From Georgenia muralis (GTDB lineage: Bacteria; Actinomycetota; Actinomycetes; Actinomycetales; Actinomycetaceae): DNA of 64,000 bases. The DNA lies in NCBI RefSeq assembly GCF_003814705.1, contig NZ_RKRA01000001.1, positions 1,736,001 through 1,800,000 of the forward strand, read 5' to 3'. Shown one piece after another: positions 1 through 64,000 of this stretch; position 1 is the first letter of the stretch, and every line of letters begins with the position of its first letter. The translations under genes and the position numbers were made by a program. The notes beneath the pieces are model-generated. The model saw only the letters and a list, made by a program, of their open reading frames with translations. It made no database searches and was not told the origin of the DNA.

Positions 1-290
1 CTGAGGCACGCGGGGTTCTTCTTCTGCATCGCCGATCTGGAGGACGAGCTGACCCGCGGCCTCGGTGTCTCCGCCACGGAGGACGTGCTGGCGGCGAACG
101 GTGACCTCGAGCTGTTCCGCCGGTTCCAGCGCCAGCCGGCCCAGCGGGTCCGTCCGGTCGCGCACCAGCTGCACCGGTTTCTCGGCACCACCGCCGGGCG
201 CAAGGCCCTGCCGGGCTGTTCGTCGAGCACCTCGACCTGGACCGTGTGCCCGAGCCGCTCGACGCCCTGCTCCGGCACGTGACCGCGTAG
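1..290 (+). pseudogene. C-terminal fragment of a Toprim/OLD-like nuclease, frameshifted
   Basis: The reading frame is open from base 1, so the 5' part lies outside the window. The visible protein resembles the C-terminal Toprim half of actinobacterial ATP-dependent (OLD-like) endonucleases: an acidic DLEDEL motif, then LFRRFQRQPAQR and a RFLGTTAGRK stretch, all recognisable from that family. After GRKAL, near base 207-213, the conserved end (GLFVEHLDLDRVPEPLDALL) continues in another frame and stops with TAG at 288-290. One missing base explains the shift. The unshifted frame stops earlier, at 280-282. Either the gene is broken near its end or there is a sequencing error. The family call rests on remembered similarity. 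Confidence 0.5.
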
Positions 291-318
291 GACGCGTGGA
301 CGCCTACCCGGTCGCTCC

Positions 319-920
319 TCAGGGACGTGGATCCGAGGCGCCGACCGACGCCGAGCGGCCGTGGCGCAGGCCGGTCGGGACGCTGATGACCGCCCGGCTC
401 GTCGAGCACACGCCCGTCTCGGGCAGCTCGAGCTCGAGCCGACCGGCCGCCTCGACGTCCCCGGCCAGGTGCGCAGCGACCGAGCGGACCTGCTCGTACC
501 CGGTCGCGAGCAGGAAGGTCGGGGCCCGTCCGTAGGACTTCATCCCTACGACGAAGAAGCCCGGCTCGGGGTGGGCGAGCGTGGTCGCGCCGTGGGCCGG
601 GACGGTGCCGCACGAGTGGTGCTCCGGGTCGATCAGCGGGCGCCAGGGCGCTGGGCGCCTCCAGCCCGGGGTCGAGGTCGAGCCGCAGCTCGCGCAGCAT
701 GTCCAGGTCCGGTCGGAAGCCCGTCGCGCCCGCCACCGCGTCCACCCGCAGGCGCGTCGGTCACCGACGGCGCGGGTGAGCGTGACGTCGACCTGACAGC
801 CCCCCGGCGCCACGTCGAGCGCGGCGACGCTCGCCGAGGTGAGGAGCTCGACCCGGCCGTCCACGGAGGTGCGCACGAGGAAGGGCCGGTCCGCCCGCCC
901 GACGGCGGATGAGCCACGGG
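319..920 (-). pseudogene. Broken FAD/NAD(P)-dependent oxidoreductase, C-terminal part
   Basis: Minus-strand remains of a flavoprotein of the type often found in actinobacterial arsenic-resistance clusters. Recognisable pieces, in order, are a ATGFRPDLDMLRELRLDLDP stretch, LIDPEHHSCGTVPAHG, FFVVGMKSYGRAPTFLLATG and the end LELPETGVCS. They lie in two frames: the middle piece (about 640-750) is shifted against both flanks, so at least two compensating indels are needed. The N-terminal GxGxxG nucleotide-binding part is missing; above base 920 nothing flavoprotein-like is visible. No arsR, arsC or arsenite pump is nearby. I read it as a truncated, decaying gene; the arsenic link is family knowledge only. 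Confidence 0.6.
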
Positions 921-1029
921 GAGCTCGCCGGGCGGTGGCGGGACACGGTGCTCCTCGAGCGGCGCAGCGCGGTGGTCGGGCGCTGACGCCGGTCCCCGGG
1001 CGACGGTCGCGCCGGGTTACGCTCAGCCG

Positions 1030-1398
1030 GTGACCGGGCCGGACGGCGTTGCAGTGACGGAGTCGATCGCTGCTGCCGCCGGCAACGCCGGGCTGGCGCT
1101 CATCCTGGCGGCCCTCGTGGTGCGCGGGCTGTACGTCCGGTGGCGCCGGACGGAGGCGGTCCACGTCGTCCTGGAGGACGGGTCCCACCGCCTGCGCTGG
1201 CACAGCCGGACGCGCCTGCACGAGGCCGAGCCTCCGCGCCCGGTCCCGGCCAAGGGTGAGGTCGTGTCTCTCTGGTATCACTCGGGCGACCCGCAACGGT
1301 GGTCGCTCACGGCGCCCTACCGCGGCGCCCGGGCACTGGCCGCGGCAGGCGCCGTCCTGGTCGCGGCCGGCCTGCTGCTCGGGTTCGTCCTGCCCTGA
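1030..1398 (+). CDS. Small two-helix membrane protein, DUF3592-like
   Basis: A 122-residue protein from GTG. A hydrophobic segment spans residues 15-33 and a second one residues 102-121. The loop between them is hydrophilic and holds a VxLWYHSGDPQRWSL stretch, reminiscent of the conserved VxYDPxNP-type loop of DUF3592 proteins. The expected topology is two membrane spans with a small soluble domain. Function is unknown. It stands alone between flavoprotein debris and the convergent OsmC gene. The start could lie slightly further in. That it is a real gene is supported by coherent hydropathy and codon bias; the family assignment is tentative. Confidence 0.6.
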   Translation: MTGPDGVAVTESIAAAAGNAGLALILAALVVRGLYVRWRRTEAVHVVLEDGSHRLRWHSRTRLHEAEPPRPVPAKGEVVSLWYHSGDPQRWSLTAPYRGARALAAAGAVLVAAGLLLGFVLP

Positions 1399-1471
1399 CC
1401 ACGGCGCCCCCTGCCGCACGAAGGGCCGGGCGGGGTGCGCACCCGCCCGGCCCCTCCTCGCTGTCCGCCGG

Positions 1472-1990
1472 TCAGGGGCGGCGGACCACCCACACCTCAC
1501 GCAGGTCGACGCCGGCGTCGGTGAGGAGGTTCAGCAGGGGGCAGCGGCGCCGCACCTGGTCCTTGAGCTCGGCCAGCTCGGCCTCCGGCACCGAGGTGGT
1601 GAGCGTGAGCGTCAGGGTGAGCTGCTGGAAGTGCGGCGAGACGTCGGCGGTGCCGAGGAACCCGCGGATGTCGAGGGTTCCGGTCGCATGGCTCTCGAAC
1701 GCCGCCACGGGGACGTCGAGCTCACCGGCGACGGTCTCGACGACGACGGAGACGCACCCGGCGAGCGAGCCCAGCAGGTACTCGATGGGGTTGGCGGCCT
1801 CGTCGGTGCCGCCGAGCGAGGTCGGCTCGGCGACGGTGAAGCCGAAGCGGCGGGCCTCGACGGTGGTGGAGAGCCGGCCCTTCCAGCGCCCGGCGGCGCT
1901 GAAGTCGGCGAGCCGCGGCGTGGGGTCGTAGGCGCGGACGGGGCTGACGGCGGTGGGGCTCTCGCTGGCGGTGCTGACGGTGGTGGTCAT
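1472..1990 (-). CDS. OsmC family peroxiredoxin
   Basis: A 172-residue OsmC/Ohr-fold protein. Members reduce organic hydroperoxides with two redox cysteines; both are present, one in the central SLAGCV helix and one in RRRCPLLNLL. The ANPIEYLLGSLAGC block is the family signature. An N-terminal tail of about 25 residues precedes the fold. The start is firm: ATG at 1990, with AGGAG 6 bases upstream on the minus strand. Directly upstream of that ribosome site, in mRNA sense, lies a run of 29 cytosines (2007-2035), which could affect promoter spacing or leader structure. The gene stands alone, convergent with the small membrane gene and divergent from DUF1059. The physiological substrate cannot be read from the sequence. 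Confidence 0.88.
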   Translation of the reverse strand: MTTTVSTASESPTAVSPVRAYDPTPRLADFSAAGRWKGRLSTTVEARRFGFTVAEPTSLGGTDEAANPIEYLLGSLAGCVSVVVETVAGELDVPVAAFESHATGTLDIRGFLGTADVSPHFQQLTLTLTLTTSVPEAELAELKDQVRRRCPLLNLLTDAGVDLREVWVVRRP

Positions 1991-2006
1991 GGTCTTCTCC
2001 TGTGGC

Positions 2007-2035
2007 GGGGGGGGGGGGGGGGGGGGGGGGGGGGG
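2007..2035. repeat. 29-bp G homopolymer
   Basis: Twenty-nine consecutive G on the plus strand (C29 in osmC mRNA sense), ending 17 bases upstream of the osmC start codon and next to its AGGAG ribosome site. Runs of this length are unstable by slipped-strand mispairing and also prone to sequencing and assembly errors. Confidence 0.9.
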
Positions 2036-2062
2036 ATGCGTCGTCGCCGCGCGCCCGGCCTG

Positions 2063-2082
2063 GGACCGCCCCGGGGCGGTCC
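2063..2082. promoter_or_regulatory. Perfect 20-bp palindrome, possible operator
   Basis: Sequence GGACCGCCCC/GGGGCGGTCC, a perfect 10+10 palindrome 73 bp upstream of the osmC start and 340 bp upstream of the DUF1059 start. Its position beyond the poly-G run fits a dimeric regulator site. There is no T-run, so a terminator is less likely. The role is inferred from position only. Confidence 0.35.
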
Positions 2083-2422
2083 GACGCGGGAGGGGTCACC
2101 GGATGACCCGTCCCCCGGACGCGCGGCCGTGCATTCGGGTCCCGGCCGGCGGCGGCGTCGTCGGGAGGGGCGGGCGGACGGTCGTCCCGGTCATCGCAGT
2201 GCTCCTTCCCGTCGGGTCCGGCACCGGCCCTGCCGGCCGGTGGATGGGCGTGACCGTAGCGGGCGGGCGCCCGGTCCGGTCCAGCGCCGACCGCCGGTCG
2301 GGACGCCCGGCGTGATCCGTCCCGGATGGTGGGAAATCACCGTTGACCGGTGGACGAAGGGGGTGGACCATCGACGGTAGCGGGCGGCCGGGCGACGTTC
2401 CGGCCCCGCGGAGGAGGCCGAC

Positions 2423-2605
2423 ATGGTCAGGAAGGTCGCCGACTGCCGGGACACCCCGAGCGTCATGGGGTGCACCCTCACCATCTCGGGTGAGGAGGAG
2501 GAGGTGGTGCGGGCCGCCGTCGAGCACGCCATCTCCGTCCACGGGCACGAGGACAGCCCGGAGCTGTGGGACGAGACGCGCCGCACCCTCAAGGACGAGG
2601 TCTAG
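2423..2605 (+). CDS. DUF1059 domain-containing small protein
   Basis: A 60-residue protein that matches DUF1059 over its whole length, with the CRDTPSVMGCTLTISGEEEE opening, two cysteines at fixed positions and a central HAISVHGHED segment. The family is made of small stand-alone proteins in actinobacteria and archaea with no established biochemical role. The ATG is preceded by a strong GGAGGAGG ribosome site. The gene ends 6 bp before the convergent modC stop codon. Its place opposite osmC might hint at a stress role, but that is only proximity. Confidence 0.85.
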   Translation: MVRKVADCRDTPSVMGCTLTISGEEEEVVRAAVEHAISVHGHEDSPELWDETRRTLKDEV

Positions 2606-2611
2606 GGCCGC

Positions 2612-3778
2612 TCACGCCTGGAAGATGGTCACCTCGGCCGTCTTGACGCTGAAGAGGACCTCGGTGCCCGGGGCGAGGTCGAGCGCGGTCACGGAGGCGG
2701 GCGTGATGTCCGCCGCGAGGGCGTGCCCGGTGGCGGCGGTGCCCCGGACGCGGACGAGGTCGCCCTGGCGCTCGAGCGCGCCCACCCGCACGGGCACGGC
2801 GTTGCGCGGGCTGCCCCCGGGCGGCGTCCGGTGCACCGAGACGGCGCGCGGCCCGAACGTCGCGGCGACCGCCTCCCCCGGGACGCACCCGGCGTCGACG
2901 AGCCCGTGGACCACGAGCGGTGGCGGGCTCGTCTTGTCCGCCTCGGCACCGCGGTTCACGGCCGGGGCGATGACGGCGTCCTCGTCGGCGGCGAGGTGAC
3001 CCAGGACGAGGTTGACGCCGGCGAGCTCGGCGGCGAAGCGGGACCGCGGACGGGTGAGGACCTCCCCGACCGGCCCGGCCTCCACGACCGTCCCGCCGTC
3101 GAGCACGACGACGTCGTCGGCGACCGCGAGGACGTCGAGCAGGTCGTGGGTGACCAGGACCGCCGTCCGGCCGGAGCCACGCAGCACGCCGCGCAGCAGG
3201 TGGCGCATCTCGGCTGCGGAGCCGACGTCGAGCGCGGAGAGCGGCTCGTCCAGGAGAACCACCTCGGGGTCGGGTGCCAGTGCCCGCGCCAGGGCCACCC
3301 GCTGCGACTGGCCGCCGGACAGGGCCGCCGGTCGCCGCTCGGCCAGGTCCGCGCACCCCACCTGGCCGAGCAGCTCGAGGGCCAGGCGGTCGGCGTCCCG
3401 GCGCCCGGTGCCCGCCGCGCGGGGACCGAAGGCGACGTTGTCCAGAGCCGTGAGGTGGGGGAAGAGCAGGGGGTCCTGGGCGAGCAGAGTGACGCGGCGG
3501 TCGTGGGGCGGGACCCAGGTGCGCGGGCCCGCGACGAGGCGTCCCGCGACGTGGACGGTGCCGGAGGACGGCGCCGCCAGCCCGGCGACGAGCGCCAGGA
3601 GGGTGGACTTGCCCGCGCCGTTCGGGCCGAGCACACCGAGCACGCGGCCCGGCCGGGCCTCGACGTCGAGCCGCAAACCCCGGGCGGCCACCTCCGCGTG
3701 CACCGCCACGGCCGCGGGTTCGCCCCCGGCCGCCGTGCGGACGTCCCCCGCGGACGCGCCGGCCCGTGCGCCGTTCAC
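2612..3778 (-). CDS. modC: Molybdate ABC transporter ATP-binding protein ModC
   Basis: The ATPase of the molybdate importer, 388 residues from GTG. Walker A is GPNGAGKST, the Q-loop lies in [12 protein letters not shown], the signature is [15 protein letters not shown], Walker B is [12 protein letters not shown] and the switch His is in VLVTHDLLD. After the nucleotide-binding domain, a TOBE/molybdopterin-binding-like region fills about the last 110 residues, as in ModC/CysA-type ATPases. The GTG start overlaps the modB stop as GTGA, implying translational coupling. Substrate assignment rests on the modA-modB neighbours, the TOBE regulator and the nitrate reductase genes. The longer open frame upstream is antisense-phase noise over modB and was not used. 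Confidence 0.93.
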
Positions 3779-4593
3779 CGCCGCGTCCGGTGGGTCGCCA
3801 GGACGACCACGACGGCGACCGCGACGAGCAGGACCGACAGCGCCAGGGCCGCCTCGGGGTCGGTCTCGCGCTGGAGGTAGATCTCCAGCGGCAGGGTCCG
3901 GGTGACGCCCTCGAGGGAGCCGGCGAACGTGAGGGTCGCGCCGAACTCGCCGAGGGAGCGGGCGAACGCCAGTGCCGTGCCCGAGCCGAGGGCGGGCAGC
4001 AGCAGCGGCAGGCTCACCCGCCGCAGGACGGTGGTCGGCCGGGCGCCCAAGGTGGCCGCCACCTGCTCGTATCGCCCGCCGGCGGTGCGCACGGCCCCCT
4101 CGAGGGACAGGACGAGGAAGGGCAGCGAGACGAACGCCTGGGCGAGGACGACGGCGGCGGTCGAGAAGGCGATGTCGACGCCGAGCGCCTCGAGCCGGGC
4201 GCCGAGCAGTCCCCGCCGGCCCAGGGTCGCCAGGAGGGCGAGGCCCGAGACGACCGGCGGCAGGACGAGGGGGAGAAGGACCAGGGTGCGCACCACCCGC
4301 AGGCCCGGCAGCCGGGTGCGGGCCAGGACGAGCGCGAGCGGGGCGCCCAGGACGACCACGATCGCGGTGGCGGCCACGGAGGTGCGCAGGCTGAGGCCGA
4401 GGGCGGCCAGCGCGGAGTCGGTGGTCAGCAGCCCGGGCAGACGGTCCCACGGCACCCGGGCGAGCATGCCGAGGACCGGCAGGGCGACGAGCGTCGCAGC
4501 GACCGCGGCGGGCACGAACACCCACGGTGGCAGCCCGGCGGTCCGTGCGCCGGGCCGCCGGCCGCCGGCGCCGCGAGGGACGGAGCCTCTCAC
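3775..4593 (-). CDS. modB: Molybdate ABC transporter permease ModB
   Basis: A 272-residue membrane permease with about six transmembrane segments. The EAA-type loop that docks the ATPase is visible in the [20 protein letters not shown] stretch, followed by [24 protein letters not shown]-type sequence typical of molybdate/sulfate permeases. I place the start at the GTG whose bases overlap the modA stop (CCGTGA), giving a short Arg/Gly-rich cytoplasmic tail before the first helix at [10 protein letters not shown]. It overlaps modA by 4 bp and modC by 4 bp, so the three genes form a tight operon. It moves molybdate delivered by ModA across the membrane. Confidence 0.93.
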
Positions 4594-5414
4594 GGCAGCG
4601 TGAAGCCGGCGTCGGCCAGGACGGTCCGGCCGGGCTCCCCGGTGACGGCGTCGAGCCACAGCGCGGCGAGCTCGGCGTCGCCGCCGATCACCGCCGCGGC
4701 CGGGTAGCGGTTGAGCACGTCCGTCGAGCCGGGGACGTCGACCACGTCGACGGCCCCGCCGGCCCGGCGGGCGTCCGTGGCGTAGACGACCCCGGCATCC
4801 GCCTGCCCGGAGGTGACCTTGCCGAGGACGTCGGTGACGGCGGACTCCTCGCTCACCGGAGCCAGGGTGACGCCGTTGCGCCGGGCCAGCTCGGCCGCGG
4901 CGGTCCCGCACGGCACCAGGGGTGCGCAGACGACGAGCGCGGCACCGTCGAGGTCGTCGAGGCCGGTGACCCCCGCCGGGTTGCCGGTCGGCACCACGAG
5001 CACGGGGGAGTTCTCGGCCACCACCACGGGGGCGGTGACGGCGCCGTCGTCCTCGGCCCGGGTCATCGTCGTCTCGTCGGCGGTCATGAGCACGTCGGCC
5101 GGGGCGCCGGCGAGAACCTGGGCCACGAGGTCGGCCGACCCGCCGAAGGAGAGCGTGACCTCGACCGACGGGTGGGCCGCCTCGACGGCCGCGGCCAGCT
5201 CCTCCACGACCTCGCTCAGTGAGGCGGCCGCGAGGACGACGAGCTCTCCGCCCGCCTCACCGCTGCTGCGCGCAGTGCCGGCGGATGGCCCGCCCGCGCC
5301 GGCGCCGTCGCTCCCGCCGCCCGTGCAGCCCGCCAGCGCGGCCAGCACCGCGACGAGCAGGGCACCGGCGCGGTGGTGCAGCCTCACGCGGGGCGCCCGG
5401 CGGTGCTTCCTCAC
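4590..5414 (-). CDS. modA: Molybdate-binding lipoprotein ModA
   Basis: The substrate-binding protein of the importer, 274 residues from the GTG that overlaps the upstream regulator's stop. A second GTG at 5387 would give 265 residues and a tidier signal peptide. Either way there is a hydrophobic leader ending in a lipobox LAGC, so it should be a lipid-anchored extracellular protein. The mature part starts with a Gly/Ser-rich linker, then [18 protein letters not shown], the usual start of the ModA fold, with [18 protein letters not shown] and [11 protein letters not shown] near the end. ModA binds molybdate or tungstate by hydrogen bonds from serines and backbone. The operon order modA-modB-modC is canonical. 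Confidence 0.93.
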
Positions 5415-5815
5415 GCGTGCCCCGGCACGGTCTCGACGATGACGTTGGTGGCCTTGACCACGGCCGTCGCGGTGGAGCCGGGCTCGAGGCCGAGCTCGGC
5501 GGCGGCCTCCGCGCTCATGAGCGAGACCACCCGGAACGGCCCGCACTGCAACTCCACCTGGGCCATCACCGTGTCGGCGACGACGCGCGTGACGAGGCCG
5601 GTGAAGCTGTTGCGCGCCGAGCGGCTCACCCCCGCGTCCCCGGCGGGCTGGGCGGCCAGCTGCTGGGCATGCCGCGCGAGCTCGGCACCGTCGACGGTCT
5701 TCCGGCCCGCGGTGTCCGCACGCGCCGTCAGCCGACCGTCGTCGACCCAGCGGCGGACGGTGTCGTCGCTGACCCCGAGCAGCCGGGCAGCGTCAGAGAT
5801 CCGGTAGTGCGGCAC
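5411..5815 (-). CDS. ModE-like HTH-TOBE molybdate-responsive regulator
   Basis: A 134-residue protein with two parts. Residues about 3-50 form an excisionase/MerR-like helix-turn-helix (YRISDAARLLGVSDDTVRRW). Residues about 68-134 form a single TOBE (Mop) domain (NSFTGLVTRVVADTVMAQVE), which in known proteins binds molybdate. This small actinobacterial architecture differs from the classic ModE, which has a LysR-like winged helix and two TOBE domains. The gene overlaps modA by 4 bp, so it is probably co-transcribed and senses molybdate for this operon. The start is set at GTG 5815, because the HTH begins at once and no good ribosome site is visible; it may be leaderless. Repression of mod genes is inference. 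Confidence 0.82.
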   Translation of the reverse strand: MPHYRISDAARLLGVSDDTVRRWVDDGRLTARADTAGRKTVDGAELARHAQQLAAQPAGDAGVSRSARNSFTGLVTRVVADTVMAQVELQCGPFRVVSLMSAEAAAELGLEPGSTATAVVKATNVIVETVPGHA

Positions 5816-5939
5816 AAAGAGGAGAGTACTGCCGCAGATGCGGTACCACTGGCGGTTCCTTGCCGCCGGCGCGGAGGTGTGCGCGGGTGCTGGTGCGGGG
5901 GTGTGCGGACTCGGCTCCGCGCCGGCGGGGGTGTGGGCG

Positions 5940-6713
5940 CTAGTTCCGCGTGCTCGTCGGGCGGTTCCGGCCGCCGGGACGGGTCGAGGGCTCCCAGCCA
6001 CGGCGCGGGTCCCGGGTGGTGTTCCCGGCCTCGCGGGAGCGGTAGACGATGTACGGCCGCGTCGAGTACTGCACCGGCGCCGAGAAGGCATGCACCAGCC
6101 GGGTGAACGGCCACACGAGGAACAGCAGGAACGCGGCCGTGATGTGCATCTTGAACGGCAGCGGCACGTCCGCCATGAGCTCGGGCTGCGGCTGGAAGTA
6201 CAGCAGCGAGCGCAGCCAGGGGGAGATGGTCTCCCGGTAGTCGTAGCCGTACCCGTCGCCGAGGAGCTGCAGCTGCACGGTCGCCCAGGTGCCGAGAAGG
6301 ATCGGCAGGGCCAGGAGGACGTACATGGTCTTGTCCACCCGCGTCGTCGCGAGGAACACCGGGCCGGTGCGGCGGCGGCGGTAGATGAGGATCGCCAGTC
6401 CGACGATGGTCATCACCGCGGCCACGGACCCCATGTAGGTGGCGATCCAGTGGTACCACGTCTCGTTGAAGCCGACGGCCTCGGTGACGTCCTTGGGGAT
6501 GAGGAGGCCCATGAAGTGCCCGAGCCCGACGAAGATGATCCCGAAGTGGAACAGCGGTGAGCCCAGCCGCAGGATCGTGTGCTCGTAGAGCTCGGAGGAG
6601 CGCGTGGTCCAGCCGTACTTGTCGTAGCGGTACCGCCAGATCATGCCCACGACGAAGACCGCCATGGAGACGTACGGGAAGACCACCCACAGGAGGATCT
6701 CGGTGGCACTCAT
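5940..6713 (-). CDS. narI: Respiratory nitrate reductase gamma subunit NarI
   Basis: The membrane cytochrome b subunit, 257 residues, that takes electrons from menaquinol and passes them to NarH. Five hydrophobic helices are visible. Histidines suited to the two b hemes lie in the second helix (LFHFGIIFVGLGHFMG) and the last one (PFKMHITAAF with the later RLVHAF). The C-terminal tail is short, Arg-rich and cytoplasmic. The ATG overlaps the narJ stop by 4 bases (ATGA). A 124-bp gap without clear features separates it from the downstream HTH-TOBE gene, so narKGHJI and mod may be one long unit or two. Confidence 0.95.
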   Translation of the reverse strand: MSATEILLWVVFPYVSMAVFVVGMIWRYRYDKYGWTTRSSELYEHTILRLGSPLFHFGIIFVGLGHFMGLLIPKDVTEAVGFNETWYHWIATYMGSVAAVMTIVGLAILIYRRRRTGPVFLATTRVDKTMYVLLALPILLGTWATVQLQLLGDGYGYDYRETISPWLRSLLYFQPQPELMADVPLPFKMHITAAFLLFLVWPFTRLVHAFSAPVQYSTRPYIVYRSREAGNTTRDPRRGWEPSTRPGGRNRPTSTRN

Positions 6714-7408
6714 GCCCTCACCCCTTCGTGACTCGCCCCGCCCGGGGCGAACGGCTCCAACGGTCCGAGCGCGCTGAGCCCGACCATCTCGGTCGGCGGC
6801 CCGGCGGTGATGAGCTGGAGGAAGCGGTCCTCCACGTCGGGCGTCGGCCGGGGCAGCACCATGCACACCGCCTCGACGGCGGCGGCGTACGGGCTCGCCA
6901 GCGACGTCAGGGCCGAGCGCAGCACCTCCAGCCCCTCGCGGTGCGCGGCGAGCAGCGACGTGCCGATCTCGGCGTCGCCCACGGCGGCGAACTCCAGCGT
7001 GATCGGGAGGAAGTCGGGCAGCTCGTCGCGGTCGACCTCCCAGCCGCCGGCCCGGTAGGCCTCGACGAAGCGCACGAGCGCGCTGCCGCGGCGGCGGGTG
7101 TCGCCGGTGTGGAAGTAGGACAGGTACATCGAGCACTTCCGCCTGAGGTCGAACGTGGCCACGTAGTGCCGGGCCGCGGCGTCGCCCTCGCTGCCCAGGA
7201 GGTGCTCGGCGACGGTCAGGAGGCGCTCGCGCACCTGCGGCGGCAGGTCGGCGACGCCGTCGCGGACCGCCGCGACACGGCTCGGCTGGTCCGCGCCGGG
7301 ATAGTCCAGCAGGACCGACGCGGCCATGAACGTCACCGCCCGCTGCTCGGGACTGACCGCCACTGTCGGCAGCCGCGGGAGCGCCGGGACGCGCGCGGGG
7401 CCGCTCAT
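6710..7408 (-). CDS. narJ: Nitrate reductase chaperone NarJ
   Basis: A 232-residue TorD-type chaperone that holds apo-NarG while the molybdenum cofactor and iron-sulfur cluster are inserted, and is not part of the final enzyme. The family block RRKCSMYLSYFHTGDTRRRG is present near residue 95, followed by the acidic ELPDFLPITLEFAA stretch that defines NarJ. The protein is mostly alpha-helical with no membrane segment. The start ATG overlaps the narH stop (ATGA) and its stop overlaps narI in the same way, as expected for a stoichiometrically expressed operon. Confidence 0.94.
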   Translation of the reverse strand: MSGPARVPALPRLPTVAVSPEQRAVTFMAASVLLDYPGADQPSRVAAVRDGVADLPPQVRERLLTVAEHLLGSEGDAAARHYVATFDLRRKCSMYLSYFHTGDTRRRGSALVRFVEAYRAGGWEVDRDELPDFLPITLEFAAVGDAEIGTSLLAAHREGLEVLRSALTSLASPYAAAVEAVCMVLPRPTPDVEDRFLQLITAGPPTEMVGLSALGPLEPFAPGGASHEGVRA

Positions 7409-9225
7409 CGCCGGTCCTCCGGCTGGTCGGGGCCCACCTCGGGCTCCTCGGGCCGGGCGTCGGTGGCGCGGGTGCCACCCGCCTCGTGGAGCGGGTCGCC
7501 GCCGGCGTGCGGGGCGTCGGGCCCGGAGCCGGGCGCGGCCTCCGGGTCGGTGACCTCGAGGCTGCGCGGGTCCCGGCCGGTCTGGACGTCCGGCGGGAAG
7601 AGCCCGTCGGTGCCGCCGCGGCCGTCCCAGTTGAGGAGGTTGACCCTCGAGCCGCCGGTGGGCACGTTCGGGGAGTCCGCGGTCTGCCGCTCCTTGAGGG
7701 CGTGGAAGGTCTCCACGCTCACTGGTGTCGGGTGACCCGAGGAGGTGCCGAACGGCCCCTGGCCGCCCATGCCCGGCCCGCCGTCGAAGTCCAGCGAGCA
7801 GGCCATCTCCTCCAGCCCGCGGGCGATCTCCGCGTGCGTGGTGGGGATGACGTAGCGGTCCTCGTACTTGGCGATCGCGAGGAGCCGGTACATCTCCTCG
7901 ACCTGGGCGCCGGTCATGCCGACGGCCGCGGCGATCTCCTCGTCGCCCGGGTCGCCCATGTTGATGTCGCGCATGTAGGAGCGCATCGCCGCCAGGCGCC
8001 GCAGCACCCGCTCCACCGGTGCGGTGTCCCCGGCGGTGAACAGCTCGGCGAGGTACTCCATGGGGATGCGCATGGTCGAGATGGCGGTGAGCAGGGTCCG
8101 CGCGTCCTCGCCGTCGTTGCCCGAGCCGGTGACGACGTCGACGACCGGGCTGAGCGGCGGGATGTACCAGACCATCGGCAGGGTCCGGTACTCCGGGTGC
8201 AGGGGCAGGGCCACCTCGTACTCGGAGATGAGCTTCCAGATCGGGCTGGCCTGGGCGGCGTCCACCCAGTCGCGGGGGATCCCCTCGCGCTCGGCCGCGT
8301 CGATGACCGCGGGGTCGAACGGGTCGAGGAAGACCGAGCGCTGCGCGGCCAGGAGGTCGTGCTCGTCCTCGACGGCGGCCGCCTCGCCCACCCGGTCCGC
8401 GTCGTAGAGGACCAGGCCGATGTAGCGCAGCCGCCCCACGCAGGTCTCCGAGCACACCGTCGGCAGGCCCACCTCGATGCGTGGGTAGCACATCGTGCAC
8501 TTCTCGGCCTTGCCGGTCTTGTGGTTGAAGTAGACCTTCTTGTACGGGCAGCCGGTCACGCACATGCGCCACCCGCGGCACTGGTCCTGGTCGACCAGGA
8601 CGATGCCGTCCTCGGCCCGCTTGTACATTGCCCCCGAGGGGCACGACGCCACGCAGGACGGGTTGAGGCAGTGCTCGCAGATCCGCGGCAGGTAGAACAT
8701 GAAGGTCTTCTCGAACTCCATGTGGACCTGCTCGTTCATCTTCTTGAGGATCGGGTCCATCACGGCGATCTCCTGCGAGCCGCCGAGGTCGTCGTCCCAG
8801 TTGGCCGACCAGGTGATGGCCGTGTCCTCGCCGGTGAGGAGCGACTTGGGCCGGGCCACCGGGGTGGTGCGCTGGTTCGCCGGGGCGGACAGGAGCATGT
8901 CGTAGTCGTACGTCCACGGCTCGTAGTAGTCGTAGATCGTGGGCATCTTGGGGTTGGAGAAGATCGTCGCGAGCTTCTTCAGCCGCCCGCCGGCGCGCAG
9001 CTTGAGCTTGCCCCGCTTCGTCCGGACCCAGCCGCCCCCCCAGCGCTCCTGGTCCTGGTAGGTGCGGGGGTAGCCCAGGCCGGGCCGGGTCTCGACGTTG
9101 TTGAACCACACGTACTCGGTGCCGGTGCGGTTGGTCCAGGCCTGCTTGCACGTCACCGAGCACGTGTGGCACCCGATGCACTTGTCGAGGTTCATCACCA
9201 TCGACACCTGCGCCATGACCTTCAT
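7405..9225 (-). CDS. narH: Respiratory nitrate reductase beta subunit NarH
   Basis: The iron-sulfur electron-transfer subunit, 606 residues. Four cysteine groups for three [4Fe-4S] and one [3Fe-4S] cluster are visible: CIGCHTCSVTCKQAW near residue 16, CEHCLNPSCVASCPSG, CRGWRMCVTGCPYKK (the Trp in place of a Cys is typical of the [3Fe-4S] site) and CTMCYPRIEVGLPTVCSETC. The protein is about 95 residues longer than Escherichia coli NarH. The extra part is a low-complexity Pro/Gly/Asp-rich tail after the conserved NPN-like end. The start is the first ATG, whose A lies within the narG stop (TGATG); an ATG three codons later is also possible. Confidence 0.95.
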   Translation of the reverse strand: MKVMAQVSMVMNLDKCIGCHTCSVTCKQAWTNRTGTEYVWFNNVETRPGLGYPRTYQDQERWGGGWVRTKRGKLKLRAGGRLKKLATIFSNPKMPTIYDYYEPWTYDYDMLLSAPANQRTTPVARPKSLLTGEDTAITWSANWDDDLGGSQEIAVMDPILKKMNEQVHMEFEKTFMFYLPRICEHCLNPSCVASCPSGAMYKRAEDGIVLVDQDQCRGWRMCVTGCPYKKVYFNHKTGKAEKCTMCYPRIEVGLPTVCSETCVGRLRYIGLVLYDADRVGEAAAVEDEHDLLAAQRSVFLDPFDPAVIDAAEREGIPRDWVDAAQASPIWKLISEYEVALPLHPEYRTLPMVWYIPPLSPVVDVVTGSGNDGEDARTLLTAISTMRIPMEYLAELFTAGDTAPVERVLRRLAAMRSYMRDINMGDPGDEEIAAAVGMTGAQVEEMYRLLAIAKYEDRYVIPTTHAEIARGLEEMACSLDFDGGPGMGGQGPFGTSSGHPTPVSVETFHALKERQTADSPNVPTGGSRVNLLNWDGRGGTDGLFPPDVQTGRDPRSLEVTDPEAAPGSGPDAPHAGGDPLHEAGGTRATDARPEEPEVGPDQPEDRR

Positions 9226-12200
9226 CAGTACTCGACCTCCTGGCTGCGACGGCGGATGACCGTCACCTCGTCGCGCTGGTTGCCCGTCGGGCCGGTGTAG
9301 TTGAACGCGTAGGACAGCTGGGCGTAGCCCCCGATGAGGTGGCTGGGCTTGAGCAGGACCCTCGTGAGGGAGTTGTGGATGCCGCCGCGCCGCCCGGAGG
9401 TCTCCGTGCGGGGCACGTCGATGGTCCGGTCGGTGGCGTGGTGCATGTACACCGTGCCCTCGGGCATGCGGTGGGAGACCACCGCGCGGGCGACCACGAC
9501 GCCGTTGCGGTTGTACGCCTCGATCCACTCGTTGTCCTTGACGCCGACCTTGGCGGCGTCCTGCGGGGACATCCAGATGTTCGGCCCGCCCCGGGAGAGG
9601 GAGAGCATGAAGAGGTTGTCCTGGTACTCGGAGTGGATCGACCACTTCGAGTGCGGGGTCAGGTAGCGCACCGCGACCTCGGCGAGACCGGCCGAGCCGT
9701 CGGTCGCGTCGGCGCCCCCGGTGGTCATCGCGCCCGGGACGGCGTCACCGAAGAGCCGGTGCATGTCCAGCGGCGGCCGGAACACCGGCAGGTTCTCCCC
9801 GATCTCGCTCATCCAGTCGTGGTCGAGGTAGTAGTGCTGCCGTCCGGTCAGGGTGTGCCAGGGCTTGAGCCGTTCGACGTTGACGACGAACGCGGAGTAC
9901 CGCCGTCCGCCGTGCTCGGAGCCGGACCACTCCGGCGAGGTCACGACCGACTGGGGCCGGGACTGGACGTCGGCGAAGGTGATCCGGGTGCCCGCGTGGT
10001 CGCTGGAGAGGTCCGCGAGCCGGGTGCCGGTGCGTTTCTCCATGAACTCGAACCCCTGGGTGGCCAGGCGCCCGTTGGTGGTGCCGGAGAAGGCGAGGAT
10101 CATCTCGCAGGCCTTGGTGTCCTTGTCGAGCAGGGGCCGCCCGGCGGCGACGCCCGACGTCGCGCGCCCGTTCTTGTCCCCGAGGGCCTGCACCTCCTCG
10201 GTGGGGTCGAACGAGACGCCCTTGGTGGCCATGCCGATCGTGTCGGTGAGCGGCCCCAGGGCGTTGAACTTCTCCAGGATGTTGGGGTAGTCGCGCTCGA
10301 CGACGACGAGCTTGGGCATCGTCACCCCGGGCGTGGGCGGGAGCTGGTCCATCGCGGCGACCGCGCCGTGCGGGGTGGCGAGCTCGTCGGGGGTGTCGTG
10401 GGCCAGCGGCGCGGCGATCACGTCCCTGCGCACGCCGAGGTGGCCGTGGCTGAGCTCGCCCACCCGCCGCGCGAGCGACTGGAAGATGGCGTAGTCCGTG
10501 CGGGTCTGCCAGGGCGGGTTGATCGCCGGGGTGAACGCGTGCACGAAGGGGTGCATGTCGGTGGAGTTGAGGTCGTACTTCTCGTACCAGGTCGCCGCCG
10601 GCAGCACGACGTCGGAGAACAGCGTCGTCGAGGTGTTGCGGAAGTCGATGGTGGTGAGCAGGTCGACCTTGCCCTCGGGGGCGTCCTCGCGCCAGACCAT
10701 GTCACGCGGGCGCCGGTCGGGGGTGGACTCGGCGGCGCGGACGGAGGCCTCCGTGCCGAGGAGGTGCTTGAGGAAGTACTCGTTGCCCTTGGACGAGGAG
10801 CCGAGGAGGTTCGAGCGCCACACGGTCAGGACGCGGGGGAAGTTCTCCGGGGCGTCGGGGTCCTCGACGGCGTAGTGCAGCCGGCCGGCCGCGAGCTCGT
10901 CGACGATGTGGGCGGGGACCTCCTTGCCGGCCGCGGCGGCCTCGTCCGTGAGATCGAGCGGGTTGCGGTCGAACGTCGGGTAGGAGGGCATCCAGCCGCG
11001 CCTGCTGGCCTCGACGAGCGTGTCCGCCGTCGTCCGGCCGGCGAACGCGCCCGTCGCGAGCGGCGAGGCGAGGGAGTCGGCGGGCAGGCCGTCGTATCGC
11101 CACTGGTCGGTGGCCAGGTACCAGAACGCCGTCGCGATCATCTGCCGGGCCGGGCGCTGCCAGTCCAGCGAGAACGCGTACTGCGACCAGCCCGTGATCG
11201 GCCGGACCTTCTCCTGGCCGACGTAGTGCGCCCAGCCACCGCCGTTGACGCCCTGGCAGCCGGTCATCGTCACCAGGGCGAGGAAGGTGCGGTAGATCGT
11301 GTCGGAGTGGAACCAGTGGTTGGTCCCGGCGCCCATGACGATCATGGACCGGCCCTGGGAGCGCACGGCGTTGTCGGCGAACTCCCGCCCGATGCGGGTC
11401 GCGGCCACCGCCGGGACGCCGGTGATCTCCTCCTGCCAGGCCGGGGTGCCCGGGGTGGAGGCGTCGTCGTAGCCGGTGGGCCACTGCCCCGGCAGACCCG
11501 GCCGGGCGACGCCGTACTGGGCCAGGAGCAGGTCGTAGACGGTGGTGACGAGCCGCCCGCCGACCCGCCGGGCGGGGACGCCGCGGCGCAGGACGCCCGC
11601 CCCGCCGAGGTGGGCGCCGGTCTCCGAGCCGGGCTCGGGGGTGAGGTCGAAGCGGGGCAGGTCGACGGCGACCGGCTCGGAGCCGGCGATGTCGGCCAGC
11701 GACAGCAGCGGGTCGGTCTCCCCGAGGTCGAGGTTCCACCGACCGGCTCCCTCGGGGCCGAAGCGGTCCCCGAGCGTGCCGTTGGGGACGACGGGGGTGC
11801 CGGCGGCGTCGAGGAGGACGGTGCGGAAGTCCGGGTGGGCGCCGTCGGCGAGGTGGCCGTGCTCGGCGTCGCCGGCGAGGTCGGCGGCGGTGAGGAACTT
11901 GCCCGGCACGTAGGCGCCGTCGCGTTCGTCGAGGCTGACGAGGAAGGGGGAGTCGGTGTAGCGCTTCATGTACTCCACGAAGCGCGGGGTGCGGTCGCGG
12001 ACGTGGAACTCGCTGAGGATGACGTGGCCCATCGCCATGGCCAGGGCGCCGTCGGTGCCCGGGTGCACGGCGAGCCACTCGTCGGCGAACTTGGTGTTGT
12101 CGGCGTAGTCGGGGGAGACCGCGACCACCTTCTGACCGCGGTAGCGGGCCTCGACCATGAAGTGGGCGTCGGGGGTGCGGGTGACCGGGAGGTTCGAGCC

Positions 12201-12998
12201 CCACATGATGAGGTAGCCGGCGTTGAACCAGTCCGCGGACTCCGGCACGTCCGTCTGGTCACCGAAGACCTGGGGGGACGCCACGGGCAGGTCGGCGTAC
12301 CAGTCGTAGAAGGACAGCATCGAGCCGCCCATGAGGGAGTAGAACCGGGACCCGGCGCCGTAGGAGACCATCGACATCGCGGGGATGACGGTGAAGCCGG
12401 CCATCCGGTCCGGGCCGTAGGCCTTGGTGGTGTAGACGTGGGCGGCGGCGACGAGCTCCTCGACCTCCTGCCACGTCGCCCGCACGAGTCCGCCCTTGCC
12501 GCGGGCCGCCTTGTACTGCCGGGACCGCTCCGGGTCCTCGACGATGTCGCCCCACGCGAGCACCGGGTCGCCCAGGCGGGCCCGGGCCTCGCGGTACATC
12601 GTCAGCAGCGTCGAGCGGACGTACGGGTAGCGGATCCGGGTGGGGGAGTAGGTGTACCAGGAGAAGGCGGCGCCGCGCGGGCAGCCGCGGGGCTCGTACT
12701 CGGGTGAGTTCGGCCCGACCGTGGGGTAGTCGGTCTGCTGGGACTCCCAGGTGATGATCCCGTCCTTGACGTACACCTTCCACGAGCACGACCCGGTGCA
12801 GTTGACCCCGTGCGTGGAGCGGACCACCTTGTCGTGGGACCACCGGTCGCGGTAGAACGCGTCGCCCTCGCGCCCGCCGGTGAGGAAGAGCTGGCGCAGG
12901 TCCTCCGAGGCCTCCCCCCGCCGCAGGAACGTGCCGAGCCTGAGCAGCGGGTTGGTCTCCCGGTCGGTGGCGGGTCCTCGGGGCGTCGTTGCCGTCAT
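9225..12998 (-). CDS. narG: Respiratory nitrate reductase alpha subunit NarG
   Basis: The catalytic molybdenum bis-MGD subunit, 1,257 residues, reducing nitrate to nitrite at the inner face of the membrane. The FS0 cluster ligands are present as His63, Cys67, Cys71 and Cys106 (HGVNCTGSC and RGCPRG), exactly 13 residues offset from the E. coli numbering. The Mo-ligand Asp lies in LSFYDWYADLP. The frame is intact end to end. The start ATG has AAGGA 8 bases upstream. No twin-arginine motif is seen at the N-terminus, as usual for cytoplasm-facing NarG. The gene sits 94 bp downstream of narK on the same strand and overlaps narH. Confidence 0.97.
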   Translation of the reverse strand: MTATTPRGPATDRETNPLLRLGTFLRRGEASEDLRQLFLTGGREGDAFYRDRWSHDKVVRSTHGVNCTGSCSWKVYVKDGIITWESQQTDYPTVGPNSPEYEPRGCPRGAAFSWYTYSPTRIRYPYVRSTLLTMYREARARLGDPVLAWGDIVEDPERSRQYKAARGKGGLVRATWQEVEELVAAAHVYTTKAYGPDRMAGFTVIPAMSMVSYGAGSRFYSLMGGSMLSFYDWYADLPVASPQVFGDQTDVPESADWFNAGYLIMWGSNLPVTRTPDAHFMVEARYRGQKVVAVSPDYADNTKFADEWLAVHPGTDGALAMAMGHVILSEFHVRDRTPRFVEYMKRYTDSPFLVSLDERDGAYVPGKFLTAADLAGDAEHGHLADGAHPDFRTVLLDAAGTPVVPNGTLGDRFGPEGAGRWNLDLGETDPLLSLADIAGSEPVAVDLPRFDLTPEPGSETGAHLGGAGVLRRGVPARRVGGRLVTTVYDLLLAQYGVARPGLPGQWPTGYDDASTPGTPAWQEEITGVPAVAATRIGREFADNAVRSQGRSMIVMGAGTNHWFHSDTIYRTFLALVTMTGCQGVNGGGWAHYVGQEKVRPITGWSQYAFSLDWQRPARQMIATAFWYLATDQWRYDGLPADSLASPLATGAFAGRTTADTLVEASRRGWMPSYPTFDRNPLDLTDEAAAAGKEVPAHIVDELAAGRLHYAVEDPDAPENFPRVLTVWRSNLLGSSSKGNEYFLKHLLGTEASVRAAESTPDRRPRDMVWREDAPEGKVDLLTTIDFRNTSTTLFSDVVLPAATWYEKYDLNSTDMHPFVHAFTPAINPPWQTRTDYAIFQSLARRVGELSHGHLGVRRDVIAAPLAHDTPDELATPHGAVAAMDQLPPTPGVTMPKLVVVERDYPNILEKFNALGPLTDTIGMATKGVSFDPTEEVQALGDKNGRATSGVAAGRPLLDKDTKACEMILAFSGTTNGRLATQGFEFMEKRTGTRLADLSSDHAGTRITFADVQSRPQSVVTSPEWSGSEHGGRRYSAFVVNVERLKPWHTLTGRQHYYLDHDWMSEIGENLPVFRPPLDMHRLFGDAVPGAMTTGGADATDGSAGLAEVAVRYLTPHSKWSIHSEYQDNLFMLSLSRGGPNIWMSPQDAAKVGVKDNEWIEAYNRNGVVVARAVVSHRMPEGTVYMHHATDRTIDVPRTETSGRRGGIHNSLTRVLLKPSHLIGGYAQLSYAFNYTGPTGNQRDEVTVIRRRSQEVEY

Positions 12999-13092
12999 GT
13001 CTGGCGTCCTTCCAGGGCTGCGGTGGGGGTCGCGCCGGTGTCGGTCTCGCGGTGGGTCTCGTCGGTGTGTCTGTCGGTGGGTCTCGTCGTCG

Positions 13093-14319
13093 TCAGCCGT
13101 GCGCGTTGCGGCGCACCGGCCACCAGGTGAAGGCGGCGACGCCGAACGCCGTCGCCGCGAGCAGGAGCAGGCCGCCGGTGTAGTCGCCGGTGGTGCTGTA
13201 GAAGGCGCCCATGACCAGCGGCGGGAAGAACCCGCCCAGGCCGCCGGCGGCCCCCACGACACCGGTGACCGACCCGACCTTCTCCGGGGGAGCGACCCTG
13301 GCCACGAGCGCGAAACAGGCGCCCGCGGCCGAGCCGAGCATGATGCCCATGGTGAGGAACGCGATGCTGCCGAGCGGCATGAGGGCGAGCTCGGCGGCCG
13401 CCACGAGGGCCATCACACCGGTGATGACGAAGTTGACCACCAGCACCGGGATGGGGTGGAACCTGTCCGAGAGCCAGCCGCCGACGGGCCTCGCGAGGAC
13501 GGCGAGGACCACGAACCCGGCGGTGCGCAGCGCGGCGTCGGCCCGCTCGAGGCCGTAGGCGTTGACGAGGTAGGTGGGCAGGTAGACGCTGAAGGCGACG
13601 AATCCGCCGAAGCCCATCGCGTAGATCAGCGAGAGCTCGAGCGTGGAGGGCAGCCTCAGCGTCGCCCACGTGCGGGCGACGAGCGAGCCGGCCGGCCGGC
13701 TCAGCCCCGGTGCGTCCCGGATGAGGGCGCGCGCCGCCACGGCGTAGGCGACGAGCAGGACCGACACGAGGATGAACGGCGCCGGGAGACCGAACGCGTC
13801 GGCGATGCCCACGGTGGTGAACGAGGCGACGGCGGTGCCGACGGTGCCCATGCCGAAGATGCCCAGCGCCATCCCGCGCCGCTCCGGCGGGAACCAGCGG
13901 TTGACGAACGGGATGCCGATGGCGAACGTGGTGCCGCCCAGACCCAGGAAGAACCCGCCGATGAGGAGCGTGACGAAGCTGCGCGCCACCAGGCCGGTGA
14001 AGAGCGTGGGCAGCACGGTCAGCAGGGTGACCACGGGGAACATCGTCCGGGCGCCGAACCGGTCGGTGAGGGCGCCGACCGGGATCCGCCCGAGGGAGCC
14101 CACGATGACGGGGACGGCGACGGCGGCGGAGACCTGCACGGCGCTCAGCTGCAGCTCGTCGCCGTAGGTGGAGCCGAGCGGGCCGATGAGCGCCCAGGCC
14201 CAGAAGTTGAGCATGAAGCCCAGCGTCGCCATGAACAGCATGAGGTTGGCCCGGCCTGGGTCACCCGCCGGCCTGGCGCCCGCCGTGCGGGCGGGATCGG
14301 GTGAGCTGGGTGCCGTCAC
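13093..14319 (-). CDS. narK: Nitrate/nitrite transporter NarK (MFS)
   Basis: A 408-residue MFS protein of the nitrate/nitrite porter family with about 12 membrane helices. The nitrate signature glycines are visible in the GGTTFAIGIPFVNRWFPPERRG and SAAGACFALVARVAPPEKVG stretches (helix 5 and helix 11), and the cytoplasmic motif in GRIPVGALTDRFGAR. It imports nitrate and/or exports nitrite for the adjacent NarGHI. GTG start with GGAGG 7 bases upstream. As the first gene of the minus-strand nar run, its upstream region should carry the main promoter. Confidence 0.93.
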   Translation of the reverse strand: MTAPSSPDPARTAGARPAGDPGRANLMLFMATLGFMLNFWAWALIGPLGSTYGDELQLSAVQVSAAVAVPVIVGSLGRIPVGALTDRFGARTMFPVVTLLTVLPTLFTGLVARSFVTLLIGGFFLGLGGTTFAIGIPFVNRWFPPERRGMALGIFGMGTVGTAVASFTTVGIADAFGLPAPFILVSVLLVAYAVAARALIRDAPGLSRPAGSLVARTWATLRLPSTLELSLIYAMGFGGFVAFSVYLPTYLVNAYGLERADAALRTAGFVVLAVLARPVGGWLSDRFHPIPVLVVNFVITGVMALVAAAELALMPLGSIAFLTMGIMLGSAAGACFALVARVAPPEKVGSVTGVVGAAGGLGGFFPPLVMGAFYSTTGDYTGGLLLLAATAFGVAAFTWWPVRRNAHG

Positions 14320-14707
14320 AGAGACCTCCGGATGGTCGGCTCATGCGGTTCCCGCCACACGCTAGCGGCGCGGAGGGCGGAGAGCCATAGGCGTCCTGGC
14401 TGTGCGCCGACACGCTGCGCGGAATGACGGAACCCTCGCACGGGGCACCTCCGGATCCTCCGCGGCCTGGTCGGACGGGGCGCCGACGTGCGGTTTTGCA
14501 GACGCCTGGCAGTGATTATGCACGGACCCGACCGGTTGTGAAACCGGCGAGGGCGTGTCCTGTTTTATGTGACGGGCGCCTTTTCTAAATCATTCAACCA
14601 GGCCATTTTTCCCGGAATTCTTACAGCGCCTCGGGCGGTCCGGGACGAGGTCGGAGCGACGTCGGCGGAGACGCTCACCCGGCCCCACGTCCCGCTACGG
14701 TGTCCCG
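14320..14707. promoter_or_regulatory. narK-mog divergent control region
   Basis: A 388-bp non-coding region between narK (minus) and mog (plus). It includes a markedly AT-rich patch at 14566-14632, unusual in this genome, and a perfect inverted repeat CCGGTT-GTGA-AACCGG at 14532-14547. On the minus strand, 14597-14584 reads TTGAATGATTTAGA, which keeps one half (TTGA) of an FNR site but not the other. Oxygen or nitrate control is expected for narK but is not proven by a clean site. Confidence 0.5.
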
Positions 14708-15310
14708 GTGGACCATCACGACGGCGAGCGGCCGGGCTCTCGGCCGGCAGGCCGGACCGCCGGGGTGGCAGCGGCCGGGGCGGCAGCGGCCGCCGGCCCG
14801 CCGCCGTCGACCGTGCGCGGTGCGGTCGTCACCGTCTCGGACCGGTGCGCACGAGGCGAGGCCGAGGACACCTCCGGACCGCTGGCCGCGCGGCTGCTGG
14901 CCGAGACGGGCGTGCTGGCCGAGGTCACGGTGGTCCCCGACGGCGCCGAGAGCGTCGCCGCCGCGCTCACCGCGGCCCTGGCGGCGGGCGCGCGCGTGGT
15001 GCTCACCACCGGGGGCACCGGGGTGGCGCCCCGGGACCGCACCCCGGAGGGGACCCGCCAGGTGCTCGTGCGCGAGCTGCCGGGCATCGCCGAGGCCATC
15101 CGTGCCCGTGGTGCGCAGACCGTCCCGGCCGCCGTGCTCACCCGAGGGATCGCCGGCATCGCCGAGGGGGCCGCGGGGGAGGCCCTCGTGGTCAACGCCC
15201 CGGGCTCCCCCGGGGGGGTGCGCGACGTGGTCGCGGTGCTCGCCCCGCTGGTCCACCACGTCGTGGACCAGCTCGGGGGCGGCGACCACCCCCGCCCGCC
15301 CCAGGGCTGA
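14708..15310 (+). CDS. mog: Molybdopterin adenylyltransferase, MogA/MoaB family
   Basis: A 200-residue protein of the MogA/MoaB fold, which activates molybdopterin by adenylylation before MoeA inserts molybdate. An Ala/Gly-rich N-terminal tail of about 37 residues precedes the domain, which starts at RGAVVTVSDRCARGEAEDTS. The nucleotide motif LTTGGTGVAPRDRTPE and the NAPGSPGGVRD loop match the family. Mog and MoaB cannot be told apart from this sequence. It is the only cofactor gene on the plus strand: divergent from narK and ending 2 bp before the convergent mobA stop. GTG start, with the next in-frame starts far inside the domain. Confidence 0.88.
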   Translation: MDHHDGERPGSRPAGRTAGVAAAGAAAAAGPPPSTVRGAVVTVSDRCARGEAEDTSGPLAARLLAETGVLAEVTVVPDGAESVAAALTAALAAGARVVLTTGGTGVAPRDRTPEGTRQVLVRELPGIAEAIRARGAQTVPAAVLTRGIAGIAEGAAGEALVVNAPGSPGGVRDVVAVLAPLVHHVVDQLGGGDHPRPPQG

Positions 15311-15311
15311 G

Positions 15312-16016
15312 TCAGGTCCGCGTGCCGGGTGGTGGCTCGGCGCGGCCGGTCCCGGTCCGCCCCTCGAGCCGGTCGAGGTCGGCCCACGTGTCGACGTCGG
15401 CGGCCTCCTCACCCACGGCGCCGACCAGGACGATGTCGAGGTCGCCGAGGAGGCTGCGCACGGAGCGGCCCCGCGCGCCGGCCGGTCCGGCCACCGCCGC
15501 CCGGAGCGACGCCGTGCGGTACATGCCGGTGAGCCACTGGACCGATCCTGCCGCGTCGACCAGGCACGCGCCGTCGGGACCGGGCCGTCCGGGCGCGTCC
15601 GTCGGGACGGCGGCGGCCGCGGCGCGGAGCCGCCCGAGCGCCGTGCCCGCCCGGGGCGCGTCGCACGCGAGCACCGCCGTCCAGGGCGCGGCGCCGTCCG
15701 TCAGGGCCGCGAGGCCTGCGGCGAGGCCGGCCGCGGGGCCGCCGAGCGGCGGGTCCTCGAGGGTGCGCACGACCCCCGGCGGGACGGCGACGTCGTCGGG
15801 CGCCACGACGACCACGCGGCGGGCGCCCGCGACGGCGTCCAGGACGTGGTCGAGGAGGCGGCGCCCGGCGAGCTCCACCCCGGGCTTGGAGGCCCCGCCG
15901 AGCCGGCGCCCGGTACCGCCCGCGAGCACCACCGCGTCGAACGGCTCGGTGGTCCCGGCGGTGTGGTGACCGGCAGCGTCGTCGCCGGCGGGGCTGGTCC
16001 GGGCGTCGCGGGTCAT
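15312..16016 (-). CDS. mobA: Molybdenum cofactor guanylyltransferase MobA-like
   Basis: A 234-residue nucleotidyltransferase. The MobA GTP-binding motif VVLAGGTGRRLGGASKPGVE starts near residue 29, preceded by a flexible His/Ala-rich tail. A later ACDAPRAG replaces the usual CDxP metal site, and a HVPHG-like block is absent, as often in short actinobacterial members. MobA converts Mo-molybdopterin to the MGD form needed by NarG. It starts 2 bp after the moaC stop, at the end of a moeZ-moeA-moaC-mobA operon, and converges with mog. A related role in MCD or another nucleotidyl transfer cannot be fully excluded. Confidence 0.85.
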   Translation of the reverse strand: MTRDARTSPAGDDAAGHHTAGTTEPFDAVVLAGGTGRRLGGASKPGVELAGRRLLDHVLDAVAGARRVVVVAPDDVAVPPGVVRTLEDPPLGGPAAGLAAGLAALTDGAAPWTAVLACDAPRAGTALGRLRAAAAAVPTDAPGRPGPDGACLVDAAGSVQWLTGMYRTASLRAAVAGPAGARGRSVRSLLGDLDIVLVGAVGEEAADVDTWADLDRLEGRTGTGRAEPPPGTRT

Positions 16017-16018
16017 CC

Positions 16019-16507
16019 TCAGGCCTCGGGCCGGCGCCAGTCCCCGGACCTGCCGCCGGACTTCGCGACCACCTTGATCCCGGTGATCTCCGCGGAGCGG
16101 TCCACGCCCTTGACCATGTCCACCACCGCCAGCGCCGCGACGGAGACGGCGGTCATCGCCTCCATCTCGACGCCGGTCCGGTCGGCAGTGCGGACCGTGG
16201 CGGTGATGCGGACCCGGTCGGGAGCGAGCTCGAGGTCGACGCTCGCGCCGTGCACGCCGATGGTGTGCGCGAGAGGCAGGAGCTCGGGCGTGCGCTTGGC
16301 GGCCGCGATGCCCGCGATGCGGGCGACGGCCAGGACGTCGCCCTTGGGCACGGTGCCCTCACGTAGGGCGGCCATGACCGTGGGGGAGCAGCGCACCTCG
16401 CCGACGGCCACCGCCTCGCGCACGGTGGGCTGCTTGCCGGTGACGTCGACCATCCGGGCGTGGCCGGCGTCGTCGAGGTGGGTGAGCTTGGGCGGGGTGG
16501 TGGTCAC
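16019..16507 (-). CDS. moaC: Cyclic pyranopterin monophosphate synthase MoaC
   Basis: A 162-residue MoaC, which with MoaA turns GTP into cyclic pyranopterin monophosphate, the first stable cofactor intermediate. Conserved blocks are [18 protein letters not shown] at the start, [31 protein letters not shown] and the [22 protein letters not shown] region, including the catalytic Lys/Asp environment. GTG start overlapping the moeA stop (GTGA). MoaA, its radical-SAM partner, is not in the window, so the early step must be completed by a gene elsewhere. Confidence 0.95.
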
Positions 16508-17766
16508 GGCACCATCATGACGCGGACCGCGTCCCCCTCGTGGACCTCCTCGACGTCGTCGCCGACGACCGCGAGGGCGTCCGCGAGCGCCAGGCTGGCC
16601 ACGAGGTGCGAGCCGGAGCCGCCCGCGGCGGCGGGCCGGACGCGCACGGTCCCGGACGACCCGTCGGGCGCGTCCGACGTCTCCACGACGACGGGGATGT
16701 ACTGGCGGCGCCCGGCCGGGCACCGCCACCCCTGCGCGGCGACGGCGGCGACCGTGGGGCGCGCGCCGCCGGCCACGAGCGCGCGCATGCGTGTCAGGGC
16801 CGGGTGGACGAACACCTGGAAGCTGACGAACACGCTCACGGGGTTCCCGGGCAGCGCGAACAACGGCACCGGGCGCCCGCCGTCGCGCAGGGTGCCGAAG
16901 CCCTGGGGCTTGCCCGGCTGCATCGCGACCTTGTCGAAGGCGACGTCGCCGAGGGGAGCCAGGACCTCCTTGACGACGTCGTAGGCGCCGGCGCTGACGC
17001 CACCGGTGGTGACGACCGCGTCGACCTCGCCGAGCCGGGCGGCGAGGAGGCCGCGCAGGGCGTCGGGGTCGTCGTCGACCGAGCCGAGGAGCACCGGGAC
17101 GCCGCCGGACTCGTGCACCATGCCCGCGACGAGGACGGCGTTCGAGTCGGGGATCTGACCGTGGGCGAGCGGCGTGCCGGGGGCCACCAGCTCCGACCCC
17201 GTGGAGAGCACGCCGACCCGCACGGGCGGGTGGACGAGGAGCTCGCCGTGACCGGCCGAGGCGGCGGTGGACAGGTCCCGGGCTCGCAGCGGCGTGCCGG
17301 CGCGCAGGACGACCGCGCCGCGGGCGACGTCGTCGCCGGCCCGGCGGACGTGCGTCCCCGGGGGGACCGCCCGGCGGACCTCCACGGTCGCCGGGAGGGG
17401 GTGGGGACCTGGGGGAACGTCGGTGTCCTCGACCGGCACGACGGCATCCGCGCCGGGGGGCACCGGTGCGCCGGTCATGATCCGCACGGCGGTGCCCGGC
17501 CGGACCTCGGGGCGCTCGCCGGACCCGGCTGGGAGGTCGGCGACGACCGCCAGGCGGACCGGGGTGCCGGTGGTGGCGGCACGGACGTCGGCGGCCCGGA
17601 CCGCGAAGCCGTCCATGGCGGAGTTGTCGAACGGTGGCACCGGGACGACGGCGCGCACGTCCTCGGCCAGGACGCACCCGTGCGCCCCGGCGAGCGGGGT
17701 GCGCCGCGGTGCCGCCGGGCCGACGGCGGCGAGCACCCGGTCGAGGTGCTGCTCCACGCTGATCAT
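16504..17766 (-). CDS. moeA: Molybdopterin molybdenumtransferase MoeA
   Basis: A 420-residue MoeA, which inserts molybdate into adenylylated molybdopterin. Landmarks are [16 protein letters not shown] near residue 47, [15 protein letters not shown], the GSELV and [15 protein letters not shown] motifs of the MogA-like domain III, and [16 protein letters not shown] before the C-terminal barrel. All four MoeA domains are present and length is normal. ATG start, 15 bp after the moeZ stop; it overlaps moaC by 4 bp. Lying between moeZ and moaC, it is part of the cofactor operon serving the nearby nitrate reductase. Confidence 0.96.
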
Positions 17767-17781
17767 CGCTCGGTCCTCCGG

Positions 17782-19089
17782 TCAGTAGGTGGGCAGGGTG
17801 GGGTCGACGTCCGCGACCCAGGCCAGGACCCCGCCCCGGACGTTGAGGGCCCGCGCGCCGGCGTCGGTCAGCGCCCGGGCGGCCTGGGCGGAGCGCACCC
17901 CGCTGCGGCAGTGCACGAGGAGCTCGCGCGAGACCCCGCCCGGGTGGGCGAGGTCGAGGCGGTGCAGCGCACCCTCGGGGTCGGCCAGCACCTCGCCGAG
18001 CGGGATGCCCACGGCGCCGGGGATCGCGACGACGGTCCGCTCCGCGGCCTCGCGGACGTCGAGGAGGACGAAGTCGTCGTCCCCCCGCTCGCGGGCGGCG
18101 AGGCGACGGGCGAGGGCGGTGGCGGTGATCTCCGGGCGGTCGGCGGCGTCGTCGGTGGCCGGCCGGGCAGCGCCGGCGGGCAGGGCGCACCAGGCGGCCC
18201 CGGTGCTGCCCTCGGGGCTGCCGTTGGGGTCGTACCCGATCTCGGCGCGGGTGCGCGGCGCGGTCCCGGAGGGCCGCGGGCGCAGCGGGAGCTCGGCCCA
18301 CCGTGCGGTGAGGACGTCGAGGACGAGGACCCGGCCGAGCAGGGTCTCACCGCTGCCGGTGACGAGCTTGACGGCCTCGGCCGCCATGACCGAGCCCACC
18401 TGGCCGCACATGGCGCCGAGCACCCCCGCCTCCCCGCACGAGGGTGTCGACCCCGGCGGGGGCGGAGCGGGGAAGAGGTCGCGCAGCGTGGGACCGGCGG
18501 GCGTCTCGCCGGTGGCGGGGCCGGAGGCGGTGCGGGCCGACGCAGCCGCCGCGGCGCGCGGCCGGGACCAGAAGACGGAGACCTGGGCGTCGAAGCGCAG
18601 GATCGACCCCCACACCAGCGGCACGCCGAGCTCAGCGCACACGTCGTTGACGAGGTAGCGCGTGGGGAAGTTGTCCGTCCCGTCGAGCACGAGGTCGTAG
18701 CCGGCGATGATCTCGCGTGCGTTGGTCGCGTCGAGACGCACGTGGTGCCGCTCGACCGTGACGTCGGGGTTGAGCTCGCGCAGGTGCTCGGCCGCTGAGT
18801 CCACCTTCGCCCGGCCGACGTCGGCGGCGGCGTGGAGGACCTGGCGCTGGAGGTTCGAGACGTCGACGACGTCGTCGTCGACCACCCCGAGGTGCCCCAC
18901 CCCCGCCGCCGCGAGGTACAGCAGGGCCGGCGAGCCGAGGCCCCCGGCACCCATGACGAGCACCCGGGCGGCCAGGAGGCGGCGCTGCCCGTCGTCGCCG
19001 ATCGCGCCGAGCAGGAGGTGGCGCGAGTAGCGCTGGACCTGCTCGCGGGTCAGCGGCGGCCCCGGGTCGACGAGGGGGGACAGGCGCAT
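17782..19089 (-). CDS. moeZ: MoeZ/MoeBR: ThiF-type adenylyltransferase fused to rhodanese
   Basis: A 435-residue fusion. Residues about 15-270 are an E1-like ThiF/MoeB domain with an ATP-binding [19 protein letters not shown], the acidic [15 protein letters not shown] and the [15 protein letters not shown] loop. Residues about 325-435 are a rhodanese domain whose persulfide Cys lies in VHCRSGVRS. Such proteins adenylylate and then sulfurate small carrier proteins (MoaD, CysO). The classic CxxC zinc pairs are missing, and the [18 protein letters not shown] region resembles mycobacterial MoeZ, which also lacks them. It is the first gene of the moeZ-moeA-moaC-mobA operon. No sulfur-carrier gene is adjacent. 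Confidence 0.92.
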
Positions 19090-19242
19090 GGCCTCACTGT
19101 AGGCGGCACGCCGTGGGTGGGCCGGGCCCCAGGTCCGCCCGGCCCCCGGACCGGCGCCGGTGGTGACGCCCCCGGGACACCGCGAGTGATTCGTCGGTGG
19201 CTGCAGGACACCGATTCATGCATGCACCACCCGATCTCGAGA

Positions 19243-19319
19243 GATCCCTTCGTCGCCAAGTGAGCGTGGTGTACCGGGATCGTTGGGCGACGAAGGGATC
19301 GCTCGGCGACGAAGGGATC
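19243..19319. repeat. Three copies of a 15-bp element (one inverted)
   Basis: GATCCCTTCGTCGCC at 19243-19257 and its exact reverse complement GGCGACGAAGGGATC at 19286-19300 and 19305-19319. The two direct copies are 19 bp apart. The inverted pair could form a cruciform or a multi-site operator for the MarR protein encoded downstream. The repeats are exact; the function is inferred. Confidence 0.75.
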
Positions 19320-19410
19320 GCTCGCGCGGCTACGGAGGGATCACTGGGTGGTGTGGGCGCCGTCACCGTGGCACCCCCGGGTGCGACGAGCGCCACCCTC
19401 GCACGACTAG

Positions 19411-19423
19411 ATGCATGCTGCAT
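19411..19423. promoter_or_regulatory. Small palindrome before marR, possible MarR operator
   Basis: ATGCA-TGC-TGCAT, perfect 5-bp arms around 3 bases, 21 bp upstream of the marR GTG. The position would overlap the promoter or transcript start, as expected for MarR autorepression. An AGAAGG ribosome site follows at 19438-19443. Confidence 0.4.
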
Positions 19424-19443
19424 GTACCTGTAACGTCAGAAGG

Positions 19444-20001
19444 GTGTCCGAATCTCGTCGCCCTGAGGCCTCCGCCCGCGTCCTCGACCAGATCGCTGCG
19501 CTCGGCCGGCGCAGCCGCACGAGCTCGGTGCTGGTCGCCCAGCTCTTCGGGCTGCACGCCACCCAGGTCCAGCTCCTCTTCGCCCTCCACCGCGCCTCCG
19601 AGTGCCGGGTCGCCAGCCTCGCCGAGGTCCAGATGGTCGACCCCTCCGTGGCGAGCCGGCAGGCGGCCGTGCTGGAGAAGGCGGGTCTCATCGCCCGCCG
19701 CCCCGACCCCGAGGACGGCCGTGCGTCGCTCGTCTCCCTCACCGACGCCGGGCGGGCCCGGGTTGCCGAGCTGCGTGCCCTGCACGTCCGGGCGGTCGGC
19801 GAGGCGCTGAGCACCTGGCCGGTCGAGCGGATCGAGCGCCTCGCGGGCGACCTCGCGGACCTCGTGGCCGTCTCGGGCGAGGTCTACGCCCGTCTCGCCG
19901 ACGGGCAGGCAGACGGAAGTGCGGCCCGGGCGCCGGTGACGGGCCCGGACGCCCGCGTCCAGGCCGAGGTCGACGCACCGACCGCGGGGGTGGGCGCGTG
20001 A
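19444..20001 (+). CDS. MarR family transcriptional regulator
   Basis: A 185-residue winged-helix regulator. The helix-turn-helix spans about residues 45-85 (CRVASLAEVQMVDPSVASRQ), followed by the wing RRPDPEDGRASLVSLTDAG, which is diagnostic for MarR. The C-terminus has a dimerisation helix and a 30-residue low-complexity tail. GTG start with AGAAGG immediately upstream. Its stop overlaps the GTG of the MFS exporter by 4 bp, so the two form an operon. The usual model is a ligand-released repressor of its own efflux pump; the ligand is unknown. Confidence 0.9.
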   Translation: MSESRRPEASARVLDQIAALGRRSRTSSVLVAQLFGLHATQVQLLFALHRASECRVASLAEVQMVDPSVASRQAAVLEKAGLIARRPDPEDGRASLVSLTDAGRARVAELRALHVRAVGEALSTWPVERIERLAGDLADLVAVSGEVYARLADGQADGSAARAPVTGPDARVQAEVDAPTAGVGA

Positions 20002-21629
20002 GCCGGGCGCTGACCGAGCGGCGGGCCTACGCCGGGATGGCGCCCGCCGAGGCTCTCGCCGCGCACGAGGCCCACCGCGACATCCTCAAGGTCCTCACCG
20101 GGCTGCTCCTGGCGATGTTCGTGGGCAACATGTCCGCGACCATCGTCGGCAACGCGCTGCCGGTCATCGTCGGGGAGATCGGCGGCACCCAGCAGCAGTA
20201 CACCTGGATCGTCACCTCGACGATCCTCGCCTCGACGGCCGTGACCCCGATCGCGGGCAAGCTCGCGGACCTCTACGACAAGAAGAGGCTGCTCCTCGCC
20301 TCGATGGTGGTCTTCCTCGCCGGCTCGGTGCTCGCGGGCCTGTCGACCTCGGCGGGCATGCTCATCGCCGTCCGGGTCGTCCAGGGCGTGGGGATGGGGG
20401 CCAACATGGTCCTCACCCAGATCATCATCGCCTCCCTCATCCCGCCGCGGCAGCGCGGCCGGTACAACGGCTACCTGGGCGCGGTGATCGCCGCGGCGAC
20501 CGTCTCCGGCCCGCTCGTCGGCGGCATCATCGTCGACACCCCCTGGCTGGGCTGGCGGTGGACCTTCTGGGTGGCGGTGCCCTTCGTCCTCATCGCCCTG
20601 GCCGTCCTCACCCGGTCCCTCCACGTGCCCGGCGGCGGGCGCCCCGGTGCCCGCGTGGACTGGCTGGGGGCGGCGCTGATCTCCCTCTCCGCCACCCTGG
20701 TGCTGCTCTGGGTCTCCTTCGCCGACCACGAGTTCGACTGGATCTCCTGGCAGACCGGCGCCCTCCTCGGGGCGGCCCTCCTGACCGCCGTCGCCTTCGT
20801 CCTGGTCGAGCGCCGCGCCCCCGAGCCGGTGGTGCCGCTGTCGATCCTCACCGCCCGCACGACGGCGCTCGCGGTGGTCGCGAGCCTCGCGGTCGGCACG
20901 GTGATGTTCGGCTCCAACGTCTTCCTCGGCCAGTACTTCCAGATCGGCCGCGGGTACTCCCCGACGGTCGCCGGCTGGCTGGGCCTGCCGCTCATGCTCG
21001 GGCTGCTGGTCTCCTCCACGGTCGCCGGCAACCTCGTCACCCGCACCGGGCGCTGGAGGCCCGCGGTGGTCGGGGGAGTCGGGCTGCTCACCGTCGGCAT
21101 CGGCCTCATGGCCACCGTCGGCTCGACCACCCCGGTCCCCCTGGTCGCCCTCTACCTCCTCGTCGCGGGCGTCGGCCTCGGCGCCTCCATGCAGAACCTC
21201 GTCCTGGCCGTGCAGAACACCGTCGAACTGGGCGACGTCGGGGCGGCGACGGCGGTCGTGACCTTCTTCCGCACGCTCGGCGGCGCGGTCGGCATCCAGG
21301 TGCTCGGCGCCGTCTACGCCCAGCGGGTGACGGCGCTGACCCTCGACGGCGCGGCCGACGCAGGGGTCGACGCCGCCGGCACCGACGCCGCGACCGCCTC
21401 GCTGGACCTCGGGGCGCTGCCCGCCGCGATGGCGGACCTCGTCCGCGGGGCATACGGCGACGCCATCGGCTCGGTCTTCGCCGTCGCCGGGCTCGTGAGC
21501 CTGCTGGCGTTCGTCGCGACGCTCCTCATGCGGGGGTCGACGTTGCGCAGCACCTGGGCGACCGCGGGGCCGTCGGCCGCGGCGGAGCGGCGCACTGTCA
21601 GCGACCCTCTGCCGCCCGGGCGTCCATGA
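19998..21629 (+). CDS. DHA2-type multidrug MFS exporter
   Basis: A 543-residue transporter with about 14 predicted helices, typical of DHA2 (EmrB/QacA) drug:proton antiporters. Motif A appears as GKLADLYDKKRLLL, motif C-like glycines as GVGMGANMVLTQIIIASLIP and GPLVGGIIVD. The large periplasmic loop before the last helix is Ala/Asp-rich (about residues 455-500). GTG start coupled to marR. Its 3' end overlaps the convergent LuxR-type gene by 32 bp, so the last 10 codons are antisense to that gene. It probably exports a toxic hydrophobic compound; substrate unknown. Confidence 0.92.
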   Translation: MSRALTERRAYAGMAPAEALAAHEAHRDILKVLTGLLLAMFVGNMSATIVGNALPVIVGEIGGTQQQYTWIVTSTILASTAVTPIAGKLADLYDKKRLLLASMVVFLAGSVLAGLSTSAGMLIAVRVVQGVGMGANMVLTQIIIASLIPPRQRGRYNGYLGAVIAAATVSGPLVGGIIVDTPWLGWRWTFWVAVPFVLIALAVLTRSLHVPGGGRPGARVDWLGAALISLSATLVLLWVSFADHEFDWISWQTGALLGAALLTAVAFVLVERRAPEPVVPLSILTARTTALAVVASLAVGTVMFGSNVFLGQYFQIGRGYSPTVAGWLGLPLMLGLLVSSTVAGNLVTRTGRWRPAVVGGVGLLTVGIGLMATVGSTTPVPLVALYLLVAGVGLGASMQNLVLAVQNTVELGDVGAATAVVTFFRTLGGAVGIQVLGAVYAQRVTALTLDGAADAGVDAAGTDAATASLDLGALPAAMADLVRGAYGDAIGSVFAVAGLVSLLAFVATLLMRGSTLRSTWATAGPSAAAERRTVSDPLPPGRP

Positions 21630-24195
21630 GGACCGCCGCGAGGTCCTGACGCCCGTGGGCGCCGGTCTTGCGGTAGACCGACGCCAGGTAGTTGTCCACG
21701 GTGCGCACCGACAGCACGAGCCGTTCGGCGATGTCCCGTGACGACGCCCCCGCCCTCGCCATGAGCGCGACCTCCCGCTCGCGGCTCGTCAGGGGGTCGC
21801 GGGTGCGGACCAGGGCCGGCGTCGCGGCGTAGCCGGTGCGCTCGAGGTGGGCCGCCGCGAGGGCGTTGGCCCGGCCGGCGTCGCGTGGGTTGCCGGCTCG
21901 CCGGGCGAGCTCCGCAGCCTGCGCCAGCGCCTCCGCGGCCCAGAGCGGCAGGCCCGCCCGGGCGAGTTCGGCGGCGACACCCTCGAGGGCCGCCCGGTCC
22001 TCCGCGGCGAGCGCTCGCGCGTGGCGCACCCGCAGCCGCAGCAGCGGGGCGTCCCGGCCCTGGGCGAGGCGTTCGAGCGGGGCGAGGACGGTCCGGGCGT
22101 CGCCGATCCGTACGGCGACGTGGAGCTGTGCACCCGCCCAGACGAGGTGGGAGTCGGCCGCCTCGGCCGCGTGGCCCAGGGCGAGCTCGGTCGCCCTGGT
22201 CACCTCGCCCCGGGCGGCTGCGACCCAGATCTCCGCGTGGTGGACGAGGGTGCGGGTGCGCAGGTCGGTGGGCGGCACGGCTCCGAGCTGGTCGAGATAC
22301 CCCTGAGCCCGGTCGGGGGCGCCGAGCTGCGCCGCGCTGCGGGCGGCGACGGCCAGGGCGACGCCCCGGACCCCGAGCGGGTCCAGGGCCTCCAGCCGGC
22401 GGGCCGCCTCCTGGGCCAGCGCCTCGGACTCGGTGAGGTGGCCCTGCTCGCACAGGGCCCAGGCGAGGCCGTTCGTCCAGGTGCCGATGGATGCCGGCAC
22501 CCCCCCGGCCGTGGCGGTGGCGAAGCCCCGTCGCGCCACGGCGGCGGCCTCGTCCAGGCGGGCCGCCTCCATGAGCACCATGACGTGGTTGAGGCCCGCC
22601 TGGTCCCGCGCCTGGGGCCGCTCGCGGTGCAGCTCCTCGGCGAGGGCCACGGCCCGCCCGGACTCGGCGGTGGCGGTCGTGAGGTCGCCCAGGAGCGTGC
22701 GGGCGATGACCGACGCGATGAGGACGTCGAGGAGCGTCACCGGCCGCGGGTCCGGTCGGGCGAGCACCTGCTCGCAGGCCGCCAGGGCAGCCGTCATGTC
22801 GCCGCGGAAGATGGCGGCGAGCGCCATGGCCGCGTCGAGCCGGTCCTGGGCGTCCGCATCGGTGACCACCGCGCGGGCGCTCTCCACCGCCGACATCGCC
22901 AGGTGGGGCTCGCCGCGCACGAACATGTCGTTCGTGAATCGCAGCAGGGTCGCCTCCGTGAGCTCGTCGTCGTCGGCGGCCCCCGCGCACGCGGCCGCGA
23001 GCGCCGCCTCGGCCTCCGCGCCGTGCCCCAGCCGCAGGAGGGTGTCGCCCCGCAGGAGCAGCGCGGGTGTGCTGCCGCCCCGCCGGACCGCCTCCTCCGC
23101 GAGCGCCGCCGCCCGCGCGAGGTCACCCGCGGCGAGCACCTCGCGGGCGGCCGTGAGGAACACCGCAGGAGGCCCCTCGCGCCCCGAGCGCTGCCACAGC
23201 TCGGCGACGGCGACGGGATCGGTGATCTGCGCGGTCCCGTCGAGGTCCAGCAGCTCGCGGGCCAGACGCACGAGCCGGGTCTGGGAGGCGACCGAGCGGA
23301 CCATGGCCGCAGCCAGCGGGTGCACGAGCGTGACCCGGCGTCCGTGGTCGGCCTCGACGCGGACCGCCCCGGCCTCCTCCAGGGCCTGGAGGGTCTCGAG
23401 GTCGGTGAGGTGGGCGAGGACCTCGAGGGGCAGCCCCCCGGTCAGCGCCAGGGCCTCGACCGCCCGGCGGGGCACCTCGCCCACCTGCACCAGGTCCTGG
23501 CCCGCGAGCTCGGCCAGGCGCGGCGTGACGGCCGGGACCGCGCGCAGGTGCCAGCGGCCGTCCACCAGGTCGAGCAGGTCCTGGGACCGGGCGGCCTCCA
23601 CGAGCTCGCGCAGCAGCAGCGGCCTGCCGTCGGCGAGGTCGCAGAGCCGCCCCGCGGACTCCGGGTCGAGCGGTCCTCCCAGGGCGGCCGCGAGGACGTC
23701 GGTGCTCGCCGCCCGGTCCAGCGGACCGAGCTCCAGGCGCAGCGCGCCGTCGTCCTTCCACAGCAGCGTCAGTGCGGCGGGGACCGGGGCGTCGGCGCGC
23801 ACGGTGAGCAGGCTCGAGACGCCCGGCACGGACGCGAGCTGGCGCACCACGAGCAGCGAGCCCTCGTCGAGCAGGTGGGCGTCGTCGACGACCAGGAGCA
23901 CCGGACGCTGGCGCGCCTCGGACCGCAGCAACGAGCGGGCCGCGGCGAGGTCGGCCGTGCCGGCCCCGGGGAGCCCGAGCTGGACGAGGAGCCCGAGCGG
24001 GAGGGTGGCCGACCCCGGGGTCGCCGGGCACCAGTGGACCAGGCCGCCGGCGGCCTCCCACCGGCGCCTGATCTCCCGGGCGATCCCGGTGCGCCCCGCG
24101 CCGGAGAGTCCGTGCACGACGGCCGAACCGCCGGCGCGCAGCTGCCGCTCGAGGGCGCTCACCTCGTCCCGACGACCGCTGACGGGCCACACCAT
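21598..24195 (-). CDS. Large LuxR-family regulator with N-terminal ATPase (LAL type)
   Basis: An 865-residue protein: an AAA/STAND ATPase domain (residues about 1-280), a long TPR-like alpha-helical region (about 300-785) and a C-terminal LuxR helix-turn-helix (LTSREREVALMARAGASSRD, then SVRTVDNYLASVYRK). The Walker A loop reads GLSGAGRTG with Arg35 where the invariant Lys is expected; Walker B is VLLVVDDAHLLD. The loss of that Lys suggests weak or no ATP hydrolysis. The ATG start overlaps no other gene. It faces the MFS gene tail-to-tail. LAL proteins often control carbohydrate or secondary-metabolite genes; the targets here are unknown. Confidence 0.88.
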   Translation of the reverse strand: MVWPVSGRRDEVSALERQLRAGGSAVVHGLSGAGRTGIAREIRRRWEAAGGLVHWCPATPGSATLPLGLLVQLGLPGAGTADLAAARSLLRSEARQRPVLLVVDDAHLLDEGSLLVVRQLASVPGVSSLLTVRADAPVPAALTLLWKDDGALRLELGPLDRAASTDVLAAALGGPLDPESAGRLCDLADGRPLLLRELVEAARSQDLLDLVDGRWHLRAVPAVTPRLAELAGQDLVQVGEVPRRAVEALALTGGLPLEVLAHLTDLETLQALEEAGAVRVEADHGRRVTLVHPLAAAMVRSVASQTRLVRLARELLDLDGTAQITDPVAVAELWQRSGREGPPAVFLTAAREVLAAGDLARAAALAEEAVRRGGSTPALLLRGDTLLRLGHGAEAEAALAAACAGAADDDELTEATLLRFTNDMFVRGEPHLAMSAVESARAVVTDADAQDRLDAAMALAAIFRGDMTAALAACEQVLARPDPRPVTLLDVLIASVIARTLLGDLTTATAESGRAVALAEELHRERPQARDQAGLNHVMVLMEAARLDEAAAVARRGFATATAGGVPASIGTWTNGLAWALCEQGHLTESEALAQEAARRLEALDPLGVRGVALAVAARSAAQLGAPDRAQGYLDQLGAVPPTDLRTRTLVHHAEIWVAAARGEVTRATELALGHAAEAADSHLVWAGAQLHVAVRIGDARTVLAPLERLAQGRDAPLLRLRVRHARALAAEDRAALEGVAAELARAGLPLWAAEALAQAAELARRAGNPRDAGRANALAAAHLERTGYAATPALVRTRDPLTSREREVALMARAGASSRDIAERLVLSVRTVDNYLASVYRKTGAHGRQDLAAVLMDARAAEGR

Positions 24196-24328
24196 GTCCG
24201 GAGACTAGCCAGGCTGAGTAGCGCCGTGGGTGGAATGGAGTAACCGGGTACGGCACCGGTGTGAACGGGGCTGTGGTTGCCTGTGCCCATCGGGGTTCCC
24301 TCCCCGTGGGCCTCGTGCCCCGACAGAC

Positions 24329-24371
24329 TGCCCCCGGGTGGCAATTCCCCCCCCTGCGTCACCCGGGGGCA
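24329..24371 (-). terminator. Strong hairpin downstream of the hydrolase gene
   Basis: Perfect arms TGCCCCCGGGTG (24329-24340) and CACCCGGGGGCA (24360-24371) around a 19-base loop. It lies 108 bp downstream of the hydrolase stop on the minus strand. There is no U-run, so it would be a factor-assisted or GC-hairpin-only terminator, common in high-GC actinobacteria. Confidence 0.55.
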
Positions 24372-24383
24372 TCGGTCGTGCGC

Positions 24384-24450
24384 GGCGTCGGTGGCGCGGT
24401 CGGGCACGGCGTCGGTGGCGCGGTCGGGCACGGCGTCGGTGGCGCGGTCG
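24384..24450. repeat. 24-bp tandem repeat, about 2.8 copies
   Basis: Unit GGCGTCGGTGGCGCGGTCGGGCAC style, starting at 24384, 24408 and 24432; the last copy is cut after about 19 bases. The units are identical, which suggests recent slippage. It lies between the terminator hairpin and the hydrolase stop codon. Confidence 0.85.
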
Positions 24451-24478
24451 CGCGTCTGTCCTGGGCCGGCCGGGCGGG

Positions 24479-25462
24479 TCAGCCGCGCGGCGAGAGGTCC
24501 TCGAGCCGGGCGTCCACCCACTCGATCGCCGCCCGGGTGAAGTACTCCCGGGCCGGCGCGGGGGAGAGCGCGAGGTCGTGCAGTCCGCCGGGGACCTGCA
24601 GGATCGTCACGTCCGGCCCGATCATCGGCGCCCGGGCGATCATCTGGCGCACGTTCAGCACGACGTCGGAGGAGGACAGGTCCGCCGGCCCCGGCGCCTT
24701 GCGGTCCCCGCTGCGCGTGGAGCACGCGAGCAGGACCGGGACGTCGACGTCGAGCCCGGCCGCGACCTCGGCGTGGGCGCGGCGCACCGACCGGATGAAG
24801 CCGGCCCGCACCGGGAACCCCTCGTGGGGCTTGAGGGCGAGGTCGAAGTCCCACTCGCCGCCGGTGCCGGCGTGCAGGTGGCGTCCGTAGGCCTGGCCGA
24901 GGGCCCCGACCCGCAGACCGGGCAGGCGTGCGCCGACCCGGTCGAGCACGGCGGTGACCGGGCCGCGGGTGACCCACCCGGCGTTGAGGTCGAGCCAGGG
25001 CGAGTTGAGCACGAGGGCGTCGACGCCGCCGGGGTGGTCGTGGGCCCACAGCACCGACAGGAGCCCGCCGGTGGAGTGGCCCAGGAGCACGACGTGGCGG
25101 GCGCCCGACGCGCGGATCGCGGCGAGGGCGAGGTCGATCTCCTCGTGGTGGACCCGCAGGTCCCGCACGTCGGCGGGGCGGGGGTGGGTGCCCGCGGACC
25201 GGCCGGAGCGCCGCAGGTCCAGGGCGTAGAAGTCGTACCCCGCCGCCGTCCACGCCTCGGCGTGGTGGGCCTGGAAGAAGTAGTCGGTGAACCCGTGGAG
25301 GTAGAGCACCGCCCGGTCCTGCGCGCCGGCGTCGTCGCGGTGGACGAGCGTGGCCACGTCCGGGGCGGCGGGGTCCTCGCCGCCGTCGGAGGTGCGCAGC
25401 GCCAGGGTGCGGGCGAGCCAGGGCTCACCCAGGACGGGGTCGGGACCGGGTTCCGCCGTCAT
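24479..25462 (-). CDS. Alpha/beta hydrolase (serine aminopeptidase S33 / lysophospholipase-like)
   Basis: A 327-residue soluble hydrolase. The oxyanion-hole segment is VLYLHGFTDYFFQ (about residue 53), the nucleophile Ser lies in VVLLGHSTGG (about residue 126) and the catalytic His is probably the one in VPGGLHDLALS (about residue 298). The layout matches Hydrolase_4 (monoglyceride-lipase-like). There is no signal peptide, so it should be cytoplasmic. ATG start just 2 bp from the upp stop; both genes run on the minus strand and are likely co-transcribed. The substrate cannot be deduced; a short- or medium-chain ester is a reasonable guess. Confidence 0.85.
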   Translation of the reverse strand: MTAEPGPDPVLGEPWLARTLALRTSDGGEDPAAPDVATLVHRDDAGAQDRAVLYLHGFTDYFFQAHHAEAWTAAGYDFYALDLRRSGRSAGTHPRPADVRDLRVHHEEIDLALAAIRASGARHVVLLGHSTGGLLSVLWAHDHPGGVDALVLNSPWLDLNAGWVTRGPVTAVLDRVGARLPGLRVGALGQAYGRHLHAGTGGEWDFDLALKPHEGFPVRAGFIRSVRRAHAEVAAGLDVDVPVLLACSTRSGDRKAPGPADLSSSDVVLNVRQMIARAPMIGPDVTILQVPGGLHDLALSPAPAREYFTRAAIEWVDARLEDLSPRG

Positions 25463-25464
25463 CG

Positions 25465-26103
25465 TCAGCCGACGACGCCGTAGAGGCGGTCACCGGCGTC
25501 ACCGAGGCCGGGGACGATGTACCTGCGCTCGTTGAGCCGCTCGTCCACCGCGGCCGTGACGATGGTGACGTCCCCACGGGTGCCCACGGCCTCGTCGAGC
25601 TCGCGCAGGCCCTCGGGGGCGGCGAGCAGGCAGATGGCCGTGACGTCGCGGGCGCCCCGCTCGAGGAGGTAGTTGATCGCCGCCACGAGGGTGTGGCCGG
25701 TGGCGAGCATGGGGTCGAGCACGAAGCACTGCCGGCCCGAGAGGTCGTCGGGCAGGCGGTTGGCGTAGGTGATCGCCTCGTACGTGGTCTCGTCGCGCTG
25801 CATGCCCAGGAAACCGACCTCCGCCGTCGGCAGCAGCCGGGTCATGCCCTCGAGCATGCCCAGGCCCGCGCGCAGGATCGGCACGACGATCGGGCGGGGC
25901 GCGGCGAGGTGGGTCCCGACGGCGGACGCGACGGGGGTGGTGATCTGGACCTTGTCCACCCGCACGTCCCGGGTGGCCTCGTAGGCCAGGAGGGTGACGA
26001 GCTCGTCGACGAGGAGGCGGAACGTCGGGGACTCGGTGCGCTGGTCGCGCAGGACGGTGAGCTTGTGGGCGATCAGCGGGTGGTCCGCGACGTGCAGGCG
26101 CAT
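25465..26103 (-). CDS. upp: Uracil phosphoribosyltransferase
   Basis: A 212-residue UPRT, salvaging uracil with PRPP to UMP. Conserved landmarks are [18 protein letters not shown] at the N-terminus, [14 protein letters not shown], the PRPP loop [14 protein letters not shown] and the C-terminal uracil-binding [15 protein letters not shown]. Most UPRTs have GGS/GGT in the PRPP loop; here the second Gly is His, a conservative-looking local change. It sits head-to-head with tadA and upstream of the hydrolase gene. An NCS2 permease of the uracil/xanthine family occurs in the window at 44.8 kb and may supply its substrate. Confidence 0.96.
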
Positions 26104-26137
26104 GGGCTCAAACTACCGTCCGCGCCATGATGGTCAC

Positions 26138-26623
26138 ATGAGACCGCACGCCGTCCCGGTGGCCACCGGGGTGACCGCCGCGATGGAGGAGGCGCTCGGC
26201 CTCGCCCGGGAGGCCCTCACCAGCGACGACGTGCCGGTGGGTGCCGTCGTCCTGGGCCCCGACGGGCGCGTCCTGGGGCGCGGGCGCAACCGTCGCGAGG
26301 CCGACGGCGACCCCACCGCGCACGCCGAGGTCCTCGCCCTGCGCGAGGCGGCCCGGACGCTGGGCACCTGGCGGCTGACGGGGTGCACCCTCGTCGTCAC
26401 CCTCGAGCCGTGCACGATGTGCGCCGGCGCCCTCGTCCTGGCCCGGGTCGACCGGCTCGTCCTGGGGGCCTGGGACCCCAAGGCCGGCGCCGCGGGGTCG
26501 GTGCGCGACGTCGTGCGCGACGCCCGCCTCAACCACCGCGTCGAGGTGGTCGGCGGGGTGCGGGCGGAGGAGTCCGCCGGCCTGCTCACCACCTTCTTCC
26601 GCACCCGCCGGGCGGAGCCGTGA
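26138..26623 (+). CDS. tadA: tRNA-specific adenosine deaminase TadA
   Basis: A 161-residue zinc deaminase that makes inosine at position 34 of tRNA-Arg(ACG). The zinc/catalytic motif is HAEVLAL (His62, with the catalytic Glu) and PCTMCAGALVLARVDRLVLG. The later DPKAGAAGSVRD and LNHRVEVVGG blocks are typical of TadA rather than of free-nucleoside deaminases. I chose ATG 26138; a shorter start 14-16 codons later is also compatible, and there is no clear ribosome site. Divergent from upp; its stop overlaps the acylphosphatase start by 4 bp. Confidence 0.93.
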   Translation: MRPHAVPVATGVTAAMEEALGLAREALTSDDVPVGAVVLGPDGRVLGRGRNRREADGDPTAHAEVLALREAARTLGTWRLTGCTLVVTLEPCTMCAGALVLARVDRLVLGAWDPKAGAAGSVRDVVRDARLNHRVEVVGGVRAEESAGLLTTFFRTRRAEP

Positions 26624-26886
26624 TCCGCCGGCGCGTGGTGATCCGCGGCCTCGTCCAGGGGGTGGGCTTCCGGTTCTCGTGCGCCGACGCCGCGCAGCGC
26701 GCCGGCGTGCGGGGCTGGGCCGCGAACCGCCCGGACGGCACGGTCGAGGCGGTGTTCGAGGGGGAACCGGACGCCGTCGCGGCGATGGTCCGGTGGTGCG
26801 GGCGCGGCCCGCGCTACGCCGAGGTCACCGGGGTGGACGTGCACGAGGAGGAGCCGGAGGGCCTCGCCGGTTTCGACACGTTCTGA
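26620..26886 (+). CDS. Acylphosphatase
   Basis: An 88-residue acylphosphatase that hydrolyses carboxyl-phosphate bonds such as that in acetyl phosphate. The catalytic Arg is in the GLVQGVGFRF loop and the catalytic Asn in GWAANRPDGTVEA, both intact. The length is normal for the family. GTG start overlapping the tadA stop (GTGA), so translation is probably coupled, although the two enzymes have no known functional link. It ends 26 bp before the convergent sirtuin gene. Confidence 0.93.
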   Translation: MIRRRVVIRGLVQGVGFRFSCADAAQRAGVRGWAANRPDGTVEAVFEGEPDAVAAMVRWCGRGPRYAEVTGVDVHEEEPEGLAGFDTF

Positions 26887-26912
26887 CTGCCGCGGCGCGG
26901 CCGGCGGTCCGG

Positions 26913-27728
26913 TCAGGGCAGCCGGTCGGCGAGGGCGGTGAGGGTCTCGGACGTGCCGGCGTCGAGCTTGACCGTGGCGAGCGGGTCGCCGCGGGTGGCG
27001 CCGCGGTTGACGATGACGACCGGCCGGCCGTGCCGCGCGGCGTGCCGGACGAAGCGCAGGCCGCTCATGACGGTCAGGGACGAGCCCGCCACGACCAGCG
27101 CGTCGGCCTCGTCGACGAGCGCGAAGGCGTCCGCCACCCGGTCGCGGGGCACGTTCTCCCCGAAGTAGACGATGTTCGGCTTGAGGATGCCGCCGCAGCG
27201 CTCGCACGGGGCCACCACGAAGTCGGCGGTGGAGGAGATGACGGCGTCGGCGTCGGGCGCGATCTCGACGTCCTCGACACGGCGGTCGAAGGTCGGGTTG
27301 AGGGCGGTGAGCCGCTCGTGCACCGCGGCGCGGGTGACGACGGCACCGCAGCCGAGGCAGACCACCTCCTCGTAGTGGCCGTGCAGGTCGATCACGCGGC
27401 GCGACCCCGCGGCCCGGTGGAGGAGGTCGACGTTCTGCGTGACGACCCCCACGACGACGCCGCGCGCCTCCAGCCGGGCGAGCGCCAGGTGGCCGTCGTT
27501 GGGCTCGGCCCGGCGCAGGTGCCGCCAGCCCACGTGGTTGCGGGCCCAGTAGTGGCGGCGGAACGCCTCGTCGCCGGCGAACTGCTGGAAGGTCATGGGG
27601 GTGCGCGGCGGGGAGCCCGGGCCGCGGTAGTCCGGGATGCCGGAGTCGGTCGAGACCCCGGCGCCGGTGAGGACGGCCAGCCGCCGTCCCGCCAGGAGGG
27701 CGAGGGTGCGCTCGAGGTCACCGGTCAC
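26913..27728 (-). CDS. NAD-dependent protein deacylase, SIR2 family
   Basis: A 271-residue sirtuin. The NAD-binding motif is LTGAGVSTDSGIPDYRGPG, then TQNVDLLHRAAG and the catalytic His in IDLHGHYEEV. Four zinc cysteines are present as CLGC and CERC. The pattern resembles the class II (SIRT4-like) branch. It removes acyl groups from lysines using NAD+. GTG start chosen at 27728 because the domain begins at once; the frame stays open upstream but without family similarity. Divergent from the next gene by 105 bp. The true acyl preference is unknown. Confidence 0.92.
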   Translation of the reverse strand: MTGDLERTLALLAGRRLAVLTGAGVSTDSGIPDYRGPGSPPRTPMTFQQFAGDEAFRRHYWARNHVGWRHLRRAEPNDGHLALARLEARGVVVGVVTQNVDLLHRAAGSRRVIDLHGHYEEVVCLGCGAVVTRAAVHERLTALNPTFDRRVEDVEIAPDADAVISSTADFVVAPCERCGGILKPNIVYFGENVPRDRVADAFALVDEADALVVAGSSLTVMSGLRFVRHAARHGRPVVIVNRGATRGDPLATVKLDAGTSETLTALADRLP

Positions 27729-27833
27729 GCGAGCAGGGTAGGCACGCGGGCGCGGTCCCCGCGCGTCCGCCGGCGGCCGGCGTCCCCGCGCGTCCGCAAG
27801 CGGGCGGGGGAGGCGCGGGCCTAGCGTGTCGTC

Positions 27834-28307
27834 ATGAGCACGGACAGCGGTCAGGTGGACGACCGGCTGTACGCCCGCGGCCGCGACGTCGTCCTGTCCT
27901 ACCTCACCGGCGCCGCCGGCGCGTGGGAGCTCGACGACGACGTCCTGGAGACCCTCACCCCCTCCGGCGGGCACCGGCGGATCCGGGTGTGCGTCACCGA
28001 CGGTCCGTGGTGGGAGGTGCCGTGGTCCGATGCGCGGCCGCGCCACCGCCGCGGGCCGGACGGGTGGTGGGCGTTCGTGCGCCTGCGCGACGACGGTCAC
28101 GAGATCTACCTCGCGGCCGAGTCCGAGGTGCGTGAGCGGCTCTACGTCCTCGAGGCGGACGGCGACAGCGGCGGTGACGCCGGCGCCGACCGGGACGAGG
28201 ACGGGGCCCCGGGCCCGGCGGTGGACGAGGGCGGACGCATCGTCCTGACCGACGACGACGTCCGGGCCCTCGCCCACCGCTGGGGCGAGCTCGACCTCAC
28301 GCAGTGA
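27834..28307 (+). CDS. Hypothetical acidic protein
   Basis: A 157-residue soluble protein I cannot assign to a family. It is acidic and has a Trp-rich middle (GPWWEVPWSDARPRHRRG and DGWWAFVRLRD), an alpha-helical YVLEADGD stretch and an Asp/Gly-rich linker before a C-terminal LTDDDVRALAHRWGELDL helix. Codon use matches neighbours. ATG start. It is convergent with the multicopper oxidase gene, with 12 bp between the stops. There is no signal peptide or membrane segment. Confidence 0.65.
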   Translation: MSTDSGQVDDRLYARGRDVVLSYLTGAAGAWELDDDVLETLTPSGGHRRIRVCVTDGPWWEVPWSDARPRHRRGPDGWWAFVRLRDDGHEIYLAAESEVRERLYVLEADGDSGGDAGADRDEDGAPGPAVDEGGRIVLTDDDVRALAHRWGELDLTQ

Positions 28308-28319
28308 CCTCGGCCGTCG

Positions 28320-30513
28320 TCAGTGCGCCCCGTGCGGGGGCGGCAGCGGCTGGCCGGGCTGCTCCGGACCGACGCGGAACGGACGCATCATCTCGTTGTC
28401 CTCGTGCTCGACGATGTGGCAGTGCCAGACGTACTGGCCCGGCCGGTCGAAGCGCATCTTCACCCGGGTGACCTGGCCCGGGTAGGCGATGACCGTGTCC
28501 TTCACGCCGGTCTCCCACGGCTCGGGTCCGGTGACGTTGCCGTCGAGCTCGACCGGGCTGACGACCTCGCCCTCCTCGTCCAGGGACCAGGCCCTCACGG
28601 TCGACGACCGCGAAGGCGACCTCGTGGACGTGCATGGGATGGGAGTCCCCCGTGGTGTTGTAGAACTCCCACACCTCGACCGCCCCGACGGCGGGGTTCT
28701 CGCTGACGCGCTCCACCCACTTCCGGGCGACCCACACCCCGGCCGCAACCGGGGGGCCCTCGGCATCGGAGGGCCCGACCGTGCCCAGCAGCGCCTCGAC
28801 CGGGCCCTCGACCATCTCCCCGGCGGCGTCCGTGCCCTCGCCCATCTCCTCGATGAGCGCGAGGCCGCGCGTGCGGTCGGCGTCCGGCAGCGGCACGGCG
28901 GCCGGCAGGCCCAGGTACCGCGGCGGCGTCGTCGGGTCCGGCCCGCGGGCCGTCACGACGCGCAGCTGCATCACCTGGCCGGTGGTGTCCGGGTCCGCAC
29001 GCTCGAAGTCGCCGTCGTGCTCCGCCTCGTGGGGGGTGCCGCCGCCGAACGGCTCGTCCGGGCCGACGTTGCGCAGCACGTACTCGCCCTCGAGCACCCC
29101 GGTGAGGTCGAGGATGACGTCGGCCCGCTCCGCCAGGCCCAGGAGTAACCGGTTGTCCGCGGCGGCCGTGAGGTCGACCGGCGCGTCGAGGAAGCCGCCC
29201 TCGTTGCCGACGACCCACGCCTCGGCGCCCGGGATCCCCCCGAAGTCGAGGATGAGGAACCGGGACTGGCAGCCGTTGAGGAACCGCAGGCGATACCGGC
29301 GCCGCTCGACCTCGAGATAGGGCCACGTGCTGCCGTTGACGATGAGGGTGTTGCCGAAGAACTCCGGGTTCCACATCGGGGAGAACTCCCCGTCGGGGAC
29401 GTACGGCGCGACCAGGCCGTCGAAGAACTCGCGGGTGTCGGGGTAGAAGAGCGAGCCGTCGGCGTTGAACGAGCGGTCCTGGATGGCGAGCGGGATCTCG
29501 TAGTAGGTCTTGTTGGGCGGGAAGGCGTCGTTCTCGCGGGGGGCGGGGCCCGGAAGGACGGCCCGGCGCCCGGTGCGGGTGTCGACGACGGCGTCGTCGC
29601 CGTGCGGGCCGCCGCGGATGATGTAGAAGCCGGCCGGGCCGGCGTAGACGTTGAGCCGGGTCATCCCCAGCGTGTGGTCGTGGTACCAGTTCGTCGACGC
29701 CCGGTCGAGGTTCGGGTACTGGAACGTCGCGTACCCCCGGCCCCATGTCACGCCCAAGCCGCTCTCGGCCTTGCCCGCGAAGAAGTCGTACCAGGTGCCG
29801 GTCTCGGCGTACCCGGCCGGGACGTCGTCGGCATCGGGCAGGTACCAGGCCTCGGCGTACCCGTCGCTCTCGTCGCCGACACCGACGGCGCCGTGCACGT
29901 GGGTGACCATCGGCACCGGGCCGGTGTAGGGCTCCGGGTGCGCGTCGAACGTCGTCGGGCGTGTGTCGCGGCCCATGTCCCCCCCGGGCGGGTTGGCCCA
30001 GTGCAGGGTGGGGTCCACCGGCAGCAGGTGGGGCAGGTGGTGGCCGTGCTCGTCCACGAGGTCGTTGACCCACTTCACCCGGACCGGCCGCCCGGCGCGT
30101 GCCTCGATCGTCAGGGATGGGGCGTTGTGGAGCAGCAGGCCGTGCGGGGCGGTGGCGGCGACCGCCCCGTAGCCCCACACGGTCGTGGGCGGCAGGCCTG
30201 CGGGGAGCATCTGCTGCGCGAGCTGACGCATGGAGATCTCGTAGTAGTCGGCGTTCGGTCCGCCCCGGAGCGTGACCCGGCCCGCGCGCGGCATCGCGGG
30301 CGGCACGAGGAGCGGGGTGACGTACTTCGGGATCGACGTCGGGTCGAGCGTCCCGCCGGGGATCGCCGCGCTCGCGGGCACCTCCCACGCCACGGGCCGG
30401 CCGGCGACGGAGCCGAGCAGGAACAGCCCGAACCCGGCGCCGCCGGCTCGCAGGACGGTGCGCCGGCTGGGCCCGAGCCCGTCGGTAAGGGGCGGGCGAC
30501 GGTCGTGGGTCAT
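28320..30513 (-). pseudogene. CotA-like multicopper oxidase, frameshifted near the 3' end
   Basis: A Tat-exported multicopper oxidase of the CotA/bilirubin oxidase group, about 730 residues if repaired. The start ATG has GAGGAGG upstream, then a twin-arginine leader (PSRRTVLRAGGAGFGLFLLG). The copper motifs are THVHGAV, NWYHDHTLGM, HPMHVHEVAF and VWHCHIVEHEDNEMMRPF. The first three are in one frame; the last lies in another. The shift falls near 28584, where GLV is followed by LDEEGEVVSPVELDG in the new frame; one extra base (or two missing) explains it. As written, the protein loses its T1 copper ligands. It could be a real lesion or a sequencing error in a C-rich run. Confidence 0.85.
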
Positions 30514-30687
30514 CCTGACCCCTCCTCGGGTCGAGCGGGCCCCCCGCCAGCACCATCGAACCGGACCGGCCCCCCGTGTCAAGGGCCCACAGGTCCTGCT
30601 CAGGGGGGAACGAGGTCCCGGTTCACCCCGCCTCACCCGCATCCCGGGCGGTGTGCCCGGGATTGTCCGGTCGGTACCCTTCGGCCC

Positions 30688-31821
30688 ATGCGGTGCGTGG
30701 TGGTGGGGGCAGGTGCCTGGGGCCTGCCGGCGGCGGCCGAGCTCGCCGGCCGCGGCCACGAGGTCCTCCTCCTCGACCGCCACGGGGTGGCCGGCCCGCT
30801 GTCCTCCTCCTCCGGGCCCACGAGGCTGTGGCGCCTGACCCACCCGGACCGCCCCCGCGTCCGCCTGGCGCGCCGCTCGGTCGAGGCGATGGAGCGGCTG
30901 GCCCGCGCCGGCGGGTCCGAGATCGTCCTGCGCCGGGGCCTGCTCTGGCGCGACGACGCCACCCTCGACGCCGTCGTGGACGCGCTCGCCGCCGAGGACG
31001 TCCCGCACGAGGTGGTCGAGCCCGGCGACGTCGGCCGGTTCTTCCCGGGGCTGCGGCCCGACGGCCGCGCCGCCGTCTGGCAGGCCGACGCCGGCCCGGT
31101 GCTCGCGGCAGGGTCGATGGCGACGCAGGAGCGGCTGCTCCGCGCGGCCGGCGGCCGGGTCGAGATCGGCGCCGACGTCGTCGAGGTCCTCACCACGACG
31201 ACCGGGCCGGTGGTCGTGTGCGCGGACGGGCGGCGGTTCGCGGGCGACGTCGTCGTCCTGGCCCCGGGCCCCGGCGCGGCCGCGCTGCTGGCCACGCTCG
31301 GCGTGGAGGTTGCGCTGCGTCCCTCCCTCGAGCAGGTCGTCCACGTCGGCGGCCCCGGTGACGACACCGACCACCTGCCCTGCCTCTTCGAGGGCCCGCG
31401 GGAGGGCGAGCCGGCGCTGTACGCGATGCCCACGCCCGGACGCGGCTACAAGATCGGGCTCGACCGCGCCGTCCGCGACCTCGGGCCCGGCGACGACGAC
31501 CGCACCCCCGACGCGGCCCTCACCGCCGAGATCCTCGAGCGGGTGCGTCGCGACCTGCCGGTCCTGACGCCGGTCGCGCGCGACGCGCAGGCCTGCTCCT
31601 GGACGACCTCCCCGGACGGCCGGTTCGTCGTCGATACCCTCCCCGGGGGCGTGGTGGTGGCCTGCGGCGACAGCGGCGAGGGCTTCAAGTTCTCCGCCCT
31701 CATGGGCCTGGTCCTCGCCGACCTCGCGGAGGGCCGGTCGCCGGACGCGGACGTGGCGGCCTTCTCCCTCGCCCGGCTCGACGGCCTCGCCCCGGTGACG
31801 ACCCACGTGCTCGGCCGGTGA
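30688..31821 (+). CDS. DAO-type FAD oxidoreductase, sarcosine oxidase-like
   Basis: A 377-residue flavoenzyme with the FAD motif VVVGAGAWGLPAAAELAGRG at the N-terminus and the SSSGPTRLWRLTH segment typical of monomeric sarcosine oxidase / N-methyl-tryptophan oxidase relatives. The C-terminal GDSGEGFKFSALMGLVLADL closes the FAD site; this group usually has a Cys near the flavin, and here Cys occurs at QACSWTTSPDGRFVVD. It probably oxidises a secondary or N-methyl amine. ATG start. It is isolated: divergent from the multicopper oxidase and followed by tRNA-Ser. The substrate is not determined. Confidence 0.85.
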   Translation: MRCVVVGAGAWGLPAAAELAGRGHEVLLLDRHGVAGPLSSSSGPTRLWRLTHPDRPRVRLARRSVEAMERLARAGGSEIVLRRGLLWRDDATLDAVVDALAAEDVPHEVVEPGDVGRFFPGLRPDGRAAVWQADAGPVLAAGSMATQERLLRAAGGRVEIGADVVEVLTTTTGPVVVCADGRRFAGDVVVLAPGPGAAALLATLGVEVALRPSLEQVVHVGGPGDDTDHLPCLFEGPREGEPALYAMPTPGRGYKIGLDRAVRDLGPGDDDRTPDAALTAEILERVRRDLPVLTPVARDAQACSWTTSPDGRFVVDTLPGGVVVACGDSGEGFKFSALMGLVLADLAEGRSPDADVAAFSLARLDGLAPVTTHVLGR

Positions 31822-31835
31822 CCACCGGCGCCGTT

Positions 31836-31865
31836 TTGGCCGCTCGCCGTCACTGCCGGTAGCAT
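31836..31865 (+). promoter_or_regulatory. Candidate promoter of tRNA-Ser(CGA)
   Basis: TTGGCC at 31836-31841 as -35, an 18-base spacer, and TAGCAT at 31860-31865 as -10. The tRNA begins 10 bases further on. Confidence 0.45.
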
Positions 31866-31875
31866 CGCCCGGCGA

Positions 31876-31964
31876 GGTAGCGTGTCCGAGCGGCCTAAGG
31901 AGCACGCCTCGAAAGCGTGTGAGGTTAACAGCCTCCGTGGGTTCAAATCCCACCGCTACCGCCA
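31876..31964 (+). tRNA. tRNA-Ser (anticodon CGA)
   Basis: Acceptor arms GGTAGCG (31876-31882) and CGCTACC (31954-31960) pair fully. The anticodon loop CTCGAAA (31908-31914) in the CACGC/GCGTG stem gives anticodon CGA, reading UCG. A long variable arm is present, as in serine tRNAs, and the T-loop is GGTTCAAATCC. Discriminator G and an encoded CCA end at 31964. Confidence 0.96.
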
Positions 31965-32265
31965 GCAGGGCCGAGGTCAGACCCGCGCAGTGACAGAACC
32001 CCCGTGAGGGCCCGGAAGGGTGCCGAGCGGGGGTTCTGCCGTCCGCCGGTATGACACGAATCACCCCGGCACCACCGCGCTGACGGGTGGGACAATGGAG
32101 CAGCCGGTTCGCGGAGGTGAGCGGCCCCACCCGCGTGGGTCCGTGTGCCTCCGTGCTCCCCCGTCCGCGTGACGCACCCCGCCCTGCGGACGAGGGACGG
32201 CCGATCCCCGACAGCGTCGGGGTTGCGGCCGAGCACGGCGCCCCGCTCAGCGAAGGCGTCACGCG
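31965..32265. other. tRNA downstream region and carD leader
   Basis: A 301-bp non-coding region. It contains the hairpin after tRNA-Ser (see terminator) and then the carD upstream region. A possible GACAAT -10-like word occurs near 32091. A CGAAGG ribosome site precedes the carD ATG. No further gene is seen. Confidence 0.5.
31994..32038 (+). terminator. Hairpin after tRNA-Ser
   Basis: Arms CAGAACCCCC (31994-32003) and GGGGGTTCTG (32029-32038) match perfectly around a 25-base loop, 30 bp past the tRNA CCA end. There is no T-run. It is likely the transcription end of the tRNA. Confidence 0.55.
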
Positions 32266-32766
32266 ATGAAGTTCTCCCAGGGCCAGACAGTCGTCCATCC
32301 CCACCACGGCCCCTCCACCGTGATCGAGATCACCACCCGTCCCGTCAGGGGCATCCCGATGACGTACCTGCGCCTGCAGGTCCAGGGCAGCGCCCTGGAG
32401 ATCGGCGTACCGCTCGACCGGGCCGACGACGTGGGCCTGCGCCCGCTCCTGGACGACGAGCAGCGTGCACGCCTCCTCGCCGTCCTGGGCGGCCCGGGTG
32501 AGGCTCAGGAGGCCGCCTGGTCGCGCCGGTACAAGGCGACCCAGGACAGGCTGCGGGTGGGGGACCTGCTCGTCACCGCCGGTGTCGTCCGCGACCTCAC
32601 CCGCCGCCTGCACGCGCACGGTCTCTCCCTCGGCGAGCGCGACCAGCTCCGCGAGGCGCGCGCACTGCTCGTCGCCGAGGCGAGCGTCGCGCTCGCGCTG
32701 CCGCACGAGGAGGCGGAGCACCGGCTCGACGAGGCGATCCTCGGGCGCGTCGCCACGGCGAGCTGA
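32266..32766 (+). CDS. carD: CarD family RNA polymerase-binding regulator
   Basis: A 166-residue protein with an N-terminal CarD/TRCF RNA-polymerase-interaction domain (FSQGQTVVHPHHGPSTVIEI, about residues 3-60) and a C-terminal helical domain with YLRLQVQ and a long RDLTRRLHAHGLSLGERDQL region. CarD-type proteins stabilise open complexes at rRNA and other promoters in actinobacteria. Length and both domains agree with the family. ATG start after CGAAGG. It is followed 53 bp later by the DUF2252 gene on the same strand. A second CarD homologue may exist elsewhere. Confidence 0.88.
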   Translation: MKFSQGQTVVHPHHGPSTVIEITTRPVRGIPMTYLRLQVQGSALEIGVPLDRADDVGLRPLLDDEQRARLLAVLGGPGEAQEAAWSRRYKATQDRLRVGDLLVTAGVVRDLTRRLHAHGLSLGERDQLREARALLVAEASVALALPHEEAEHRLDEAILGRVATAS

Positions 32767-32819
32767 GCCACGGGTCCTGCGGCCGCGGCGGGGCGCGCCC
32801 CACCCCCGCCGCGGGTACC

Positions 32820-34151
32820 GTGCCGGGGATGGAGCGCAGCGAGCGGATCGTCGACGTCCTCACCGATGCCTTCGCCGACCTCATGGCCGCCGACCCCCGC
32901 GCCTTCCGCCACAAGTTCCGCGCGATGGCGGCCGACCCGTTCGCGTTCTACCGGGGCACCGCGTGCTTGTTCTACGCCGACGTCGCCGAGATCGAGGACC
33001 GGTGGGCGGACGAGCGCACCGGCCGGGTGTGGATCCAGGGCGACCTGCACGCCGCGAACTTCGGGACGTACATGGACGGACACGGCTTCCTCGTCTTCGA
33101 CGTCAACGACTACGACGAGGCCTACCTCGGCCACTTCACCTGGGACCTGCGGCGCATGGCCGCCAGCCTCGCGGTCATGGGCTGGACCAAGGCCCTGTCC
33201 GACGACGACATCGCCGGCCTCACCGCCACCTACCTGCGGGCCTACGTCGACCAGGTCCGCACGTTCGTCGAGACCGACCGGGACCACGAGTGGTCGCTGC
33301 GGCTGGACACCGCGCGCGGCGCCGTCCACGACGCCCTCCTCACCGCACAGCTGCGCACCCGGGTGGGGCTGCTGGAGAAGCTCACGGTCGTCGACGACTA
33401 CGCCCGCCGGTTCCGCATCGGTCCCGGCGTGCGCGCGCTCGAGGCCGCCGAGCGAGCGGTCGTGGAGGGGGCCTACCAGGCGTACCTGGAGACCATCCCC
33501 GAGTCCAAGCAGCTCGGGAGCCTGACGTACGAGCTCAAGGACGTCGTCGGCAAGGCCGGCTTCGGGATCGGCAGCGCCGGCCTGCCGGCGTACAACCTCC
33601 TCGTCGAGGGGCACACGCAGGCGCTGGAGAACGACGTCGTGCTCACCATGAAGCAGGGCGGGGTGCCCGCCGCCAGCCGCATCGCCCCCGACGCGCAGGC
33701 GGAGGAGTTCTTCGAGCACCAGGGCCACCGGACGGCCGTGTCGCAGCGCACGCTCCAGGCCTACGCCGACCCGTGGCTCGGGTGGGTGCGGATGGAGGGC
33801 GGCGAGCACGACGGCGTGGGCTTCGTCGTCTCCGAGCTCTCGCCCTACGAGGCCGACGTCGACTGGTCCCGCCTGACCGACGTCGACGAGATCGCCGACG
33901 TCCTCGAGCAGCTCGGCCGGGCGACGGCCAAGGTGCACTGCGTCTCCGACGTCGACGCCGAGCACGCCCCGCTCGTGGACTTACAGACCGAGGACGCCGT
34001 CGCGGACGTGGTCGCCGGCGCGGAGGACGAGCTCGTCGACGACATCGTCTCCTTCGGCCGCGACTACGGCGCGCGTGCCCGCGAGGACCACGCGCTGTTC
34101 GTCGACGCCTTCCGCAACGGACGGATCCCGGGCCTGGGGCCCGGCGGCTGA
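32820..34151 (+). CDS. DUF2252 domain-containing protein
   Basis: A 443-residue protein that matches DUF2252 in full. The family resembles aminoglycoside-phosphotransferase/kinase-like folds: HKFRAMAADPFAFYRG at residues about 33-48, WIQGDLHAANFGTYMD (a brenner-type HxDLHxxN loop) near residue 70 and FDVNDYDEAYLGHFTWDLRR. I see no transmembrane or signal segment. The biochemical role is not established. GTG start; an ATG three codons later is equally possible. A 44-bp tandem duplication begins exactly at its last codons. Confidence 0.85.
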   Translation: MPGMERSERIVDVLTDAFADLMAADPRAFRHKFRAMAADPFAFYRGTACLFYADVAEIEDRWADERTGRVWIQGDLHAANFGTYMDGHGFLVFDVNDYDEAYLGHFTWDLRRMAASLAVMGWTKALSDDDIAGLTATYLRAYVDQVRTFVETDRDHEWSLRLDTARGAVHDALLTAQLRTRVGLLEKLTVVDDYARRFRIGPGVRALEAAERAVVEGAYQAYLETIPESKQLGSLTYELKDVVGKAGFGIGSAGLPAYNLLVEGHTQALENDVVLTMKQGGVPAASRIAPDAQAEEFFEHQGHRTAVSQRTLQAYADPWLGWVRMEGGEHDGVGFVVSELSPYEADVDWSRLTDVDEIADVLEQLGRATAKVHCVSDVDAEHAPLVDLQTEDAVADVVAGAEDELVDDIVSFGRDYGARAREDHALFVDAFRNGRIPGLGPGG

Positions 34152-34232
34152 TCCCCTGGGCGGAGGACCCGGAGCCGGGACCGCCCGGCGGCTGATCCCC
34201 TGGGCGGAGGGCCCGGAGCCGGGACCGCCCGG
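34140..34232. repeat. 44-bp tandem duplication at the 3' end of the DUF2252 gene
   Basis: Two nearly identical copies with a 44-bp period. The first starts at 34140 in the last codons of the DUF2252 gene and the second at 34184; a third partial match (CCCGGCGG) begins near 34228. The copies differ by about one base (GGACCC versus GGGCCC). It duplicates the stop codon region and lies between the DUF2252 gene and the downstream hydrolase gene. Confidence 0.8.
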
Positions 34233-34296
34233 CGGGTCGCGCCCCCGCGGGACGATGGCCACTTCCGCCCGGGGGGAAGCGGCGGGACCGTGGGGT

Positions 34297-35673
34297 ATGG
34301 CCGGTCACGAGAGCCTGACCTTCCTCGGTGGTACGGGGACGGTCACCGGCTCGAAGTTCCTCCTCGAGGGCGGCGGCCACCGTCTCCTCCTCGACTGCGG
34401 GCTGTACCAGGGCGAGCGGCAGTGGCGCCGGAAGAACTGGGAGCCCTTCCCCGTCCCGCCGGACACGATCGACGACGTCGTGATCACCCACTGCCACCTC
34501 GACCACTGCGGGTACCTGCCCGCCCTCGTGCGGGAGGGCTTCGACGGGCCGGTGTGGATGACCGAGGGCAGCCGCGAGCTCATCGAGATCGTCCTGCGGG
34601 ACGCCGCCCACCTCCAGGAGCGCGACGCCCAGGACGCCCGCAGCGACGGCTGGTCACGGCACGACCCGCCCCTGCCGCTGTACACGGTGGCCGACGCCGA
34701 GCGGTCCTTCGCGCTCTTCCGCGGGCGGCCGTTCGACACCGACACCGAGATCCGACCCGGGACGACGGTGCGTTTCACCCGCGCCGGCCACGTCCTCGGC
34801 GCGGCGAGCGTGTCGGTGGCGACCGGAGCCGCGCGGGTGCTGTTCTCCGGCGACCTCGGCCGACCCACCCACCCGGTCCTGCGCCCGCGGGGGACGCCCC
34901 CCGGCGCCCGGACCGTGGTCGTGGAGTCCACCTACGGCGACCGCGTCCACCCGGCCGGGACCGGCCACGCTGTCCTCGCCGACGCCATCCGCCGCACGGT
35001 CGGCCGCGGCGGGACGGTGCTCATCCCTGCCTTCGCCGTGGACCGTACCGAACTCGTTCTCCACGCCCTGTCGGACCTCACCCGCCGCGGCCTCATCCCG
35101 GGGGTGCCGGTCTTCGTCGACAGCCCCATGGCCCTGGCCGCCCTCGACGTCTACCGCCGCGCGGCGGCACGCGGGGAGATGCGCGAGGACGTCGGGCCGG
35201 ACCTCGTGGACCTGCCGGCGCTGCACACCGCGGCGACGCCGGAGGAGTCCATGGCCCTGGACTCGGCCGTCATGCCGTGCATCATCGTCTCCGCGTCGGG
35301 TATGGCCTCCGGCGGGCGGGTGGTCCACCACCTGCGCCACCTGCTGCCCGACCGGCGTAGCTGCGTGGTGCTCACCGGCTACCAGGCCGTCGGGACCCGG
35401 GGGCGGGCGCTCCTCGACGGCGCGCACGAGCTGAAGATGCACGGCCGCTACGTCCCGGTCCGCGCCGAGGTGGTGCTCGACGAGGAGTTCTCCGTCCACG
35501 CCGACGCCGGCGAGCTCGTCGCGTGGCTCCGGGCCCTGCCCGAGGAGCCGGAGACGGTCTATGTCGTCCACGGCGAGACCGCAGCCTCCCGGGCGCTGGC
35601 CGGCCGGATCCGCGAGGAGCTGGACTGGACGGTGGCCGTGCCCCGGCCGGGGGAGCGGGTCCGGCTCGACTGA
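34297..35673 (+). CDS. MBL-fold beta-CASP metallo-hydrolase (CPSF/Int11-like)
   Basis: A 458-residue protein with a metallo-beta-lactamase domain: THCHLDHCGYLP (about residues 64-75) as the zinc motif, then FSGDLGRPTHPVLR. It is followed by a beta-CASP region (VVVESTYGDR, LIPAFAVDRT, FVDSPMA, SASGMASGGRVVHHL) and the closing FSVHADAGELVAWL. This is the archaeal/bacterial CPSF-like group of ribonucleases. Substrates may be RNA; other esterase roles exist. Start at ATG 34297; an ATG at 34255 would add 14 residues. It follows the DUF2252 gene by 145 bp. Confidence 0.88.
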   Translation: MAGHESLTFLGGTGTVTGSKFLLEGGGHRLLLDCGLYQGERQWRRKNWEPFPVPPDTIDDVVITHCHLDHCGYLPALVREGFDGPVWMTEGSRELIEIVLRDAAHLQERDAQDARSDGWSRHDPPLPLYTVADAERSFALFRGRPFDTDTEIRPGTTVRFTRAGHVLGAASVSVATGAARVLFSGDLGRPTHPVLRPRGTPPGARTVVVESTYGDRVHPAGTGHAVLADAIRRTVGRGGTVLIPAFAVDRTELVLHALSDLTRRGLIPGVPVFVDSPMALAALDVYRRAAARGEMREDVGPDLVDLPALHTAATPEESMALDSAVMPCIIVSASGMASGGRVVHHLRHLLPDRRSCVVLTGYQAVGTRGRALLDGAHELKMHGRYVPVRAEVVLDEEFSVHADAGELVAWLRALPEEPETVYVVHGETAASRALAGRIREELDWTVAVPRPGERVRLD

Positions 35674-35680
35674 CGGGGGC

Positions 35681-36511
35681 TCAGGCCCCGCCGCGGGCAG
35701 ACCGGGCGGCGAGCAGGCCCTCGACCAGCTCGGCGACCGCCTCGTCGGCGTGGTGACCGATCTCGAGGTGGGCGAGCTCCTTGACGGTGGCCAGGGCGTT
35801 GCCCATCGCCACGGGGAAGCCGATCCGGGTGAGCCAGACCAGGTCGTTCTCCCCGTCGCCCACCCCCGCGGTCCGGGCGGGGGAGACCCCCAGCCGCTCG
35901 AGGACCGCCGAGAGGGCGGCCCACTTGTCGGCGCCCTCGGCACCCATCTCGAACGCCGTCGGCATCGACCGGACCATCCGCGGGAACGCCGCCCGCAGCT
36001 CCGCGTCCACCGCGTCGAGGCTCGCCGGCTCGCCGAAGACCACGGCCTTCGTCGTCCGGTCGTAGGGCAGCTCGGCGGCCGGCACGGCGAGCGTCGTCGC
36101 CTCGGGGTTCGCGGCGACGAGGAGGTCGTGCACCACGCTGCCCTGCTCGACGACCATCGCGTCGGCGGTGAACAGGCTCGGCTCGAGGGGCCGGCCCGCG
36201 CAGAAGTCGACGACGGCCCGGGTCTCGGCCGGGTCCATCGTGGCCGTCCACAGCGGGCGGCGGTCGCGGCTGTCGAGGGCGACGGCACCGCCGGCGGCGA
36301 CGACGTAGCCGTCGATCCCGGCGTCGGCGAGGATCGCGAGCGCGGCGTCGGCGATCCGGCCGGTGATGATGACCGGCTCGACACCGGCGGCCCGGACGGC
36401 GGCGAGCGCGCGCAGCGTGCGCGGGCTCACCCGGTGGTCGGCACCGGCGAGGGTGCCGTCGACGTCGAACGCGATCGCGTCGACGTCCACCAGGTGCTCG
36501 GGCAGGTCCAT
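35681..36511 (-). CDS. HAD-superfamily hydrolase, Cof subfamily IIB
   Basis: A 276-residue HAD phosphatase. The nucleophile motif I is AFDVDGTLAGADH with both Asp residues, motif II VIITGR, motif III K in ADKWAAL and motif IV GVGDGENDLVWL. The cap domain (about residues 90-185) is of the C2B type, usual for Cof proteins that hydrolyse sugar phosphates, flavin precursors or PLP. Convergent with the beta-CASP gene by 7 bp and divergent from the dehydrogenase gene. The real substrate is unknown. Confidence 0.9.
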   Translation of the reverse strand: MDLPEHLVDVDAIAFDVDGTLAGADHRVSPRTLRALAAVRAAGVEPVIITGRIADAALAILADAGIDGYVVAAGGAVALDSRDRRPLWTATMDPAETRAVVDFCAGRPLEPSLFTADAMVVEQGSVVHDLLVAANPEATTLAVPAAELPYDRTTKAVVFGEPASLDAVDAELRAAFPRMVRSMPTAFEMGAEGADKWAALSAVLERLGVSPARTAGVGDGENDLVWLTRIGFPVAMGNALATVKELAHLEIGHHADEAVAELVEGLLAARSARGGA

Positions 36512-36610
36512 GGTTCAGCTCCTCCGGGTCCGGCACCTCACCGTAGTGCGTGGTCCCCGCGGCGCGGCGCCGGGGTGCGCCGGCGCCGGCCCCGGGCAGA
36601 ATCAGGTCGC

Positions 36611-37570
36611 ATGTGGACCGCGTACTGGACGACCGGGCCCGGCGCCGGGGAGCTGCGCACCGAGCCCGCCCGCGAGCCCGGGCCCGGCGAGGTGCTCGTG
36701 CGCGCCCTGCGCTCCGGCGTCTCGCGCGGGACCGAGCTGCTGGTCCACCGCGGGGACGTCCCGCCCGCCGTGGCCGGGCTCATGCGCTCGCCGTTCCAGG
36801 TCGGGGACCTGCCCGGACCCGTGAAGTACGGCTACCTCTCGGTGGGGGTCGTCGAGGCCGGCCCGGCCGAGCTCGTCGGCCGACGGGTCTTCTGCCTGCA
36901 CCCGCACCAGGACCGGTACGTCGTCCCGGCGGCTGCCGTCACGGTGGTGCCCGACGACGTCCCCGACGACCGGGCGGTCCTCGCCGGGACCGTCGAGACC
37001 GCCGTCAACGCCCTGTGGGACGCCGGGCCGCGGCTCGGCGACCGGGTGGCCGTGGTGGGGGCGGGCATGGTGGGCTCCGCCGTCGCCGCGCTCCTGCGCC
37101 GGTTCCCCCTCGAGCGGCTGCAGCTCGTGGACGTGGACCCTTCCCGGGCCGGTCTCGCGGCGGCCCTCGGCGTCGAGCTCGTCGCGCCCGAGACCGCCGC
37201 CGGCGACTGCGACGTCGTCGTGCACGCCTCGGCCAGCGAGGCCGGACTGGCTCGCGGGCTCGAGCTGCTGGGCGACGAGGGCGAGCTGATCGAGATGTCC
37301 TGGTTCGGCACGGCGTCGCCGCGGGTGCCCCTCGGTGCGGACTTCCACGCCCGCCGCCTCACCGTCCGGGCCAGCCAGGTGGGTGCGGTCGCTGCCGCCC
37401 GACGCGCCCGCCGGACCACCGCGGACCGGCTCGCGCTGGCGCTGCGGCTCCTCGCCGACCCGGTGTTCGACGCGCTCCTCACGGGCCGGTCCCCGTTCGC
37501 GGACCTGCCGTCGGCGATGGGCCGGCTCGCCGAGGACCGTTCCGCGCTGTGCCATGTCGTCGAGTACTGA
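36611..37570 (+). CDS. Medium-chain dehydrogenase/reductase, zinc-less type
   Basis: A 319-residue MDR protein. The GroES-like N-terminal domain has VSRGTELLVHRG where catalytic-zinc ADHs have CGxCGTD, so the catalytic zinc ligand is lost; this motif recurs in the BchC-like / ring-dehydrogenase branch. The Rossmann motif VAVVGAGMVGSAVAALLR is near residue 143, preceded by AGTVETAVNALWDAG. It is the first gene of a tight set: 13 bp to the pterin-synthase-like gene and then an overlap to the glycosyltransferase. It probably performs an NAD(P)-linked redox step in their shared pathway, an inference from context. Confidence 0.85.
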   Translation: MWTAYWTTGPGAGELRTEPAREPGPGEVLVRALRSGVSRGTELLVHRGDVPPAVAGLMRSPFQVGDLPGPVKYGYLSVGVVEAGPAELVGRRVFCLHPHQDRYVVPAAAVTVVPDDVPDDRAVLAGTVETAVNALWDAGPRLGDRVAVVGAGMVGSAVAALLRRFPLERLQLVDVDPSRAGLAAALGVELVAPETAAGDCDVVVHASASEAGLARGLELLGDEGELIEMSWFGTASPRVPLGADFHARRLTVRASQVGAVAAARRARRTTADRLALALRLLADPVFDALLTGRSPFADLPSAMGRLAEDRSALCHVVEY

Positions 37571-37583
37571 GCGAAGGAGAACG

Positions 37584-37964
37584 ATGTACCGCCTGACCGT
37601 CCGGGACCACATGATGGTCGCCCACTCCCTGCCCCACCCCGCGTTCGGACCAGCGCAGCAGCTGCACGGCGCCACGTTCGTCGTCGAGCTGACGATCACC
37701 CGGCGGGACCTCGACGACGCCGGCATCGTCATCGACATCGGTGAGGCGACGACCTTGCTGCGCGAGGCGCTCGCGGACCTCGACTACACCAACCTCGACG
37801 ACCACCCCGACCTCGCCGGCACCCTGACCACCACCGAGACCCTCGCCCGTGTCGTCGCCGAGCGGGTGGCGGCGCGGTTGGCGCCGGGGGTCTACGCCGG
37901 CCTGGACGTCGTGCTGCGCGAGCACCCGGACGCGTGGGCGGGGTACGCCATGGACCTGGGGTGA
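37584..37964 (+). CDS. Divergent 6-pyruvoyl-tetrahydropterin synthase / QueD-like protein
   Basis: A 126-residue protein of the PTPS/QueD fold: HMMVAHSLPHPAFGPAQQLH at the start, VVDIGEATTLL-like core and TTTETLARVVAERV with the conserved Glu. The normal zinc triad is His, His-x-His. Here His14 and His28 remain but the third position is Ala30 (HGAT, not HGHN), and the catalytic Cys four residues before is Ala. A strict QueD reaction is therefore doubtful, and similar HGAT variants seem common in related actinobacterial loci. ATG with GAAGGAG. Co-transcribed with the dehydrogenase and glycosyltransferase. Confidence 0.85.
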   Translation: MYRLTVRDHMMVAHSLPHPAFGPAQQLHGATFVVELTITRRDLDDAGIVIDIGEATTLLREALADLDYTNLDDHPDLAGTLTTTETLARVVAERVAARLAPGVYAGLDVVLREHPDAWAGYAMDLG

Positions 37965-39172
37965 ACCGAGCGGGCCTCGCCCTCGTCACGTGGGACCGTG
38001 AGGCCCCCAGCGGCGGGAACACCTACAACGACGAGCTCGTCCGGGCGCTGAGGCTGCTCGGCGTGGAGGTCGGGGTGCACCGGCTCCCCGGGACGTGGCC
38101 GGTCGCGGACCCGCTGGACCGGGCGGCGCTGGCCGAGGTCCTCCTCGCGCAGCCGCTGAGCCTGGTCGACGGGATCGTGGCCTGCGGAGCCCCGGACGCC
38201 GTCGCGACCGCCGTCGGGGCGGGCCGGCGGGTCGCCGTCCTCGTCCACATGCCGCTCGCGGAGGAGCGCGGCCTCACCGACGACAAGCGGGCCGAGCGCT
38301 CCGCGCTCGAGGCACGGTCGCTCGGCCTCGCCTCGGTGGTCGTGGCGACCTCCCGCACGGCGGCGGAGGACCTCCGGACCCGGCACGGTCTCACGTCGGT
38401 CGCCGTGGCCAGGCCCGGCGCCGTCGTGCCGGGCGCGGATGCGGGGCGACCGGGCGCGGATGCGGGGCGGCCGGGCGGCCGGGTGCCGCACCTCCTCATG
38501 CTCGGGGCCCTCACGCCCACGAAGGACCCCCTCGGTCTGGTCCGCGCCCTGGGCCTGCTTCGCGACCTCACCTGGACCGCCACCGTCGCCGGCCCGGGCG
38601 ACGCGGAGCCCGGCTACGCCGCCCAGGTGGCACGATCGGTGGCCGATGAGGGGCTCACCGGACGGGTGCGGCTGCCCGGTCCCCTCATCGGGAGGGCCCT
38701 GGACGAGGAGTGGCGTGCCACCGACCTGCTCGTCCTGCCCTCCCGGACGGAGACCTTCGGTCTCGTCGTCGTCGAGGCGCTCGCGCGCGGGATCCCGGCG
38801 GTCGTCGGGGCGGGCACGGGCGCCGAGGAGGCGCTCGGGCTCGGGCGGGGCAGTGGTGAGGCCGGGCGGTCGGCCGGGGCGCGACGGGATGACGGTGTAC
38901 CCGGTGCTCACCCAGGGAGCGGCGGGCTTCCCGGGAGCGGCGGGCTTCCCGGCGCTCACCCCGGGAGCGGCGGTTACCCCGGTGCCGCGGTCCAGCCGGG
39001 CGACCCCGTGCGGCTGGCGGAGGTCCTCCGGAGCTGGCTCGTCGACCCCGGTGTTCGCGCACGGTGGCGCCGAGCGGCGCTCGAGACCGCACCGCACCTG
39101 CCCACCTGGGAGGACACGGCGCGAGCAGTGGCGGCCGCGCTCGGGCTGTCCGGCATCCCGCCTCGGTCCTAG
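37961..39172 (+). CDS. Glycosyltransferase, GT4-like
   Basis: A 403-residue GT-B glycosyltransferase. The nucleotide-sugar-binding C-terminal half has the ETFGLVVVEALARGIPAV block (E-x7-E type motif), preceded by RATDLLVLPS, and an acceptor half starting TWDREAPSGGNTYNDELVRA. Two low-complexity insertions are present: GADAGRPGADAGRPGG near residue 160 and a HPGSGG/LPGSGG repeat near residues 312-350 inside the C-terminal half, likely a surface loop. GTG start overlapping the pterin-synthase-like gene by 4 bp. It likely transfers a sugar in the same pathway; neither donor nor acceptor is known. Confidence 0.87.
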   Translation: MNRAGLALVTWDREAPSGGNTYNDELVRALRLLGVEVGVHRLPGTWPVADPLDRAALAEVLLAQPLSLVDGIVACGAPDAVATAVGAGRRVAVLVHMPLAEERGLTDDKRAERSALEARSLGLASVVVATSRTAAEDLRTRHGLTSVAVARPGAVVPGADAGRPGADAGRPGGRVPHLLMLGALTPTKDPLGLVRALGLLRDLTWTATVAGPGDAEPGYAAQVARSVADEGLTGRVRLPGPLIGRALDEEWRATDLLVLPSRTETFGLVVVEALARGIPAVVGAGTGAEEALGLGRGSGEAGRSAGARRDDGVPGAHPGSGGLPGSGGLPGAHPGSGGYPGAAVQPGDPVRLAEVLRSWLVDPGVRARWRRAALETAPHLPTWEDTARAVAAALGLSGIPPRS

Positions 39173-39216
39173 ATCCGAGCGGTGGAGGCGTTCTCGGCTG
39201 TCCGGTGCCGATGAGG

Positions 39217-39249
39217 TCGTAGGTTCCGGGTGAAATCGTAGGTTCCGGG
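39217..39249. repeat. 14-bp direct repeat in the convergent gap
   Basis: TCGTAGGTTCCGGG occurs exactly at 39217-39230 and 39236-39249 (period 19), between the convergent glycosyltransferase and RibA-RibD_C genes. No hairpin typical of a terminator surrounds it. Confidence 0.75.
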
Positions 39250-39357
39250 GCGAGTCAGGACGAGACGGTGTGCTGACTGAACCCGCCCGCTGCTGAGTCG
39301 GCGCCGCGCTGCTGACCCGGCGTCGCGACTCGGCGCCCGGCGCCGGGGCACCGCCGG

Positions 39358-40725
39358 TCAGGCTCCGCCCACCCGCGCCGCGGCGAGGTCGAACTCGGTG
39401 CACACGTCGGTGCCCAGGACGAACCGGCGGGTGGGGGCGGCCAGGGCGCCGGCCAGCCGGTCGGAGCCGGCGAAGCGGATACCGGGGACGCCGTCGCCGA
39501 TGAGGATCGGTGCGATGGTGAGCGAGAACCGGTCGAGCAGCCCGGCGGCGAGGAACGCCGAGACAGTCCGTCCGCCGCCCTCGACGAGCACCCGGCCGAG
39601 CCCGCGCGAGCGCAGGAGGTCGAGCACCGCGGCGGGGTCGAAGCGTCGGTCGGCCACCGGGAGGCGCAGCACCTCGGCGCGCGTCACAGGTACCTCCGCC
39701 GACTCGCCGACCAGCCAGAGCGTGGGAGCCAGCCCGTCGGTGAGGACGCGCGAGCCGGCCGGCACCCGTCCGGTGGGGTCCAGGACCACGCGGACGGGGT
39801 GGGGCCCCTCGACCGCTCGCACGGTGAGGCGGGGATCGTCGGCGATCACCGTCGCGCCGCCCACCACGACGGCGTCGACGAGAGCACGCAGCCGGTGCAG
39901 GTGCTCGTGGTCCTCCTCACCGGTGATGTCCTCGGCGTCGCCCGACCGGGCCGCGATGAACCCGTCCGCGCTCTGGCCGAGCTGGGCGATCGTCGCCACC
40001 GGGCCGAGGGCCACGAGCGGCCCGTACCGCTCGAGCAGGTCCGCGTCCTCGGCGCTGGGGGCCGCGGCCGGCACACGGCCGGCCACGAGCTCGCCCCACA
40101 CACCCGGCAGGGCGTCGTCGTGGCCCATCCGCATGCGCTTGGTGGTGAGGTAGAAGGCGTTCTCCGGCCGGTCGGGCACCGGCAGCCGACGCCGCGCGAC
40201 CACCTCGATGCCGTGCTCCGCGAGCTTGGCGGACTTGTCGGGGTTGGACGACATCAGCCGGATGCGCCGGGCGCCGAGGTCGTGGAGGATCTCCGCGGCC
40301 TCGTCGTACGCGCGGGCGTCGGCGGGGTAGCCGAGGGCGAGGTTGGCGTCGACGGTGTCGACGCCGGCGTCCTGAAGCGCGTAGGCCTCGAGCTTGGCCA
40401 GGAGGCCGATGCCCCGGCCCTCGTGGCCGCGCACGTAGACCAGGACCCCGCGCCCCTCGAGCGCGATCTCGCGCAGGGCGGCGGAGAGCTGCTCGCCGCA
40501 GTCGCAGCGGAACGAGCCGAGAGCGTCGCCGGTGAGGCACTCGGAGTGCACCCGGACGAGCGGCGCGAGGTCCTCCTCGGCCGCGACGTCGCCCATGACG
40601 AGCGCCACGTGACCCAGGCCCTCGGCGCCGTCGTAGCCGTGCATCTCGAAGACGCCGTGCTCGGTGGGGAGGGTGGTGGAGACGACGCGCCGCACGCCGT
40701 CGCGCGGGAGGGGGACGGCAGACAT
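39358..40725 (-). CDS. GTP cyclohydrolase II (RibA) fused to RibD C-terminal reductase
   Basis: A 455-residue fusion. Residues about 10-205 are GTP cyclohydrolase II with the zinc cysteines in SECLTGDALGSFRCDCGEQL and the active-site block GHEGRGIGLLAKLEAYALQD. Residues about 240-455 are a RibD-C/dihydrofolate-reductase-like domain (GQSADGFIAARSGD, DAVVVGGATVIADDPRLTVR, LVEGGGRTVSAFL). Together they could cleave GTP and reduce the ribosyl side chain. There is no DHBP synthase domain and no riboflavin genes nearby, so it need not serve riboflavin. It converges with the glycosyltransferase gene across 185 bp, and its partners are probably that set. ATG start. Confidence 0.88.
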   Translation of the reverse strand: MSAVPLPRDGVRRVVSTTLPTEHGVFEMHGYDGAEGLGHVALVMGDVAAEEDLAPLVRVHSECLTGDALGSFRCDCGEQLSAALREIALEGRGVLVYVRGHEGRGIGLLAKLEAYALQDAGVDTVDANLALGYPADARAYDEAAEILHDLGARRIRLMSSNPDKSAKLAEHGIEVVARRRLPVPDRPENAFYLTTKRMRMGHDDALPGVWGELVAGRVPAAAPSAEDADLLERYGPLVALGPVATIAQLGQSADGFIAARSGDAEDITGEEDHEHLHRLRALVDAVVVGGATVIADDPRLTVRAVEGPHPVRVVLDPTGRVPAGSRVLTDGLAPTLWLVGESAEVPVTRAEVLRLPVADRRFDPAAVLDLLRSRGLGRVLVEGGGRTVSAFLAAGLLDRFSLTIAPILIGDGVPGIRFAGSDRLAGALAAPTRRFVLGTDVCTEFDLAAARVGGA

Positions 40726-40828
40726 GGGCTCACGATGGCACAGGGTGGGCGCGGCGGCACGACGGCGACCGCCCCGGGCTGCGGGCCCGGCACGACCATC
40801 CCGCCAGGTCACCGCGGCGTCGTCGGCC

Positions 40829-40857
40829 GTTCACCCTGTGTCGTCCGGGTGGTCATG
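40829..40857 (+). promoter_or_regulatory. Possible PhoP box upstream of the choice-of-anchor I gene
   Basis: GTTCACC at 40829-40835 matches a Streptomyces PHO-box unit perfectly; GTCGTCC follows at the 11-bp phase with only partial agreement. It lies about 70 bp upstream of the start codon. A single good unit is weak evidence. Confidence 0.25.
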
Positions 40858-40905
40858 GCGGCTCCCTAGCGTGGGGGCGCCCGGCCCGCTCACCGAAGGA
40901 GTCCC

Positions 40906-42729
40906 GTGTCCGTCCCCACCCACCGTCGCACCGCCCGGCTCCTGCCGCCCGGTGCCCTCGCCCTGCCGCTCGTCGCCCTGCCGCTCGTCGCCCTGCCCCT
41001 CCTGGCGGCCCCGCCGTTCGCCGGCCCGGCCGGCGCCACGGTCGTGCCCGAGCCGGTCGTCCACTCCGCCGACGGCGCCGCTCTCGAGCTCACCCCGCTG
41101 GGTTCCTACGACAGCGGCGTGTTCGACGCCTCGGCCGCCGAGATCGTCGCCCACCACGCCGGCACCGACCGGCTCTTCGTCGTCAACGCGCAGCAGGGCG
41201 CGATCGACGTCCTGGACGCCTCCGACGTCTCGGCGCCCACGCTCGTCGCGGTCCTGGACACCGCTGTCGAGCCCGGCGCCGTGGCCAACTCCGTGGCCGT
41301 GCGCCCGGACGGCCTGGGCGTCGTCGCCGTCGAGGCCGCCGACAAGGTCTCCGCCGGCCGGCTCGTGTTCTTCGACGCCCGGAGCCTGGAGGTCCTCGGC
41401 TCGGTGACGGTCGGCGCCCAGCCCGACATGGTCGCCGTCACCCCTGACGGCCGCCGCGCCGTCGTGGCCAACGAGGGCGAGCCCGCGGCGGACTACTCCG
41501 TCGACCCCGAGGGCAGCATCTCCGTGGTCGACCTGCCCCGCGCGGTCGCCGCCCCCGACCAGGACGCCGTGGCCCAGGCGGGCCTTCGCGACGTCGAGCT
41601 GCCCGACGGCGTGCGCGTCTTCGGCCCCGAGGTCCCGCCCGAGGGGGCGGCGGGCTACCTCGCGGCGCAGAACCTCGAGCCGGAGTACGTCACCGTCGAC
41701 GCCCGCTCGCGCACCGCGTACGTCACCCTCCAGGAGAACAACGCCCTCGCCGTGGTGGACCTCGCCTCCGCCACGGTCACCGAGGTCCGTGCGTTCGGCA
41801 CCAAGGACCACTCCCTCGCCGGGAACGGCCTGGACGTCTCCGACCGGGACGACGCGGTCGACATCGCTCCCCGGCCGGTCCAGGGCCTGTACATGCCCGA
41901 CGCGGTCGCCGCCTTCACCACGCGCGGCGGGGAGTACCTCGTCACCGCCAACGAGGGTGACGCCCGCGAGTGGGACGAGGGCGAGGTGACCTGGGTCGAC
42001 TCACAGCGGGCGGGTGACCTGGGCGAGGACGGCACCCCGGCGCTGTGCGCGGCCACCGAGGCCGACCTCGCCGCGTCCGGTGACCTCGCCGCGCTCGGCC
42101 GTCTCGAGGTGTCCGTCTCCTCCGGCCTCTCCGCCGACGGGAGCTGCGTCGAGGAGCTGCACTCCTTCGGCGCACGGTCCTTCTCCGTGTGGAGCACCGA
42201 CGGCGACCTCGTCTTCGACTCCGGTGACGACCTGGAGCAGATCACCGCCGAGGCCCTGGCCGGCGTCACGGCCGACGGCGGCTCGGGCTTCAACTCCAAC
42301 CACTCCGCCACCGAGACCGATTCACGCTCGGACGCCAAGGGCCCCGAGCCGGAGGCCGTGGCCGTGGGCGAGGTCCAGGGCCGCACCTACGCCTTCGTCG
42401 GGCTCGAGCGCGTCGGTGGCGTCATGGTCTACGACGTCACCGTCCCGGCGGAGTCCTTCTTCGTCACCTACGTCAACAACCGGACCTTCTCGGTCTCGGT
42501 CGAGGACGCCTACGAGCAGGACGACGCCGAGGGCGAACAGGCTCTCGCCGACGCCGGTGACCTCGGGCCCGAGGGCCTCGTCTTCGTCGCCGCCACCGAC
42601 TCCCCGACCGGCGGGCCGCTGCTCGTCACGGGGAACGAGGTCTCCGGGACCACGACGGTGTTCGCCGTGGGCGAGGTCGCCGGCGAGCGCACCGGCTGGG
42701 CCGAGGGGCGCCCCGGTACCGCTCGCTGA
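40906..42729 (+). CDS. Secreted choice-of-anchor I family protein
   Basis: A 607-residue exported protein. The N-terminal leader has an Arg-rich head and a hydrophobic LALPLVALPLVALPLLAA core, with likely cleavage near AGPAGA. The rest is a beta-propeller-like repeat region (WD/YVTN-like blades such as DRLFVVNAQQGAIDVLDASD and VAVTPDGRRAVVANEGE) that matches the choice-of-anchor I group (alkaline-phosphatase-related, often PhoX-adjacent). No C-terminal LPxTG or membrane anchor is seen, so it is probably released or lipid-independent. GTG start with GAAGGAG. It stands alone on the plus strand. The function of the group is not firmly known. Confidence 0.85.
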   Translation: MSVPTHRRTARLLPPGALALPLVALPLVALPLLAAPPFAGPAGATVVPEPVVHSADGAALELTPLGSYDSGVFDASAAEIVAHHAGTDRLFVVNAQQGAIDVLDASDVSAPTLVAVLDTAVEPGAVANSVAVRPDGLGVVAVEAADKVSAGRLVFFDARSLEVLGSVTVGAQPDMVAVTPDGRRAVVANEGEPAADYSVDPEGSISVVDLPRAVAAPDQDAVAQAGLRDVELPDGVRVFGPEVPPEGAAGYLAAQNLEPEYVTVDARSRTAYVTLQENNALAVVDLASATVTEVRAFGTKDHSLAGNGLDVSDRDDAVDIAPRPVQGLYMPDAVAAFTTRGGEYLVTANEGDAREWDEGEVTWVDSQRAGDLGEDGTPALCAATEADLAASGDLAALGRLEVSVSSGLSADGSCVEELHSFGARSFSVWSTDGDLVFDSGDDLEQITAEALAGVTADGGSGFNSNHSATETDSRSDAKGPEPEAVAVGEVQGRTYAFVGLERVGGVMVYDVTVPAESFFVTYVNNRTFSVSVEDAYEQDDAEGEQALADAGDLGPEGLVFVAATDSPTGGPLLVTGNEVSGTTTVFAVGEVAGERTGWAEGRPGTAR

Positions 42730-42773
42730 CCCTGTGGGCTCGCCGGGCGGCGGCGAGCCGCCGACGGGATGAC

Positions 42774-42813
42774 CGAGGGCCCCGGCGCACCGGTGGGTGC
42801 GCCGAGGCCCTCG
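42774..42813. terminator. Bidirectional hairpin between convergent genes
   Basis: Arms CGAGGGCCCCGGCGCA (42774-42789) and TGCGCCGAGGCCCTCG (42798-42813) pair with one mismatch around an 8-base loop. It lies 45 bp past the choice-of-anchor stop and 51 bp past the BASS-transporter stop from the other side, so it can end both transcripts. Confidence 0.7.
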
Positions 42814-42863
42814 CTCGCTGCCGGGCCCGCCGGATGCGTGGCGGCCACGCAACGGGACGGTGG

Positions 42864-43856
42864 TCAGGACGCGACGGCGGCGGGCTCGCGCCTGTCGTCG
42901 GCCGGCAGCGGGCGGCGGCGCAGGTACGCCGCGAGCAGCGCGCCGGAGACGTTGTGCCAGACGGAGAAGACCGCGCCGGGCAGGGCGGCCAGGGGGCTGA
43001 GGTGCTGGGCGGCCAGACCGGCGGCGAGACCGGAGTTCTGCATCCCGACCTCGACCGCGACCGTGCGCCGCACGCGCTCGGGCTGCCGGGTCAGGGCGGC
43101 GAAGCCGTAGCCCACCGCGTAGCCCAGCCCGTTGTGCAGGACGACGGCGAGCAGCACGATGGCGCCCGCCTCGACGATCCGGTCGGCGCTGCCGGCCACG
43201 ACCGCGACGACGACCAGGGTGATCGCGACGACCGAGACCCAGGGCAGCACCGGCAGCAGCCGCGTGACCACGCGGGGCAGGAGCAGTCGCACGACCAGGC
43301 CGAGCGCCACGGGGACGAGGACGATCTGGAGGATGGACAGGGCCATGGCCGGCCCGTCGACCGGCATGTAGGTCCCCGCGAGCCACAGGGCGAGCAGCGG
43401 CGTCAGGAGCGGGGCGAGGAGGGTGGACACCGACGTCATCGCCACGGACAGGGCGGTGTCCCCCTTGGCGAGGTAGGTGACCACGTTGGACGCCGTGCCC
43501 CCGGGGACCGAGCCGACGAGGATGACGCCCGCGGCGAGCTCCGCCGGGAGCTGCAGGGCCCAGGCGATGAGGGCGCCGAGCAGCGGCATGATCGAGAACT
43601 GGGCGACGACGCCCAGAAGGATCGGCAACGGACGGGTCACGACGAGCTTGAAGTCCGGGACCGTGAGCGTCAGGCCCATCCCGAACATGATGATCCCGAG
43701 GAGTGGGGTGATCCACGCCCCGAGCCCGAGGCCCGTGAAGGTGTCGGGGGTGAGGAAGGCGACCCCCGCACCGGCGAGGATGAGCAGGGGGAAGAGGGTG
43801 ACGGCGACGCGTGCGCTCGCATCCTCGGCGCTGGGGGTGGTGGTGTTGGCGTCCAT
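42864..43856 (-). CDS. Bile acid:sodium symporter (BASS) family transporter
   Basis: A 330-residue membrane protein with about 9-10 helices, typical of the SBF/BASS family. Family blocks are GIIMFGMGLTLTVPDFKLV, GSVPGGTASNVVTYLAKGD (helix 4 motif, sodium site) and TVAVEVGMQNSGLAAGLAAQ (helix 9). Members take up organic anions such as pantoate, pyruvate or bile acids with sodium; the substrate here is open. The start ATG precedes a short Thr-rich tail. The gene is on the minus strand between the terminator and the glutamine amidotransferase gene. Confidence 0.9.
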   Translation of the reverse strand: MDANTTTPSAEDASARVAVTLFPLLILAGAGVAFLTPDTFTGLGLGAWITPLLGIIMFGMGLTLTVPDFKLVVTRPLPILLGVVAQFSIMPLLGALIAWALQLPAELAAGVILVGSVPGGTASNVVTYLAKGDTALSVAMTSVSTLLAPLLTPLLALWLAGTYMPVDGPAMALSILQIVLVPVALGLVVRLLLPRVVTRLLPVLPWVSVVAITLVVVAVVAGSADRIVEAGAIVLLAVVLHNGLGYAVGYGFAALTRQPERVRRTVAVEVGMQNSGLAAGLAAQHLSPLAALPGAVFSVWHNVSGALLAAYLRRRPLPADDRREPAAVAS

Positions 43857-43951
43857 GGGCGACGATGATCCGCCGTGACCGGCATTCGGGACGGTCCGTC
43901 TCGCAAAACGAGACGGCGTCCCCTTCCCTGCGCCGAACGCTCGACGGCTCG

Positions 43952-43996
43952 GTACCGCGCGTAGCGCTCGACTCAGTACCGCGCGTAGCGCTCGAC
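43952..43996. repeat. 21-bp direct repeat at the 3' end of the amidotransferase gene
   Basis: GTACCGCGCGTAGCGCTCGAC occurs exactly at 43952-43972 and 43976-43996, 24 bp apart. The second copy encodes the last codons and stop of the amidotransferase; the first lies outside. It looks like a small duplication that preserves the reading frame end. Confidence 0.85.
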
Positions 43997-44713
43997 GAAG
44001 TTGCGGAGCAGCCGGTGCGCGCTGTCGACCGTCGCTGCTGCCGCCATGGTCTCGATGGCGGCCTCCTCGCCGGGCTCGTAGTACCCGGCGTCGCGGTAGA
44101 TCCGCACCCGCTCCATGAGGCCCGTCCGGTCGAGCTCGGGGTGGAACTGGGTGGCGTAGAGGTGGGTCTTGACCCGGAACATCTGCACCGGGCAGCTGGC
44201 CGAGCGGGCAAGGAGCACCGCGTGCTCGGGCAGCCGGCTCACAGCCTCCTTGTGACCGACGAACGCCTGGAACACCGGGGCGACACCGGCGAGCAGGGGG
44301 TCGACGAGCCCGGCATCGGTGAGCTCGACCGTCGGTGCGGAGATGGGCTCGGCGTAGGTGCCGTCGATCGAGGCACCCTGGTGGCTGCCGAGGGTGCCGA
44401 CGCCGTAGCAGGCCCCCAGGAACGGGAAGTCGACGTCGACCACCATGTCCAGCACCCGGGCGAGCTCGGCCTCGACCCGTAGCTGGGTGTCGCCCTTGTG
44501 CTCGCGCGGGATCGAGCCGGTGAACGGGCTGCCCCCGACGAAGATGCCCGACCAGTCGGCCGGGTCGAGCGTCGGGATCGGCACCGACTCGACGCGGATC
44601 CGCACGAGCTCGCGCTCCTGCAGACCGGCGTGGCGCAGGAACGCCTCGTACTCGCCGTCGGCGGCGGCGTCCTCGGGCCGCGTGGCCAGCAGCAGGAACG
44701 GTTTCACGGGCAC
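43973..44713 (-). CDS. Class I glutamine amidotransferase-like protein (GMP synthase-like)
   Basis: A 246-residue GATase1 protein. The nucleophile Cys lies in FLGACYGVGTLG, and the His/Glu pair in LYATQFHPELD, so the triad is complete. GMP-synthase-like folds of this type act on small molecules or as a stand-alone amidase; there is no synthase domain. GTG start, since the N-terminal PFLLLATRPEDAAADGEY is the family opening. The stop falls inside a duplicated 21-bp element. The partner enzyme is not in the neighbourhood. Confidence 0.88.
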   Translation of the reverse strand: MPVKPFLLLATRPEDAAADGEYEAFLRHAGLQERELVRIRVESVPIPTLDPADWSGIFVGGSPFTGSIPREHKGDTQLRVEAELARVLDMVVDVDFPFLGACYGVGTLGSHQGASIDGTYAEPISAPTVELTDAGLVDPLLAGVAPVFQAFVGHKEAVSRLPEHAVLLARSASCPVQMFRVKTHLYATQFHPELDRTGLMERVRIYRDAGYYEPGEEAAIETMAAAATVDSAHRLLRNFVERYARY

Positions 44714-44827
44714 GAGGGTAACCGGGACGGACGACCGGTACCGGCGCCGGTCCGCGGCGCTACCCTGACGCCCGACCAGCCCCTACGACGGCGTGGGCGC
44801 ACGGCGCGATCAGCAGCGGAGGGTGAC

Positions 44828-46168
44828 ATGGCAGCGACGAGGTTCGGCCGGTGGACGGTCCACGGGGACGGTGGGCACCTCCCGCCCGGCGAGGTGGTGG
44901 CGCCGGGGGAGCGGCTGAGCTGGCCGAGCACCATCGGCATCGGGGCGCAGCACGTGGTCGCGATGTTCGGCGCCACCTTCCTCGTCCCGCTGCTCACCGG
45001 CTTCCCGCCGGCGACGACGCTGTTCTTCTCGGCCGTCGGCACGCTGCTCTTCCTCGTCATCACCGGCGGGCGGCTGCCCAGCTACCTCGGCTCGAGCTTC
45101 GCGCTCATCGCCCCGATCACGGCGGCGACCGCCTCGTACGGGATGTCCTCGGCGCTGGGCGGCGTCATCGCAGTCGGTGTCCTCCTCGCGGTCGTCGGTG
45201 CCGTGGTGCACGTCGCCGGTGCGCGCTGGATCGACATCGTCATGCCCCCGGTCGTCACGGGCACCATCGTTGCGCTCATCGGGTTCAACCTCGCTCCCGC
45301 CGCCTGGGGCAACGTCCAGCAGGCGCCCGTGACCGCGCTGGTCACGGTGGCCGCGATCGTCCTCATCACCGTGGCGTTCCGCGGGATCCTCGGCCGACTT
45401 TCGATCCTCCTCGGTGTCGTGACCGGCTACGTGGTGGCCACGCTGCGCGGCGAGGTGAGCTACGACGCCGTCGCCGACGCCGCGTGGTTCGGCCTGCCGG
45501 AGTTCACCACGCCCACCTTCGAGCCGGCCCTGCTCGGGCTCTTCCTGCCGGTGGTCCTCGTGCTCGTCGCCGAGAACGTCGGGCACGTGAAGTCGGTCGC
45601 GGCGATGACCGGTCAGAACCTCGACGACGTCACCGGCCGCGCGCTGTTCGCCGACGGCGTCGCCACCGTCCTCGCCGGGTCCGGCGGCGGCTCGGGCACG
45701 ACGACGTACGCGGAGAACATCGGCGTCATGGCTGCGACCCGGGTGTACTCCACTGCCGCCTACCTCGTCGCCGGTGTCACCGCCCTCGTGCTGAGCCTGT
45801 CGCCGAAGTTCGGCGAGCTCATCAACACCATCCCGGCCGGCGTGCTCGGCGGCGCCGCGACGGTGCTGTACGGGATGATCGGCATGCTCGGTGTGCGGAT
45901 CTGGGTCCAGAACCGGGTCGACTTCTCGGACCCGGTCAACCTCAACACCGCGGCCATCGCGCTGGTGATGGGGATCGCGAACTACACGTGGTCGGTGGGG
46001 TCGACCTCCTTCGCGGGCATCGCCCTGGGCACCGTCGCCGCGATCGGGGTGTACCACCTCATGCGGTCCGTCGCCCGGTGGCGCGGGACCAGCCAGGAGG
46101 CGGCCACCCCCGCCTCGGCGCCCGCCGGGACCGAGCTGGACCCGGGGGCGCTCCAGCACGACCGCTGA
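44828..46168 (+). CDS. NCS2 family uracil/xanthine permease
   Basis: A 446-residue permease of the nucleobase:cation symporter-2 family, likely for uracil. Helices number about 14. Diagnostic segments are GAQHVVAMFGATFLVPLLTG near the N-terminus, ENVGHVKSVAAMTGQNLDD (helix 8 region with the substrate Glu) and GGGSGTTTYAENIGVMAATRVYS. UraA/PyrP-like members have this pattern. ATG start with a GGAGGG ribosome site 5 bases upstream. It is separated from the previous gene by 114 bp, so it has its own promoter. upp, which uses uracil, is in the same window. Confidence 0.92.
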   Translation: MAATRFGRWTVHGDGGHLPPGEVVAPGERLSWPSTIGIGAQHVVAMFGATFLVPLLTGFPPATTLFFSAVGTLLFLVITGGRLPSYLGSSFALIAPITAATASYGMSSALGGVIAVGVLLAVVGAVVHVAGARWIDIVMPPVVTGTIVALIGFNLAPAAWGNVQQAPVTALVTVAAIVLITVAFRGILGRLSILLGVVTGYVVATLRGEVSYDAVADAAWFGLPEFTTPTFEPALLGLFLPVVLVLVAENVGHVKSVAAMTGQNLDDVTGRALFADGVATVLAGSGGGSGTTTYAENIGVMAATRVYSTAAYLVAGVTALVLSLSPKFGELINTIPAGVLGGAATVLYGMIGMLGVRIWVQNRVDFSDPVNLNTAAIALVMGIANYTWSVGSTSFAGIALGTVAAIGVYHLMRSVARWRGTSQEAATPASAPAGTELDPGALQHDR

Positions 46169-46251
46169 TGCGAGCCGGCACGACCGCTGATGCGAGCCGG
46201 CCGGGCCCGTCGGGCGGCGTGGCCGCGGCCCGCACCCGGTCGGCTCGGCCG

Positions 46252-46875
46252 TCAGCTCGCCGCGGTCGGCTCGCTCACCGGCGTGCAGCCCTCGGGCGCG
46301 ACCAGCGGGGCGGCGGGGTCCAGCGCGGCGACCTGGTCGGGGCTGAGGACGCTCTGGTAGCCCTGTCCCAGCACGACGTCGACACTCTCGTCGGACCGGG
46401 TGGAGTCAAGGGCGACCGTCGCGCCGTCGAAGAGCCGGGCGAGGGAGTACGCCGCACTGACGCCCAGCTGGCCGGAGACGATCTGGACGACACCGTCGTA
46501 GGAGCCGGCCGGCCAGTTGGCCTCCTGGTTGACCACGACGCCGAGCGCGCCCAGGGCGGAGCCGGTGGCGCCGGCGAGACCGGCGCGGTCGGTGCCGTTG
46601 TAGACGTTGGCCGTGATCGAGGCCAGCTCGACCGGCACCGCCCCCTCGGGCGGGCACGGCGTGACCAGGCTCTGCTCCGCGGACTCCTCCGCGGAGAACT
46701 CCCGGGTGAACGGCGCCGGCAGGAGACCCGTCCAGACGGCGCCGGCCACGAGACCGGCGACAAGCAGGACCGTCACCAGGCCTCCGAAGACGACGGTCTG
46801 GCGCTGCTGGAGGCGACGACGCCGCGCGGCGCGGCGGACGGCTGCCTCGTCGGTGGTGGCGGTCACGGGAGACAC
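46252..46875 (-). CDS. LytR_C domain membrane-anchored protein
   Basis: A 207-residue protein: a basic N-terminal segment (RRAARRRRLQQRQ), one transmembrane helix (about residues 29-51) and an extracytoplasmic LytR_C-like domain (SITANVYNGTDRAGLAGATG, then NWPAGSYDGVVQIVSGQLG and VVLGQGYQSVLSP). LytR_C domains occur in cell-wall proteins of actinobacteria; the stand-alone type has no proven function. GTG start. It ends 83 bp from the NCS2 gene (convergent) and is 11 bp downstream of the VapB-like gene on the same strand, a pairing often seen in actinobacteria. Confidence 0.87.
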   Translation of the reverse strand: MSPVTATTDEAAVRRAARRRRLQQRQTVVFGGLVTVLLVAGLVAGAVWTGLLPAPFTREFSAEESAEQSLVTPCPPEGAVPVELASITANVYNGTDRAGLAGATGSALGALGVVVNQEANWPAGSYDGVVQIVSGQLGVSAAYSLARLFDGATVALDSTRSDESVDVVLGQGYQSVLSPDQVAALDPAAPLVAPEGCTPVSEPTAAS

Positions 46876-46886
46876 CGTATCCGCAC

Positions 46887-47210
46887 TCAGGCGTGTGTCG
46901 TCGGACGCCCCGCCTCGTCCAGCTCGAGCACCCGCGCGTGGATGACGAGGCGCTGCTGCAGGGCTGCGCGGAGCGCCCGGTGCAGACCGTCCTCGAGGTA
47001 GAGGGTGCCGCGCCAGGCGACGACGTGGGCGAAGAGGTCGCCGTAGAAGGTGGAGTCCGTCGCCAGGAGCGAGCGCAGGTCCAGCTCGCTCTTCGTGGTG
47101 ACCAGCTGGTCGAGCCGGACCTGCCGCGGCGGCACGACGGACCAGTCGCGGGGGGAGGTCAGTCCGTGGTCGGGGTACGGGCGACCGTCCCCCACAGCCC
47201 TGAACATCAT
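46887..47210 (-). CDS. VapB-like small actinobacterial protein
   Basis: A 107-residue protein with no signal or membrane segment. Blocks such as DWSVVPPRQVRLDQLVTTKS and DSTFYGDLFAHVVAWRGTLY are recognisable from an actinobacterial family that pipelines often label VapB-type antitoxin. No PIN-domain toxin is next to it, so the label should not be taken as function. Two consecutive ATG codons (47210, 47207) are possible starts. It overlaps nothing and lies 11 bp upstream of the LytR_C gene; the same pairing occurs elsewhere in the phylum as far as I recall. Confidence 0.75.
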   Translation of the reverse strand: MMFRAVGDGRPYPDHGLTSPRDWSVVPPRQVRLDQLVTTKSELDLRSLLATDSTFYGDLFAHVVAWRGTLYLEDGLHRALRAALQQRLVIHARVLELDEAGRPTTHA

Positions 47211-47576
47211 CCGGAGATCGTACGGCCCGTCCGGCGCGGTTCTCACCAGGGCGCCGCTCCGGGCCCCGGCACGTGGGGGGTGCCGGAGCCCGGGACCGCC
47301 GGCACGTGGGGGAGTGCCGGGACCCGGGACCTCGGCACTTGGGGGGATGCCGAGGTCCCGGGGTGTTACCGCGGGTACGACCTGACCGGCCTCAGGATCG
47401 GCCGTCACGAGGTGATACGGCCCGGGTCGGCCGTCGGATTGCGCCCGACGGACGGCGACCCACCCTCAATTTTGGGGATCGGGCCACCCCAAGCCGGGGC
47501 TGCGACAGACCTGCCGCCGTCGGTCAGCATGGGAGCGCAGGGGGGACGGTGGGGGATCACCCGTGGGGGTTCGACC
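47211..47576. promoter_or_regulatory. Upstream region of the BTAD regulator with GGCAC repeats
   Basis: A 366-bp non-coding region between the VapB-like gene (minus) and the BTAD regulator (plus). Its left part (47268-47362) holds three imperfect repeats with GGCAC/GTGCC hairpin arms. The right part has no clear -35/-10. The 3' end is G-rich. Confidence 0.5.
47268..47362. repeat. Three imperfect ~33-bp repeats with hairpin arms
   Basis: Each copy begins GGCACnTGGGGG, then a GTGCC or ATGCC arm and a CCCGGGACC-type tail: starts at about 47268, 47301 and 47333. Each forms its own short hairpin. The spacing of about three helical turns would suit side-by-side regulator binding. Confidence 0.7.
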
Positions 47577-48548
47577 ATGAACACGACCGCGACCGCGACG
47601 GCTCCGACGCCCGCCGCCCGTCTGAGCGTGCGGGTCCTGGGCAACCTCTCCGTGCGCCGCGGGACGACGACACTCGACGCCGCGGGCCTGGGGGGCCCCA
47701 AGCCTCGCCAGATCCTCGAGATCCTCGTCCTCAACCTCGGATCGCCGGTGTCGAAGGACCAGCTGGTCGACACGATCTGGGCCGGGCGGCCGCCCGCCGA
47801 GGGCACCGCCACCCTCGAGAGCTACGTCAGCGTGCTGCGTCGCCACCTCCAGCCGGGAGCGGGCCGGTCGGGTCCGCTGCGCACGACCACCGGCGGGTAC
47901 GTCCTGGACCGCGACGCCGTCGACCTCGACCTCGACGACTTCGACGCGGTCCTCCGGGCCGGCGAGGCGACCGCCGATCCCGACGCCGCCTACGGCCTCG
48001 TCGTGGAGGCGCTGCGGCTCGGCTCGGTGACGTTGCTCGCGGACGAGGTCCGCCCCTCGTGGGTGCAGGCCGCCCGCGACCTCCACGCCGCCCGGGTGCA
48101 CAGCGCGCGGGTACGTGCCGCCGAGCTCGCGGTGGGCACCGGTCGCTTCGCCGCAGCCGTGGGGTGGGCGCGGGCAGCGGTCGAGGAGGACCCCCTCGAC
48201 GAGCGGGCCTGGTGCCTGCTGATCCGTTCTCTTGAGCTGGACGGTCGTCCCGCCGAGGGGCTGCGCGCCTACGAGCGGTGCCGCCGGGTCCTCGAGCGCG
48301 AGGTCGGGTGCGCTCCCGGTCCCCAGCTCCAGGCGACCTTCGTCCGCCTCCTGCAGGCCACCGCCGACGGTGCCGACGACTTCTCCCAGGCCCTCGCCGC
48401 GCTGCTCGCGATCCAGGAGCAGCTGTCCCGGACCTCCGACGTCGCGCCGGACACCGCGCGGCCGGTCGCCCCAGCGGTCCGGGAGTCGCTCCGCGCCGCC
48501 GGCACCGTGGTCGACTCCTTCCTCAGGAGGGCGCTCGCCTCCACCTGA
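47577..48548 (+). CDS. BTAD/SARP-like transcriptional regulator
   Basis: A 323-residue regulator of the SARP/AfsR type. Residues about 15-100 form an OmpR-type winged helix (LSVRVLGNLSVRRGTTTLDA, KPRQILEILVLNLG, VDTIWAGRPP, TATLESYVSVLRRHLQPG). Residues about 105-265 form a bacterial transcriptional activation (BTAD) domain (DRDAVDLDLDDFD, then a helical TPR-like part ending in LEREVGCAPGPQLQ). There is no ATPase domain, unlike full AfsR. ATG start. It is followed by a response regulator and kinase. SARPs usually activate specialised metabolism; no biosynthetic cluster is adjacent here. Confidence 0.88.
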   Translation: MNTTATATAPTPAARLSVRVLGNLSVRRGTTTLDAAGLGGPKPRQILEILVLNLGSPVSKDQLVDTIWAGRPPAEGTATLESYVSVLRRHLQPGAGRSGPLRTTTGGYVLDRDAVDLDLDDFDAVLRAGEATADPDAAYGLVVEALRLGSVTLLADEVRPSWVQAARDLHAARVHSARVRAAELAVGTGRFAAAVGWARAAVEEDPLDERAWCLLIRSLELDGRPAEGLRAYERCRRVLEREVGCAPGPQLQATFVRLLQATADGADDFSQALAALLAIQEQLSRTSDVAPDTARPVAPAVRESLRAAGTVVDSFLRRALAST

Positions 48549-48725
48549 TGCGCCCCATGGCGGACGGACCGCCCATGCCCCTACCGGGTGGGGCAAATAG
48601 TGGCTCCGGTGCGGGTAACCTGGGCAGGAACCGGTCAAAGCCCTATGCAGAGCGGGCTCGCTGATCCATACTCCTACCCATCACATAGCGTCCGTCGGGG
48701 GGGCGACTAGTGGGGATTCGCAGTC

Positions 48726-49394
48726 ATGAGCACGGAAACACTGGGGACCGGGATCGCCCTCACGCGCATCCTCATCGTTGACGACCACACCACCTTCGCC
48801 GAGCTTCTCGCCGGCGCACTCGAGCGAGAACCTGACCTCGCTGGAGTCGGCTGCGCCGCCACGGCCCAGTCCGGCGTCGAGCAGTTCCTCGAGACGGCGC
48901 CCGACGTCGTGGTGCTGGACTACCACCTGCCCGACGGCGACGGGCTCGGCGTGGCCGAGCAGATCCTCGCCATGTCCACCACCGCGCGGGTGGTCATGCT
49001 CACCGGCGACCCCACTCCCGGCGTCCTCGAGCGGGCCGCCGCTCTGGGGGTCTGCGCGTTCCTGCCCAAGGACGGCTCCCTCGCGACGATGCTCGACACC
49101 CTTCGCCACGCCCGTCGCGGCAGCATGGTGGTGCACCCCTCGCTCCTCGCGCAGCTCGGCGCCCGCCGGGCACCGACCGGCGGGGTGCCCGTGCCCACGC
49201 TCACCCAGCGCGAGCTCGAGGTGCTCCGGCTCATGGCGACCGGCAAGGACGTCCGCGGCAACGCCAAGGCGCTGGGCATCTCCCTCAACACGTGCCGCGG
49301 GTACGTCAAGTCCATCCTCGCCAAGCTGGGGGCGCACTCCCAGCTCGAGGCAGTGGTGACCGCGACGCACATGGGTCTGCTGGCCGGCCGCTGA
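48726..49394 (+). CDS. NarL/FixJ family response regulator
   Basis: A 222-residue two-component regulator. The receiver domain covers residues about 14-130, with the phospho-acceptor Asp65 in VVVLDYHLPDGDG, acidic DD at LIVDDHTTF, and the switch Lys in FLPKDGS. A GerE/LuxR helix-turn-helix closes the protein (LTQRELEVLRLMATGKDVRG, then SLNTCRGYVKSILAKLG). ATG start. It is 1 bp from the kinase gene, so they form a cognate pair. The promoter lies in the 177 bp after the BTAD gene. Confidence 0.93.
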   Translation: MSTETLGTGIALTRILIVDDHTTFAELLAGALEREPDLAGVGCAATAQSGVEQFLETAPDVVVLDYHLPDGDGLGVAEQILAMSTTARVVMLTGDPTPGVLERAAALGVCAFLPKDGSLATMLDTLRHARRGSMVVHPSLLAQLGARRAPTGGVPVPTLTQRELEVLRLMATGKDVRGNAKALGISLNTCRGYVKSILAKLGAHSQLEAVVTATHMGLLAGR

Positions 49395-49395
49395 C

Positions 49396-50739
49396 ATGGC
49401 CCGGCCCGTCGAGCGCGAGCCGAGGTGGCGAAGGGACGAGAAGGAGGACAGGTCCGAGGTCCGGGCCGCGGTCCAGCACTTCACCGCACTCGGGCTCCTC
49501 ACATTTCTCGTCGTCACCGTCCCGATCACCTTGTGGCTGCGCCACGAGGCCGAGGTCGAGGCGCTCGACGACGCCGTCGGGATCACCGAGCGGCTCGCCC
49601 AGTTCGCCGTGGCGCCCCTCGTCACCGAGTCGCTCCTGGCCGGTGACGCGGACGCGCTCGCCCAGCTCGACCAGCGCCTCGCCCCCTGGCTGGACGACAC
49701 CCTGCTGCGGGCCAAGCTGTGGGACGAGGAGGGCACGATCGTCTACTCCGACGTCGACGAGCTCATCGGTCAGAACTTCGGTCCGGACCAGTCGGCCCGC
49801 GCGATCCTCGACCCCTCCGGCTCCGACGCGACCATCGAGGTGCACGACGACGCCGAGAACGCCTTCGAGACCGAGCACGGCGAGCTCGTGGAGGTCTACG
49901 TCGAGGCGTTCACCGACGACGGGCAGCGCCTCATGTTCGAGGGGTACTACGACGGCGCCCTCGTCCGGGACGAGCAGAACCGGGTCGTCCTCGCCACCGC
50001 CCCGGCGGTCGTCGCGGCGCTCGCGGTGCTCCAGCTGGCGCTCCTCGTCCCCGCGGTCCAGCTCGCCCGGCGGCTCGAGGGGCACCAGGCGGTGCGGCGA
50101 CGCCTCCTCCAGCGGGCGGTCGAGGCGTCCGACCTCGAGCGCCGCCGCATCGCCCGTGACCTCCACGACGAGGTCATCCAGGACCTCGCGGGCCTGTCCT
50201 ACGCGATCGAGGGGGAGGAGCTGCGGAGCGAGCAGGAGCGCAGGCCGCTCCTCACGCGGGCACGCATCATCCTGCAGGACAACGTCCGGGCCCTGCGGGC
50301 GATGACCGCCGAGCTCTACCCGCCCGACCTCGACGAGCTCGGCCTGCCCGGCGCACTCAGCCAGCTCGTCCAGCCGCTCCTCGAGCGGGGCATGGTCGTG
50401 ACCGTCGACCTGCCCGAGGAGTCCGACCTCGACCGGGAGCGCTGCGCGATGCTCTACCGCGTGGCTCGCGAGGCGCTGCGGAACGTCCTCAAGCACTCCG
50501 GCGCGGGGAGCGTGACGCTGAGCCTCAGCACGGACCCTGGCCGGGTGGTCCTGCGCGTGGGCGACGACGGAGCCGGCTTCGACCCGCGCGGCGGCGCGGC
50601 TGACGGCCACCTCGGGCTGCGGCTCATCCGGGACACGCTGGAAGAGGCGGGCGGGACCCTCGAGGTCCGCTCGGCGCCCGGCGAGGGCACCGAGGTGACC
50701 GCGGTGCTCGTCGGTGGTGCCGCGCTAGGTCCGGCTTAG
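49396..50739 (+). CDS. Sensor histidine kinase, HisKA_3 type
   Basis: A 447-residue membrane kinase. Helix 1 is at residues about 28-48 and helix 2 at about 193-215, enclosing a 145-residue extracytoplasmic sensing domain with no clear PAS motif. The phospho-acceptor His257 lies in ERRRIARDLHDEVIQDLAGL, followed by an HATPase_c region with RVGDDGAGFDPRG and a final GEGTEVTAVL. The family pairs with NarL-type regulators, as here. ATG start 1 bp after the regulator's stop. It ends in a 4-bp overlap with the convergent M23 gene. The signal sensed is unknown. Confidence 0.93.
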   Translation: MARPVEREPRWRRDEKEDRSEVRAAVQHFTALGLLTFLVVTVPITLWLRHEAEVEALDDAVGITERLAQFAVAPLVTESLLAGDADALAQLDQRLAPWLDDTLLRAKLWDEEGTIVYSDVDELIGQNFGPDQSARAILDPSGSDATIEVHDDAENAFETEHGELVEVYVEAFTDDGQRLMFEGYYDGALVRDEQNRVVLATAPAVVAALAVLQLALLVPAVQLARRLEGHQAVRRRLLQRAVEASDLERRRIARDLHDEVIQDLAGLSYAIEGEELRSEQERRPLLTRARIILQDNVRALRAMTAELYPPDLDELGLPGALSQLVQPLLERGMVVTVDLPEESDLDRERCAMLYRVAREALRNVLKHSGAGSVTLSLSTDPGRVVLRVGDDGAGFDPRGGAADGHLGLRLIRDTLEEAGGTLEVRSAPGEGTEVTAVLVGGAALGPA

Positions 50740-51836
50740 CCGAGCTCGGAGAAGTCGACCGCGCCGTTCTCCGCCAGCCACGAGAGCGGCTCGACCGTGG
50801 TGAGGTTCTCGTCGACGTGCACCTCGAAGTGCAGGTGCGGGCCGGTGGAACGGCCGTTGTTGCCGACGCCCGCGATGATCTCGCCGGCCTGGACGGCCTG
50901 CCCTTCGCTGACGTAGAGGTCGTCGGCGAACATGTGGTTGTACCAGGTCTCCACCCACTGCCCGTCGACCTCGTGCTCGATGGTGATGAGCATCGAGGAC
51001 CGGCCGTCCTTGCCGGGGCCGACGTACGTGACGACCCCGTCGGCGACCGAGCGGATGGGCGTGTCCAGCGGAGCCGCCATGTCTGTCCCCGTGTGCATGC
51101 CGGCGATGGGGAACGAGCGCATGCCGTAGCCGGAGGTGATGCGGTACGCCCCGGCGTCGAGGGGCATGACGACGGCCGGCTCCGGCGCGGGGGCGGGCTC
51201 CGGTGCGGGGGCCGGCTCCGGCTCGGGCTCGGGCTCGGGCTCGACGACCGCGGCGGCCGCGCCGCTCGCCCCGGTGAGGGCCTCCTCGGGCAGCTCGGCT
51301 CGCTCGCTGGCGCGTGACGCGGCGGCGACCTCGGCCCGGGCGGAGGCCGCGGGGCTGGCGACGAGCTTCGTCGGGGCCGCGCCGGTGATGGAGGCGGCGG
51401 CCTCGCGCGCGTCGAGGAAGTCCAGGATGCTCGCCTGGGCCGAGACCGAGGCGGGGGCGGCGCTCGCCGAGTCCTCCGTCGCGGGGAGACCGCCGACGGG
51501 GATGGCGATCGTCAGGACGCCCAGTGCGCCCAGGACGGCGACCCTCGGGGCCATGGTGCGGTTGCGTCGGGAAGGCGCAGCCTCGGCGGCCGGACGCAGA
51601 TCGCGCCGGCTGGCGGGAGCGACGACGGGTCGGACGATCGTGAGCGTCTGATTGGCGTCCCGGTCGGCCATGAAGGCGCTTCCCCGGGCGGGGGTTGCCC
51701 CGGAGGTGCCGTGCTGGGCCGCATCGTCGACGGTGCCGGCCTCGGCCTGCGTGCGAGTCGCCTCGCGGGCCCTCTCGGCCTCACGGATCTGTCGACGGGT
51801 CAGGTGCGTGCCGTTCGGCGCAGCACTGCCTTGCAT
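50736..51836 (-). CDS. Secreted M23 family peptidoglycan endopeptidase
   Basis: A 366-residue LytM-type metallopeptidase. A basic N-terminus is followed at residues about 100-120 by a hydrophobic segment that anchors or leads export, then an Ala/Pro/Glu-rich linker with a PEPEPEPEPAPAPEPAPA repeat, and the C-terminal M23 domain. Zinc ligands are in HTGTDMAAP (His-x3-Asp) and HLHFEV. Full catalytic set present. ATG start with GGAGG 6 bases upstream. It cleaves stem peptides in the wall. An MtrA-like direct repeat lies about 80 bp upstream, a typical control for such hydrolases in actinobacteria. Confidence 0.9.
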   Translation of the reverse strand: MQGSAAPNGTHLTRRQIREAERAREATRTQAEAGTVDDAAQHGTSGATPARGSAFMADRDANQTLTIVRPVVAPASRRDLRPAAEAAPSRRNRTMAPRVAVLGALGVLTIAIPVGGLPATEDSASAAPASVSAQASILDFLDAREAAASITGAAPTKLVASPAASARAEVAAASRASERAELPEEALTGASGAAAAVVEPEPEPEPEPAPAPEPAPAPEPAVVMPLDAGAYRITSGYGMRSFPIAGMHTGTDMAAPLDTPIRSVADGVVTYVGPGKDGRSSMLITIEHEVDGQWVETWYNHMFADDLYVSEGQAVQAGEIIAGVGNNGRSTGPHLHFEVHVDENLTTVEPLSWLAENGAVDFSELG

Positions 51837-52069
51837 ATGTAGCCTCCTCGGACGGCCCCGAGAGAGGCCCAACGTCGATCGCGGCGCACGGGCCCCCTCG
51901 CGGCGCCCGACTGAAGATAACGAAACCATAACGGGCTCGAGTTGCGAAAATCTAGCCCCAATGACTGTGGGAGCGGTCACCCGCTCGCCAGGGCCTGTGG
52001 ACGGCAGTGGCGCCGGGGTCCTGTGGGACCCCGGGGCCGGCACCGCGCTGGGGCCGATCGCCTCGACGC
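51837..52069. promoter_or_regulatory. M23 gene promoter region
   Basis: A 233-bp region between the M23 start (51836, minus) and the P-type ATPase remnant (from about 52070). It contains the MtrA-like direct repeat at 51917-51933. No gene is visible. The transcript leader would be about 60-80 bases. Confidence 0.5.
51917..51933 (-). promoter_or_regulatory. MtrA-like box upstream of the M23 peptidase
   Basis: Direct repeats ATAACG at 51917-51922 and 51928-51933 (5-bp spacer); in the gene's sense they read CGTTAT-N5-CGTTAT. This resembles the GTAAC-type tandem sites bound by MtrA, which controls cell-wall hydrolases in actinobacteria. It is about 81 bp upstream of the start codon. Confidence 0.5.
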
Positions 52070-53043
52070 TCGCCTCGGGCCGAAGGTCAAGACGCCGCAG
52101 CGGCTGCGCGTTGAGGGCGACCACGGTTCGAGAGCGACATGAGGAGCGGCACCGACCACCATCGGCATGCCGAAGCCCACCGGGGGCGAGGACCCCGGCC
52201 GCGAGCGGCACCGCGACGAGGTTGTAGCCGGCGGCCCACCACAGGTTCTGCTTCATCTTGCGGTGGCTCTCCCGGGAGAGGTGGATGACCGAGAGGACCG
52301 AGCGGGGGTCGTCGCTGGCGAGGATGACACCGGCGGACGCGATCGCCACGTCCGTGCCCGCCCCGATGGCGATGCCGACGTCGGCCTGGGCGAGGGCGGG
52401 GGCGTCGTTGACGCCGTCGCCCACCATGGCCACCGTGCGGCCGCCCCGCTGGAGCTCGGCGACCTTCTCGCTCTTGTTCTCGGGCCGGACCCCGGCGAGG
52501 ACCTGGTCGACTCCTAGCTCGGCACCCACGGCACGGGCCACGGCCTCGGCGTCGGCCAGCGGCTCGGTGCCCCGCTCCGCCAGCAGGGCCGGTCCGCCGA
52601 CCTCGATCGTGCGGCCGTCGACGGTGGCCCGGACGCCCAGGCCGGGGACGGCACGCAAGTCCCGGGCGGTCGGCACGGTCAGCGACCGGCTCGAGGCCTC
52701 GATCACGACGGCCCGGGCGAGGGGGTGCTCGCTCGCGGTCTCGGCGGCGGCGGCCAGGGCGAGGACGTCGGCCTCGTTCCGTCCGGGTGCCGCGGCGAGG
52801 TGGGGCACGGCGGGGCGGCCCTCGGTGAGGGCGGCTCACGGGTCGGGACTCGCCGGTGATCATCGACTCGTCGACGTCGGCGCTGCCCTCGACCACCTCG
52901 CCGTCGGCCGGGACGCGCCCGCCGGGGCGGACGATCACGACGTCACCGACCGCGAGCTCGGCGGGGGAGATGGTCACGATGCGGTCGCCGTCGAACCGTT
53001 CCGCCTCGTCCGGCAGCAGGGCGGCGAGGCTGTCGAGCGCCGA
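52070..53043 (-). pseudogene. P1B-type metal (copper) ATPase, internally deleted
   Basis: Remains of a copper-type P-type ATPase. Upstream: an actuator-domain part with [13 protein letters not shown] and [11 protein letters not shown]. Right after GESRPVSR the sequence jumps to [17 protein letters not shown], so the transmembrane part between them and the phosphorylated DKTG are lost. Then comes [20 protein letters not shown] (the hinge) and the last helices, ending in a region with several more frameshifts (near LAPGG and [11 protein letters not shown]). The upstream N-terminus is also missing. It cannot pump metal. At 53043 it abuts the WD40-tail remnant directly, so a rearrangement joined two unrelated genes. 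Confidence 0.88.
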
Positions 53044-53054
53044 GGCGGCTGCCG

Positions 53055-53252
53055 TCCCAGTCGGACGTCGCCGTGGCGACCCTCGACGGCGGTCGGACCG
53101 TCGTGACGCTGACGGCCGACGAGGGCGTGCAGCGCTGGGCGATCTCCCCGCAGGCGCTCCTCGAGCACGCCTGCGACGTGGCGGGCCGCAACTTGACGCC
53201 GGACAAGTGCGATGACGTCGCAGGCGGGCTCACGCCGGTCGGAGGCCGGGTG
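53055..53252 (+). pseudogene. C-terminal remnant of a WD40/nSTAND-type protein
   Basis: About 65 codons on the plus strand in one frame that resemble the very end of actinobacterial WD40-repeat (AfsR/nSTAND-like) proteins: [20 protein letters not shown] is a last blade, then [20 protein letters not shown] with the typical AGRNLT and trailing motif. No start or earlier blades are present: the fragment begins just beyond the P-type ATPase piece and merges into the convergent haloperoxidase remnant. The similarity is short, so confidence is moderate. Confidence 0.45.
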
Positions 53253-53255
53253 CAG

Positions 53256-54568
53256 CTAGTCGTTCGACCGGTGGAAGTGGTCCGCGAGCACCTGGCGTGC
53301 CACCTGCTCGCCGATCTCGGCCCCGTCCTCCACGGCCGAGCGGTAGTGGATGCCGCCCCAGATGCGGGCGTCGCCCACCTCGTACTCCAGGTCCTTGACC
53401 TGGGCGAAGTGACGGTCACCGAGGCCCGTGAGGCTGGGGACGGTGAAGTCGATGTTCCGTGTTCCCAGGAAGCCGGCGATCACATCGCCCCCCGCGGGGG
53501 TGATGTGGGAGTGCGCGCTCGGGTACTCGGGATGGTTCGGCGCCCCCGGCAGCACGGATGACCACGCCGGGTCGGCGACGGTCCTGCGGTTGGCGTCGGT
53601 GTCGCCGGCCCGGATTGCGGTGACGGCCGCCAGAACGCGTAGTGGTACTTGGCGTCGAAGCAGGCGATGAGGGCGTCGGCGTAGGTCACCGAGACCATTC
53701 CCATGAACCGTGTGTGATGTCGAGCTCGTGGTCGAGCACGAACGTCCGGAACGAGCCACGGGCCTGCTGCACCGGTGCCTCGGCCCAGAGCCTGGCCGCC
53801 AGGGTCTGGTCGGCTGTCCGGGTCGTGCTCGTGCTCGAGCCGACGTCCTTGACCTCGTTGTACTCGCGTGCCCACTGGCGGCTGCGCAGCTCCGGTGGTC
53901 CGTCCGGGCGGAACTGGTCGGCGGAGTCGAGGCGGAACGGCACCATGAGGCCGGGGTAGGGACCGATCGCAGGTGAGGGCGCGGTCGGGATCCAGACGCC
54001 CGGGACCGGTGGGGTCGGCGGCGTGTAGGTGACCGGCTCCCGGAACCCGTCGTCGTCCCGCAGAGCGATCAGCTGAGCAGCGACGTCCTCGCCGACGGCG
54101 ATGCCGTCGGACTTCGCCTGGCCGTCGGGGATCAGCTCCAACGACCCGGTGTACGCCGGATCGACGATCGTGGCGGCCTGCGCCGGGAGGTAGTGCACGA
54201 GGATGCCACGGGCCGCTGCGGCCACCGCCGCTTCGGCGGAGGCTCTCCTGGGCGCGTCGACCCCGACGGCAAACGGCTCGTAGCCGCCCTCCACCGCCAT
54301 CACCGAGTCGTAGACCGCGATGGCCACGTAGGGAAGAAGATCGTGTGGCCCTCGGCCGGCGTCAACGCCGCGGCGGTGAACGCCTGGGTGCCGATCGCAT
54401 CCCGGTGCGTCACGACCGTGGTGGACGGGGCTCGTCACCGGCGACCGCGACGTCGTCGACCCCGACCACGGAGACGGCGGTCATCGCGAGGATGAGGAAC
54501 CAGACATTCCTCACCCGTCTCCGCACGGCTGGGCCGGGCGGGCTCCTCCGGACGGTCGGCGTGGTCAT
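53256..54568 (-). pseudogene. Vanadium-dependent haloperoxidase-like gene with several frameshifts
   Basis: Minus-strand remains of a secreted PAP2/vanadium haloperoxidase-like protein. The start ATG 54568 has GGAG upstream and an export-type N-terminus with an RRR head and a WFLILAMTAVSVV core. Pieces in order: DEP..THRDAIGTQAFTAAALTPAEG, FPYVAIAVYDSVMAVEGGYEPF, the middle with AQLIALRDDDGFREPVTYTP, FMGMVSVTYADALIACFDAK and AGDTDANRRTVADPAW. The last piece holds the family HPEYPSAHS motif and a later DARIWGGIHYR. At least four frame changes are needed, so no functional enzyme is made. The substrate halide is unknown. Confidence 0.88.
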
Positions 54569-54983
54569 CTCCTGGCACCCCTGTGCAGTTGCCTGCTGTC
54601 ACGGTTCGACATCTCGTCCCCTTCTCCGCTCGTCGGTGGACGTGGGGAACTCGACCAGCTCCGGTGGTCGCCTCGCTCGCTGGTGGGCCGACACCGGGTG
54701 GTGACGACGGACCCGGTGCTGCGCGACATGACGCCCTCGGGTGCGCCTCCGACACTGGCGCACGATCCCGACAGTCCACTGACGATCGGTCGACAGCCCG
54801 TCGACGGAGAGGGAGTCAGGACCGACGGTGCCCGCATCGTCGATACGGCCGCGATGGACGTCCACGTCCTGGGGGCGGTTCCTCCGGATCGACACCCGCT
54901 GGAGCCGCCCGCGGCCGGCTCGGTACGCGAGGTCGGCGGGAGGGCAGGCTTCCTACGTGAGAGCAGGTCACCGGCCGTTCCCG
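54569..54983. other. Non-coding region between haloperoxidase remnant and tRNA-Ser
   Basis: A 415-bp stretch. Open frames exist on both strands, but their codon use and composition look like chance and none resembles a known protein. A repeat or hairpin structure is not evident. I see nothing that can be named here. Confidence 0.5.
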
Positions 54984-55071
54984 TGGCGGAGGATGGGGGA
55001 TTCGAACCCCCGAGGGCTTGCACCCAACACGCTTTCCAAGCGTGCGCCATAGGCCACTAGGCGAATCCTCC
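54984..55071 (-). tRNA. tRNA-Ser (anticodon GGA)
   Basis: Minus-strand serine tRNA: acceptor arms GGAGGAT and ATCCTCC pair fully, discriminator G and encoded CCA at 54984-54986. The anticodon loop TTGGAAA in the CACGC/GCGTG stem gives GGA (bases 55035-55037), reading UCC/UCU. A long variable arm and GGTTCGAATCC T-arm agree with tRNA-Ser. Confidence 0.97.
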
Positions 55072-55231
55072 TGGGAAAGACGCCTCGCGGCTGACTTCCG
55101 ATGGACGAGGATACCTGAACTCGCGCCACTGGCCGAACCGTCCGGGCGCCGAGGACGCAGTGCGACTGGTCACGCCGGGCCGGCCCGACGGGCCGGGTCG
55201 CGAGGGCCCCTGGGCACCGCCCGGCGTCCGC

Positions 55232-55237
55232 TAGACT
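55232..55237 (+). promoter_or_regulatory. Candidate -10 of the SRP RNA gene
   Basis: TAGACT at 55232-55237, 7 bases before the predicted RNA start. No convincing -35 is seen. Confidence 0.35.
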
Positions 55238-55243
55238 CTTCGG

Positions 55244-55334
55244 CGACCCCTCGTGCGGCGTCATCTTGCCGAACTCCCCCAGGGCCGGAAGGCAGCAAGG
55301 GTAGGTGAGCTCTGGCGGGTGCACGGGGGGTCCC
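55244..55334 (+). ncRNA. ffs: Signal recognition particle RNA (4.5S type)
   Basis: The conserved Ffh-binding core GGCCGGAAGGCAGCAAGGGT and the GAGCTCTGGCGGGTGC side match bacterial small SRP RNA. The ends pair: GACCCCTCGTGC (55245-55256) with GCACGGGGGGTC (55321-55332), with one G-U. The position between tRNA-Ser and dnaX is standard for actinobacteria. Ends are approximate by a few bases. Confidence 0.93.
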
Positions 55335-55400
55335 TTGCGTCCTCCACCGGTGCGGCAGGCAGGTGTGCCGGGTGTGGGTCGGCCCGGCTAGTGTCGACCC

Positions 55401-58052
55401 GTGACGACCGCGCTGTACCGCCGCTACCGGCCCGAGACCTTCCAGGAGGTCATCGGCCAGGAGCACGTGACCGAACCGCTGATGGCGGCGCTGCGGGCGG
55501 ACCGCGTCACCCACGCCTACCTCTTCTCCGGCCCCCGTGGCTGCGGCAAGACGACGTCGGCGCGCATCCTCGCCCGCTGCCTCAACTGCGCGCAGGGCCC
55601 CACCGACACACCGTGCGGGACGTGCGACTCGTGCGTCGAGCTCGCGCGCTCGGGCTCCGGCTCGCTCGACGTCGTCGAGATTGACGCCGCGAGCCACAAC
55701 GGCGTCGACGACGCGCGCGAGCTGCGCGAGCGGGCGAGCTTCGCGCCGGCCCGGGACCGGTACAAGATCTTCATCCTCGACGAGGCCCACATGGTCACGC
55801 CGCAGGGCTTCAACGCCCTGCTCAAGCTCGTCGAGGAGCCCCCGGAGCACGTGAAGTTCATCTTCGCGACCACCGAGCCGGACAAGGTCATCGGCACGAT
55901 CCGCTCGCGCACCCACCACTACCCCTTCCGGCTGGTGCCGCCGGACGTCCTCCTCGCCTACCTCGAGGAGCTTGTCACCGCCGAGCGGGTGCAGGTCGGC
56001 GGCGGGGTGCTGCCGATGGTCGTGCGGGCCGGCGGCGGCTCGGTGCGCGACACCCTCTCCGTGCTCGACCAGCTCATCGGTGGCGCGCAGGACGGCCGCC
56101 TGGAGTACGAGCGTGCCGTGGCCCTCCTCGGCTACACCGACGCTGCACTGCTCGACGACGTCGTGGACGCCATCGCCGCCCGGGACGGCGCGAGCCTGTT
56201 CCGGGTGGTCGACCGGGTGATCGGCACAGGCCACGACCCGCGGCGCTTCGTCGAGGACCTCCTGCAGCGTCTGCGCGACCTCGTCGTCATCGCTATGGCG
56301 GGGGAGCACGCGGCCGCAGCCCTGCGTGGTGTCCCGGCGGACCAGCTCGAGCGGATGCGCGCCCAGGCCCAGCACCTCGGTGCCGGACAGGTCACGCGGG
56401 CCGCCGACCTCACGAACGACGCCCTCACGGAGATGAGTGGGGCGACGTCACCGCGCCTGCAGCTCGAGCTGCTGTGCGCACGCATCCTCCTGCCCGGCGC
56501 CGACGCGGGCGACGCCGGGTTCGCCGCCCGGCTCGACCGGCTCGAGCGCGGGGCGCCGGCAGCTACCCCCCTCCCCGCCCCCCTGACCTCAACCGGGCCC
56601 GTCGCGACGGTGCCGGTGCCGGCCCCGGCGCAGCCCGGCCCCACCGCCGAGCCCGGCCCGGCGGCACGGCCGTCGACCGCCGGTGCGGCACCGCAGGAAC
56701 CGGCGCCGTCCGGGACCCGACCCGCGGACGCCGAGCGCGACGTCCGCGCGGACGCCCCGGCCGCACCCGCAGCCCCAACACCCGCCCCAACCGCGCCCGC
56801 CCCCACCGCACCGGGCGCTCCCCGGACGCGCACCGAGGCCGAGAACCGCTCCGCGGGGCCTGCCGGCGCTGGGGGCCGGCCCCCCGCCGAGGGTCGTACC
56901 GAGGCCCGCGCGCGCGCCGAGGTCCCTGGCGCCGAGGTCCCTGGCGCCGAGGTCCCTGGCGCCGAGGTCCCTGGCGCCGAGGTCCGTGGCGCCGGCGCTG
57001 CGGCCGCCGCTGCAGGGACCGGCTCGGCGGACCCGTCGCGGCAGGCCGGTGCGAGCCGTCCCGACGAGGGCCGGTCCGCCCGGGCCGTGGCGCCGCCTGC
57101 ACCGGTCGCCCCGACGGCACAGGAGAATGAGGCGCCGGACACCGAGATGGTCCGGCACCGCTGGAGCGAGGTCGTCGCCACACTCGCCCGGCTCAAGCGC
57201 ACCACGTGGGCGCTCGTCTCGCAGAACGCCCAGGTGGGCGACATCTCCGGCGGCGCGCTCCGACTGGTCTTCGACACCGCGGGCCTGGCCACCGCCTTCC
57301 GAGGTGGCCCCCACGCCGAGCACGTCCAGCAGGCCCTCGCCGAGACGCTCGGGCTGACGCTCCGGGTCGAGCCGGTCGTCCGGGACGCCCCCCGTGGGCC
57401 GCGGGGGTCCACGCCGGCACCGCCCACGCCGTCGCGCCCGGACGCGGTGGACGCGGCCCGCTCGAGCTGGGCGGGTCCGGCGCAGCCCGCGGCGGCTCCC
57501 GGCGGCCCGCGGGCCGCGGCGCCGGCCGACGGGACGGTGGCCCACGGCCACGGCCACGGGCCCGCCGGTGGGCAGGCGCCTGACGGTGGCCCCGCGACGA
57601 GTGGGCGCGCCCTGGGCACCGGAACCGGTGGTGAGCCCCGGTCGTCCGCGGCGCCCGGGACCGCGGCGCCCGGGACCGCTCCGCCCGGAGCCACGGCTCC
57701 CGCAGTCGGGGGTCGCCCCGCCTCCGGTGGACCGGCCGGCGCGTCGACAGCCGCCCCGGCGCCGTCAGCGGCCGACGAGGACTTCCCGCCCGAGCCGCCG
57801 GAGGACGACTACGACGCGCCCCCGCCCGAGGACCCCCGGCGTGGTCCGACGGGGGCTCGGCCCGCCACGGCGACGGCCACCCGCGTCCCCACTGCGCGCA
57901 CGGCCGTGGTCTCTCCAGCCGACGACGTCGCGTCCCTCGATGACCCCGACGCCGAGGGTTCCGGTCTCGTCGGGGCCCCCCTGCTCGCCAAGCTGCTGGG
58001 CGGGCGCATCATCGACGAGATCACCCTGAACCCCGAGACGGGTGCGCCGTAG
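55401..58052 (+). CDS. dnaX: DNA polymerase III gamma/tau subunit DnaX
   Basis: An 883-residue clamp-loader ATPase. The AAA domain has Walker [11 protein letters not shown], zinc cysteines in [19 protein letters not shown], Walker B ILDEAHM and the arginine-finger region [20 protein letters not shown]. Residues about 375-620 and 700-850 are low-complexity Pro/Ala linkers; the first holds five copies of an EVPGA unit. Near residues 585-650 a folded segment with [20 protein letters not shown] is the tau-type C-terminal domain for polymerase contact. GTG start. It follows the SRP RNA and is followed 10 bp later by recR, the usual order. Confidence 0.96.
56916..56990. repeat. 15-bp tandem repeat inside dnaX (5 copies)
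   Basis: Unit GCCGAGGTCCCTGGC, five times in frame, encoding A-E-V-P-G; the fifth copy has GTGGC (Arg in place of Pro). It enlarges the linker without breaking the frame. The copies are identical enough to suggest recent slippage. Confidence 0.9.
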
Positions 58053-58062
58053 CGTGGCCGGG

Positions 58063-58662
58063 ATGTACGAGGGCGCGGTCCAGGACCTCATCGACGAGCT
58101 CGGCCGCCTGCCCGGTGTGGGGCCCAAGAGCGCCCAGCGCATCGCGTTCCACATCCTGTCCTCGGACAAGGACGACGTCGCGCGGCTGGTCGCCGCCCTC
58201 ACCCAGGTCAAGGACAAGGTCCGGTTCTGCGACATCTGCGGCAACGTCGCGGAGCAGGCGACGTGCCGGATCTGCCAGGACCCGCGGCGCAACCCCACCG
58301 TCCTGTGCGTGGTGGAGGAGGCCAAGGACGTCGTCGCGATCGAGCGCACCCGGGAGTTCCGCGGCCGCTACCACGTGCTCGGCGGGGCCATCAACCCCAT
58401 CGACGGCGTCGGCCCGGACGACCTGCGCATCCGTGAGCTCATGACCCGGCTCGCCAGCGACGAGATCGAGGAGGTCATCCTCGCCACCGACCCGAACATC
58501 GAGGGCGAGGCCACCGCCACCTACCTCTCGCGGATGCTGCGGGGCATGGGGATCGCCGTCTCCCGGCTCGCCTCGGGCCTGCCCGTGGGCGGTGACCTGG
58601 AGTACGCCGACGAGGTCACGCTCGGCCGGGCCTTCGAGGGGCGTCGCCGGGTCGAGAGCTGA
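58063..58662 (+). CDS. recR: Recombination mediator RecR
   Basis: A 199-residue RecR, which with RecO loads RecA at gaps. The helix-hairpin-helix [20 protein letters not shown] opens the protein, four zinc cysteines follow (CDICGN and CRICQD), and a Toprim domain completes it ([14 protein letters not shown] with [12 protein letters not shown]). Length is standard. The ATG at 58063 fits the family start; a GTG three codons earlier is the alternative. It is 10 bp after dnaX and 1 bp before the TSUP permease start, so it lies in the dnaX operon. Confidence 0.97.
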
Positions 58663-58663
58663 C

Positions 58664-59443
58664 GTGCCCGAGATCGACCTGCTCGCGCTGGCGCTCCTGG
58701 TCCTCGCGGGCCTGACCGCCGGCTGGGTGGACGCGGTCGTCGGTGGTGGCGGGCTCATCCAGCTCCCCGCGCTCCTCCTCGTCCCGGGGATCACGCCGGT
58801 CCAGGCGCTGGCGACCAACAAGGTCGGCTCGATCATGGGGACGTCGGTCAGTGCGGCGACGTTCTACCGCCGGGTCGGCCCGGACCTGCGCACGGCCGCC
58901 CCGATGGCGCTGGCCGCGCTCGTCGCGGCCGTCGGGGGCGCCGCGGCGGCCAGCCGGATCCCCGCCGAGGCCTTCACGCCGATCATCCTGCTCGCGTGCG
59001 TGGCCGTCGCGGCCTGGACCTTGGCCCGGCCGAAGGTCGGGCGCACCACGGACCTGCGGTGGGAGGGCAACCGGCACGTCGGGGCCGCGCTCGGCCTCGG
59101 GGTCGCGATCGGCGCCTACGACGGCGTCCTGGGCCCGGGCACCGGGAGCTTCCTCGTCATCGCCCTCGTCGGCGTGCTGGGCTACGCGTTCCTGCCGGCG
59201 TCCGCAATCGCGAAGATCGTCAACTTCGCCACCAACGCCGGCGCCCTCATCTTCTTCGTCCCGCACGGGGCGGTGATCTGGGGCTTGGGCCTGGCGGTCG
59301 GGACCGCCAACCTCCTCGGCGCGTACCTCGGGGCGCGGATGGCGGTGTCCGGCGGCAGCGCCTTCGTCCGGGTCGTGTTCATCGTCGTCGTGTCGCTCCT
59401 GGTCGTGCGTCTGGGGTGGCAGACGGTGCAGGATCTGGGGTGA
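58664..59443 (+). CDS. TSUP (TauE/SafE) family permease
   Basis: A 259-residue membrane protein with about eight helices of the sulfite exporter TauE/SafE family. Family motifs are GWVDAVVGGGGLIQLPALLL and NKVGSIMGTSVSAATFYRR near the start, with the inverted second copy GAYDGVLGPGTGSFLVIALV and KIVNFATNAGALIFF. Members carry sulfite, sulfoacetate or other organosulfur anions; the substrate here is open. GTG start 1 bp after recR. It is co-directional with dnaX-recR and probably at the end of that operon. Confidence 0.88.
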   Translation: MPEIDLLALALLVLAGLTAGWVDAVVGGGGLIQLPALLLVPGITPVQALATNKVGSIMGTSVSAATFYRRVGPDLRTAAPMALAALVAAVGGAAAASRIPAEAFTPIILLACVAVAAWTLARPKVGRTTDLRWEGNRHVGAALGLGVAIGAYDGVLGPGTGSFLVIALVGVLGYAFLPASAIAKIVNFATNAGALIFFVPHGAVIWGLGLAVGTANLLGAYLGARMAVSGGSAFVRVVFIVVVSLLVVRLGWQTVQDLG

Positions 59444-59565
59444 GTCACGGCACTGCTCACCATGCGGATCGGGCGATGACCGGAGCGTGAGACGGCTCTA
59501 GACTTGCCCGGAACGCACCGGAGCGCCCCCGACGGGGCGCCCGCCCCGACCCGTCCGGAGACCCA
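59444..59565 (+). promoter_or_regulatory. lysC promoter and leader
   Basis: A TAGACT -10 at 59499-59504. In the leader, 59523-59540 forms a perfect hairpin GCGCCCC-CGAC-GGGGCGC. There is no lysine riboswitch, no leader peptide rich in Lys/Thr and no T-run after the stem, so classic attenuation is not supported. The hairpin ends 25 bp before the GTG start. Confidence 0.45.
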
Positions 59566-61977
<2,412 letters not shown>

Positions 61978-62055
61978 AGACGGACGTCCCTGTCCGACCC
62001 GTCGCGGCGGGACTAGCGTCATAGGGGCCAGCTCGCTCCGGGGAGATGATCGGCC

Positions 62056-63279
62056 ATGGGTCGTGCCACTGAAGTCCTCGAGGGCCTCGCCACCACGACG
62101 GCGTGGCAGGAGAACCTCTACAGGTTCCTCCACGCCCGTCCTGAGCTCAGCTCGCAGGAGGTCGAGACCGGGGCGGAGATCGCCCGCCGGCTCGAGTCCT
62201 TCGGCTACGTGGTCCAGCGGGTCGGCGGCGGGGTGGTCGGTGTGCTGACGACCGGCGAGGGGCCCACGGTGCTCGCGCGGGCCGACATCGACGCCCTGCC
62301 GGTCACGGAGCAGACCGGCCTGCCCTACGCGTCGACGGCGACGACCGTGGACCCCTCCGGGGCCACCGTCGGCCTCATGCACGCCTGCGGTCACGACGTC
62401 CACATCACCTGCCTGCTCGGGGCGGCCGAGCTCCTCGCCGCGCGCCCGGGCGCCTGGCACGGCACGTTCGTCGCCCTCTTCCAACCGGCCGAGGAGACGG
62501 CGGCCGGGGCGCGCGCCATGGTCGACGACGGCCTCACCAGCAAGGTCCCGCGACCCGACGTCGCCTTCGGTCAGCACGTCCTCAACCACGCGGCCGGGGT
62601 CCTCGGCACACGCGCCGGACCGGTCCTCTCAGCAGGTGACAGCATCCGGGTCACGGTGTTCGGGAAGGGCTCGCACGGGTCGATGCCGCACCTCGGCGTC
62701 GACCCGGTGGTGCTCGCCGCCTCGATCGTGCTGCGGCTGCAGACGATCGTCTCGCGCGAGGTCAGGCCCGGGGAGTTCGCCGTGGTGACGGTCGGCAGCA
62801 GCGTCGCAGGGTCGAAGAGCAACATCATCCCGGACCGCGCCGTCCTGCTCGTCAACCTGCGCACCTACGACATGGGCGTGCGGCAGCAGGTGGTGGACGC
62901 CGTCGAGCGGATCGTCCGGGCGGAGTGCGAGGCCGCGGGCTCGCCCGAGCCGCCGACCTTCGAGTACTACGACCAGTTCCCGCTGACCGACAACGACCCC
63001 GAGGTGACCGCCGCCGTCACCGCGGCGTTCCGGGCCCACTTCGGCGACGACCGCGTCGTCGACCTCGGCCGGATCACCGCGAGCGAGGACTTCAGCCGGG
63101 TCCCGGACGCGTTCGGGACGCCCTACACGTACTGGGGGGTCGGGGGCTTCCCACCGGAACGCCCCGGGCCGCCCAACCACTCGCCGATGTTCGCGCCTGT
63201 CATCCAGCCCACGCTGAGCGCCGGCACCGAAGCCATCGTCGTCGCGACCCTGGCGTACCTCGGAAAGGACGAGCCATGA
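62056..63279 (+). CDS. M20 family amidohydrolase
   Basis: A 407-residue metallo-hydrolase of the M20D/IAA-amino acid hydrolase (N-acyl-amino acid amidohydrolase) group. Metal and base residues are in LMHACGHDVHITCLLG, FQPAEETAAGARAMVDDG and the closing ASEDFS, with the dimerisation lid around GKGSHGSMPHLGVDPVVLAAS. The substrate could be an N-acyl amino acid, hippurate or a similar amide. ATG start after GGGGAGATG-like leader. Its stop overlaps the MFS gene by 4 bp (ATGA), so the transporter probably brings in or removes its substrate. Confidence 0.92.
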   Translation: MGRATEVLEGLATTTAWQENLYRFLHARPELSSQEVETGAEIARRLESFGYVVQRVGGGVVGVLTTGEGPTVLARADIDALPVTEQTGLPYASTATTVDPSGATVGLMHACGHDVHITCLLGAAELLAARPGAWHGTFVALFQPAEETAAGARAMVDDGLTSKVPRPDVAFGQHVLNHAAGVLGTRAGPVLSAGDSIRVTVFGKGSHGSMPHLGVDPVVLAASIVLRLQTIVSREVRPGEFAVVTVGSSVAGSKSNIIPDRAVLLVNLRTYDMGVRQQVVDAVERIVRAECEAAGSPEPPTFEYYDQFPLTDNDPEVTAAVTAAFRAHFGDDRVVDLGRITASEDFSRVPDAFGTPYTYWGVGGFPPERPGPPNHSPMFAPVIQPTLSAGTEAIVVATLAYLGKDEP

Positions 63280-64000
63280 CCACCGCTCCAGCCGTCCCCA
63301 GGGCGGCACAGGGCTTCAAGGGGAACGACCGCCTGCTGACCGGCATCGTTCTCGGCGTCCTCACCTTCTGGATGTTCGCGGGCACCGTCGGCACCGTCGC
63401 CCGCTCCATCCTCACCGACATCAACGGCGCCCCGATCGACCAGGTCGCCAACCCCGTCGTCACCCTGGACCAGATGAACCTGGCCGTGTCGATCACGGCG
63501 CTGTTCTCGGGTTTGTTCATCGTGTTCATGGGCGGTCTCGCGGACCGGGTCGGACGTGTGCGCATCGCCGTCGTCGGCAACGTCCTCGGCATCGTCGGCT
63601 CGGTCCTCATCATCTTCGCCGACGGTGGGCTCGCGCTTCCCCTGCTGCTGACCGGTCGTGCGGTCCAGGGCCTGTCGGCCGCCTGCATCATGCCCGCGAC
63701 GATGGCGCTGGTGAAGGCCTACTGGGACGGGCCCGGCCGCCAGCGGGCCGTGTCGATGTGGTCGATCGGCTCGTGGGGCGGCTCCGGCCTCGCCGCGATC
63801 TTCGGCGGCTTCGTCGCCTCCAACTTCAGCTGGCGCATCATCTTCTACGCCTCCGTCGTCATCTCGGTCCTGGCCATCGTCCTCATCTGGGGGACACCGG
63901 AGAGCAAGGCCACGGAGCAGGAGCACAAGAGGTTCGACGTCCCCGGGCTCGCCATCTTCATGGTGTCCGTGCTGGCCCTGATGATCCTGCTCATCTTCGG
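63276..64000 (+). CDS. MFS transporter (partial; runs off the window)
   Basis: The first 241 codons of an MFS protein; the frame is open to the last base and the gene continues beyond the window. About six helices are visible. The cytoplasmic motif is GGLADRVGRVRIAVVGNVLG after helix 2, and the LTGRAVQGLSAACIMPATMA stretch and GSGLAAIFGGFVASNFSWRIIFY follow in the DHA-type order. It is coupled to the M20 hydrolase gene by a 4-bp overlap. Drug efflux or substrate import/export for that enzyme is possible; the direction is not determined. Confidence 0.88.
   Translation, partial: MTTAPAVPRAAQGFKGNDRLLTGIVLGVLTFWMFAGTVGTVARSILTDINGAPIDQVANPVVTLDQMNLAVSITALFSGLFIVFMGGLADRVGRVRIAVVGNVLGIVGSVLIIFADGGLALPLLLTGRAVQGLSAACIMPATMALVKAYWDGPGRQRAVSMWSIGSWGGSGLAAIFGGFVASNFSWRIIFYASVVISVLAIVLIWGTPESKATEQEHKRFDVPGLAIFMVSVLALMILLIF

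Follow-up and report, generated by a model that had tools for sequence, protein, structure and literature searches.

The tyrosine at the switch position of GTP cyclohydrolase II (GCHII) is needed for the formation of 2,5-diamino-6-ribosylamino-4(3H)-pyrimidinone 5'-phosphate (DAROPP). SCO6655, the subject of work on Streptomyces coelicolor GCHII by Spoonamore and colleagues in 2006, reportedly has Met at this position and stops at the formyl compound. SCO6650, whose structure paper is said to describe no PTPS activity and no zinc, was deposited in 2008 (3d7j, S. coelicolor) and is named an uncharacterized protein in the PDB. Relatives of the window genes are already on record as SCO6650 and SCO6655, and with the 3d7j structure and the 2006 GCHII paper the family is not wholly undescribed. 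A paper on the cluster as such was not found in the open-licence literature, among the matches listed.

Two further systems are relevant. BrbF, a formamidase of riboflavin synthesis that at first carried the annotation creatininase, converts the formyl compound to DAROPP (PMC9478397). In bacterial RibD, a Lys contacts the C2 carbonyl and goes with a preference for the deaminated substrate (PMC3631187). For the PTPS fold, the signatures given for COG0720 in PMC5041015 are CxxxHGH, CxxxxxHGH or ExxHGH.

The Georgenia muralis locus

The window is the whole 64,000-nucleotide stretch of the Georgenia muralis genome (G000) that was analysed. It includes a trio of forward-strand genes, the first of which encodes an MDR-superfamily dehydrogenase of 319 aa (36611-37570), recognized from its translation and MDR fold. 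After 13 bp it is followed by the gene for a PTPS-fold protein of the SCO6650 family (37584-37964; 126 aa; PF01242, 85.5 bits), which overlaps by 4 bp (GTGA) the gene for a GT4-type glycosyltransferase (37961-39172; 403 aa; PF00534, 67.1 bits), and the latter begins with the GTG found there. A GCHII–RibD_C fusion of 455 aa (39358-40725, reverse strand; PF00925, 211.5 bits; PF01872, 145 bits) is convergent with the trio, with 185 bp between the two ends, and it therefore lies beside the operon and is not part of it. A promoter and terminator scan returned 0 sites. Domain scores and translations confirmed the four families, their coordinates and the 13-bp and 4-bp junctions as set out in the preliminary description.

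A PTPS-domain gene is present in 7 of 61 sampled genomes of the family and, because all seven carry the same trio and the same fusion, the arrangement is not due to chance. The divergent neighbour, a Cof-type HAD phosphatase (35681-36511, reverse strand; PF08282, 141.5 bits), is kept in 4/7 family loci and 3/80 named loci, and is probably a local neighbour or an optional phosphatase.

Conservation of the unit and co-occurrence with GCHII

The MDR gene lies directly upstream and the GT4 gene directly downstream of the PTPS-like gene. The MDR gene adjoins it in 80/80 named, 30/30 class and 7/7 family loci, and the glycosyltransferase gene in 71/80, 29/30 and 7/7, respectively; the three sets overlap in part (for example, L040 and L035 represent a single locus, and so do L069 and L156), and the class loci were hand-picked from 39 places. 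As named and G-handle loci overlap, tallies over the 117 rows used below hold a few near-duplicates. One entry, L182 (genome G111), is not a true member, as it has a Glu/HGH/His motif and a Lys reductase and looks like a PTPS-III-type gene; the tallies over 30 class loci, 117 rows and 31 Tyr-type loci still include it. In Actinomycetota, MDR–PTPS-like–GT thus forms a conserved unit, which many soil actinobacteria share.

At least two GCHII genes were found in 34/38 class genomes with the PTPS-like gene versus 14/208 without it (Fisher 4.5e-26), or in 33/37 versus 15/209 (p 5.6e-25) when the divergent match in G111 is moved to the negatives. The association holds within families, where multiple GCHII genes were found with and without the trio in 13/13 versus 1/8 (f25), 7/8 versus 0/13 (f23) and 3/3 versus 0/9 (f20) genomes. 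Multiple GCHII genes are also found where the trio is absent, most of all in family f10, in which 9/19 sampled genomes have them and none of these has the PTPS-like gene. Three separate GCHII clades adjoin the trio in different lineages. The predicted co-occurrence across actinobacteria is strong for the MDR–PTPS-like–GT unit and for multiple GCHII genes. However, the prediction that the PTPS-like and glycosyltransferase genes always stand next to the RibA–RibD_C form failed, as other lineages have a separate GCHII, or GCHII with a creatininase-family gene. GCHII is present in 15/80 named loci and RibD_C in 17/80. Most Arthrobacter-group loci comprise MDR–PTPS-like–GT, and some MDR–PTPS-like only; as most have neither GCHII nor reductase within the stretches of up to 8 kb fetched on each side, GCHII adjacency is not universal.

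Many related clusters add a methyltransferase, a CDP-alcohol phosphotransferase and a membrane protein (LPG_TM). The idea that the SAM methyltransferase is hidden elsewhere in the genomes searched was rejected, as only 22.2- and 19.5-bit matches were recovered, in two of eight genomes. A relative of the CDP-alcohol transferase is found elsewhere in G000, G052, G022 and G062, with weak matches in G008 and G041; the models used detected no other cluster gene in about 8 kb on each side of it in the first four. Deaminase matches lie near 25 Arthrobacter-group loci, and the one tested (L059) is TadA-like (144.5 bits, cut-off 150).

The PTPS-like protein

The best match of the PTPS-like protein is 3d7j (SCO6650), both by sequence (114.1 bits, or 152.9 bits with a profile) and by fold, the model of the window protein superposing with a TM score of 0.94 and an rmsd of 1.5 Å at 50 % identity. 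Judged from sequence and model, it is a member of the SCO6650 family and not a QueD or PTPS enzyme, and it scores 50.3 bits against the QueD model, below the curated cut-off of 89.25. At the signature site the window protein reads AQQLHGA, and the three COG0720 signatures are missing from 116/117 rows of the alignment. The position of the PTPS catalytic Cys is Ala in 116/117 rows, that of the catalytic His is Tyr in 114/117 (Tyr68 in the window protein) and that of the third zinc His is Ala or Val in 116/117. Where PTPS has the Cys, the third His and the catalytic His, SCO6650 reads Ala, Ala and Tyr, respectively, as does the window protein. Of the LDH motif, which we take to hold the catalytic Asp–His pair of PTPS enzymes, the window protein keeps the Asp (D67), at a position that is variable across the 117 rows. 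Glu113, presumably the pterin-anchoring Glu, is invariant (117/117), and both it and the T-fold are kept in the window protein. Among 20 diverse rows, 29 columns are invariant.

With these catalytic and zinc residues missing, the sequence places the protein outside the known types of pterin synthase. Of the label "divergent pterin synthase", the PTPS fold stands, but a synthase of known type does not, the catalytic Cys, the catalytic His and one zinc His being gone. The Streptomyces clusters sampled differ from the window in having a separate non-Tyr GCHII with a creatininase-family gene, whereas the window has a Tyr-type GCHII fused to a reductase.

The MDR dehydrogenase and the glycosyltransferase

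The MDR protein has the motif SGVSRGTE, with Ser38 at what we take to be the canonical position of the catalytic zinc Cys, as expected of an MDR without a catalytic zinc ligand; S38, G40 and E42 are invariant in 113 rows. Its matches to Pfam and NCBIfam models are weak. It shares the MDR fold and a partial match to the BchC model with BchC and the zinc MDR dehydrogenases, but differs from them in scoring far below the BchC cut-off (42.6 bits versus 291.25) and in the Ser that replaces the zinc Cys. The folds nearest to its AlphaFold2 model (pLDDT 92.6) are MDR alcohol/polyol dehydrogenases. The glycosyltransferase is a GT4/GT-B member, scoring 67.1 bits against Glycos_transf_1 (cut-off 26.4).

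The GCHII–RibD_C fusion

The fusion scores 220.8 bits against TIGR00505, over the cut-off of 205.85. When the GCHII domains of cassettes and of riboflavin synthesis are aligned, that of the fusion (40111-40698, reverse strand) is seen to keep Cys63, Cys74 and Cys76, which we take to be the zinc ligands, and Tyr115 (codon 40381-40383). The three zinc-site Cys are also kept in the SCO6655-type GCHIIs of the Streptomyces relatives L115 and L118, but the fusion has Tyr115 where SCO6655 is said to have Met, and since this Tyr is kept, the predicted product of its GCHII reaction is DAROPP.

The reductase domain (39370-40005, reverse strand) is not preceded by a deaminase domain as in bacterial RibD, the GCHII domain being in its place. 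It has Gln248 at the position of EcRibD Lys152. Gln or Ser is found there in 37/38 cassette reductase domains and Lys in 6/6 operon RibD proteins. The solved chains nearest to this half of the protein are 6p8c (101.5 bits), which is named a DAROPP reductase, 2azn (77.8 bits), which is M. jannaschii RIB7, and then, only just behind, the RibD chain 7lrh (71.8 bits). The RIB7-type DAROPP reductases (2azn and 6p8c) are thus closest by sequence and, like them, the window reductase is without the Lys. It differs from the RIB7 type in the Gln or Ser in place of the fungal Thr, in the fusion to GCHII and in scoring below the archaeal cut-off, with 112.8 bits against the archaeal-type model TIGR01508 (cut-off 186.45). 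Against the RibD C-terminal domain model the cassette reductase reaches a higher score (120.7 bits, cut-off 150.15).

The switch residue and the creatininase-family gene

A creatininase-family gene is present in 15/15 clusters with a non-Tyr GCHII versus 0/31 with the Tyr type, though this link lies in one GCHII clade, may therefore reflect a single event, and the rows include near-duplicates. RibD_C is present in 31/31 Tyr-type clusters, and only 3/15 non-Tyr clusters have it nearby. As the creatininase-family gene is present where the switch Tyr is lost, both versions of the cluster could deliver DAROPP. The BrbF system has a creatininase-family gene in common with the clusters whose GCHII is without the switch Tyr, but this gene is absent from the window's own cluster and the cluster context is not that of riboflavin synthesis. 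Among the model scores of one representative, L181, that for MftE is the closest (133.7 of 172 bits) and that for ArfB is weak (36.5 of 180 bits); the cut-offs for MftE, creatininase and ArfB are all missed.

Riboflavin supply

In G000, ribD, ribE, ribB and ribH are found together at C1:3.26 Mb; this operon has no GCHII and the fusion is the only PF00925 match in the genome. As the sole GCHII, the fusion probably also feeds, and would start, riboflavin synthesis. No match to ribB, ribE or ribH was found in the 117 cassette loci, some of which end at contig ends and which overlap in part between sets, while the positive controls gave 6/6 for each. The preliminary description's statement that no riboflavin genes are nearby, and its expectation that the cassette is never beside ribB, ribE or ribH, hold for the neighbourhood but not for the genome.

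Relatives differ in gene content. G022 and G041 have RibBA beside RibH in addition to the fusion beside the trio, while G052, G008 and G013 have one GCHII plus RibB and RibH. Searches of G007 gave no match to RibB, lumazine-binding RibE or RibH, though the cassette and fusion are kept, and no RibD_C match above 90 bits besides the fusion, in contrast to the operon RibD that its relatives have. This gene set supports a non-riboflavin role of the cassette and fusion.

A proposed pathway and its alternatives

From the gene anatomy, conservation, co-occurrence, residue changes and sole GCHII described above, we infer a pathway, including each of its catalytic steps, substrates and products. We think it somewhat probable, taking all of the steps below and the riboflavin supply together, that the trio and fusion are a reduced, Georgenia-type version of a widespread SCO6650-type cluster, the product of which would be a GTP-derived 2-amino-4-oxo-pyrimidine or pterin glycoside. 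GCHII would open GTP to DAROPP; in the lineage without the switch Tyr the reaction would end with the formyl compound, leaving deformylation to the creatininase-family enzyme. The reductase domain would act on DAROPP itself, with no prior deamination, and reduce its ribose to give the ribityl compound DARIPP, which would keep the 2-amino-4-oxo pattern common to pterins. By the known mechanism the PTPS-like protein would be non-catalytic; it may bind the ring via its invariant Glu and either close the ring or modify the side chain by a novel route, or else act as a binding scaffold. The zinc-less MDR would perform a redox step and the GT4 enzyme would add a sugar. The same fusion, as the only GCHII here, would also supply DAROPP to the riboflavin operon. 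Co-occurrence with GCHII agrees with the GTP-derived product of the preliminary description; its glycosylation remains presumptive.

A competing explanation for the fusion is that it is simply the riboflavin RibA of this lineage with a spare reductase domain, beside an unrelated trio by chance or inertia. The single GCHII in G000, which has RibB, RibD, RibE and RibH, and in G052, G008 and G013 fits this, as do the position of the fusion, convergent and not co-transcribed with the trio, and the Arthrobacter-group trios with no GCHII nearby. However, G022 and G041 have a RibBA of their own and G007 has retained fusion and trio with no match to the remaining riboflavin genes, and the gene content of these three led us to reject a purely riboflavin role. 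Chance adjacency is countered by the three GCHII clades beside the trio, and an unrelated trio by the tracking of multiple GCHII genes with it within f25, f23 and f20; we consider this explanation rather unlikely. The same Arthrobacter-group loci would also suit a trio acting on another substrate, such as a sugar nucleotide or cell-wall precursor, with an envelope or stress function in common, and not chemistry, as the link to GCHII, and the CDP-alcohol transferase and LPG_TM genes of the wider clusters fit an envelope function. But a pterin-fold protein with an invariant Glu113, next to GCHII and a Lys-less reductase, points to shared chemistry and makes this quite improbable.

The remaining alternatives concern the PTPS-like protein. 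It could be a binding or regulatory T-fold protein, with a ribityl-pyrimidine glycoside made by GCHII, reductase, MDR and glycosyltransferase only. Replacement of the three catalytic and zinc positions, with retention of the fold and the binding Glu, is what a binder would show, but the 29 invariant columns fit an enzyme with different chemistry equally well, and we regard this version as unlikely. Descent of the gene by drift from queuosine, folate or biopterin synthesis is very improbable. It belongs to PF01242, has a weak QueD match and is the only PTPS-domain match in this genome, but it falls short of the QueD cut-off, the motifs given in PMC5041015 are missing from all but one row, and the genes found conserved beside it encode GCHII, RibD_C and the rest of the cluster. 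Such a role was rejected on the missing motifs.

For the full cluster, the pathway that we favour can be extended to a membrane-linked, pigment-like molecule, in which a GTP-derived ribityl-pyrimidine or pterin head would be glycosylated by the GT4 enzyme and methylated. The linked CDP-alcohol phosphotransferase would join it through phosphate to a lipid or polyol, and its transport or processing would fall to the linked LPG_synthase-TM-type protein and sulfatase-like hydrolase. This extension is speculative and unlikely to be right as it stands. If true, Actinomycetota would have a new class of glycophospholipid that carries a pterin or pyrimidine, and Georgenia and most Arthrobacter-group loci would keep only the core genes together.

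Significance

The orphan structure 3d7j is now tied to one dehydrogenase, nearly always to one glycosyltransferase, and to multiple GCHII genes in many actinobacteria, and can be placed in a pathway that is open to experiment and has a predicted entry compound. The pairing of switch residue and creatininase-family gene gives a concrete reason why one lineage tolerates a cluster GCHII whose reaction ends prematurely. If the fusion does serve as the sole GCHII, then in some genomes a specialised enzyme would have come to perform the entry step of vitamin B2 synthesis, with consequences both for annotation and for knock-outs of the cluster.

The MDR–PTPS-like–GT cassette and its conservation

In the Georgenia muralis genome (4.14 Mb, one contig; window at C1:1736001-1800000), genes for an MDR protein (36611-37570), a PTPS-like protein of the SCO6650 family (37584-37964) and a GT4-type glycosyltransferase, GT (37961-39172), lie on the forward strand of the window, with a 13-bp gap at the first junction and a 4-bp overlap at the second. 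The RibA–RibD_C fusion (39358-40725), which combines a GTP cyclohydrolase II (GCHII) with a reductase, is on the reverse strand and convergent with the trio, and the four genes are therefore not one operon. The placing of these genes in the preliminary description was borne out, coordinates included. The PTPS-like protein, the GT and the fusion are assigned to the same families by Pfam and NCBIfam, both of which gave only sub-threshold matches for the MDR. The GT is 81 % identical over 414 columns to its homologue in a second genome of the genus (G052), and includes a Gly/Pro-rich stretch of GSGGLPG-type repeats near the C-terminal third (38850-38995). A Cof-type HAD phosphatase gene (35681-36511), which adjoins the trio and is present in 4 of the 7 family loci, matched a riboflavin-metabolism phosphatase model weakly (47.4 of 220 bits). 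Also in the window are a deaminase-like stretch (26156-26575), approximately 10 kb from the trio and 39 % identical to the deaminase part of RibD over 147 columns, and, in the flanks, tRNA-Ser genes on opposite strands at 31876-31964 and 54984-55071 (anticodons cga and gga). A similar deaminase match in one Arthrobacter-group locus is TadA-like.

A PTPS-domain gene is present in 7 of the 61 sampled family genomes, each of which has the MDR–PTPS-like–GT set together with the same fusion. The PTPS-like protein has at least 510 relatives among named genomes. In the best 80 of these, which are mostly from the Arthrobacter group, the MDR gene is directly upstream in 80/80 and the GT gene directly downstream in 71/80. 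The corresponding figures for the class loci (30 of 39 places, from 29 genomes) are 30/30 and 29/30. Hence, the MDR and PTPS-like genes are the core and the GT is nearly always there. One class genome (G069) has two sets, L166 and L167, on different contigs. A divergent locus, L182 of G111, has MDR, PTPS, RibD_C and GCHII homologues, but its PTPS has PTPS-III-like residues (Glu, HGH, His) and its reductase is Lys-type; it is possibly a separate pathway.

Two or more GCHII genes are present in 34 of the 38 class genomes with a PTPS-like gene versus 14 of the 208 without (246 genomes), or 33/37 versus 15/209 if the divergent G111 match is counted as negative. These are counts of related genomes, with kinship handled by family stratification only; the values by family are 13/13 versus 1/8 (f25), 7/8 versus 0/13 (f23) and 3/3 versus 0/9 (f20). 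The check for conserved co-occurrence across actinobacteria that had been proposed thus gave a positive answer, in both gene order and GCHII number. However, family f10 counts against the link. There, 9 of 19 sampled genomes (e.g. G219, G063, G091 and G199) have 2-4 GCHII genes and none has a PTPS-like gene, supplying 9 of the 14 exceptions, and another use of the extra genes probably exists in this family.

The PTPS-like protein

Among proteins of solved structure, the closest relative is Streptomyces coelicolor SCO6650 (3d7j), which reportedly has no zinc and no PTPS activity. An AlphaFold2 model of the window protein (pLDDT 95.7) matched 3d7j (TM 0.94, 50 % identity) better than it matched QueD of E. 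coli or the human PTPS. Across 117 rows of PTPS-like proteins, Ala stands at the QueD Cys position in 116, Ala or Val at the third zinc His position in 116, and Tyr at the catalytic His position in 114. Glu113 and Glu85 do not vary in any row. The subfamily motifs published in PMC5041015 are absent from the protein. Taken together, these features describe a pocket of the pterin type that lacks the known machinery, and the divergent pterin synthase of the preliminary description is not one of known type.

Proposed entry reactions

A Met/Tyr switch sets whether a GCHII stops at the formyl compound, and the window fusion has Tyr (Tyr115). The tree places the cluster GCHIIs in three groups: the fusions, which have Tyr (98/99); other Tyr enzymes, 11 rows on a long branch (100/99); and the non-Tyr enzymes, 15 rows (97/86). 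The L182 GCHII is alone outside all three. The 15 fetched non-Tyr clusters have Met (9), Leu (4) or His (2). A creatininase-family gene is within the fetched stretch in 15/15 non-Tyr clusters versus 0/31 Tyr clusters, and in none of the 71 loci in whose fetched stretches a GCHII was not found. The one creatininase-family representative that was scored matched MftE best, but did not reach the cut-off of that model or those of the creatininase and ArfB models. PMC9478397 describes BrbF, annotated as a creatininase, as taking off the formyl group to give 2,5-diamino-6-ribosylamino-4(3H)-pyrimidinone 5'-phosphate (DAROPP). By analogy, there would be one INTERMEDIATE and two routes, with both the Tyr and non-Tyr designs ending at DAROPP. 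As the non-Tyr GCHIIs are a single tree group, the match between switch and creatininase may be a single evolutionary event.

At the position of EcRibD Lys152 the fusion reductase has Gln248. Of 38 cassette reductases, 24 have Gln, 13 have Ser and only that of L182 has Lys, which is found in 6/6 operon RibDs. According to PMC3631187, this Lys shifts the substrate choice towards the deaminated compound, which yeast RIB7 Thr35Lys prefers approximately threefold. Among solved chains, 6p8c, which carries the name DAROPP reductase, is the closest (101.5 bits), ahead of M. jannaschii RIB7, 2azn (77.8 bits), and a RibD, 7lrh (71.8 bits). Judged from these residues and relatives, the predicted cassette product should retain the 2-amino-4-oxo ring, the feature recognised by PTPS-type pockets. 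RibD_C is near in 31/31 Tyr-type clusters versus 3/15 non-Tyr clusters, so the reductase step is not common to all.

Riboflavin or another product

The fusion is the sole GCHII of G. muralis, where RibD, RibE, RibB and RibH are together elsewhere in the genome. A single GCHII, accompanied by RibB, RibE and RibH, is likewise present in each of the relatives G052, G008 and G013, and genome G281 has one, in the cassette, with RibE and RibH. Because each has only one, the cluster GCHII must start riboflavin synthesis in these five genomes, if riboflavin is made, and the fusion is probably also the RibA of G. muralis. Two further relatives, G022 and G041, have the fusion and an ordinary RibBA adjoining RibH. 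The fusions are one tree group (18 rows, 98/99), and riboflavin enzymes of the family make up another, of five rows (100/93), so in the sole-GCHII genomes the cluster enzyme seems to have taken over riboflavin entry.

A use other than riboflavin is argued for by two genomes. The 54 family genomes without PTPS have GCHII in 12 and RibH in the same 12. G007 (98 % complete, 3 % contamination) departs from this pairing, with the cassette and fusion present (80 % identity, no stop) and no RibH, RibB or lumazine-binding match found in the genome. The fusion is the top of its 16 RibD_C-domain matches and the second scored 90 bits, versus 151-170 bits for the rib-operon RibD of six relatives. In G093, a fragmented draft (94 % complete), RibE and RibH were not found and the one GCHII is in the cassette.

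The wider cluster and the proposed pathway

Varying sets of extra genes are beside the trio in many class loci and some named ones (Streptomyces, Geodermatophilaceae, Kocuria and others). They encode a SAM methyltransferase (23/30 class, 12/80 named), a CDP-alcohol phosphotransferase (25/30, 11/80), an LPG_synthase-TM-type membrane protein (25/30, 10/80) and a sulfatase-like protein (13/30, 2/80), the last label being weak (28.8 bits against a cut-off of 25 in one of two proteins tested, no match in the other). In Geodermatophilus (L116:4587-6947), one open frame holds the CDP-alcohol phosphotransferase and a further large domain resembling the sulfatase-like protein. A search of the G. muralis genome for the cluster methyltransferase gave no match. 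Its CDP-alcohol phosphotransferase relative, outside the window at C1 ~3788020-3788777 (L196:8018-8778), is split over two frames at an apparent short tandem duplication; the G052 copy continues in one frame, and the G. muralis gene seems broken by a frameshift. SCO6652 is a hypothetical protein in a table of S. coelicolor first versus second mycelium in PMC3610822. The boldest reading, drawn from the four extra neighbour genes of the wider cluster, would be a lipid-linked product.

The reading in the preliminary description holds in part. Its undescribed GTP-derived pathway is likely, but has to accommodate a fusion with a probable second role and a PTPS-like family already in the structural record (3d7j). 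In the best-supported order, GTP would be converted to DAROPP and then to DARIPP, its ribityl counterpart, with family chemistry and residue evidence behind these entry steps; for the middle and end, we infer that the PTPS-like protein and MDR would act next, leading to a glycoside.
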